Assembly (NCBI GenBank): GCA_001767455.1
Contig: MELC01000038.1
Location: 1-33,608 of the forward strand
Source: Acidobacteria bacterium RIFCSPLOWO2_12_FULL_66_21
Lineage (GTDB): Bacteria > Acidobacteriota > Vicinamibacteria > Vicinamibacterales > 2-12-FULL-66-21
Length of the DNA stretch: 33,608 nucleotides
Reading direction: 5' to 3'
Position numbers and translations under genes: made by a program. Shown here in pieces: positions 1 through 33,608 of this stretch (the stretch's first letter is position 1; each line of letters starts with the position of its first letter). The notes under the pieces are model-generated. The model was given only the letters and a program-made list of their open reading frames with translations. It was not told where the DNA came from and did not search any database.

Positions 1-2
1 AG

Positions 3-854
3 GGCGTCCGTCCCGAGAACGAGACCGACGAGGAGATGAAGATCCTCGCGCTCAACGCGCTGCAGCACTCGGATCCCGAGCAGGCGGTCCCGATGCTGCA
101 GAAGTTTCTCGAAGGATCGGCATCGCCGAGACTGAAGGAGCGCGCGCTGTTTGTCCTCGCTCAGAGCAATTCGGCGAAAGCCCGCGAGGTGCTCAAGACG
201 TACGCGAAAGGCAGCAGCACGCCCGACCTGCAGGCGAGCGCCATCAAGTACCTCGGTGTGCACGGAGACAAGGACAGCCGCGCCCTTCTCGCGGAGATCT
301 ATGGCAGCACCACCGACGTGGACGCAAAGCGGCAGATCCTGCGGGCGTTCATGATCTCGGGTGAGCAGGCGCGGCTGCTGAGCGCGGCGCAGACGGAGCA
401 GAATGCCGACCTGCGCGGCGAAGCGGTGCGCCAGCTCGGCGTCATGGGAGCGCACGACGAGCTCTGGCAGCTCTATCAGAAAGAAAGCTCGCTCGACGTG
501 AAGAAGCAGATTCTGCGCGCGATGTTCGTCGGCGGCAACGCGGCGCGCCTCATCGAGCTCGCGAAGACCGAGCAGAATCCGGAGCTGCGGCGAACGGCGG
601 TGCAGAATCTCGGCATCATGGGCGGCAAGGGCACCGGCGACGCGCTGGTCGGCATCTACTCGGGCGACAAGGACCCGGCCATCCGGCGTGCGGCGATCCA
701 GGGGCTCTTCATCCAGCAGAACGCCGCCGCCCTCGTGTCGCTCGCGCGCAAGGAAGCGGACCCCGCCATGAAGAAGGAGATCGTACAGAAGCTGTCGCTG
801 ATGCACTCCAAGATCGCGATCGACTACATGCTCGAGCTGCTGAACGCGAAGTAG
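3..854 (+). CDS. HEAT-repeat protein, 5' end outside window
   Basis: The visible 283 residues are almost entirely alpha-helical repeats of about 30 residues, with recurring pieces such as LRGEAVRQLGVMG, LRRTAVQNLGIMGG and IRRAAIQGLFIQ. This is the pattern of HEAT/PBS-lyase-like repeats, which form a solenoid used for protein binding. The frame is open upstream of the first ATG at 36 (it reads GVRPENETDEE directly into it), so the gene begins before the window and the ATG at 36 is not the start. It ends 8 bp before a second HEAT-repeat gene, suggesting one operon. No catalytic motif is visible and the binding partner cannot be told from the sequence. Confidence 0.85.
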   Translation, partial: GVRPENETDEEMKILALNALQHSDPEQAVPMLQKFLEGSASPRLKERALFVLAQSNSAKAREVLKTYAKGSSTPDLQASAIKYLGVHGDKDSRALLAEIYGSTTDVDAKRQILRAFMISGEQARLLSAAQTEQNADLRGEAVRQLGVMGAHDELWQLYQKESSLDVKKQILRAMFVGGNAARLIELAKTEQNPELRRTAVQNLGIMGGKGTGDALVGIYSGDKDPAIRRAAIQGLFIQQNAAALVSLARKEADPAMKKEIVQKLSLMHSKIAIDYMLELLNAK

Positions 855-862
855 GGCCGATC

Positions 863-1711
863 ATGACCGCACGTCTCGCATCGGCCATCGCCATCGTCAC
901 CTCTGCCGCGGCGCTCGGAAGCGTCGCGGCGGCCCAGCCGCCGCGGATTACGAACGGCGCCGTGCACATGCAGGCGGCTGGGTCGCCGTTCATCCAGTCG
1001 TTCCGGACGCTCGTATCGGCGCAGTCAGATGTCGCGTGGATTGGCTACTTCGTCCCGGCCGCCCGCGGCGGTCACCCCGGCTGCCCGTGTTGTATCGAGC
1101 CCGAGGGGGGGATGACCGTTCGCTCGTCGAGCGCCGGCAGGATTGAGCTGGAGGGGCCGTCGCGCCTCGTGCTGCTCTATCGCGTCGTCGATCGCCAGGT
1201 GGAGCGGATCCGCGCATATCCCGAGGGATGCGAGCTCGACGCCGGCGGACGGCCGGTCCGGTGGCTGGATCGGGTACGTCCGGCGGACAGTATCGCGCTG
1301 CTCGAATCGTTCGTCGGTGCCGATGGCGACCGCCGGAGCCGGACGACCTCAGGCGCGCTCGCGGCGATCGCGATGCACGCCGATCCGTCAGCGGCGGCGA
1401 CCGTGGAACGGCTGGCGCGCCATCATGCGACCGCGCCGGTGCGCGCGGAGGCGATCTTCTGGCTCGGGCAGATGGCCGGCCGCAAGGCCGCCGGCGTCAT
1501 CACCGAGGCCATCGAGAAGGATCCGGACACCGAGGTGAAGAAGCGGGCGGTCTTCGCGTTGAGCCAGTTGCCCACCGGCGAGGGCGTGCCGCTGCTGATC
1601 AAGGTGGCGCGCGAGAACGCGAATCCGGTCGTCCGCAGACAGGCGATGTTCTGGCTCGGACAGTCCAAGGATCCGCGGGCGATTGACTTCTTCGCGGAGA
1701 TCCTGAGGTAG
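863..1711 (+). CDS. secreted HEAT-repeat protein
   Basis: 282 residues. Residues 1 to about 24 form a signal peptide (MTARLASAIAIVTSAAALGS, then AAAQPP), so the protein is probably periplasmic. Residues about 30-150 are a domain I do not recognise, with a Cys-rich stretch HPGCPCCIEPEGG. Residues about 160-282 are HEAT repeats, with WLGQMAGRKAAGVI and MFWLGQSKDPRAIDFF as two recognisable helical units. The start lies 8 bp after the stop of the preceding HEAT-repeat gene, so the two are likely co-transcribed and may act together as a scaffold. The stop codon directly abuts a short 9-bp-period repeat shared with the convergent gene's stop. Specific function unknown. Confidence 0.85.
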   Translation: MTARLASAIAIVTSAAALGSVAAAQPPRITNGAVHMQAAGSPFIQSFRTLVSAQSDVAWIGYFVPAARGGHPGCPCCIEPEGGMTVRSSSAGRIELEGPSRLVLLYRVVDRQVERIRAYPEGCELDAGGRPVRWLDRVRPADSIALLESFVGADGDRRSRTTSGALAAIAMHADPSAAATVERLARHHATAPVRAEAIFWLGQMAGRKAAGVITEAIEKDPDTEVKKRAVFALSQLPTGEGVPLLIKVARENANPVVRRQAMFWLGQSKDPRAIDFFAEILR

Positions 1712-1731
1712 AAGAACCCTTAGAACCCTAG
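1712..1731. repeat. 9-bp direct repeat AGAACCCT between convergent stops
   Basis: AGAACCCT occurs at 1713-1720 and again at 1722-1729, a 9-bp period. It fills the 16-bp gap between the HEAT gene stop (TAG, 1709-1711) and the stop of yqgE on the other strand (CTA, 1728-1730), whose bases belong to the repeat. The same motif recurs at 6809-6843 (as GGTTCT) and 9061-9105. Confidence 0.7.
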
Positions 1732-2276
1732 TGCACCCCGTGGCTGGTGTGGAGCGTGCCCGGATCCGCGCCAAGCCGGCGGATCGCGGTTTCCCACATC
1801 AGGGACGGGTTGAGATCGAAGATGAGGTCCAGCTCGATGTCCGACATCAGCCAGGCCGACTGCGCCAGCTCCTGGTCGAGCTGACCCGGGCCCCACCCGG
1901 CGTACCCGGCGAGCACGCGCGCGCGCGGCGCGGGCCGCGTCTCGAGTACGCGGCGGAGCAGCGCCGGCGAGGTCGACAGATAGACGCCCTCCACGATCGT
2001 CCGGTAGTCGCCGCCGTCCGGTCTGTCGGCGACGAGAACCCATCCGCGTTCGGGCTCCACCGGACCGCCGATGCACAGTGGAAGATCGTTGCCCTGCTGC
2101 AGCTCCGGCAGCAGGCGCACCATCTCGCGCGCGGCACGGTCGGTCGGACGATTCAGCACGATCCCGAAGGCGCCGTCGGGAATGAAGTCGCACAGCAGCA
2201 CGACGCTGCGGGCGAAGTTCGGGTCCTGGAGCTGCGGCATCGACAGGAGGAGCGCCGGGCGGAAGGCGTCAGTCAT
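1728..2276 (-). CDS. YqgE/AlgH family protein
   Basis: 182 residues. The protein starts MTDAFRPALLLSMPQLQDPN and carries the family hallmarks: RSVVLLCDFIPDGAFGIVLN near the N-terminus, then CIGGPVEPERG and AGYAGWGPGQLDQELA. This is the UPF0301/YqgE (AlgH) family, a cytosolic fold whose biochemical role is not settled. Start choice: the frame is open 27 codons further upstream, but that extension lies inside queG and looks out of frame, so the ATG at 2276 is preferred; it gives the usual family length. The start overlaps the queG stop by 8 bp (ATGACTGA), so translation is probably coupled to queG. Confidence 0.9.
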   Translation of the reverse strand: MTDAFRPALLLSMPQLQDPNFARSVVLLCDFIPDGAFGIVLNRPTDRAAREMVRLLPELQQGNDLPLCIGGPVEPERGWVLVADRPDGGDYRTIVEGVYLSTSPALLRRVLETRPAPRARVLAGYAGWGPGQLDQELAQSAWLMSDIELDLIFDLNPSLMWETAIRRLGADPGTLHTSHGVH

Positions 2277-3351
2277 GGTGTGATGCGCCACCGAGCTTCT
2301 CCACCGCCCATGCGACGTGCTCCTCGACGAGCGGATCGCGGGCGGTCGGCTCGGCACTGGACACGAGCGCGCTGGCGGCGTCCGGGTCGCCGCTGTTGCC
2401 GATGGCCACCGCCAGGTTGCGGCGCAATCGCTTGACGCCGGCGCGCTTCATCGCACTTCCCTTGAGCAGGGCCCGCAACCCATCGTCTGTCGCGCGCCAG
2501 AGATCCAGCAGCCGCGGTGCGGCGAGTCCGGCGCGGGCCTGCCACGACGGATCGGTGCTCACGCCGGTCGTCGGCATGCTGTTCCAGGGGCACACGTCCT
2601 GGCAGATGTCGCACCCGTACGCATGAGCGCCGACCGCTTCACGAAGCGCACTCGCGATCGATCCCTTCACCTCGATCGTCAGATAGGACAGGCAGCGGGT
2701 CGAGTCGAGCACGTGCGGCGCGCGCAGCGCGCCCGTCGGGCAGGCTTCCAGGCAGAGGGCACAGGAGCCGCACTGATCGAGGGCCGCGGCGTCGGGATCG
2801 AGCGGCCGGTTCGTGACGACTACGGAGAGGAACATCCATGAGCCGAGAACGGGATTGATGACGCAGGTGTTCTTGCCGATCCAGCCGAGCCCCGCGTGCT
2901 GCGCGTACACGCGCTCCTGCACCGGACCGGTGTCGACGTAGGCGCGCGCCTCGAACCCGTCTCCGGCGATCCCGCCCAGGCGGGTGACGAGCGAGTCCAG
3001 CCGCCGCTCGATCACGGCGTGATAGTCGTCGCCCCACGCGTAGCGTGCGATGGCCGCGTGGCCCGCATCAGGGAGCGTCGTGGAGTACGGCCGATCGGTG
3101 TTGTAGAGCGTGCCCAGGACGATCACGGATCGGGCTGCGGGCATGACGTTGCGCACGTCGGCGCGGCGGCCGGCGCTTCGCTGCATGTAGTGCATCTCAC
3201 CGGCGTACCCGCGTGCAAGCCACTCGTCGAGGAACCGCAGTTCGGGAAAACCGGCAGCCGGCGCGATGCCGCAGAGATCGAACCCGAGCGCCAGCGCTTC
3301 GCGCTTCACATCGCTGGAGCTCATCGACGAGGACGCGCGCACGTCGTGCAT
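2269..3351 (-). CDS. queG: epoxyqueuosine reductase QueG
   Basis: 360 residues. QueG reduces epoxyqueuosine to queuosine in tRNA, the last step of Q synthesis, using cobalamin and two [4Fe-4S] clusters. The first cluster motif CGSCALCLEACPTGAL is seen with Cys 194, 197, 200 and 204; the second, CDICQDVCPWN, with Cys 247, 250 and 254. The conserved stretch VDTGPVQERVYAQHAGLGWI is also present, and the C-terminus (residues about 310-360) reads like HEAT helices, as in the family. The frame is open upstream to 3483, but the ATG at 3351 has GAGGAGAG just before it and gives the normal family length. A TATAAT sequence on the same strand (3361-3366) is 10 bp upstream of the ATG, without a good -35. 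The gene overlaps yqgE downstream. Confidence 0.95.
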   Translation of the reverse strand: MHDVRASSSMSSSDVKREALALGFDLCGIAPAAGFPELRFLDEWLARGYAGEMHYMQRSAGRRADVRNVMPAARSVIVLGTLYNTDRPYSTTLPDAGHAAIARYAWGDDYHAVIERRLDSLVTRLGGIAGDGFEARAYVDTGPVQERVYAQHAGLGWIGKNTCVINPVLGSWMFLSVVVTNRPLDPDAAALDQCGSCALCLEACPTGALRAPHVLDSTRCLSYLTIEVKGSIASALREAVGAHAYGCDICQDVCPWNSMPTTGVSTDPSWQARAGLAAPRLLDLWRATDDGLRALLKGSAMKRAGVKRLRRNLAVAIGNSGDPDAASALVSSAEPTARDPLVEEHVAWAVEKLGGASHHD

Positions 3352-3527
3352 CTCTCCTCGATTATAGGCAGGTTCGCCCGCCGGCTGGCTCGACCTTTGG
3401 CCAGGCTGTCGCAGGTCGCCTGGCCCGCCGAAGCGCACACAGCGCGAAGGCGGCGCGCTCGGAGAGGACACCGCAGGTGTCAACGAGAAGAATTTGCGTT
3501 AGGATCGACCTCCGCAGGAGGTTGTGC

Positions 3528-3851
3528 ATGGCAGCCACGTACCGCGAGCTGAAAGAGAAGACGGTCGCCGAGTTGCGGGAGATCGCGAAGGGTGTGCAGC
3601 ATCCGGCCGTCCAGGGCTATTCGCAGATGAACAAGGAGCGGCTGCTCCCGGCGCTCTGCCGCGCGATGAACATCGACATGGCGGAGCACCACGTCGCGCA
3701 GGGCATCGACAAGCCGGCCATCAAGTCAAAGATGCGCGAACTGAAAAAACAGCGCGACCAGGCGCTCGAGGAGCATGACAGCGACACCCTCAAGAGCGTC
3801 AGGCGTCAGCTCCACGCGCTGAACCGCGAGATCCGATCGCACCTGGCATGA
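3528..3851 (+). CDS. small Rho_N/SAP-like domain protein
   Basis: 107 residues. The start ATG at 3528 has an excellent ribosome binding site, AGGAGG at 3516-3521, 6 bp upstream. Residues about 8-55 (KTVAELREIAKG, then GYSQMNKERLLPAL) resemble the helical Rho N-terminal (SAP-like) nucleic-acid-binding domain. Residues about 60-107 are charged and likely helical or coiled-coil (KSKMRELKKQRDQALEEH, VRRQLHALNREIRSHL). A nucleic-acid-binding regulator is inferred from this fold only; target unknown. It is a single-gene unit, divergent from queG (176 bp apart) and convergent with the next gene across a fold-back repeat. Confidence 0.8.
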   Translation: MAATYRELKEKTVAELREIAKGVQHPAVQGYSQMNKERLLPALCRAMNIDMAEHHVAQGIDKPAIKSKMRELKKQRDQALEEHDSDTLKSVRRQLHALNREIRSHLA

Positions 3852-3859
3852 CTCAGTGA

Positions 3860-3932
3860 CCAGCTCCCAGTTCCCAGCTTCCTGCTTCTGACTGGAGGCT
3901 GGAAACTGGAAACTGGAAACTGGAAACTGGGC
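3860..3932. repeat. fold-back 7-bp repeat array (CCCAGTT / AACTGGG)
   Basis: The left part (about 3861-3882) has CCCAGTT and CCCAGCTT units; the right part (3894-3931) has four head-to-tail GGAAACT units ending AACTGGGC. The right part is an imperfect reverse complement of the left, so the 73 bp can fold into a hairpin with an 11-base loop. It fills the gap between two convergent genes, where a transcription stop would be expected, but there is no T-run. Confidence 0.75.
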
Positions 3933-4625
3933 TTACCACCCCGCCCCTCGCCCCTTCTGCTTCAGCGCAATCCCACCCGTCGCATCAATCGCGTTCGCGA
4001 TGACGAACTGCAGGCGGCGTTGGAAGTCGGTTGGCCCCACGGCGATTCCACGCAGGTTCTCGACGCGGTAGACGTCGACGTTCCAGAACGGCACCCGACC
4101 CTCGTATCGGACGTCGTAGTGATAGGTCAACCCGTCGCCGCCGGCCCCGTGGAAGAATGCTTTCAGCTCCTTGACGCGTTTGTGCTTCCCGCGATCGGAA
4201 CCGATCTCCACTGGCGTGCGCAGGCGGAACCAGGTGACCCAGTTGCCTGCCTCGATCTCGCGGACGTTCTCCCACGGAATCACCGCCTCCGGAACGATCG
4301 CCGGATCGACGCATCCGGCTTCCGCGCGGGCGGTGCTGCCGCCGAACGCGCCCTGCCGATAGACGCGAAGCGCCTGGGCGTCGAACGCGAACACGAACGT
4401 GCTGCGTGCGTCCACGTTGTACTCGGTGACGGTCCACGCGACCGCGCCTCCGTTTCCGAGCACGGTGCGCCACGCCTCGATCGCGCCGGCACCATCGGTC
4501 GCGGCAATGATGTTGAAACGTGCGGTTTCCGCATGAGGGCGAAGCGCGGCCGGATTGCACACTCGCGGCTGCGCGGCGGCGGGTAACGCGACTGCCAGGA
4601 TTCCGGCAACGGCGAAGGCTCGCAT
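3933..4625 (-). CDS. secreted protein of unknown function
   Basis: 230 residues. The ATG at 4625 has AGGAGG (reverse complement of 4631-4636) 5 bp upstream, which decides the start although the frame stays open far upstream. Residues 1 to about 18 are a signal peptide (MRAFAVAGILAVALPAAAQ), so the product is periplasmic or outside the cell. The mature part has a pair of well-spaced cysteines (CNPAAL near the N-terminus and AGCVDPA), alternating beta-like segments such as STFVFAFDAQALRVY and VPFWNVDVYRVENLRGI, and a basic C-terminus. I do not recognise the family. It is divergent from the TPR gene, 150 bp apart, and convergent with the Rho_N-like gene. Confidence 0.8.
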   Translation of the reverse strand: MRAFAVAGILAVALPAAAQPRVCNPAALRPHAETARFNIIAATDGAGAIEAWRTVLGNGGAVAWTVTEYNVDARSTFVFAFDAQALRVYRQGAFGGSTARAEAGCVDPAIVPEAVIPWENVREIEAGNWVTWFRLRTPVEIGSDRGKHKRVKELKAFFHGAGGDGLTYHYDVRYEGRVPFWNVDVYRVENLRGIAVGPTDFQRRLQFVIANAIDATGGIALKQKGRGAGW

Positions 4626-4775
4626 GGCACCCTCCTCGCAGGGGAGCGATGTCACACAACGAGGCAACCGATGTGCCAGCGCAGATGTCCTGTATCGCCC
4701 GTTACTTGCGCGATCTGCGCCGGCCCGGCGGTGATATCCTCCTGTGACAGCCTGCAGTTTCCAGAGGACAGCCGC

Positions 4776-5882
4776 ATGCAGATGGCGTGTCGGAGATTGC
4801 GTCGGTCCGTCGTTGCGTTCTCGTGCGCTACCTTCCTGTACGTTCCAGTCTGTGCCGCGCAGGGCGCCGCCGCTGACGACCTCCTCCGACGCTACCGGGC
4901 ACTCGTGGACGCCTATGCCGAACACGACAAGAGCGCCGTCCGCGAACTGCTCCAGTGGAACGACAAGCAAATCGTCACTGTGCTCACACGCCTCGATACA
5001 CCGGGCGATCCGCTTCGGCCCTGGAGCGCCCGGCGATACAAGGCGGCCATCATGCTGCACACCGACGCGGCCCTGCAGCTGTTTGACGCGAACGAAGAGA
5101 CGATGCAGCACCAGCTGGACGCAGCCGTTGCGCTGGCCGCTCGAGCGCAGCAGAACGACGCCGGCGACGTGGGCGAGTTCGCGAGCCGCTGGTCGATCGC
5201 CGTGTCGCGCCTGCTGCGAGACAGACTCCGTCCTCGCACGGCCGAACGCTTCCTCGGCGAGATCCGGAAAGCATTGCCGGACGATGCGGGCGTGTTGTTC
5301 GAGAGCGGTACGCTGGCGGAGGAACTGGCGACGGCGTACGCGTTCGAGATCGATCTCGCCATGACGGACGCGATGAGACGGCGGACCGTCGAGACCATCG
5401 TGGAGCGCGTCCTCCAGCGCCGCAAGGAGCGCCTGGAGACAGCGGCACGCTGGCTGGAAGAGGCGCTGGCTGTGCAAGCCACGGAATCCGCGCGGCTGCA
5501 CCTCGGGAGAGTGCGGATGCTGCTCGGGGAGGACGCCGAGGCTCTGCGCGTCTTTGGCAATCTCGAGTCGTCGGAGGACCCGGGCGTGGCGTACCTGGCG
5601 CCGCTGTTCACCGCCGCCGTACACGAGCGGCAGGGCCATCTCGACGAAGCGGCAGCGGCGTACGGGCGCGCCCACGCGCGGTATCCTCGCGGACACTCGG
5701 CCGTCATCGGCCTCAGCGCGGTCCAGCAGCGGACGGGGAAAGGGGACGCGTCGCGCGAGAGCCTTCAGTCGCTGCTCGCGCAGCCGGCCGAGCCTGACGA
5801 TCCATGGTGGTGGTACCAATACGATCCGGCCGGCGCCGCCGACCAGCGTGTAGACGCGATCCGCCAGGAGGCGCGTCGATGA
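4776..5882 (+). CDS. TPR-like secreted protein
   Basis: 368 residues. The chosen ATG at 4776 has AGAGGAC 7 bp upstream and begins a signal peptide (residues 1 to about 30: basic MQMACRRLRRS, then a hydrophobic run ending VCAAQG). The frame is open 35 codons further upstream but that part has no such features. The mature protein is helical; residues about 225-345 look like tetratricopeptide repeats (LHLGRVRMLLGEDAEALRVF, then AAVHERQGHLDEAAAAYGRA, then GLSAVQQRTGKGDASRESL). It overlaps the next gene by 4 bases (ATGA), so it is co-translated with the VWFA protein; a periplasmic scaffold role is inferred. No enzyme motif seen. Confidence 0.85.
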   Translation: MQMACRRLRRSVVAFSCATFLYVPVCAAQGAAADDLLRRYRALVDAYAEHDKSAVRELLQWNDKQIVTVLTRLDTPGDPLRPWSARRYKAAIMLHTDAALQLFDANEETMQHQLDAAVALAARAQQNDAGDVGEFASRWSIAVSRLLRDRLRPRTAERFLGEIRKALPDDAGVLFESGTLAEELATAYAFEIDLAMTDAMRRRTVETIVERVLQRRKERLETAARWLEEALAVQATESARLHLGRVRMLLGEDAEALRVFGNLESSEDPGVAYLAPLFTAAVHERQGHLDEAAAAYGRAHARYPRGHSAVIGLSAVQQRTGKGDASRESLQSLLAQPAEPDDPWWWYQYDPAGAADQRVDAIRQEARR

Positions 5883-6799
5883 AAGCCGCGATCGCCCTGG
5901 CGTCGATTGCGATCGCGACGGTTGTCGTCCCCGCGCAGAAATTCTCGGTGTCGGTCGAGGGCGTGCGCGTGGACGTGCTCGTGACCGACGGGCGCCGCCC
6001 GGTGGCGGGCCTGGGCGTCGCCGACTTCGAGCTGCGCGACAGCGGGGTCCTTCAACACATCGACAGCGTCGCGCTCGAGGACGTGCCGCTCAGCGTCATG
6101 CTGGTGCTCGACACCAGCGCCAGTGTCGCGGGGCAGCCGCTCGTCGATCTCAAGCGCGCCGCGTCGGCCGTCGTACGCCTCCTCGCGAAGAGCGATCGGG
6201 CGGCCCTGATGACGTTCTGGGCAAGCGTGACCCTGGCCAGCGGCTGGACGGGCGATCGCGCGCAGCTCGAACGCGCGATCGCAAAGGTCGGGACCGGCGG
6301 ATTTACAGCGCTGCACGACGCCGCATACGCAGGGCTGACCTTGCGCGACAACGGGGCGGGACGGACGCTCGTCGTCATCTTCAGTGACGGCCAGGACACG
6401 GCGAGCTGGCTGCCCGGGCAGACCGTGATCGACATCGCACGCCGGAACGACGCGGTGGTCTATGCCGTCGGCTTGCTGCCGCTGGCGGGCGCGAGGCTGC
6501 CCGGCTACCGGCTGGACTTCTGGTCCGGGATCCAGTTCCCGGTACCGAAGGCCTCGGCCGGCACGCTGATGGAGAGTTTCCTCGACGCACTCGCGGAGGA
6601 CACCGGCGGCCAGTTCATCAACGCCGAGCGGAGCGACCGGCTCCGCGACACCTTCGTGCGTATCGTCAACGAGTCCCGAAGCCGCTACCTGTTGACGTAC
6701 TCGCCACAGGGCGTTGACGCCGGAGGCTGGCATCCAATCGAGGTCACGGTCAAGGGACGCAAACTCAAGATCAAGGCACGGCGGGGATACTTACGGTAG
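5879..6799 (+). CDS. VWFA-related secreted protein (Acidobacteria type)
   Basis: 306 residues. Residues 1 to about 19 are a signal peptide ending VVVPAQ. Then comes the short beta domain typical of this Acidobacteria-enriched family (FSVSVEGVRVDVLVTDGRRP, VADFELRDSG), followed by a von Willebrand factor A domain at about 70-270. The MIDAS metal site is intact: D78-x-S80-x-S82 in VLDTSASVAG, with VIFSDGQDTAS as the later acidic loop. vWA domains bind proteins through a divalent metal; partners are unknown here. Start overlaps the TPR gene stop (ATGA), and the next gene encodes a paralogue, so the three probably form one secreted or envelope-associated module. Confidence 0.9.
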   Translation: MKAAIALASIAIATVVVPAQKFSVSVEGVRVDVLVTDGRRPVAGLGVADFELRDSGVLQHIDSVALEDVPLSVMLVLDTSASVAGQPLVDLKRAASAVVRLLAKSDRAALMTFWASVTLASGWTGDRAQLERAIAKVGTGGFTALHDAAYAGLTLRDNGAGRTLVVIFSDGQDTASWLPGQTVIDIARRNDAVVYAVGLLPLAGARLPGYRLDFWSGIQFPVPKASAGTLMESFLDALAEDTGGQFINAERSDRLRDTFVRIVNESRSRYLLTYSPQGVDAGGWHPIEVTVKGRKLKIKARRGYLR

Positions 6800-6808
6800 G
6801 CCCAAGTA

Positions 6809-6843
6809 GGTTCTCTAGAGGTTCTATGGGTTCTAAAGGTTCT
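6809..6843. repeat. GGTTCT repeat array overlapping a start codon
   Basis: GGTTCT occurs at 6809-6814, 6820-6825, 6829-6834 and 6838-6843 (periods 11, 9, 9). The array begins in the 26-bp gap after the first VWFA gene and continues into the second gene, where it encodes the first residues MGSKGS. The AGAGG at 6817-6821, made of repeat bases, is also the only plausible ribosome binding site, 4 bp before the ATG. It is the reverse complement of the AGAACC arrays at 1713 and 9061. Confidence 0.75.
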
Positions 6844-9024
6844 GTCGCGGCGGCGTTGCTTGGCCTGGCGAGTCTGGCGGCCGCGCAGGCGCAAACTCCG
6901 ACGCCCGCGCCGCGATTCCGCTCGGGCGTGGACCTGGTGCATCTCGACGTCTCGGTGCTCGACCGGAATCGCCGGCCGGTGCGCGGTCTGACCCCGGCGG
7001 ACTTCACCATTCTCGAGAACGGCAAGCCCCAGCAGATTGTGGCGTTCAACGCCGTGGACATCCCGGATCCCGAGCCGCCCTCTACCCCCTGGATTCGGGA
7101 CGTGGCGCCGGATGTCGGCACGAACGATGGGGTAGAAGAGCGCCGGCTGTTTCTCCTGCTGCTCGATGACGCCATGATTCAGTCGGACGTGCGCGCCGTG
7201 AACAACGTCCGCGACATCGCGCGCCGGGTGATCGATCGCCTGGGCCCCTCGGATCTTGCGGCGGTCATCTTCACACGCGACAACCAGCACTCCCAGGACT
7301 ACACGGCCGACCGCGCGCGGCTGCTGACCGCCTTGGACAAGTTCAGCGTCGGATTCCGGGACATGTCGCCTGTCACGCCCGACGACTTGTACTACCTCTA
7401 CTCAGTCGATGTCGTCGAGGCGGCGGTAGATACGCTGAGCACCATGCCGGATCGCCGCAAGGCGATCATCTACGTCGGCCAGGGAGTGCCGGTGGATCTC
7501 GAGCTGCTGGCGCCGCAGGCTGTCGGCATTCCGGAGGGAGGCGGGGAGTCCGCGCTCATGAAGCAGGGGCTCATGCAGCAACTGAAGAACCAGATGGAAA
7601 AGGCCTTTCAACGTGCCGCGCGCGCCAATGTGAACGTCTATACCGTCGATGCCTGCGGTCTGCGCGTGACGCCGGCGCCCCCTCCGCCCGGGCAGTCTCT
7701 CCTGGAGTATCACGCGCCGACGTGCGTCCCCGGCCTCGAAGTCGACTATCTGAAAACCGTCGCCGCGAACACGGGCGCGCGCGCGGTGACCGACACGAAC
7801 GACTTCGCGCCTGGCGTGACCGCGATATTCGAGGAGAACGCGTCGTACTATCTGATCGGGTATCAGTCCACTGACCAGAGGGCGGACGGAAGACTCCGGC
7901 GTATCGAGGTCCGCGTGAACAGGCCGGACGTCGAGGTGCGCACCCGCAACGGCTATCTGGCCGACGGACGAGACGCCGCGAAGCGCAAAGCGGCGCTCGC
8001 CGCCTCGCCTCTTGGCGCCGCGTTGGCCGGGGTCCTGCCGAAGAGCGATCTGCCGCTCCAGATGTCCGCCGTGCCGTTTGCCGTGCCGGGGCGCCGTGAG
8101 GCGGCCGTGGCAATCGTCCTCGGCGTCCGTCAGCCGATTCGGACCACGGAAGAACACGGAAACACGGTGTCAACCACGGAAGAACACGGAAACACGGTAT
8201 CAACCACGGAAGAACACGGAAACACACGGATCTCAACCACCGAAGAACACGGAAACGCACGGATATCAACCACGGAAGAACACGGAAACACACGGATATC
8301 AACCAGCGAAGAACACGGAAACGCACCGACCAGAACCACGGAAGAACACGGACGTACACGGACCAGTATGCAGACGTCAGGCGGGACGGTGGAGCGCGTG
8401 GACCTGCAGGTCAGCGCGTTCAACGTCAACGGGAAGGCGTTCGGCTCGACGAGACTGCAGGCGGATGTCGCGCTTCGACCAGATGCCAGCGGACTCGCGG
8501 AGTACGAGGTGCTCGCGCGGCTCGATCTCAAGCCAGGTCGATACCAGCTTCGCGTCGGCGCGAACCTCCGCAGCTTTTCGACCAGCGGCAGCCTCTATTG
8601 CGACGTTGACGTACCGGACTTCTCGTCGGCGCCAGTCTCGCTGTCCGGCCTCGTCCTGAGCGCGTCGCCCGGACCGGTAGTGGGATCCCGGGACGCGCTT
8701 CGGCCGATCCTCCCGGTCGTGCCCACCGCGCGGCGTGCTTTCACGTCAGGCCATCAGGTCTCAGCGTTCACGCGCGTCTATCAGGGGGGCAAGGCGGCGC
8801 TGGCGTCCGTTGCGGTGCGCGTGCGGCTTCGCAACGCGGCCAACGAGCTCGTGATGGACCGGCGCGAAGAGCTCGCAGCGGCACGGTTCACCACCACACG
8901 CTCGGCCGATGTCAGGGTGGAGGTGCCGGTGGCGCACCTGGCGCCCGGAGAGTATCTGCTCACGGTTGAAGCCGCAGCACGCACGACCGTCCACCGCAAT
9001 AGCCGATTTCAGATCACCCGCTAG
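6826..9024 (+). CDS. large VWFA-related secreted protein with in-frame repeat insert
   Basis: 732 residues. A signal peptide spans residues 1 to about 22 (VAAALLGLASLAAAQAQ). Residues about 30-80 repeat the beta domain of its neighbour (FRSGVDLVHLDVSVLDRNRR, LTPADFTILENGKPQQIV). Residues about 100-380 are a vWA-like domain, but the metal-site motif reads LLDDAMIQSD instead of DxSxS, so the classical MIDAS is not intact. Residues about 441-515 are seven units of TTEEHGN(T/A)xxS, encoded by 30-33 bp tandem DNA repeats. Residues about 520-732 form beta-rich domains (VDLQVSAFNVNGKAF, ALRPDASGLAEYEVLARLDL). Its N-terminus is encoded by another repeat. Likely envelope or secreted; function unknown. 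It may be co-transcribed with the upstream VWFA gene (26 bp gap). Confidence 0.9.
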   Translation: MGSKGSVAAALLGLASLAAAQAQTPTPAPRFRSGVDLVHLDVSVLDRNRRPVRGLTPADFTILENGKPQQIVAFNAVDIPDPEPPSTPWIRDVAPDVGTNDGVEERRLFLLLLDDAMIQSDVRAVNNVRDIARRVIDRLGPSDLAAVIFTRDNQHSQDYTADRARLLTALDKFSVGFRDMSPVTPDDLYYLYSVDVVEAAVDTLSTMPDRRKAIIYVGQGVPVDLELLAPQAVGIPEGGGESALMKQGLMQQLKNQMEKAFQRAARANVNVYTVDACGLRVTPAPPPPGQSLLEYHAPTCVPGLEVDYLKTVAANTGARAVTDTNDFAPGVTAIFEENASYYLIGYQSTDQRADGRLRRIEVRVNRPDVEVRTRNGYLADGRDAAKRKAALAASPLGAALAGVLPKSDLPLQMSAVPFAVPGRREAAVAIVLGVRQPIRTTEEHGNTVSTTEEHGNTVSTTEEHGNTRISTTEEHGNARISTTEEHGNTRISTSEEHGNAPTRTTEEHGRTRTSMQTSGGTVERVDLQVSAFNVNGKAFGSTRLQADVALRPDASGLAEYEVLARLDLKPGRYQLRVGANLRSFSTSGSLYCDVDVPDFSSAPVSLSGLVLSASPGPVVGSRDALRPILPVVPTARRAFTSGHQVSAFTRVYQGGKAALASVAVRVRLRNAANELVMDRREELAAARFTTTRSADVRVEVPVAHLAPGEYLLTVEAAARTTVHRNSRFQITR
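8146..8368 (+). repeat. seven tandem 30-33 bp units inside a coding sequence
   Basis: Seven consecutive units with the core ACCACGGAAGAACACGGAAA: two of 30 bp followed by five of 33 bp, ending near 8368. All lengths are multiples of three, so the frame is kept and each unit gives TTEEHGN plus 3-4 residues. Each unit is itself built from ACACGGAA-like pieces, the same short motif that forms the intergenic arrays at 28689-28793 and 29747-29916. Confidence 0.9.
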
Positions 9025-9028
9025 CGGT

Positions 9029-9061
9029 TCGCCGGCGCTGACTCATTCTCAGCGCCGGCGA
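9029..9061. terminator. stem-loop between convergent genes
   Basis: A perfect 13-bp inverted repeat, TCGCCGGCGCTGA at 9029-9041 and its reverse complement at 9049-9061, with a 7-base loop. It lies between the end of the VWFA gene (9024, +) and the end of acnA (9094, -), where a bidirectional transcription stop is expected. Neither side has a T-run, so it is not a textbook intrinsic terminator; it may act as an RNA 3'-end stabiliser. Confidence 0.6.
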
Positions 9062-9105
9062 GAACCCCTAGAACCCGTGGAACCTGTAGAACTTCAGCAA
9101 CCCGT
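9061..9105. repeat. 9-bp repeat array at the 3' end of acnA
   Basis: Five 9-bp units in a row: AGAACCCCT, AGAACCCGT, GGAACCTGT, AGAACTTCA, GCAACCCGT. The acnA stop codon (reverse complement of 9094-9096) lies inside the fourth unit, so the array forms the last codons and the stop of aconitase. Same family as 1713-1729 and 6809-6843. Confidence 0.75.
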
Positions 9106-11871
9106 GCCCGTCTGGTCTGGCCTGACGAGCTGCCGGAGCACGTACGGGAGGATCCCGCCATGGCGGAACGCGACGAGCTCCTCCGGCGTGTCGATGCGTG
9201 TCGTCACGGTGAACTCCTTGACCGTTCCGTCCGCATCGGTCGCGCGCACGGTGATGGCCCCGCGCGGCGTGCAGGACGTGCCCATGCCGATGATGTCGTA
9301 GGTCTCCCGTCCGGTGAGCTTCAACGACGCCGCGGTACACCCGTCGTTGAACTGCAGCGGCAGCACGCCCATGTTCACGAGGTTGCTGCGGTGGATCCGC
9401 TCGAAGCTCTCCGCCAGGACCGCCTTGACGCCGAGCAGCATGGTGCCCTTCGCCGCCCAGTCGCGCGACGAGCCGGAGCCGTATTCCTTGCCCGCGATGA
9501 TGAGCAGTGGCACACCGGCCTCGCGGTACCGCACTGACGCGTCGAAGATCGTCGTCACCTCGCCCTGCGGCAGCAGCGTGGTCCATCCCCCTTCAGTCCC
9601 CGGAGCGATCTGGTTGCGCAGGCGGATGTTCGCGAACGTTCCGCGCATCATGACCTCGTGGTTGCCGCGCCTCGCGCCGTAGGAATTGAAGTCGCTCGGC
9701 GCCACGTGCTGCGACACCAGATAGCGTCCCGCCGGGCTGTCGGTGGGGATGGAACCGGCGGGAGAGATGTGGTCGGTCGTCACGCTGTCGCCAAGCAGCG
9801 CGAGCACCCTCGCGCCGCCGATGTCGGTGGGCACCGCCGGCTCGAGTGTCAGCCCCTCGAAGAAGGGAGGATTCCGGATGTAAGTCGACGAGCCGTCCCA
9901 GTCGAAACGCTCGCCGGTCGGGCTGGGCAGCGCGCGCCAGCGATCGTCCCCGTCGAACACCGTCGCGTACTTCTCCCGGAACATCTCCGACTTGACCGCC
10001 TTCAGCATCGTCTCCTGGATCTCGCGCTCCGCGGGCCAGATGTCCTTGAGATAGATCGACTCGCCCGACGTGCCCTTGCCGAGCGGCTCCGACGTCATGT
10101 CGATCTGCATGTGCCCCGCGAGCGCGTACGCGACGACGAGCGGCGGCGACGCCAGGTAGTTGGCCCGGACCTGCGACTGGATGCGCCCCTCGAAGTTCCG
10201 GTTGCCGCTGAGGACCGACGCGACGACCAGGTTCTGCTCCTTCACGATCGACGAGATCGGCTCGGGCAGCGGACCGCTGTTGCCGATGCACGTCGTGCAG
10301 CCGTAGCCGACGATGTTGAAGCCCAGCTCGGCCAGGTACTCGAGCAGGCCGGCGGCCTTCAAGTACTCAGTGACGACGAGCGATCCGGGCGCCAGGCTCG
10401 TCTTCACCCAGGGCTTCACCTTGAGGCCGCGGGTGACCGCGTTGCGCGCGAGCAGGCCCGCGGCAATCATCACGCTCGGGTTCGACGTGTTCGTGCAACT
10501 GGTGATGGCCGCGACGACCACGGACCCGTGACCGAGCCCTTCCATGCCGGGGACGGACATCGTGAGGTCGGCGACGCCGACGGCGCTGGCGGCCGCGACG
10601 GCGGCCGGCGCGCTCGTCTCGCCCGGCTTGACGACCGGCACGGGCTTCAACTTGCGCTCCGCCATCATGCCGTCGAGCGCCTGCTGGAACTTGTATTTCG
10701 CCTGCCGCAGCGACACGCGGTCCTGCGGGCGCTTTGGCCCCGCAAGGCTGGGTTCGACGGTGGAGAGGTCGAGCTCCAGTGTCGCCGTGTAGACCGGCTC
10801 CGGCGCGTCAGCGCGCCTGAAGAGTCCCTGCTCCTTCGCATACGCCTCTACGAGGTTCACGTGCGACTCTTCACGGCCGGTGAGCCGCAGGTAGTCGAGC
10901 GTCATCTCGTCGATCGGGCAGATCGCGATCGTGGCGCCGTACTCCGGAGACATGTTGCCGAGCGTGGCGCGGTCCGCAATCGTCAGGAACTCGAGGCCGG
11001 GGCCGTAGAACTCGACGAACTTGCCGACGACGCCGAACTTGCGGAGCCGCTCGGTGATGGTGAGCACGAGATCCGTGGCGGTCGCCCCTTCCGGCAGGCG
11101 ATCGACCAGGCGGAAGCCGATCACTTCCGGAATCAGCATCGAGATCGGCTGCCCGAGCATGGCGGCCTCCGCCTCGATGCCGCCGACGCCCCATCCCACC
11201 ACGCCGAGCCCATTGACCATGGTCGTGTGCGAGTCGGTGCCGACGAGCGTGTCGGGGTACGCGAGCGTGACGCCGTCCGCCTGCTCCTTGAACACCACGC
11301 GCGCGAGGTACTCGACGTTGATCTGATGGACGATGCCGGTGTCCGGCGGGACGACCCGGAAGTTGTGGAACGCTTCCTGGCCCCAGCGGAGGAATGTGTA
11401 GCGCTCCCTGTTGCGCGTGAATTCGAGCGCGGCGTTGAGATCCGACGCGTTGCGCTCGGCGTAGTAGTCCACCTGCACGGAATGATCGATGACGAGTTCC
11501 ACAGGCTGCAGCGGGTTGACCTTCTTCGGGTCGCCGCCGAGCCGCACGATCCCGTCGCGCATCGCGGCGAGGTCCACCACCGCGGGGACGCCGGTGAAGT
11601 CCTGGAGCAGGACGCGCGCCGGCGTGAACGCGATCTCCTTCTGCGTCTTCCCGGTCACATCCCATCCTGCGAGCGCCTTGATGTCGTCGGGATCGACGAA
11701 GCGTCCGTCCTCCCGGCGCAGCAGGTTCTCCAGCAGGATCTTGAGCGAGTACGGCAGCCGCGCGACGCCGCCGTATCCGGCTTTCTCGAGCGCGGGAAGA
11801 CTGAAGATATCGAAGCTCGCGCCGCCGGCGGTCAGCCGCGTGCGCGTATTGAACGAATTATGAGAAGCCAT
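9094..11871 (-). CDS. acnA: aconitate hydratase AcnA
   Basis: 925 residues, as expected for the AcnA/IRP1 class. It isomerises citrate to isocitrate in the TCA cycle using a [4Fe-4S] cluster. The three cluster cysteines are visible: Cys 459 in TSCTNTSNPSVMIAAG, and Cys 525 and 528 in GYGCTTCIGNSG. The swivelling C-terminal domain has the conserved GKEYGSGSSRDWAAKG. Start: the ATG at 11871 (MASHNSFNTRTRLTAGG) fits the family; GGAGG (reverse complement of 11883-11887) lies 11 bp upstream, and the longer open frame beyond it has no homology-like sequence. The gene is alone on its strand here, divergent from the metallophosphoesterase (156 bp between). Its last codons run into a short repeat array, giving an end TGTGC that may not be ancestral. 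Confidence 0.97.
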   Translation of the reverse strand: MASHNSFNTRTRLTAGGASFDIFSLPALEKAGYGGVARLPYSLKILLENLLRREDGRFVDPDDIKALAGWDVTGKTQKEIAFTPARVLLQDFTGVPAVVDLAAMRDGIVRLGGDPKKVNPLQPVELVIDHSVQVDYYAERNASDLNAALEFTRNRERYTFLRWGQEAFHNFRVVPPDTGIVHQINVEYLARVVFKEQADGVTLAYPDTLVGTDSHTTMVNGLGVVGWGVGGIEAEAAMLGQPISMLIPEVIGFRLVDRLPEGATATDLVLTITERLRKFGVVGKFVEFYGPGLEFLTIADRATLGNMSPEYGATIAICPIDEMTLDYLRLTGREESHVNLVEAYAKEQGLFRRADAPEPVYTATLELDLSTVEPSLAGPKRPQDRVSLRQAKYKFQQALDGMMAERKLKPVPVVKPGETSAPAAVAAASAVGVADLTMSVPGMEGLGHGSVVVAAITSCTNTSNPSVMIAAGLLARNAVTRGLKVKPWVKTSLAPGSLVVTEYLKAAGLLEYLAELGFNIVGYGCTTCIGNSGPLPEPISSIVKEQNLVVASVLSGNRNFEGRIQSQVRANYLASPPLVVAYALAGHMQIDMTSEPLGKGTSGESIYLKDIWPAEREIQETMLKAVKSEMFREKYATVFDGDDRWRALPSPTGERFDWDGSSTYIRNPPFFEGLTLEPAVPTDIGGARVLALLGDSVTTDHISPAGSIPTDSPAGRYLVSQHVAPSDFNSYGARRGNHEVMMRGTFANIRLRNQIAPGTEGGWTTLLPQGEVTTIFDASVRYREAGVPLLIIAGKEYGSGSSRDWAAKGTMLLGVKAVLAESFERIHRSNLVNMGVLPLQFNDGCTAASLKLTGRETYDIIGMGTSCTPRGAITVRATDADGTVKEFTVTTRIDTPEELVAFRHGGILPYVLRQLVRPDQTGTGC

Positions 11872-12027
11872 CCGTACATGATCCTCCAACGGGACGAATG
11901 TACCAAGGGCGGGCCCTTGCCGAAGATGCCGATCACCTGAACTGTATCGCAGCGGGCACGCGCTTGCCACTCGGGTGCAGGAGCGCGGCCACACGAAGCA
12001 GGAGGAGAGCGGGACTAAGATCTGACG

Positions 12028-12901
12028 GTGCTCGTCGCGCACCTTTCCGATCTCCACCTGAAAGACGACGCCGATGCGGTCTGGCTGGACCACCAGCTCG
12101 ACCGCATCCTCGCCCACGGCGTCGATCATCTCGCGCTCACAGGCGACCTGCTGGATCGCTGGAAACCCGCCGCTGCTCGAGCGAATCCTCGACAGTCTTG
12201 CGCGACACGGTCTGCTGGACGCACACCGCGCGACCATCCTCCACGGCAACCACGATCTGGCGTCGAGCGGCGGCCATCCGCGCGGCGGCGCCGATCTCGT
12301 GCGGCTGGCGCTGCGGTTCTGGGATCCGCCGCCGCTCCTCGCCCGCCGCCGGTTCCGCTTCTACGACGCGATCTCCCGGCGCGCCGCCGGGCTTGCGGCG
12401 TGTGCGCCGTTCATGAAGACGCTGCCATCCGGCGCGCGCGTCGCCGTCCTCGACACCGTTCCCCTGGTGTGGACACCGCTGCGCTTCGAGGGACGCACGG
12501 TCACGATCCGCCACGCGGTGGGCTGCATCCGCGCGGCCCAGGCCCGGTGGCTTGCCGCCGTGCCCGCCGCTCCCGGCCCGCTCGTGGTGCTCATGCACCA
12601 CTATCCGCTCGGGACGCCCTCGTTCCAGTGGACGCCGCCGCCGGGCTCGCGGCTGCCGGTGCGCGTGGTGCGCGTGCCGATGCACATTCCGGAGCCCGGG
12701 TGTGGGGAGTTCTGGGATGCCGCGGCGCGCGCGGGCGTGCGCCTTGTGCTGTGCGGGCACGTCCACCGCGCGCGGCTCGAATGGCACGACGGGATCGCCG
12801 TGGGCCTCAACGGCCAGAGCGGCGCGGCGTGGGCGGGGAGAACGATTGCGTACTACGACATCCGCGGCGATGGAGTGCGGATGGACGTCGAGAAGACGTA
12901 G
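12028..12901 (+). pseudogene. metallophosphoesterase, frameshifted
   Basis: Two frames together make one calcineurin-like phosphoesterase. From a GTG at 12028 the first frame reads VLVAHLSDLHLKDD and LTGDLLDRW (motifs D-x-H and GDxxD). At 12163-12165 (TGGAAACCC) the reading must move to the next frame, which continues NPPLLERILDSLARHG, then GNHD, LMHHYPLG and CGHVHR, ending at 12901. Removing one A from AAA restores a single frame of about 290 residues with every metal-binding motif in order. Without the shift the first frame loses the GNHD, H and GHxH ligands. This is either a real one-base insertion that kills the gene or a sequencing/assembly error. The substrate (phosphoester) is not known. 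GGAGGAGA at 12001-12008 is too far (20 bp) to be a convincing ribosome site for the GTG. Confidence 0.85.
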
Positions 12902-13183
12902 AGGCCCCCCTGGAAAACAGGAGACGGAGAGAAGGGGAGGCTTCTCGTTCTCAGGGCAACAGGAGGAAGCGAGGAAGGGAGGTCGCACGCTGACCGCGCA
13001 GTGGCAGCCGGTCTGGCAGCGCGTCGCGCGCTCGCTACGCCGGCCTCGAGCGACCTGCAGGCCGGCGCACCGGCATCACCTCCGTGCGTCTCCGTGTCGC
13101 CGTGTCTCCGTGTGAACTCGACACGTCTCCCGTCCTCCCCTGCTAACCCGGCCAGCGGAAGAGTCTCGGACGCGCGATGTACC
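12902..13183. other. intergenic region with hairpin and CTCCGTGT repeats
   Basis: 282 bp between convergent genes with no credible coding sequence. It holds a 9-bp inverted repeat (CGCCGGCCT at 13038-13046 with its complement at 13059-13067), which could be a weak terminator for either side, and a short array at about 13080-13114 of degenerate CTCCGTGT units (TCCGTGCGTC, TCCGTGTCGC, CGTGTC, TCCGTGTG). The first part (12905-12990) is purine-rich with repeated GGAG/GAGG words. Confidence 0.6.
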
Positions 13184-13888
13184 TCAGAACAAGTAGGCAA
13201 GACTGAGCGAACCCGTGGGAACCGCGCGCCTCGTCGTCCCGAAGTTGACGCCCCCCTTCCGCATGGAGATCTGCACGTCGGCCCGAAGCCCGAGCCGTTG
13301 GCGGCTGTCCCCGAACCAGTACTTCAATCCCGCGCCCGCGTGGTATTCGCGTCCCGTCTCGAGGAGCTCGTTGCCCTCGTGCAGCTCGCGCAAGTACCCG
13401 CCGCCGCCGAGGACGAACGGCACGCCCTTGCCTCCGGCGAATGTGAGCGGCGGGAGATGCCACACGACCGAGCCGTTGAACACGTAGCGCGCGATGCGCT
13501 CGGTGGCGGTGACGGCGTCGGCGCCTTCCGCGTCGTCGCTCACGCGCGTCCTGATTTGCGGGCGGGCGTATTCGACCCCCGCTTCAATTGCCAGATCCCG
13601 TGTGACGTAGACGGAGAGGCGTCCCACGCCGCCCGGCGCGGGCGCCAGCCGTGAGCTGGTTGAGAACAGGCCGAACGGCCCCGTCCCCGAGTTGATGTTG
13701 CGCGTCTCCTCCGCGGTGCTGTCGCCCAGATCGAAGCCGTTGCTCCACAGCGCGCCGCCGCTGACCTCGACGGAGCCGGTGTGCGGCGCGGTCCGGCCAA
13801 TCCACTGCGCCTCCGCGGGATCCACGAAAGCCGCGCACAGGACGGCCGCGCAGATGGCCATCCGCGTCGCGCCAGGACCGCCGCTCAC
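13184..13888 (-). CDS. outer-membrane beta-barrel protein
   Basis: 234 residues from a GTG at 13888 whose bases overlap the stop of the matrixin gene (GTGA), suggesting coupled translation; an internal ATG at 13861 is the alternative. A signal peptide (MAICAAVLCAAFVDPAEAQ) is followed by alternating beta strands: GSVEVSGGALWSNGFDLG, VGRLSVYVTRDLAIEAGVEY, YVFNGSVVWHLP, GVPFVLGGGGYLREL, EYHAGAGLKYWFG, RLGLRADVQISMRKGG. The final residues are SLSLAYLF, a C-terminal Phe as in proteins inserted by the BAM complex. This resembles small OmpA/OmpW-like porin-type barrels, but I cannot name the family. It is the last gene of a three-gene cassette of exported proteins. Confidence 0.8.
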   Translation of the reverse strand: MSGGPGATRMAICAAVLCAAFVDPAEAQWIGRTAPHTGSVEVSGGALWSNGFDLGDSTAEETRNINSGTGPFGLFSTSSRLAPAPGGVGRLSVYVTRDLAIEAGVEYARPQIRTRVSDDAEGADAVTATERIARYVFNGSVVWHLPPLTFAGGKGVPFVLGGGGYLRELHEGNELLETGREYHAGAGLKYWFGDSRQRLGLRADVQISMRKGGVNFGTTRRAVPTGSLSLAYLF

Positions 13889-14892
13889 TTCGACACAACC
13901 TTGATCTCGACGTTCGACACGCCCCCGCCGCGCGGGACGACCACGAGCCTGTCGTGGAACTTCACCTTGAAGTCGAGGTCGATGTTCAGCGACCCGTCGA
14001 AGAAGCTCGTAATGTCCGCGTCGTCGAGCGGCTCGGCCCTGAGGACCTGGGGCCCGGGGTCAAGGCCCGCGATGACGAAGGCGCCGTCTTCCGACAGCGA
14101 AAAGCCCGCGACGAGCCGTCCCGTTCGGGGATTGAAGGCGGTGACGTGCGCGCCGAGGACCCCGGCGCCGTTCTTCGTTACCTTGCCGCTGATGCTGCCG
14201 GTTTCCCGCGTGAAGCTGGCGGACGGATAAATGTCGGAAATGCCCGCGATGTCGTCCGCCTTGAGCGTGCGGCTCGCGATGCTGCCGGCGGAGAAGGCGA
14301 TCGGGAACATGACGGACTCGGCCGCGATCACGCGCCGGCCGCCCGCCCGAAGCTCCGTCTCGCCAAGCGCGGAGTGCGCGAGCCCGTGAAGATGGCCGAT
14401 CTCGTGCAGCGCGATCGACTCCAGATCGTAGCGGTCGGTCTCGCCGCCGGCGGCCACGGACCACGAGAAGGCGGAGTTGAAGAAGATGTCGGATTCGACG
14501 ACCTCCCCCGTCACGGTATCGACCATGAACGACGTGGCGCCGAGCACCTTCTCGAGATCCGGCCGGTTCTGGAACCCCAGCACGGTCGCGCCGTCGCCGG
14601 ACACCGGCGGGGCAGCGGTGAAGCCCACGAACTCGGACGACAGCTGCGAGGTCGGCACGGCGTCCCATGTGCCGAACGCCCTGGTCACCGTGGATTGGAA
14701 CTGCTGCGCCGAGACGTTGGCCGTGCCCGCGTTGGTCACGAAATACCGGATGGGCAAGCGGTTCCATTTCAGCGTCATGCTGCGTGTGCCGATGCGCGAT
14801 CCGAGCTTGAGATACGCGCCAGCGGGCACCGTGGCGATCAGGATGACGACGAAGGTGGCCAATGCACCGCCGCGCCGCAAGGCCACCCTCAT
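13885..14892 (-). CDS. matrixin-like zinc metalloprotease with C-terminal beta domain
   Basis: 335 residues, secreted by a signal peptide (residues 1 to about 26, ending VPAGAY). The metzincin motif HEIGHLHGLAH is at residues 163-173 (His 163, 167 and 173 as zinc ligands, Glu 164 as catalytic base), and the Met-turn SVMFP has Met 195. Both are spaced as in matrixins (M10). Residues about 232-335 form a carboxypeptidase-regulatory-like beta domain (TGSISGKVTKNGAGVLGAHV and GAFVIAGLDPGPQVLRAEPL) that probably binds substrate or surface. It overlaps the upstream secreted protein gene by 4 bases (ATGA) and the downstream beta-barrel gene by 4 bases (GTGA), so the three are made together. A periplasmic or surface protease is inferred; substrate unknown. 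Confidence 0.9.
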   Translation of the reverse strand: MRVALRRGGALATFVVILIATVPAGAYLKLGSRIGTRSMTLKWNRLPIRYFVTNAGTANVSAQQFQSTVTRAFGTWDAVPTSQLSSEFVGFTAAPPVSGDGATVLGFQNRPDLEKVLGATSFMVDTVTGEVVESDIFFNSAFSWSVAAGGETDRYDLESIALHEIGHLHGLAHSALGETELRAGGRRVIAAESVMFPIAFSAGSIASRTLKADDIAGISDIYPSASFTRETGSISGKVTKNGAGVLGAHVTAFNPRTGRLVAGFSLSEDGAFVIAGLDPGPQVLRAEPLDDADITSFFDGSLNIDLDFKVKFHDRLVVVPRGGGVSNVEIKVVSK

Positions 14893-15536
14893 CGGATCCC
14901 TTCTGGCCCGCCACGAGCCTTGTCGAGGGGCCCGCCACGAGCTTTGTCGAAGGGCCCGCCCTGAGCCTTGTCGAAGGGCTGCATCGCCGTGCGCACCGCA
15001 CCGGCGAACTCGTCGAGCGACATCGGCCGGCGGGCCGGATCGCCGCGCTTGACGACTTCCACCGCGTCGCCGCGCGCCTGGATCAGGGGCGGCAGCACGA
15101 TTCGCCGCCCGGTCTGCGGGTCGACGCGGACGCGGTACAGCCCCTGGCTCAGACCGAAGACATGCGGCACGCCCGATCCCTGCGACGTGAGGAACAGAAT
15201 CGCTTCGTCCCCCTCGTGGAACTCGGGCGCGCCGATCATCACGTTCTTGTAGCGGCCGATCCGGCCGCCGGGCACCGTGAACGTGAGGGTGTCGGGCGGG
15301 CTGCCCGGACCAGGGTCGAGGGGGGCGCCTTTCAAGTACGTGCCCGGCTCGACGGTCACCACCGTGTCGATGCGGCGGCGATTGTCACGCCACTCCGCCC
15401 GCACGTCGACGACGCGGCCGTGGACGATGATCTGAGAGGAGGCGACAACTTCACGGAAGTCCGCGGGGACGAGGACCGTTGCGCCGAGCGCGGTGGCGGC
15501 GCTCAGCAGAACCAGCGGGAGAACGAGTCGGCGCAT
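14889..15536 (-). CDS. secreted protein with repeat-derived C-terminus
   Basis: 215 residues. The signal peptide (MRRLVLPLVLLSAATALGAT) directs export. The core (residues about 22-185) has beta-like segments VHGRVVDVRAEW, IDTVVTVEPGTYL, DTLTFTVPGGRIG and AILFLTSQ that I do not assign to a family. The last 25 or so residues are PFDKAQGG, PFDKARGG, PLDKARGG, P, encoded by three 24-bp DNA units; this tail looks like an intergenic repeat read as protein. The stop overlaps the start of the matrixin gene (ATGA), so translation of the protease probably depends on this frame. A partner or regulator of the protease is a guess from position only. Confidence 0.8.
   Translation of the reverse strand: MRRLVLPLVLLSAATALGATVLVPADFREVVASSQIIVHGRVVDVRAEWRDNRRRIDTVVTVEPGTYLKGAPLDPGPGSPPDTLTFTVPGGRIGRYKNVMIGAPEFHEGDEAILFLTSQGSGVPHVFGLSQGLYRVRVDPQTGRRIVLPPLIQARGDAVEVVKRGDPARRPMSLDEFAGAVRTAMQPFDKAQGGPFDKARGGPLDKARGGPEGIR
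14906..14979. repeat. three 24-bp units of a GAGCCTTGTCGA repeat
   Basis: GCCCGCCACGAGCCTTGTCG and two near copies start at 14906, 14930 and 14954, a 24-bp period. The core CCTGAGCCTTGTCGAAGGG is an imperfect palindrome-like motif that, from general knowledge, recurs in intergenic regions of many high-GC bacteria. Here all three units lie inside a coding sequence and keep its frame. Confidence 0.8.
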
Positions 15537-15547
15537 ATCATCGAAGT

Positions 15548-16729
15548 CTATCTCAAAGGCCCTTCGGCGACGCTCGGGGCGGGCGCGCGCGCTTCGCGCG
15601 CGACGCGCACGACGGCGGCTGCCGCCCGCGCGCTGGCGCCTCTGCTGCCGAGCTTGTCGCGGACCTCGCGAAGATCGGCGCGGACGCGCGAGGCGTGCTC
15701 CTCGTTCGTCAGCACGCGCAGCGCTTCACGCGCGACCGCCTCGGGCGTGAACGCACCCTGAATCAGCTCGGGAACGACCGGCCGCCCGGCAACGAGATTC
15801 GCCATCGCGTACGTGGTGACGCGCACGAACGGCTTGCCAAGCCGGTACGTCAGCGGCGAAAGACGATACACGACGACCATGGGACATTCGTGGATCGCTG
15901 CCTGCACGGTGACCGTTCCCGACGCGACCAGGGCCACGTCAGCCGCAGCGAGCACGGCGTCGGCGCGTCCCTCCACGATCGCGGCCGGCTGCGCGCCACC
16001 CGCGGCGACGAGCGAGAGCGGCTCGAAAGCGGCGTCGGACAGATTCGGCGCCCGCGCGACCAGGAACTGCGCGCCGGGGATCCGTTCGCGGATGACGAGC
16101 GCGGCCCGCGACAGGTCCGGCAGGATCGCGTGTATCTCGTTCGGACGGCTGCCGGGCAGAATCGCGACAACCGGTCGCGAAGGATCGAGCGCGGCGCTCG
16201 CGAGGAAACGCTCTCGCGGTTCCGGCGCGTCGATGGTGTCGAGCAACGGATGCCCCACCCATTCGACCGGGACGCCCGCTTCGCGGTAGATCGCCTCCTC
16301 GAAGGGGAAGATCACGAGCACGCGATCGACCATCCGCTTCATGGTCTTCATGCGCCCGCGGCGCCACGCCCAGAGCTGCGGGCTGATGTAGTAGACAATC
16401 GGCACGCCGAGCTTGTGGAGCGCGCGGCCGAGCGTGAAATTGAAATCAGGGAAATCGATGGCGACAAACACGTCCGGGCGCGAGGCGACGGCGTCCGCAA
16501 CCAGCCGCCGGTAGGTCGCATAGGTCCGCGGCAGGACCCGCGCGACCTCGAGGAGGCCGGTCACCGACAGGCCGCTGAAGTCCCCCACGAGCGACGCGCC
16601 GGCCGCTTTGAGCCGATCGCCGCCCAGCCCGATGATGACGGCCGACCTCTCGATGCGCAGGATTTCCGACGCCAGCGCTCCGGCGTAAAGATCGCCGGAT
16701 GGCTCGCCGCAGGAGATCATCACGCGCAC
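15548..16729 (-). CDS. lpxB: lipid-A-disaccharide synthase LpxB
   Basis: 393 residues. LpxB (GT19) joins UDP-2,3-diacylglucosamine and lipid X into the lipid A disaccharide at the inner membrane. Family marks: N-terminal VRVMISCGEPSGDLYAG, then AIDFPDFNFTLGRALHKLGV, YYISPQLWAWRRGRMKTMKR, FPFEEAIYREAGVPVEWVGHPLLD, LPGSRPNEI and VASGTVTVQAA. Start: GTG at 16729 gives the usual MR(I/V) beginning; an ATG at 16720 is the alternative. It begins 10 bp after the stop of the inactive M16 gene, so it is likely in that operon. The C-terminus RAPAPSVAEGPLR is encoded by a sequence like the GAGCGT..CGAAGGG repeat class, an apparent late addition. Confidence 0.95.
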   Translation of the reverse strand: MRVMISCGEPSGDLYAGALASEILRIERSAVIIGLGGDRLKAAGASLVGDFSGLSVTGLLEVARVLPRTYATYRRLVADAVASRPDVFVAIDFPDFNFTLGRALHKLGVPIVYYISPQLWAWRRGRMKTMKRMVDRVLVIFPFEEAIYREAGVPVEWVGHPLLDTIDAPEPRERFLASAALDPSRPVVAILPGSRPNEIHAILPDLSRAALVIRERIPGAQFLVARAPNLSDAAFEPLSLVAAGGAQPAAIVEGRADAVLAAADVALVASGTVTVQAAIHECPMVVVYRLSPLTYRLGKPFVRVTTYAMANLVAGRPVVPELIQGAFTPEAVAREALRVLTNEEHASRVRADLREVRDKLGSRGASARAAAAVVRVAREARAPAPSVAEGPLR

Positions 16730-16739
16730 GAGAGCGACT

Positions 16740-18938
16740 CTAGGTTCCGCTCGGGCGGATGAACAGCGCCGGGTCGAGCGGGACGTTGTACTGAAAGGTG
16801 CGGACCGTGCGCTCGACGACCGGCGTGCCGTTGCGGGACACGGTCGTGTGGAACGCGACCTTGACGCCATCGACGTCGCGATAATCCGAGAAGGCTTCCT
16901 CGGCAACCGCGCCGTCGAGGCCGGCGTAGCGCTGCCGCGCGAGCAACCCGGTCTCGCGGTCGATCGTCAGCGTCGTGGGACGCATCCCCGCGCCGGTGAC
17001 TTCGAGCACCGCAAGCGTGCGACCCCCCTCGGTCGCGTCGGGGAGGCGCGTGGCCGACAGCCTGCCCGCCGCGAGCGCCAGCAGCATCGGGACCGTGTCG
17101 CGCTGCACGCTGGCGCGCATCTCCGCGACGTACTGCGGCGGCGCCGGCTGGACTCCGTGCTCCTGGTCCTGCACCCAGAACTCGCCGTTGTTGAACACCT
17201 GGACGCGAGGACCGGCATCCGTCCGGGCCTCCATGCGGAATCCGCCCGGGTACCGAATGGCATAGGACACGTCCGCTGTCCCTCCGGCAGCCAGCACCTT
17301 CACCGTCGTGGCCATCCTGATCGTGCGTATGGACCGCAGGAGATCCAGCCCGCCTTTCGCCTCGAGCGCACGCGCGACGATCGCCCGAACGTCGTCACCA
17401 TCCGCCGTCCGTCCCGCCGGGCCGGCCGCCTGCGTGCGAAACGCAATCGGCTCCATCCGCGCGCCGCCGCTGCCGCCGCGCCGCCGCAGATCCGGCGAGG
17501 CGAGGTCCAGCGATCCAAGCGGGATCTGCTCGACGCGATCGAAGCCGACGCCGGCAAGACGTTTGGCGAAGACCGAGGCGTCTCCGACCAGCACGATGGA
17601 CAACCGGTCGGGGTGCAGGTATTCCCGCGCCACGCGCTGGATATCGTCGAGCGTGACGGCGCCCACCCGCTCGCGGTACGTCTGCAGCTCGTTCAGGTCG
17701 AGGCCGTAGAACACGGCGTTGAGCACCTGGAGCGCGATCGCCCCCGGCGTCTCAATCGTGAGCGGGAAATTGCCCATGAGATAGGCCTGCGCGTCCTCGA
17801 GCTCGCGGGCCTGCACGCGCTGGCGCTGCAGCCTCGAAATCTCGTCGACGATCAAACGCAGCGTCTCGGCCGTCGTCGAGGATTTCGTGTCGGTGTCGGC
17901 GACGATGTCGCCGCTCTCCTTCAGCGCGTTGAGGTCCGCCGACGCCCCGTAGGTCAGGCCCCGCTCGGAGCGCAGCACGCGGTGCAGGCGATTGCCTCCC
18001 TCGCCGCCGAGGATCTTCGTCGCGATGTCGAGCGCGAAATAGTCCGGATGCCGTCGTGGCAGCGCGACGTTGCCGACGCGGATCTCCGTCTGGACGGCGC
18101 CGGGGCGGTCGATAATCACCACCCGCCCGGTCGGCGGCGGCGGATCCCCCGGCTTCGCGTCGCTGACCTCGACGCGGCCCCAGCTCCCGAAGGCGCGCTC
18201 CACCGACTTGAACGCCTCCTCCGGCTCGGTGTCGCCCACCACCGCGAGGATGGCGTTGTTGGCCCCGAACCACTTCCTGTGAAACGCCTTCAGGTCCGCC
18301 TGCGTGACGGCGCGGATCGAGTCGGGCGTGCCCGATCCGGGCCTGCCGTACGGATGGAACCCGAAGACGAGCCGATCGAACACGGCGCCGGCCAGGTAGT
18401 CGGGATCGTCGTAGCTGACCTGCAGCCCCGAGAGAATCTGCTGCCGCTGCCGCTCGATCTCCTGCGGCGCGAACGAGGGATTGCGCGCCAGGTCTGCCAG
18501 GAGGTCGAGCCCGACGTCGAGGCTGTCCTTCATGACCGCGGCGTTGATGAAGGTCAGCTCGGTCACGGCGCCCGTGCCGAGCGCGCCGCCGATCGAGTCG
18601 ATCGTGGTGGCGATGTTTTCGGCCGTGCGCGTTGTCGTGCCTTGATCGAGCAGTGCCGCCGCGAGGTTCGCCACGCCGGGCTTGTCCTGCGGCTCCTGCG
18701 CCTGGCCGGCCCGGACGATGAGCCGCAGGCTGACGGCGGGCTGCTCGTGGTGCGACACCGCGATCACCTGCAACCCGTTGGGCAGCGTCCGCAGCTGGTA
18801 CGGCGGGAATTTCACCTCGCGGGCCGGCAGCGGGCGCGGCGGCCGTTCCGACGGCCAGTCGGGCGCCTGCGCCCGCGACACCGTGGCGAGCGTCAGGCAC
18901 AGGGTGGCGAGCGCGGCAACGCGAAGGCGTGATGTCAT
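16740..18938 (-). CDS. M16 peptidase-like protein, inactive type, with C-terminal lipoprotein-like domain
   Basis: 732 residues from the ATG at 18938 (a GTG at 18941 is in the same frame). A signal peptide ends near SRAQAP. Residues about 45-480 are two M16 (pitrilysin) halves: TLPNGLQVIAVSHHEQPAVS, GVANLAAALLDQGT, then LGGEGGNRLHRVLRSERGLTYG. The HxxEH zinc motif is absent (the matching place reads AALLDQGT), so this is the non-catalytic partner, as in two-subunit M16B enzymes. Residues about 510-732 are an extra domain (ALEAKGGLDLLRSIRTIRMA, VFNNGEFWVQDQE, SDYRDVDGVKVAFHT) resembling the outer-membrane lipoprotein-sorting (LolA/LppX-like) fold. The active partner is directly upstream, with no gap or only 3 bp between. 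Periplasmic location inferred. Confidence 0.92.
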   Translation of the reverse strand: MTSRLRVAALATLCLTLATVSRAQAPDWPSERPPRPLPAREVKFPPYQLRTLPNGLQVIAVSHHEQPAVSLRLIVRAGQAQEPQDKPGVANLAAALLDQGTTTRTAENIATTIDSIGGALGTGAVTELTFINAAVMKDSLDVGLDLLADLARNPSFAPQEIERQRQQILSGLQVSYDDPDYLAGAVFDRLVFGFHPYGRPGSGTPDSIRAVTQADLKAFHRKWFGANNAILAVVGDTEPEEAFKSVERAFGSWGRVEVSDAKPGDPPPPTGRVVIIDRPGAVQTEIRVGNVALPRRHPDYFALDIATKILGGEGGNRLHRVLRSERGLTYGASADLNALKESGDIVADTDTKSSTTAETLRLIVDEISRLQRQRVQARELEDAQAYLMGNFPLTIETPGAIALQVLNAVFYGLDLNELQTYRERVGAVTLDDIQRVAREYLHPDRLSIVLVGDASVFAKRLAGVGFDRVEQIPLGSLDLASPDLRRRGGSGGARMEPIAFRTQAAGPAGRTADGDDVRAIVARALEAKGGLDLLRSIRTIRMATTVKVLAAGGTADVSYAIRYPGGFRMEARTDAGPRVQVFNNGEFWVQDQEHGVQPAPPQYVAEMRASVQRDTVPMLLALAAGRLSATRLPDATEGGRTLAVLEVTGAGMRPTTLTIDRETGLLARQRYAGLDGAVAEEAFSDYRDVDGVKVAFHTTVSRNGTPVVERTVRTFQYNVPLDPALFIRPSGT

Positions 18939-18941
18939 CAC

Positions 18942-20333
18942 CTACCGCCCTCCCCTGCCGCCAGCCGCACCCTTGGGCATGACGGTAATCACGAGGCGGT
19001 TCTCAAGCGTGAAGTACTTGCGCGCGACGCGCTGCACGTCGGCCACCGTGATGTTCATGAAGATGTCGAATTCGTCGTCGGCGGTCGCCAGCCCGCCCCG
19101 CCCGTCGTGGATGACCGCGGCGTGCCCGAGCGTCATCGCCTTGTCCTTGTTGGACTCGCGGCTGAAGATGTAGTCGCGGGAGAACTGGTTCTTCGCCTGC
19201 TGCAGCTCCGCGGCGGAGATCGGTTCGTTCCGGAGCCGATCCAGCTCCGCGATGAGGGCGTGGGTGGTCTCGTCGGTCGACTTGCCGGGCTGGACGATGG
19301 CCACGGCAAAAAACAGATTCGGATCCTCGATGATGTTGCCCTGTCCAAACGCGGCGAGCGCGAGCTGCTTCTCGTAGACCAGGCTGCGGTAGATCCGCGA
19401 GCTCTGCCCGTCCGAGAGCACTTTCGCGGCGACGTGGAGCGGATACGAATCCGGGTTCCCGTCGAACGTGATGTGGTGTGCGACGATCACGGCGGGCAGC
19501 GGCCAGGTCTCCTCGAGCGTCACGCGCCGCTCTTTCGTCTGCGGCGGCTCCTGTGGGATGTCGCGCGGCACCGGGCGCGTGGCCTTGGGGACACGTCCGA
19601 GATACTGCGTCACCAGCCCGAGGGCTTCCTTGGCGTCGAAGTCCCCGACGAGCACGAGCGTGGCGTTCGCCGGGACGTAGTAGGTGTGAAAGAAGTCGCG
19701 CACGTCGTCGATCGACGCCGCCTCGAGATCCTTCATGCTGCCGATCGTCGGATGCTTGTACGGATGCACCGTGAACGCCTGGTCGTAGATGATCTCGTTC
19801 AGCCGGCCGTACGGCTGGTTCTCGATCCGCATCCGGCGCTCTTCCTTGACGACCTCGCGCTCGGTCTTGAAGACCGACTCGTCGATCCGGAGCGACGCCA
19901 TGCGGTCCGCCTCGAGCCACAACACGAGCGGCAGGTACTGCGCGGGCGTGGTTTCCCAGAAGACCGTGGCGTCCTCGGTGGTGTAGGCGTTGCTCTGCCC
20001 GCCGATGCTCGAAATCCACGAGGGATGCCCCTCGGGCTCGACGTTCTTCGACCCCTTGAACATCATGTGCTCGAACAGGTGCGCAAAGCCGGTGCGCCCC
20101 GGCTTCTCGTTCTTCGAGCCCACGTGATACCAGATCTCGGTCTGCACGATCGGCGTCGAGTGGTCCTCGAGAAACACCACGCGCAGCCCGTTCGGGAGCG
20201 TGCTGGTCGTGTAGGCCAGCCGGTTGGGACGGGATGCGGCGGACGCGAGCGGATCGAAGGCGATGCCGAGAGCGGCGCCGGCAAGCGCGGCGGCGGCCGG
20301 GCGCAGGAAACGTCGAAGGCTGGCCTGGTTCAT
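18942..20333 (-). CDS. M16 family zinc metallopeptidase, catalytic subunit
   Basis: 463 residues. The first 32 or so are a signal or Tat-like leader (RRFLRPAAAALAGAALG, then LASAASRPN), placing it in the periplasm. The M16 motif is intact in GRTGFAHLFEHMMFKG: His 85, Glu 88 and His 89, with the third ligand Glu 164 in VVKEERRM, 75 residues on as the family requires. The second M16 half contains the usual substrate-side features (YKHPTIGSMKDLEAASIDDV, VLSDGQSSRIYRSLVYEKQL). It is followed directly by the inactive M16 gene, so the pair probably forms a heterodimer degrading peptides. It lies downstream of lpxD on the same strand. Confidence 0.95.
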   Translation of the reverse strand: MNQASLRRFLRPAAAALAGAALGIAFDPLASAASRPNRLAYTTSTLPNGLRVVFLEDHSTPIVQTEIWYHVGSKNEKPGRTGFAHLFEHMMFKGSKNVEPEGHPSWISSIGGQSNAYTTEDATVFWETTPAQYLPLVLWLEADRMASLRIDESVFKTEREVVKEERRMRIENQPYGRLNEIIYDQAFTVHPYKHPTIGSMKDLEAASIDDVRDFFHTYYVPANATLVLVGDFDAKEALGLVTQYLGRVPKATRPVPRDIPQEPPQTKERRVTLEETWPLPAVIVAHHITFDGNPDSYPLHVAAKVLSDGQSSRIYRSLVYEKQLALAAFGQGNIIEDPNLFFAVAIVQPGKSTDETTHALIAELDRLRNEPISAAELQQAKNQFSRDYIFSRESNKDKAMTLGHAAVIHDGRGGLATADDEFDIFMNITVADVQRVARKYFTLENRLVITVMPKGAAGGRGGR

Positions 20334-20369
20334 GGGTAGATCAGATTATGGCACGGGGGAGAAGCAGTC

Positions 20370-21401
20370 CTACTTCGACTCGAGCTTCGACTCGAGCGCG
20401 CGAAGCCGGTCCTCCAGCTCAGCCAGCGTCTTGCGGAGCTCCGGCAGCTTGCGGAAGACCACGGACGACTTCAGCCAGTCGCGGTTCGGGATCGCGGGGT
20501 AGCCGGAGACGAACGAACCCGGGTCGACACTGTTCGGAATGCCGGTCTGCGCGGTCGCGATCGTGCCTTTGCCGATCGTCAGGTGGCCAGCCACGCCGAC
20601 CTGGCCGGCAAGGGTGACGCCGTCCTCGATCACCGTGCTGCCGGCAATGCCGACCTGGCCCGCCAGCAGGACGTTTCGCCCCAGCGTGACGCCGTGCGCC
20701 ACCTGCACCAGGTTGTCGATCTTCGAGCCCGCGCCGATGCGGGTCTCGCCGACCGCGGGACGATCGATCGCGGCGTTCGCCCCGATCTCCACGTCGTCTT
20801 CGATCACGACGCCGCCGACCTGCGGGATCTTGTAGTGCGCGCCTTCGGGAGTCCGCGCGAACCCAAAGCCGTCGCTGCCGATGATCGCGCCGTCCTGGAT
20901 GATCACACGGTTGCCGATCCGCACGCGTTCGCGGACCGACGCGTGCGCGTGCACGACGCAGTCCTCCCCAATCTCCGCGCCGCGCCCGATGGTCACATGT
21001 GGATGGACCAGCGTGCGCGCGCCGACCCGCGCGCCTTCCCCAACGGCGGCGAACGGCCCGATCGACGCATCGGCCGCAATCGTGGCGGTCGTGTCCACGC
21101 TGGCCAGCCGATGGACGCCCGGCGGCGGACGCCAGAGGTCGGCGAACAGTTCCATGGCCTTCGCGAATGCCAGGTAGGGGTGGGGGCTCCGCAGTACGGC
21201 GCAGGGCGCGCCCTCCGCCAGTTCGCCCGCGATCACCGCGGAGGCGCGGGTCCGCGTCAGCTCCGCGTGGTACTTGGGATTGGCGAAGAAGGTCAGGTCC
21301 CCTTCGGCGGCGTCCTCGATCGCGGCGACGCGGCGGATCTCGATCTCGCCGTCTCCCTGCAGGCGGCAGTCCAGTCGTTCGGCAATCTCGCGGAGCTTCA
21401 A
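20370..21401 (-). CDS. lpxD: UDP-3-O-acylglucosamine N-acyltransferase LpxD
   Basis: 343 residues from a TTG at 21401 (reading [20 protein letters not shown]). LpxD adds the amide-linked acyl chain in lipid A synthesis. The N-terminal uridine-binding domain ([20 protein letters not shown]) is followed by a left-handed beta-helix of hexapeptide repeats ([38 protein letters not shown]) and the region [20 protein letters not shown] with the likely catalytic His at 236. The C-terminal helix ([20 protein letters not shown]) is typical. The frame is open to an ATG at 21467, but that stretch is translated fold-back repeat ([10 protein letters not shown]), so the TTG start is preferred; it has no clear ribosome site. 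The gene heads the row lpxD, M16, M16, lpxB. Confidence 0.93.
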
Positions 21402-21421
21402 CAGGGGGCAGTATAGAACCT

Positions 21422-21542
21422 CCAACGCCCAACTCCCAACTCCCAACGCCCAACGCCCAATTCCCAATCCCCAACTCCCAATTCCCAGTTTGGAAGTTGG
21501 AAGTTGGAAGTTGGAAGTTGGGAGTTGGGAGTTGGGAGTTTG
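21422..21542. repeat. fold-back 7-bp repeat array (CCCAACT / AGTTGGG)
   Basis: From 21428 nine head-to-tail 7-bp units (CCCAACT, CCCAACT, CCCAACG, CCCAACG, CCCAATT, CCCAATC, CCCAACT, CCCAATT, CCCAGTT) are followed at 21491 by seven units of the complementary type (four TGGAAGT, then three TGGGAGT). The two halves can pair into a long imperfect hairpin. It lies between the divergent lpxD and the Mit_KHE1-like gene, so it is not a terminator; the promoters of both genes would have to sit in or beside it. Confidence 0.85.
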
Positions 21543-21559
21543 CTATCGTAAGCAGCGGA

Positions 21560-22267
21560 ATGGACGTCTACTTGATTCCCGTCGGCGTGGAGCAGTACGA
21601 GCTCTATTGCGAAGAGCCCGACGATCATCCCGAGGAGGAACTGCCGCGCGGCTTCTTCCGGAAGATGAAGCGCCGCTTCTCGATGAAGCGCCGCTTCTCG
21701 ATGATGCTCGCCGAGGCGGAACGCGAACGGCGCCACGGCCACGTCGATCGCCGGCATGAAGGGGGGATCGCGCGCGGCCGCGCGCGCATGATGCGGTGGG
21801 TGGCGGAGGCGGTCGCCGAGCAACGGCTGTTGTGGCATCTTCGCCGCCGCGACGCCGTCGCCCTGCTCCATCCGGACGACATGGAGGAGCCGCGCGCCCG
21901 CGAGCTCGTTCGCCGCCAGCTCGCGCGCGATTTCGACAAGCACCGGTTCTGGCTGATCGTCGATTCGCTCGCCTTCATCACGTCGGGCCTGCTCTTTCTC
22001 GTGCCCGGCCCGAATCTCATCGCCTACTATTTCGCGTTTCGCATGGTGGGGCACTACCTGTCCATCCGCGGCGCGCGGCACGGCCTGAACTCTGTACAGT
22101 GGAACCCGGCAGGCAGCGAAGCGCTGTCGTCGCTGCGCGGGGCGATCGATCTCGATGCGACCGGACGCGACGAGCGCGTCCGCCAGGTGGAAGCGGCGCT
22201 AGGGCTCGAGCACCTCGCGAAGTTCTTCGAGCGGACAGCGGGCGCACCCTCTGGCGGCAGGGGCTGA
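21560..22267 (+). CDS. Mit_KHE1-like membrane protein
   Basis: 235 residues. The N-terminus [20 protein letters not shown] and the core [39 protein letters not shown] resemble the family of mitochondrial K+/H+ exchange-related proteins (Mit_KHE1). Residues about 35-75 are very basic ([16 protein letters not shown], with a 5-residue duplication). There are one or two membrane-spanning segments near residues 130-165. The ATG at 21560 is the first in frame after the repeat; no strong ribosome site is seen. Ion exchange is only inferred from the family name, and the bacterial members are not characterised to my knowledge. It is followed, on the opposite strand, by a small membrane peptide. Confidence 0.7.
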
Positions 22268-22287
22268 CGCGTGTGTCGCGTTTGCGG

Positions 22288-22431
22288 TTACACTCGTCGT
22301 CCGCTGAGCAGGCGCAGCACGATCACGATGAGGGCGATGACCAGCAGGACGTGAACCAACCCGCCGGCCACGTGCATGGTGAATCCGAGAAGCCAGAGGA
22401 TCAACAGGATGACGACGATCGTCCAAAGCAT
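22288..22431 (-). CDS. 47-residue Lmo0937-type membrane peptide
   Basis: The ATG at 22431 has GGGAGG (reverse complement of 22439-22444) 7 bp upstream; the open frame before it is not credible. The product is MLWTIVVILLILWLLGFTMH followed by a short glycine turn and a second hydrophobic helix (HVLLVIALIVIVLRLLSG): two membrane helices, as in the Lmo0937 family of very small membrane proteins, often linked to stress. Function unknown. It is divergent from the MgtC gene with only 62 bp between. Confidence 0.85.
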   Translation of the reverse strand: MLWTIVVILLILWLLGFTMHVAGGLVHVLLVIALIVIVLRLLSGRRV

Positions 22432-22493
22432 CGAATGCCTCCCGCCGCACTCGTCGCGGCCGGGTGCTCCTCGTGCAAGTGAGATGCCACGAT

Positions 22494-22946
22494 ATGACTG
22501 CCCCACTCACCGACATTGAGCTGCTTCGCCGGCTGCTGCTTGCGGCCGGGCTTGGCGCCGCGATCGGACTCGAACGGGAACTGCGCCAGAAGAGCGCGGG
22601 CCTGCGCACCAACATGCTGATCGCCGTGGGTTCGGCGCTCTTCACGCTCCTGTCGGTGCAACTGGCTGCCGGCACCGGAGCGGACGTCACGCGGATTACC
22701 GCGCAGATCGTGACCGGCATCGGCTTCCTCGGCGCGGGCGCGATCCTGCGGACGCGTGACGGGGTGCGTGGGCTCACCACCGCCGCCACGGTCTGGGTCA
22801 ATGCCGCCGTGGGCATGGCGGCCGGCGGTGGCGAGTACCACCTGGCGCTCATCACCACCCTCGTCACGGTCGGCGTGCTGATCGTGCTGTCGCCGATCGA
22901 GGCGGCGCTCGATCGGCGGCTCTTCGGCCCACGCCGCGAAGGGTGA
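22494..22946 (+). CDS. MgtC/SapB family membrane protein
   Basis: 150 residues, with four or so hydrophobic helices. The family motifs are clear: GLGAAIGLERELRQKSAGLR, TNMLIAVGSALFTLLS, TGIGFLGAGAILR and GLTTAATVWVNAAVGMAAG. MgtC-type proteins sit in the inner membrane and are tied to Mg2+ limitation and, in some bacteria, ATP synthase control; this is the short form without the C-terminal ACT-like domain. The start at ATG 22494 (MTAPLTDIELL) fits; the frame is open 10 codons further. The gene ends 7 bp before the end of the convergent nuclease-like gene. The transported ion, if any, is unknown. Confidence 0.88.
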   Translation: MTAPLTDIELLRRLLLAAGLGAAIGLERELRQKSAGLRTNMLIAVGSALFTLLSVQLAAGTGADVTRITAQIVTGIGFLGAGAILRTRDGVRGLTTAATVWVNAAVGMAAGGGEYHLALITTLVTVGVLIVLSPIEAALDRRLFGPRREG

Positions 22947-22953
22947 CCAGCGG

Positions 22954-23838
22954 CTACTGTTTCCTGACCTTCCGCGGCTGCCCCTTGACCTCGAGCGGCA
23001 GGGGCGGCCGCCCCGCTTCCGCCCATGCGGCCGTGATCAACGACGCGACGTCCGCGATCGAATCCGAGATCCGCTTCTCGAGGATCGGCTTGACCTTCCC
23101 GAAAAACGCCGCGAAGTACGCGTCGTCGTAGAGCTCGCGCCCCTGGACCGCGGCCTTGTCGGCGTCGAGCACCGGCTGCACGAGCGTGAAACTCGCCAGG
23201 AGCGAGTCGAACATGAACTCCCGCGGGCTGGCGACCGGGACGACGGCCCGGGGCCGCAGTTGCAGCGTCGACTTGAACCGCCCGAACAGCTCGCTCTCGA
23301 ACCGCGAGTGAATGCCCCACTGGCCGGTAAGCTGCCCGTCGTAGTTGAGCGCCGCGTGAAACGGCACGTGCGCATCCGCCGTGTAGTGCGCGATCACCGA
23401 CGAGAACAGCTTGATGTTTTCGCGCGCATACGGCGCCTTCTGCGTGAATGCCTCCACGAGCTTCTTGTAGATTTCCTCCGTGCGCCACGGCAGCGTGCCG
23501 TTCCTCTCCACGAATTCGCGGCCGTACTTCTGCACCGCCTGCTCGTAGCCGTGCGGGAGCTCCTTGAACGGATACGCCCCGTAGGCGTCCATGTCCACGA
23601 AGTGCCGGGGAGTCTCCGCTTCCCAGCCCACCGTCCGCCAGGTATCCGGGTCGATGGCGTGCTCGACGATCGTCGTCTGGAACTTGTTGAAGAAGGGACG
23701 GATCTCGGCCGGCAGCAGCGGGATGGCGCGCTGCATGATGAACTTGTGGACGTCGTAGCCCCACGCCGAGGCAGGTTGGGGCACGGCTGTCGCCGCCACG
23801 GTGACGAGGACGACAACAAGAATCTTCCGCATGGGCAT
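22954..23838 (-). CDS. secreted S1/P1 nuclease- or phospholipase C-like zinc enzyme
   Basis: 294 residues. A signal peptide ends PQPASA-W, so the mature protein begins with Trp 26; an N-terminal Trp is a zinc ligand in both S1/P1 nucleases and bacterial phospholipase C. More likely ligands follow: His 31 in WGYDVHKF, the HFVDMD segment, and VIAHYTADAHVPFHAA (H-x4-D-x-H-x3-H, the metal motif of this superfamily). These point to a three-zinc phosphodiesterase cutting nucleic acids or phospholipids outside the cytoplasm; the substrate cannot be told. Start at ATG 23838 (AAGG 8 bp upstream); the ATG at 23832 is two codons on. The C-terminus is basic (KGQPRKVRKQ). Single gene, 68 bp from the AMMECR1 gene. 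Confidence 0.85.
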   Translation of the reverse strand: MPMRKILVVVLVTVAATAVPQPASAWGYDVHKFIMQRAIPLLPAEIRPFFNKFQTTIVEHAIDPDTWRTVGWEAETPRHFVDMDAYGAYPFKELPHGYEQAVQKYGREFVERNGTLPWRTEEIYKKLVEAFTQKAPYARENIKLFSSVIAHYTADAHVPFHAALNYDGQLTGQWGIHSRFESELFGRFKSTLQLRPRAVVPVASPREFMFDSLLASFTLVQPVLDADKAAVQGRELYDDAYFAAFFGKVKPILEKRISDSIADVASLITAAWAEAGRPPLPLEVKGQPRKVRKQ

Positions 23839-23906
23839 CACTATACCTTCACTGTCATTTGAGCAGCCGCCTGACAGGTGGGCGCCCAGGCGCGGCATGC
23901 GGAGGA

Positions 23907-24443
23907 TCAGCCGCCGAACACTTCCGCGCTGAAGCGGAAAATACGGGCGCCGTGCTGCCAGGCGTCTCCCGGCAGTCCGGCCTTGGCGCACGTCTGCCGG
24001 AGGAACTGCTCCGCCGTCCATCCCCACTCGGTCGCCACCTGGGGAAGCAGCAGGCCCCGCCGATACCCCTGTTCCGCCACCAGCCCGTCGCGCCCCACGA
24101 CCACGTTGGCGGGATCCGCGGCGATCGGCTCGAGCGGTCCGAGCACCGACACTTCGATCGAGAGGTCCGGCAGCTCGTCGCGGCCGACCGGCGGGAATCG
24201 AGGATCCTGGCTCGCCGCGTCGGCCGCACACTTCGCGACTTCCTGCGCCAGGTCGTGCCGGCACTGCAGCGTTCCAAGACACCCCCGCAACTCGCCGCGC
24301 CGCTTGATCGTCACAAACACACCCGACGCCTCGGGCAACTCGAGCGGCACGCGCACCGCTTCGGGCAGGTCGCGCCGCACCTCGGCGTCGATCGCGCGCC
24401 GCGCGACTTCCACGAGCACGCGTTTCTGCGCCTCACTGAGCAT
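23907..24443 (-). CDS. amrA: AMMECR1 domain protein (AmmeMemoRadiSam system protein A)
   Basis: 178 residues. The start is the ATG at 24443 (MLSEAQKRVLVEVARRAID), which overlaps the end of the MEMO gene by 11 bp, implying coupling. The AMMECR1 hallmark is present: GVFVTIKRRGELRGCLGTLQ (normally LRGCIG), followed by AADAASQDPRFPPV and LPDLSIEVSVLGPLE. The C-terminal GLLLPQVATEWGWTAEQFLR is also typical. Its exact reaction is not established; it belongs to the AMMECR1/MEMO/radical-SAM gene set. The partner MEMO gene is immediately upstream. No radical SAM protein is found in this window, so the third part, if present, must be elsewhere. Confidence 0.93.
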   Translation of the reverse strand: MLSEAQKRVLVEVARRAIDAEVRRDLPEAVRVPLELPEASGVFVTIKRRGELRGCLGTLQCRHDLAQEVAKCAADAASQDPRFPPVGRDELPDLSIEVSVLGPLEPIAADPANVVVGRDGLVAEQGYRRGLLLPQVATEWGWTAEQFLRQTCAKAGLPGDAWQHGARIFRFSAEVFGG

Positions 24444-25275
24444 CGAATACTCCAAAGGCGGCGGCAAGATACCCGACGACGCCGTCGTAATCACCTGATA
24501 CTTCGCCCGAATGCGCGTACTTGAGCACGCGCCCGTCACGCGCGCCCAGGGCCCGGGCCGCCTTCATGACCGCAATCGCCGGTCCTCCCCCGCACGCCAC
24601 GTAACGGCCGCGCTCGGCTTCAGGATATTGCTCGAACAGCGCCAGCAACCCGTCGGTGTCGAACGACGCGACCGAATCCTGCACGCGCCGATCGAGCGTC
24701 GCCGCCGTCGCGGCGTCGAAATAATGCGACAGATCGCTGCTCGCGACCAGGAGCGCGCGTCGTCCCTTGAATGCCGAGGCGAGCGCGGAGGCGAGCGCCG
24801 CGATGGTCTCACGCCGCTGAAAGCCCATGAGCAGCGGCACGATGGGCACGTCGGGCATCAGACGCCGCAGAAACGGCACCTGCATCTCGAGCGAGTGCTC
24901 GCGCCGGTGGACGTCCTCCAACGGCCGGATGATGTCGAATGCCGCGAGGCTGCGCGCCCCCTCGCGGTCGACGACCGCGGCGCCGAGCGGCGAATCGAAC
25001 GCCCCCTCCGGCCACAGCGCGACGCCCTCGAATCCGTGAAAGTGGGACGGCCCGACGAGCACGACGACGTCAAAGGTCCCGCGCGCCGCCGCCTTATAGG
25101 CGTACGCGCCAACCGGTCCCGAGAACATCATGCCGGCGTGGGGCACGATGACGGCCTGAACCGTCCCGGCCGGTCCTTCGGTCGCGAGCGCCAGGTGGGC
25201 GTCCACCTCGCGCGCGAGTGCGCCCGCCGTCCCCGGATACCAGGTGCCAGCCACCGCAGCAGGTCTGATGGACAT
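24433..25275 (-). CDS. amrB: MEMO family protein (AmmeMemoRadiSam system protein B)
   Basis: 280 residues. MEMO1-like proteins bind a metal through two histidines and a cysteine; the matching residues are His 46 (VIVPHAGMMFSG), His 78 (VGPSHFHGF) and Cys 228 (VACGGGPA). The conserved REHSLEMQVPFL and SSDLSHYF blocks are also present. Start is ATG 25275 (MSIRPAAVAGTWYPG), the usual family beginning. It overlaps amrA by 11 bp. It is divergent from gatC with only 38 bp between, so both promoters lie in that small gap. Role inferred from the family: a conserved but poorly understood oxidative or radical chemistry. Confidence 0.93.
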   Translation of the reverse strand: MSIRPAAVAGTWYPGTAGALAREVDAHLALATEGPAGTVQAVIVPHAGMMFSGPVGAYAYKAAARGTFDVVVLVGPSHFHGFEGVALWPEGAFDSPLGAAVVDREGARSLAAFDIIRPLEDVHRREHSLEMQVPFLRRLMPDVPIVPLLMGFQRRETIAALASALASAFKGRRALLVASSDLSHYFDAATAATLDRRVQDSVASFDTDGLLALFEQYPEAERGRYVACGGGPAIAVMKAARALGARDGRVLKYAHSGEVSGDYDGVVGYLAAAFGVFDAQ

Positions 25276-25313
25276 GGGAGTTCCTCACCGTCAATCGTAG
25301 TACCATTCACCGC

Positions 25314-25607
25314 GTGCCGCGCTCATTTTCACGCGACGATGTCCGGGCGATCGCGCGGCTGGCGCGGCTCGAGCTGAGCGAGGCCGAACTCGAGCTCTTC
25401 GCGCGCCAGCTCACCGGCATCCTCGAGTACGCCGACCAGGTCCGCGACGTCGATACGGCCGGTGTCGCCGGCGTGTCCGCGGCGGGCACGGGCGCGCCCA
25501 TGCGCGACGACGAGGTGCAGCCGTCGATTCCCCGCGACGACATCCTCCGCCAGGCGCCCGGGACCGCCGGCTCCGGATTCTTCAAGGTACCACGGGTGCT
25601 GTCGTGA
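25314..25607 (+). CDS. gatC: Asp-tRNA(Asn)/Glu-tRNA(Gln) amidotransferase subunit GatC
   Basis: 97 residues from a GTG at 25314. GatC holds GatA and GatB together in the complex that turns Glu-tRNA(Gln) or Asp-tRNA(Asn) into Gln-tRNA or Asn-tRNA. The sequence [20 protein letters not shown] then [20 protein letters not shown] and [16 protein letters not shown] matches the family. The stop overlaps the gatA start by 4 bases (GTGA). It begins a plus-strand operon, 38 bp from the divergent MEMO gene. Confidence 0.95.
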
Positions 25608-27061
25608 CGGAGATGCCGGCCAGCGTACGCGCAATCCGCGACGCGGTGGCGGCGCGCTCGGTCTCGGCGGTCGAGGTGTGCCGCGCCGCGCTCGATCGGA
25701 TCGGCGCCGTTGACGGTGCGCTGCACGCGTTTCTCCGCGTCGACGCTGAGGCCGCGCTCGGCCGCGCGGCCGAGATCGACGCGGACGCGGATCTGCGCCG
25801 GAAACCGCTGGCTGGCGTTCCCGTGGCGCTCAAGGACAACCTCTGCACCCGCGGCCTGGCGACGACCGCCGCCTCGCGCGTGCTCGAAGGCTACGATCCG
25901 CCCTACGATGCGACGGTTGTCGGGCGGCTGCGCGAGGCTGGCGCCGTGATCGTCGGCAAGACCAACTGCGACGAGTTCGCCATGGGATCCTCCACCGAGA
26001 ACTCCGCGTACGGCCTCACGCGGAATCCCTGGGCGCTCGACCGCACACCCGGCGGGTCGAGCGGCGGTTCGGCGGCTGCGGTTGCCGCGCGCGCCGTGCC
26101 GCTCGCGCTCGGGTCCGATACCGGGGGCTCCATCCGCCAGCCGGCGGCCCTCTGCGGCGTCGTCGGCTTCAATCCGTCTTACGGGCGAGTGTCGCGCTAC
26201 GGGCTGATCGCCTTCGCTTCCTCGCTCGACCAGATTGGACCGATCGCGGCCAGCGTCGGCGATGCCGCCACGTGCATGAACGTCATCGCGGGTCCGGACC
26301 CGCGCGACTCCACGTGCGCGCCCGCCGCGCCGGAAGATTTCAGCGCGGCGTTGACGGGCGAAGTGAAGGGCGTCCGGATCGGCGTGCCGCGCGCGCTCGT
26401 CGCGCAAGGCTCGGACCCGGAAGTGATTTCCGCATTCGACGCCGCTGTCGCCACGCTCGCGGAACTCGGCGCGCGGATCGTGGATGTCGCGCTGCCGCAC
26501 AGCGCGCACGCCATCGCGGTGTACTACCTGCTGACGACGGCGGAGGCCAGCTCGAACCTGGCGAGGTACGACGGCGTGCGCTACGGCCACCGCGCCGAGA
26601 CGGCGACGCTGGCAGAAATGTACGAGCGCACGCGCGGCGCGGGGTTCGGGCTCGAAGTGAAACGCCGCGTCATCCTGGGGACCTACGTCCTGAGTGCCGG
26701 GTACTACGACGCGTACTACGTCAAAGCACAGCAGGTGCGAAGCCTGATCCGCCGCGATTACGAGATGGCATTCGAACAGGTGGACGCGATTGCGCTGCCG
26801 ACGAGCCCGACGCCGGCGTTTCCGCTCGGCGAACGGACCAGCGATCCAATCCGGATGTATCTCGCCGATGTCTTCACCGTCGGCGCGAACCTCGCGGGAC
26901 TGCCGGCCGTCAGCGTCCCGTGCGGGTTCAGTGGCGCGCTTCCCCTCGGGCTGCAGTTGGTGGGACCCGCGATGCACGACGCCATGGTGCTCGGCATCGC
27001 CGACGCCTACGAACGAGTCACGCCATGGTCGAGCAGGGCGCCGGCGATCCCGCCGCGCTAG
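25604..27061 (+). CDS. gatA: Asp-tRNA(Asn)/Glu-tRNA(Gln) amidotransferase subunit GatA
   Basis: 485 residues from a GTG at 25604 that overlaps the gatC stop. GatA is the glutaminase that frees ammonia for the amidation. The amidase-signature triad is complete: Lys 77 (ALKDNL), Ser 152 (PGGSSGGS) and the nucleophile Ser 176 ([19 protein letters not shown]). The length is normal. gatB, the other catalytic subunit, does not follow; a GNAT-like gene overlaps the end of gatA by 37 bp instead. GatB must therefore be encoded elsewhere, which is common. Confidence 0.97.
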
Positions 27062-27828
27062 CCGCCGCGCTGGCCGTGGTGCCCGATGTGCCGCGGTGGG
27101 TGGACACGCGCGGCATGCTGCTGTCGGGCCGCGCGACAGTCCGGGTCGCGCCCGGCTCCACGGTCGCCGCGGGCTTTGTGGCGACGGCGCGGGATCTCGC
27201 CCTTGCCTCTGTCGTCGGACATCCCCCGGTCGAGGTGATTCGATCCGCCGTCACCGCCCTGACCGGCGACGTCAACCTCCTGTCGCCGGACAGCGCCGCG
27301 GGTCTCGTGCGCGACGCGTTTCCCCTGTGGCGGCGCCGTACGGCCATCCTCCATGTCCTGCCAGGCGTGACGGAGTGGGAAGAGGAGCAGGACCGCGACG
27401 CGCGCGTGTTCACGCGCGAGACCGCGCCCCGCTTCGACCACGTGCCGGCGCCACTCGGCGGCGAGCTGACCGCGGCGCTCGACGGTCGCACGGTCTCGCG
27501 GTTCGTGCCCGGCGAACTCCCGCGGGCGGCCGCGGTTCCCGGCACCTTCGTGCCGATGGCCGCGGTGTGGACGGACGGACGGCCGGTGGCCTTCTGCTAT
27601 CCCGTGTGGCAGACCGAGCGGTGGTGGGACGTGTCGATCGACACCCTCGAGCCGTACCGAGGGCGCGGGTTCGGCGCGTGCGCCGCGCGGGCGATGATCC
27701 GGCACATGCGCGCCGGCGGACGAGCGCCGGTCTGGGGCGCCCTCGACACGAATGCCGCCTCGCGAGCGCTGGCCGCGAAGCTCGGCTTCATCGAGACGGC
27801 GGGGATCGCCGTGTTCACCGCGGCGTGA
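27025..27828 (+). CDS. GNAT-like acetyltransferase
   Basis: 267 residues. The C-terminal half (residues about 175-267) is a GNAT fold: [20 protein letters not shown], then the acetyl-CoA loop [15 protein letters not shown], and [13 protein letters not shown]. The N-terminal half ([20 protein letters not shown] and so on) is not recognised and may bind the substrate. The start at ATG 27025 lies 37 bp inside gatA in another frame; no ribosome site is visible, so coupled translation is likely, and a later start is possible. It ends by overlapping the convergent surE gene by 14 bp. Substrate unknown; regulation of GatA is not implied by anything seen. Confidence 0.8.
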
Positions 27829-28678
27829 GGCGCGAGCGCAGCGCGTCGTACGCCTTCTGATCGAATTCGCCGGCGTGCAGCGGCGTCACCGCCGCATACC
27901 CGTGTTCGGTCGCCCACACGTCGGTGCCCTCGGGATCGCCGGTCGGCTCGTTCCAGACGCTCCAGAAATAGCGGCGGCCCCGCGGGGTCTTCTGTTCCTC
28001 CCACCGCTCCTCGCCGGAGAGGCCGCTCTGCCGTGTGAGCTGAATGCCCTTGATGGCCGTGGCTGGCCCCGGCGGCACGTTCACGTTGAGAAAGACGCCG
28101 GGGTCGAGTCCGTTCTTCTTCACCACTTCCACGACCTGCCTGACGATCTCCGCCGCCGCACCGTAGTTGGATTCCGTGTCGGACAGCGAGGAGGCGATCG
28201 CGGGAATGCCCATCAGCGCCGCCTCGCGCGCCGCGCCGGCCGTCCCGGAGACGTACGTCACCATGCCGAGGTTGTAGCCGCGGTTGATCCCCGACACGAC
28301 GAGATCGGGCTTCGCCGTCATCAACGCCCGTATGCCGACCTTCACGCATGTCGCTGGTGTGGCGGAGATCGAATAGGCCGGGAGGTTGCCGCCGATCGTG
28401 ACCCGATCGACATACACCGGATCGGCGATCGTGATCGAGTGTCCCTTGCCGCTCTGATTGTCGGACGGCGCGGCAATGATGATTTCGCCAAGCGGCTGGA
28501 GCGCTTGTGCGACGGCCAGCAGCCCCGGCGCCCGCACGCCATCGTCGTTGCTGATCAGGATGCGGTACGGGCGGGGCGCGGACACCTGTGCCGCGGGCGT
28601 CGTGGCGACGGCCATGACACAGGCAGCGGCGATCAGGCTGTGCAGAAACGGGGACGAACGGAACGGGCGCATGCTCAT
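27815..28678 (-). CDS. surE: SurE-type nucleotidase with signal peptide
   Basis: 287 residues. SurE removes phosphate from nucleoside 5'/3'-monophosphates with a divalent metal. Motifs: ILISNDDGVRAPGL (Asn 44, Asp 45, Asp 46), NQSGKGHSIT (Ser 76), and VSGINRGYNLG (Asn 131). Unusually, residues 1 to about 31 are a signal peptide (RPFRSSPFLHSLIAAACVMA, then TTPAAQ), so this SurE is predicted to be periplasmic. The start at ATG 28678 is followed by a second ATG at 28672; neither has a strong ribosome site. The open frame further upstream is translated repeat sequence and is not real. Convergent with the GNAT gene. Confidence 0.9.
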   Translation of the reverse strand: MSMRPFRSSPFLHSLIAAACVMAVATTPAAQVSAPRPYRILISNDDGVRAPGLLAVAQALQPLGEIIIAAPSDNQSGKGHSITIADPVYVDRVTIGGNLPAYSISATPATCVKVGIRALMTAKPDLVVSGINRGYNLGMVTYVSGTAGAAREAALMGIPAIASSLSDTESNYGAAAEIVRQVVEVVKKNGLDPGVFLNVNVPPGPATAIKGIQLTRQSGLSGEERWEEQKTPRGRRYFWSVWNEPTGDPEGTDVWATEHGYAAVTPLHAGEFDQKAYDALRSRLTPR

Positions 28679-28688
28679 AGGCCCGATG

Positions 28689-28793
28689 TTACTACACGGA
28701 AAAACACGGAAGACCAGGGAGGACACCCACCAACACAGAGACACACGGAAGCGTTCCGTGTCCATCCGTGTTTGTCCGTGTGCTTCTGTGTTA
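28689..28793. repeat. fold-back ACACGGAA / TTCCGTGT repeat array
   Basis: The left part (28689-28749) has ACACGGAAAAACACGGAAG and degenerate units; the right part (28753-28793) is in the opposite orientation (TTCCGTGTCCATCCGTGTTT, then GTCCGTGTGCTTCTGTGTTAC). It lies just upstream of surE and at the end of the next membrane gene, whose TAA stop (28791-28793) is part of the terminal GTAACAC motif. Confidence 0.8.
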
Positions 28794-29117
28794 CGCCACG
28801 GCGGGGCGATCGCCGGCGCGGACGAGCAGCCAGACAACGACCGCGACGAGCGCGAAGGGCAGCAACGGCACGATGAGCGCGGCGCCGATCGCCACGGCGC
28901 CGATGACGAGCGCCACGGCCACGATCGGACCGACGATCAACAGGACGACACCGCCGATCACGGCCTTCAGCAGGAGCAGGGGAAGCAGGAGCAGGCCCAG
29001 GATCATCCGGAACGGCAGCAGGATCAGCCAGACGATCGTCTTGAGGACGGCGGTCGCGACCGCGAACACGGCAACGAGCATCAGCGCCAGGACGGCGAGC
29101 GCGGCCAGCTCAATCAT
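28791..29117 (-). CDS. small hydrophobic membrane protein
   Basis: 108 residues, nearly all hydrophobic: IELAALAVLALMLVAVFAVA, IVWLILLPFRMILGLLLLPL, GGVVLLIVGPIVAVALVIGA and LIVPLLPFALVAVVVWLLV, that is three or four membrane segments with few charges. GGGAG lies 6 bp before the ATG at 29117, supporting the start. No family recognised. Its stop codon lies in a repeat array. It follows the rpoZ-linked membrane gene on the same strand (61 bp gap), so it may belong to that transcript. Confidence 0.75.
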   Translation of the reverse strand: MIELAALAVLALMLVAVFAVATAVLKTIVWLILLPFRMILGLLLLPLLLLKAVIGGVVLLIVGPIVAVALVIGAVAIGAALIVPLLPFALVAVVVWLLVRAGDRPAVA

Positions 29118-29178
29118 GATCCGCTCCCTCAGGAGCCGGTCCGCCCGGGGCGGACGCCCGGCGGTCGCTAGACGGCTC

Positions 29179-29457
29179 TCAAGCGGACTTACGCGCGAGG
29201 ATTTCGAGAAGTTCCGGCGTGCGGAGCTGGTCGATGGGGCCGCGGGGGGTGGTCGCCGGCAGATAGTCCTGCCGCGTGCCGCTCATCTCGTCGAGGCTGC
29301 GCACGACCATTGAATCCCGGCCGCTCGACCGCAGCTTCGGGAGATTGAAGACCACGCAGAACCCGACGAAGAGAATGAGGACTGCCGCCACCGATGCCGC
29401 GATTGCCGCGAGGGTCACGAGAGCCCCCGGACCGATAGCGGTCAGAAAATCGCTCAA
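29179..29457 (-). CDS. single-pass membrane protein coupled to rpoZ
   Basis: 92 residues from a TTG at 29457 that overlaps the rpoZ stop (TTGA). One membrane helix spans residues about 10-38 (ALVTLAAIAASVAAVLILFV, then GFCVVFNLPK). The rest is soluble (LRSSGRDSMVVRSLDEMSGT, then a segment ending LRTPELLEILARKSA). Its tight link to rpoZ suggests coordinated expression only. Family not recognised; the TTG start is moderately certain. Confidence 0.65.
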   Translation of the reverse strand: MSDFLTAIGPGALVTLAAIAASVAAVLILFVGFCVVFNLPKLRSSGRDSMVVRSLDEMSGTRQDYLPATTPRGPIDQLRTPELLEILARKSA

Positions 29458-29735
29458 TCGGGCTCCCCGACGGCGCGCGGCGAGCCTTCGTGGGTCGTCG
29501 GCAGCGTGTATTGGATGAGCCCGCGGCGAACTTCCTCCATTGCGACCCGCTCGAGCTTGTGGGGGAACGTCGGGGCGCCGCCGTCGAGGCGCTGGAGCGC
29601 GCCACGCCGGAGCTGCTTGGCGCGCTGCGCGGCGACGTCGACGAACAGGAACCGGCTTGTAATGGGAGCGGCGGGCTCCTGCGGCTCTGTCGATTCCGGT
29701 GCGCCCGCCGTGTCCTCGATTTCGTGCTGTGCCAT
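29454..29735 (-). CDS. rpoZ: RNA polymerase omega subunit RpoZ
   Basis: 93 residues. Omega assists assembly and stability of RNA polymerase by binding beta'. The core SRFLFVDVAAQRAKQLRRGA and the end KLERVAMEEVRRGLIQYTLP match the omega family. The N-terminal 25 residues (MAQHEIEDTAGAPESTEPQE) are acidic and likely disordered. Start ATG 29735; the 21-codon open extension upstream is encoded by a repeat array and should be ignored. Omega genes often sit beside gmk and coaBC; here the neighbours are a small membrane protein and Hsp20 genes instead. Confidence 0.88.
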   Translation of the reverse strand: MAQHEIEDTAGAPESTEPQEPAAPITSRFLFVDVAAQRAKQLRRGALQRLDGGAPTFPHKLERVAMEEVRRGLIQYTLPTTHEGSPRAVGEPD

Positions 29736-29746
29736 GACCTTATAGG

Positions 29747-29916
29747 GTAACACGGAAACACGGATTACACGGAGGCACACGGAAACACGGAAGGACACGG
29801 ATTACACGGAGGCACACGGAAACACGGAAGGACACGGAGTACACGGAAGGACACGGAGTACACGGAAAGACGCGGAAAAGGGACTGCGCGGTGTTGTTCC
29901 GTGTTTTTCGGTGTTA
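29747..29916. repeat. 170-bp ACACGGAA repeat array with inverted ends
   Basis: The array is mostly ACACGGA-type units, including two perfect 37-bp tandem copies (29762-29798 and 29799-29835) and two about 19-bp copies after them. The left end reads GTAACACGGAAACACGG; the right end read on the other strand is GTAACACCGAAAAACACGG, so the array has matching inverted ends. It lies between the rpoZ start and the end of the downstream hsp20 gene, so any shared transcript must pass through it. Confidence 0.85.
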
Positions 29917-29918
29917 CG

Positions 29919-30368
29919 TCATTCCGACAGCTCCACCGGAATCTGGCGCGGTCGGGCTTCTTCGCGCATCGGCAGGGTGACGGTCAGGATGCCGTCGCGG
30001 TACTCCGCTTTCACCCGGCCGCTATCGACCGTGTGCGGCAAGGTAAAGGACCGGGAAAAGGTCCCGTGACTGCGTTCCAGCCGATGGTAGCGGTCCTCCG
30101 GGATCCCGTCTTCCCGGCGGCGCTCGCCGCGAATCGTGAGGGTGTTGTTCTCGACCGTCAGGTCGATGTGCTCGCGCTTCAGGCCGGGAAGTTCCGCCTT
30201 CAGCACGATCTCGCGTCCCTCCGACTCGTAGATGTCGACCGGCGGGAGCCATGTGCCACGGCTCGTGACATCTTCCTGCCCGCGTTCGTTCAGGTGGCCC
30301 CACATGCGGTTCATGCGGTCGTGCATGGCCGACAGCTCGCGCATGACGTCCCACGGATTACTTGCCAC
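29919..30368 (-). CDS. Hsp20/alpha-crystallin chaperone (distal)
   Basis: 149 residues. The alpha-crystallin domain spans about 40-140: PPVDIYESEGREIVLKAELP, VENNTLTIRGERR, TFSRSFTLPHTVDSGRVKAE and the YRDGILTVTLP strand. Small heat-shock proteins hold unfolding proteins without ATP. Start: GTG at 30368 (MASNPWDVMREL) has GGAGG 5 bp upstream; a GTG four codons earlier (30380) overlaps that ribosome site and is less likely. The N-terminal helix is short. It follows the other hsp20 with a hairpin-plus-T-run in between, so it may be expressed at a lower level by readthrough. Confidence 0.9.
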   Translation of the reverse strand: MASNPWDVMRELSAMHDRMNRMWGHLNERGQEDVTSRGTWLPPVDIYESEGREIVLKAELPGLKREHIDLTVENNTLTIRGERRREDGIPEDRYHRLERSHGTFSRSFTLPHTVDSGRVKAEYRDGILTVTLPMREEARPRQIPVELSE

Positions 30369-30387
30369 AAGGTCCTCCACTTTGAGC

Positions 30388-30421
30388 GAAAGAAAACGGG
30401 CCGGCTCCGCAGAACCGGCCC
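30388..30421 (-). terminator. intrinsic terminator between two hsp20 genes
   Basis: On the minus strand, 30421-30398 reads GGGCCGGTTC-TGCG-GAGCCGGCCC, a 10-bp GC-rich stem with a tetraloop (one G-T pair), followed at once by GTTTTCTTTC. This has the form of a rho-independent terminator, 10 bp after the stop of the proximal hsp20 and about 30 bp before the distal one's start. It would reduce, not necessarily stop, expression of the second gene. Confidence 0.7.
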
Positions 30422-30431
30422 CGGGACGGCA

Positions 30432-30863
30432 TTACTCGCCGACGGTAATCTGCTTCGGCTTCGCCTCTTCGCGCTGCGGCAACCGAATGGTCAGCACGCC
30501 GTCGCGATAGCTGGCGCTGATGCGGCCGGCGTCGACGGTATTGGGCAGCGTGAAAGAGCGGCTGAAGGCGCCGTACTGGCGCTCGATCCGGTGATAGCTG
30601 TCGCGACGCTTCTCGTCCTCGAATTTGCGCTCGCCCTTGAGCGTGAGCACGCCGTTCTCGAACGTCAGGTTGATGTCCTCGCGCTTCATGTCCGGCAGTT
30701 CGGCCTTGAGAACGACCTCGTGTTCGTCGTTCTCGAAGATGTCGACCGCCGGCATCCAGCCGCGTCCGAACGCTTCGCCGTAGAAGTCGTTGAACATGCG
30801 GTTGAGCCGGTCGACCTCCATCGAGGCAAGCTCGCGCGACGGTTCCCATCGAACAATAGCCAT
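30432..30863 (-). CDS. Hsp20/alpha-crystallin chaperone (proximal)
   Basis: 143 residues. ATG 30863 with AGGAGG 8 bp upstream. The alpha-crystallin domain spans about 35-140: MPAVDIFENDEHEVVLKAEL, FENGVLTLKGERKFE, YGAFSRSFTLPNTVDAGRIS, SYRDGVLTIRLPQREE. The short N-terminal arm (MAIVRWEPSRELASMEVDRL) is typical of bacterial class A Hsp20. It is followed by a second, related hsp20 after a terminator-like hairpin. It is preceded by an about 97-base leader with a second AGAGGAGG copy and a TTGACA promoter at 30967-30995. Confidence 0.95.
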   Translation of the reverse strand: MAIVRWEPSRELASMEVDRLNRMFNDFYGEAFGRGWMPAVDIFENDEHEVVLKAELPDMKREDINLTFENGVLTLKGERKFEDEKRRDSYHRIERQYGAFSRSFTLPNTVDAGRISASYRDGVLTIRLPQREEAKPKQITVGE

Positions 30864-30966
30864 AACGTTTTCCTCCTCTGAGTATCTCGTTCCGGACCTC
30901 CTCTGACCTGTCCTTAGCGAGCGCGTCGTTCAGGCGAGTCGAAGGGCCGCTGCTCTTCAAGGAAAT

Positions 30967-30995
30967 AATTTACGACGTACATTAGCGTCTGTCAA
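30967..30995 (-). promoter_or_regulatory. sigma-70-like promoter of the hsp20 pair
   Basis: On the minus strand TTGACA (30995-30990, a perfect -35 match) is separated by exactly 17 bp from TAAATT (30972-30967, 4 of 6 to TATAAT). Transcription would start near 30960, giving a leader of about 97 bases before the ATG at 30863. A housekeeping-type promoter rather than a sigma-32-type one would suggest control at another level, but this is an inference; no CIRCE element was found. Confidence 0.65.
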
Positions 30996-31082
30996 GCATG
31001 TAATATGAGTGTATTAAGCTAATATTAAAACTCTGCAGTTGTCTCGCGATCGCGCTATCCCGCTGTCCCGTGGACACGACGT

Positions 31083-31216
31083 TTCTGCACGAAGCGCACG
31101 AAGGCCACGAAGTGCACGAAGACTGTTTCTCTTTGTTTCTTCCCCAAGTAAAAGAAGCAGAAACCGAGGTCTCCGTCTTCGTGACCTTAGTGTTCTTCGT
31201 GGTCTTCGTGAGAAAG
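31083..31216. repeat. 134-bp fold-back CACGAAG / CTTCGTG repeat
   Basis: The left arm (31083-31123) carries four CACGAAG-type units; the right arm (31175-31216) is their inverted counterpart (GTCTTCGTGACC, then TTCTTCGTGGTCTTCGTGAG). The complement of the right arm matches the left arm over about 40 bases with a few differences. Inside, TTTCTCTTTGTTTCTTC and GAAGCAGAAACC continue the pairing. There is no obvious coding content. Confidence 0.85.
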
Positions 31217-31230
31217 AGCCGTCGGCGCGT

Positions 31231-31300
31231 GGGGTTCGGGGTTTGGGGTTCGGGGTTTGGGGTTTGGGGTTTGGGAGTTGGGAGTTGGGAGTTGGAGTGT
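31231..31300 (+). repeat. ten 7-bp G-rich units, G-quadruplex candidate
   Basis: Head-to-tail units GGGGTTC, GGGGTTT, GGGGTTC, three GGGGTTT, three GGGAGTT, then GGAGTGT. Nine runs of at least three Gs separated by three or four bases on the plus strand meet the usual G-quadruplex pattern many times over. The array is in one orientation only, unlike the fold-backs, and ends about 25 bp before the predicted start of the plus-strand Hsp20-like gene. Confidence 0.85.
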
Positions 31301-31325
31301 GCCCTTCGTGTGTAAGATAGCGATC

Positions 31326-31763
31326 GTGGGCCGCATCTTCCACGAACGCCGCGACATGGGCGACGACCTCCGGCGCCTGCTCGATCTCCTTGACGAGGGC
31401 CCGCGTTCCACCGGCACCGCCGGCGAATGCACCCCGCCGTTCGATCTGAGTGAAACCGACGGCGCGCTCGAGCTCGTCATGGATCTGCCGGGTGTCCCCG
31501 CCGATTCGATTCAGATTGTCTTCGCCCGAAACACGCTCGTCATCGCGGGCCAGAAGCTGCCGTCGGCGTGCGAACATCGCGACGCCGCCTTTCACCTCGC
31601 GGAGCGGGCGTTCGGGCGCTTCGCCCGCGCCGTGCGCCTCACGGGCGCGTTCGACGCGGGGCGCGCCGAGGCCAGGCTCGGCGGCGGCGAGCTGCGCGTG
31701 GTGCTGCCGCGCATCGACGACCGGCGCGGTGCCGAAATCCGCATCCCGGTCCGGACCGACTAA
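31326..31763 (+). CDS. divergent alpha-crystallin (Hsp20-like) protein
   Basis: 145 residues from a GTG at 31326 (a later ATG at 31356 gives 135 residues). The alpha-crystallin pattern is present but diverged: PPFDLSETDGALELVMDLPG (equivalent to VDIYE..LKAELPG), VFARNTLVIAGQKL, FGRFARAVRLTGAFDAGRAE and LGGGELRVVLPRIDDRR. Its family assignment is firm, but it is less similar to the two hsp20 genes nearby than they are to each other. The open frame upstream of 31326 is a G-rich repeat in translation (GFGVWELGVGSW) and is not real. Its stop is directly followed by the GTG start of the phosphodiesterase gene, so it heads an operon with ymdB and xseA. Confidence 0.8.
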   Translation: MGRIFHERRDMGDDLRRLLDLLDEGPRSTGTAGECTPPFDLSETDGALELVMDLPGVPADSIQIVFARNTLVIAGQKLPSACEHRDAAFHLAERAFGRFARAVRLTGAFDAGRAEARLGGGELRVVLPRIDDRRGAEIRIPVRTD

Positions 31764-32582
31764 GTGCGCATCCTGTTCATCGGAGACATCTTCGGCAAGC
31801 CGGGCCGGGAAATCGCGCGCCGCGCGATCCCGGCGCTGGTCGAGCGCCGTGACATCGACTTCGTCATCGCGAACGTCGAGAACGCCGCCGCGGGCTTCGG
31901 GATCACCGGCGACCTCGCGGACGCCATCCTCGGCTACGGCGTCGACGTGATGACCTCGGGCAACCATGTCTGGGACAAGAAAGAAGTGCTCGAGTACATT
32001 CCCCGCGAGCGCCGGCTGCTGCGTCCCGCCAACTTCCCCGCCGGGGTGCCCGGGCGCGGCAGTTATCTCGGGCGCACCCGCACGGGCGAACTCGTCGGCG
32101 TCGTCAACGTCATGGGGCGCATTTTCATGCCGCCGCTCGACGATCCGTTTGCCGTCGTGCTGCGGGAGGTCGAGGCGCTGCGCGCGAAGACGCGCGTGAT
32201 CATCGTGGACTTTCACGCGGAAGCGACGTCGGAGAAAGTCGCGATGGCGTGGCATCTCGACGGCCGCGCGACGGCGGTGATCGGCACGCACACGCACGTC
32301 CAGACGGCCGACGAGCGCGTGCTGCCCAAGGGCACCGCCTGCATCACCGACGCGGGCATGACCGGGCCGGAGGAGTCGATCATCGGCGTGTCGGTTGAGG
32401 CGGCGCTCGCACGGTTTCTCAACGGCATGCCGTCGAAGTTCGAGCCGGCCGCGGGGACCGCGCGCCTCAACGGGCTCATCGTCTCGGCCGACGCGGCCAC
32501 GGGCAAGGCCACCGCGATCGAGCGCCTCAACATGACCGCGGCGGACGTCGACGCGCTTGCCCCGGCTGCCGCGCCGCGGTGA
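31764..32582 (+). CDS. ymdB: TIGR00282/YmdB family metallophosphoesterase
   Basis: 272 residues from a GTG that touches the previous stop (TAAGTG). The family binds two metals and hydrolyses cyclic nucleotide or other phosphodiesters. Motifs: [14 protein letters not shown] (Asp 8), [46 protein letters not shown] and [20 protein letters not shown]. Length is normal. It precedes xseA (1-bp gap), an unusual but not unique pairing, which could couple it to DNA repair or be incidental. Confidence 0.95.
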
Positions 32583-32583
32583 G

Positions 32584-33608
32584 ATGATGGACGACCTCTT
32601 TTCCCTGCCATTCGAAGAAGACCGCGAGCCGGCTGCCGCCGCACCCTCACGCCGCGTGTTCACCGTGTCCGAATTGACGGCGGCGATCCGCACCCTGCTC
32701 GAGTCCGGCTTCGGCGACCTGTGGGTGGAAGGCGAAATCTCGAACTGCCGCGTGTGGAACACGGGCCACATGTACTTCACCCTGAAGGACGGCGGCGCGC
32801 AGCTCAAGGCGATCATGTTCCGCGGCGCGGTGCGGAACCTGAAGTTCAAGGCCGAAGACGGGCAGCGCGTGGTGGCCAGGGGCCGCCTCGGACTGTACGA
32901 CGCGAAGGGCGAGTATCAGCTCGTCTGCGAGCACCTGCAGCCCCAGGGACTTGGCGCGCTGCAGCTGGCCTTCGAGCAGTTGAAGAAGAAGCTCCAGGCG
33001 GAAGGGTTGTTCGACGCGGCGCGCAAACGGCCGCTGCCCTCCTTGCCTCGCAAGATCGGGATCGTGACGTCGCTCGAGGGTGCGGCCATCCGCGACATCA
33101 TCCAGGTGCTGACGCGCAGGCATCCGAACGCGCACCTCGTGATCCGGCCCGCGCGCGTGCAGGGCGAAGGCGCCGCGGCGGATCTCGCGCGCGCGCTGCG
33201 GGCGATTGGAAAAGTCCCCGGCGTGGACGTGGTCATTGCCGGCCGTGGCGGCGGCTCGGTCGAGGATCTGTGGGCCTTCAACGAGGAGGTCGTCGCGCGG
33301 GCCATTGCCGACTCTCCCGTGCCCGTCGTGTCGGCGGTCGGCCACGAGGTGGACTTCACGATCGCCGATTTCGTCGCCGACCTCCGCGCGCCGACCCCCT
33401 CGGCGGCGGCCGAGATGGTCGTCGCCGCGAAGGACGAGTTCTGCGCGCGCATCGAGCGGCTCGCCCGCCGGCTCGACGCGGCCGCGCGCGCCGGCCTGCA
33501 GCGGCGCCGCGCGCTCGTGCATGCGTTCGCCAGCCGCCGGGGACTCGCCGGCTGGCCGGCGCGGCTGGCGATGCGCTGGCGCCATGCCTCGGAACTTACG
33601 CACCAGTT
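32584..33608 (+). CDS. xseA: exodeoxyribonuclease VII large subunit XseA, 3' end outside window
   Basis: The visible 341 residues are open to the window edge. XseA is the catalytic subunit of exonuclease VII, which degrades single-stranded DNA in repair. Residues about 25-125 are the OB-fold ([52 protein letters not shown]). The catalytic domain follows: [60 protein letters not shown] and [10 protein letters not shown]. The start is ATG 32584 or 32587, right after the ymdB stop. An acidic 25-residue N-terminal leader ([16 protein letters not shown]) precedes the OB domain. xseB, if linked, would be past the end. Confidence 0.95.

Follow-up and report, generated by a model that had tools for sequence, protein, structure and literature searches.

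A 134-bp CACGAAG fold-back between Hsp20 genes: probably a gene-less representative of tiny mobile cassettes with mirrored unit-array ends

The window analysed here is the whole stretch of DNA from contig C38 (positions 1-33608, 33,608 nt) of a 6.48-Mb genome in 91 contigs, referred to below as the host genome. At 31083-31216 it contains a palindromic element that is placed among genes of the Hsp20 family. Two minus-strand Hsp20 genes are found on one side of it, and on the other side a plus-strand Hsp20-like gene followed by a YmdB gene. The features of the window, together with gene-less copies found elsewhere in the host, are given in Table 1, where C and L numbers denote contigs and sequence stretches; G numbers in the text denote genomes.

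Table 1. Positions of the fold-back at 31083, its neighbours, other repeats of the window and gene-less copies of host IVP units.
Feature	Position	Strand	Remarks
Left arm	31088..31123	+	four CACGAAG units, two-base spacers
Loop	31124..31174		AT-rich inner hairpin, no gene
Right arm	31175..31210	-	CTTCGTG-type units, three exact and one degenerate (CTTAGTG)
Second Hsp20 gene	29922..30380	-
Hsp20 gene	30435..30863	-	left of the fold-back
Direct heptamer array, TGGGGTT / TTGGGAG	31230..31295	+	adjoins the fold-back; itself no fold-back
Hsp20-like ORF	31257..31760	+	right of the fold-back; nominal TTG start within the heptamer array
Gene-less fold-back, heptamer CCAG[CT]T[CT] / ACTGGAA	3854..3922		score 43; 0/1000 Markov controls
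Gene-less fold-back, heptamer CCAACTC inward / TTGGAAG	21422..21540		score 100 (21424-21540); 0/1000 Markov controls
Weaker fold-back, ACACGGA / TCCGTGT units	28720..28784		motif type as at 31083; score 36; 4/1000 controls
Mainly direct ACACGGA array, short inverted end	29750..29915		direct part 29750-29876
Gene-less copies, CCAG[CT]TT type (contig C65 IVP unit)	window 3854-3922, L056:18942, L060:10020, L062:11807		by eye
Gene-less copies, CCAAACT type	L056:164, L069:1007, L069:12199		by eye
Gene-less copies, TCGTGGC type	L051:1452		by eye

The element is a genuine fold-back, 134 bp in length, with two arms of 36 nt that are 81% complementary and stand 51 nt apart. When it folds, the heptamers are paired, the two-base spacers are mainly unpaired, and an AT-rich inner stem extends the pairing inward. 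As single-stranded DNA it has a folding energy of -31.7 kcal/mol (z -5.98), which none of 200 shuffled sequences equalled, and its inverted-repeat score of 50 was reached by none of 1000 Markov controls. These results bear out the original prediction of a fold-back at this place, including the continued pairing of its inner segments, while the description of the arms as about 40 bases long with few differences was slightly generous. A search of the window against Rfam gave nothing at gathering thresholds, and a promoter and terminator scan added nothing decisive.

Five fold-backs with unrelated units of 7-8 bp had been claimed in these 33 kb. Those at 3854, 21424 and 31083 are clear and the one at 28720 is weaker, but that at 29747 is mainly a direct array, whose inverted end (29860-29914) is weak (score 26, reached by 25 of 1000 Markov controls). 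Concerning the units, the repeats at 3860 and 21422 are indeed pure heptamers, whereas those at 28689, 29747 and 31083 are of one motif type, CACGGA or CACGAAG plus a spacer. A further CACGGA array, at 8143-8362, lies in frame within the ORF at 6826-9024 and encodes 11-residue repeats of the TTEEHGNTRIS type; the protein has no Pfam match at E 0.001. The heptamer arrays at 21422-21487 and 31257-31295 overlap the nominal starts of the LpxD ORF (20370-21467, minus strand) and of the Hsp20-like ORF (31257), respectively, and the mechanically assigned starts of both ORFs are therefore probably too long.

We have also sampled fold-backs irrespective of their unit, using twenty 20-kb host stretches picked by position plus the window, 433.6 kb altogether. 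There were 36 inverted repeats scoring at least 50, as compared to 2 in the Markov control; two of the 36 are N runs, and the comparison with the control includes N. Among the 59 N-free fold-backs scoring at least 44, 24 are tandem, with a period of 7 in 19 cases and of 8 in three; the 31083 element falls slightly below the tandem cut in this sample. The unit types include CCAACTC, CCAGTTT, CCAAACT, GCAGCTG, GTGAATT and TCGTGGC. Fold-back tandem repeats are thus common in this position-chosen sample of the host genome: the arrays are not rare outside the window, and their arms do not differ as much as unrelated repeats do, so that the claim survived on both points.

We now turn to the CACGAAG family itself. 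The two-unit pattern CACGAAGNNCACGAAG has 152 matches in the host genome (83 + 69, partly overlapping), compared to 3 (0 + 3) for the backward control. Among the 100 places listed for CACGAAGNNCACGAAG, neighbours on opposite strands within 400 bp form 15 convergent pairs and no divergent one. The larger copies that were fetched are concentric palindromes, in which the outer arrays enclose paired segments, then a pair of side hairpins and, in the centre, a long hairpin. With a 270-bp element as the query, 96 genome matches were obtained, 21 of them at 103 bits or more (73-100% identity), and eight of these 21 (the query among them) extend over almost the whole element. At C24:23-530, C5:53502-53756 and C4:23867-24138 of the host, array-holding stretches of roughly 110-130 bp are themselves repeated in tandem. 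Rfam gave one match over 17 loci, a piece of a group II intron (RF02003) at L046:1356-1501 (host C4), beside or within a CACGAAG element. CACGAAG arrays were also seen near the first bases of host contigs C24, C45, C55, C64 and C89. This position at contig ends suggests that the assembly breaks at CACGAAG elements, and a parent gene could be hidden in the gaps.

Outside the host, a fold-back with at least two exact units per arm was found in at least 113 GTDB genome stretches from several phyla. The record titles among the matches listed name Acidobacteria, Deltaproteobacteria, Gammaproteobacteria such as Methylobacter, Planctomycetota, Verrucomicrobiota, Chloroflexi, Gemmatimonadetes and others. 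The fold-back is also present in 15 IMG/VR stretches (L184-L198), which may be true viruses or pieces of host DNA, and among the relatives of the host the CACGAAG triple array is patchy (8 of 59). We compared 130 short CACGAAG fold-backs, in which the search pattern requires exact heptamers. Facing two-base spacers are complementary throughout in 36 of them, where 19.4 are expected and none of 2000 shuffles came as high. This excess reflects some arm copying or a recent origin of the fold-backs, though most spacers differ. Because the heptamer recurs across phyla while most facing spacers differ, CACGAAG looks like a constrained recognition sequence rather than a recently copied unit.

That arrays of this kind accompany genes for GxxExxY proteins (PF13366, PDDEXK_3) and for four-helix-bundle/23S-IVP proteins (PF05635) was put to the test. 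GxxExxY and IVP genes were sought in the 128 pattern-match stretches (L071-L198, 887 kb), and 0 of either were found; since neither gene accompanies these fold-backs within the stretches, the association was tested from the gene side. An example is relative G036, in which convergent CACGAAG arrays at 22639 and 23284 bracket a GxxExxY gene (C4:22767-23114).

In the flank test, the 450 bp upstream of each gene were aligned with the inverse of the 450 bp downstream, and the left side of one locus against the right side of another served as the control. The arrays are tied to both gene families: 49 of 57 GxxExxY loci and 71 of 77 IVP loci exceed the cross-locus 95% point, orthologous loci among them not being independent. 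For GxxExxY, the 95% point is exceeded by 23 of 29 loci in the order and by 26 of 28 in chosen genomes of other groups, and the 99% point by 21 and 22; the corresponding figures for IVP are 48 of 49 and 23 of 28, and 39 and 20. The 99% figures are the safer ones, because random 315-bp windows reach the IVP 95% point (27) in about 10% of cases, and the 99% points in 2-5 of 1000. The profile models recovered the gene in 60/60 GxxExxY and 78/80 IVP loci. Three loci of each set were left out, the GxxExxY ones for a flank below 200 bp and the IVP ones for lack of an HMM match (two) or a short flank (one). L256 and L258 are the same loci as L264 and L265, and L350 and L353, second copies of one place, were kept here and dropped from the protein tree and from the count of unit against identity described below.

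The two gene families also go with different periods. Among loci with clear repeats, IVP cassettes have a period of 7 in 47 of 64 cases and of 8 in 12 of 64, and GxxExxY cassettes have a period of 8 to 10 in 25 of 27, with cores such as CACGAAG, CACAGAG and CGCAGAG. Twenty genomes bearing a CACGAAG fold-back, hand-picked for spread from the GTDB stretches mentioned above (at least 113), contain GxxExxY in 18 cases and IVP in 17, compared to 21 and 41 of 59 relatives; GxxExxY is missing from two of the twenty. Within the relatives alone, GxxExxY occurs in 5 of the 8 genomes with CACGAAG triple arrays and in 16 of the other 51, which is not significant (Fisher 0.12). By sequence, the IVP protein matches PDB 2gsc, a Xanthomonas campestris protein (XCC0516), and no solved relative of GxxExxY was found by sequence search.

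On plasmids, 12 of 14 loci exceed the 95% point. The 14 were chosen from 32 matches, 12 being annotated as 'four helix bundle', 'S23 ribosomal' or 'GxxExxY' and two lying in an unannotated record. Examples above the 95% point are the cassettes flanked by cas6 and cas4, by two ribonucleotide reductase genes, and by fabD and fabG, and one of the two below it stands between cas10 and a cmr3-type gene. IVP genes are found between CRISPR cas genes in three cyanobacterial plasmids (L388, L394, L397).

Gene-less fold-backs that carry the unit of a resident cassette are present in the host. Its genome has four PF05635 matches, of which that on C42 is below the Pfam cut-off. No fold-back was seen at the locus close to the C61 end (score 16, short right flank), and the other three have inverted arrays of the CCAG[CT]TT, CCAAACT and TCGTGGC types. 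All three units recur, as matched by eye, in gene-less fold-backs of the window or the sample (Table 1). One of these is the fold-back at 3854-3922, which shares its unit with the IVP cassette on C65.

Exact 7-mer arrays (at least three copies) are absent from the sampled genomes that have no IVP gene: there are 0 in 497 kb from 17 such genomes and 20 in 600 kb from 21 IVP-bearing ones, where they occur in 8 of the 21 (Fisher by genome 0.0047, phylogeny uncorrected). Control arrays of period 5 (1 vs 2) and period 6 (4 vs 2, IVP-less vs IVP-bearing), counted in the same stretches, hardly differ between the two groups. The sample covers 17 of the 18 IVP-zero genomes and 21 of the 41 IVP-bearing relatives, as first contigs or fixed places that were not chosen by content, and the stretches themselves contain no IVP gene. 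Genomes with zero IVP are concentrated in certain families, and neither group has arrays in families f6 and f7.

Filled and empty versions of the same site are found in related plasmids. In Nostoc, an IVP cassette with the unit TCAGGAG/TCAGAAG separates two genes in L402, L403 and L406. L404, L405, L407 and L408 have an empty site, and L409 an unrelated small ORF instead. At the adjoining gene boundary, L390 has another cassette (unit GGGGAAA), and this boundary is empty in the same four plasmids (L404, L405, L407, L408). A third Nostoc site (N1) has a GGGAACA cassette in L393 and L410 and none in L411 and L412, and at this site L413 has a gene-less fold-back with the same left end as the cassette; the insertion here is not clean, since a further 40 nt or so also differ. 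Finally, the cassette that L389 has between its reductase genes is missing from Calothrix L414 (85% identity). The short direct repeats at the insertion ends are inconsistent in the three Nostoc cases (TTCTA, ATG and at most 1 base), so that they show no target duplication of fixed length, which is unlike a classic transposase. The IVP gene of the cassette in L406 is interrupted by a 181-bp gene-less fold-back (667-847) with that cassette's own unit; the gene is intact in L403. Loss of the gene is seen at the glmS-uvrD site discussed next, where G061 retains only the IVP gene start between the arms and G060 nothing.

Orthologous cassettes often differ in their unit, and they do so in both arms. 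Species of genus g12 have IVP cassettes at the same sites, with alignable flanks (pieces about 71-90% identical in the pairs compared). At the glmS-uvrD site, G027 has the heptamer GGCAGTC, G014 and G037 have CGGCCTT, G060 has one resembling GGGTGCT and G061 has GGGAATC, the arm units of the latter two being matched by eye. The arm scores at this site are 46, 56, 30, 26 and 33; that of G060 (26) is under the 95% point of 27, and its arms agree loosely. In G046 the same site (L269 2200-2300) has another GC-rich palindrome, of GGCCGCCTCGGCGAGGCGGCCCTACC type, and by eye no clear heptamer cassette.

IVP proteins that share a site fall into one supported clade in five cases (A 99/86, B 99/95, C 99/96, D 99/91, H 100/100); the clade of site E is weaker (82/88), and that of site G takes in a third locus from elsewhere. 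Site-mates that are 69-86% identical have the same or a close unit, those at 49-58% have a different one, and the single pair at 61% has one mismatch. For 45 IVP loci with a clean period of 7, the fraction of protein pairs that share the unit is 4/5 at 65% identity or more, then 3/8, 15/144 and 23/378, and 9/455 below 35%. In 41 of 44 IVP loci the left unit is within one mismatch of the right one, and at least 27 units are distinct; the units of some loci (e.g. L246, L247, L251, L291 and L293) are not clean repeats. The concerted change of the two arms is what slippage combined with template switching between the arms would be expected to give, and some of the changes at orthologous sites could be replacements by a related cassette at the same place.

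The original prediction saw in the shared architecture and the changing sequence a single mechanism that writes new units. This idea is partly supported. In its favour, the units often differ between species at orthologous sites, with both arms agreeing within a species. On the other hand, many of the arrays are the ends of cassettes of at least two types that are tied to different genes, and CACGAAG recurs across phyla, its facing spacers matching in only 36 of 130 cases against 19.4 expected. We also looked for a sign of selection on the RNA strand. On the gene strand, G-U and A-C oppositions in the arms number 114 and 85 for IVP (p 0.047) and 67 and 81 for GxxExxY (p 0.29); there is no clear G-U excess and no clear signal of RNA-strand selection.

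On the basis of these results, we propose, with a probability of about 0.7, that the 31083 element belongs to a class of tiny mobile cassettes with mirrored unit-array ends, of which it would be a gene-less, MITE-like representative. It resembles a MITE in being short, in having terminal inverted repeats and no gene, and in being present in many copies. It also has the inverted array with a period of about 9 nt and a CACGAAG core that characterizes the GxxExxY type, and it is filed as a gene-less member of that type by motif and architecture only: there is no GxxExxY gene between its arms, and a PF13366 profile search of the host genome gave 0 matches. The fold-backs of the window look like gene-less members of two cassette types.

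The way in which such cassettes may work can be outlined as follows. Each end is an array of short units, mostly of 7 or about 9 bases, and the two ends are inverted copies, such that the strand folds back. Different cassettes have different units, with both ends of one cassette usually alike. Fuller members have one small gene in the loop, namely GxxExxY (PDDEXK_3 nuclease family) for the type with approximate nonamers, made up of core and spacer, and the IVP/S23 'four helix bundle' gene for the heptamer type. The encoded protein would recognise its own array or the hairpin that this forms, and would promote the copying or insertion of any DNA with matching ends, gene-less copies in trans included; both the enzyme and the intermediate of this movement are ones that we infer. 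Slippage may then alter an array, template switching between the arms may carry the change to the other arm, and protein and unit would subsequently diverge together.

A more far-reaching version, which we give less than even odds and put forward tentatively, is that the IVP/S23 and GxxExxY genes constitute an unrecognised, phylum-crossing class of one-gene mobile elements. Each protein would read its own array, move gene-less copies of the same unit in trans, and drive or follow the concerted rewriting of the two arms. Protein and repeat would then diversify in step, as a lock with its key, and it would be the protein, not polymerase slippage, that sets the 7-base period.

It is important to compare the cassette interpretation with explanations that involve no mobile element. 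Ordinary replication errors, in which slippage and quasi-palindrome template switching make and tend fold-backs anywhere, would account for the agreement of the arms within a locus (41 of 44 IVP loci within one mismatch) and for the lack of a strong bias of G-U over A-C, as expected from a process at the DNA level; template switching is described as able to create and maintain hairpins in the portion of PMC8794818 that deals with it. However, errors of this kind do not explain why the arrays are tied to two gene families, why the sampled genomes have period-7 arrays only when they also have IVP genes (none in 497 kb without IVP, 20 in 600 kb with it), or why CACGAAG recurs across phyla with its spacers mostly free. 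They are disfavoured also by the filled and, in particular, the empty sites, and we consider replication errors alone to be unlikely. Another option is that the hairpins are selected as RNA or DNA structures at gene ends, as terminators, mRNA stabilisers or G-quadruplex switches, with the small genes hitch-hiking. The location of cassettes directly at stop and start codons (glmS-uvrD, fabD-fabG, nrdB-nrdA, cas genes) fits with this, and the Xanthomonas repeats of GGGAATC type are, in the part of PMC4692102 concerned with their expression and folding, mostly transcribed and form quadruplexes in vitro. Yet the window has no Rfam match at gathering thresholds, the G-U bias is weak or absent, one fold-back is inserted into the IVP reading frame itself, and the same place is empty in relatives. 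This makes selected hairpins quite an unlikely explanation.

Two known kinds of enzyme were considered as drivers. In REPIN-like elements, a parent gene is accompanied by matching gene-less copies, which is the pattern seen here, and the host genome has three matches to Y1_Tnp, the REP-type family of the RAYT transposase, although the best is only 3.0e-7. Of five Y1_Tnp loci, two have inverted flanks and none has heptamer arrays, and the arrays instead bracket IVP and GxxExxY genes, so that movement by RAYT appears very improbable. Writing of the units by a reverse transcriptase, of retron, DGR or telomerase-like kind, is an even fainter prospect. Here IVP would act like the DGR accessory protein Avd, which we take it to resemble, and several of the heptamers are G-rich; against this, the RVT_1 profile has no match in the host genome, and no reverse transcriptase is annotated within the annotated plasmid stretches. 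Reverse transcriptase and REP-associated enzymes, both of which had been suggested at the outset as things to look for, are accordingly rejected as drivers.

The cassettes proposed here can be compared with several known systems, the closest being the intervening sequences (IVS) of 23S rRNA, followed by the heptameric repeats of Xanthomonas. The Coxiella burnetii 23S rRNA IVS has terminal inverted repeats and an S23p ORF, preceded by three tandem heptamers (GACAGAT) whose copy number varies between strains, and it is called selfish in the relevant part of the account (PMC4990558). The likeness thus lies in an S23/IVP gene within the loop of a terminal inverted repeat, with heptamers just upstream of the ORF; the difference, from the same part of that account, is that the IVS resides in 23S rRNA and is cut by RNase III (PMC4990558). 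The cassettes, in contrast, are located between protein genes of chromosomes and plasmids, have arrays on both sides and have many gene-less copies. The 31083 element is between Hsp20 genes and not in 23S rRNA, and its 51-nt loop has no S23p ORF, although such an ORF is present in the gene-bearing cassettes.

For Xanthomonas, Rehm et al. (2015, PMC4692102) report heptameric G-rich repeats (GGGAATC), with 70 convergent pairs in Xcc and 75 in Xac; most of the repeats occupy corresponding places in the two species, and they vary in length and sequence. In the passages devoted to them they are discussed as quadruplex repeats and stated to be generally not found with mobile elements, and the terms 'S23', 'bundle', '23S' and 'intervening' are absent from the main text (PMC4692102). 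As far as that text describes them, the heptamers of Xanthomonas and Nostoc resemble the present ones in being arrays between genes and in forming convergent pairs, and differ in having one G-rich unit type (PMC4692102). The 31083 element is convergent too, but it has a 9-nt period and is not G-rich; the fold-back at 21422-21540 fits better. The same paper cites heptanucleotide repeats of Calothrix (PMC4692102). These are likewise 7-base tandem units in cyanobacteria, where IVP cassettes also occur. They go by the name STRR, and have been described as arrays and are not known as cassette ends.

REPIN/RAYT systems and MITEs resemble the cassettes as small gene-less inverted-repeat elements with a gene-bearing relative. 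They involve other gene families, however, and the cassette ends are tandem arrays with a changing unit. Quasi-palindrome template switching, as treated in the pertinent part of PMC8794818, is a likely way for both arms to change together, but it is a mutational process and not an element. In the open literature, among the matches listed, we found nothing beyond the Coxiella heptamers that links heptamer fold-backs to IVP or GxxExxY genes, and the GxxExxY-type and IVP-type heptamer cassettes are classes proposed here. They link three loose ends, namely the excess of intergenic heptamers in bacteria, the S23/IVP proteins of unknown role and the widespread GxxExxY family. The origin of the heptamer arrays and the role of S23/IVP become directly testable, and sites that are orthologous but differ in unit provide a natural set of cases in which to study the joint change of the two arms of a palindrome. 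With respect to what is already known, the finding links the IVS with the heptamers of Rehm et al., and extends them by the GxxExxY type, by sites that are empty in relatives, by gene-less copies matching resident cassettes and by the concerted change of the arms.
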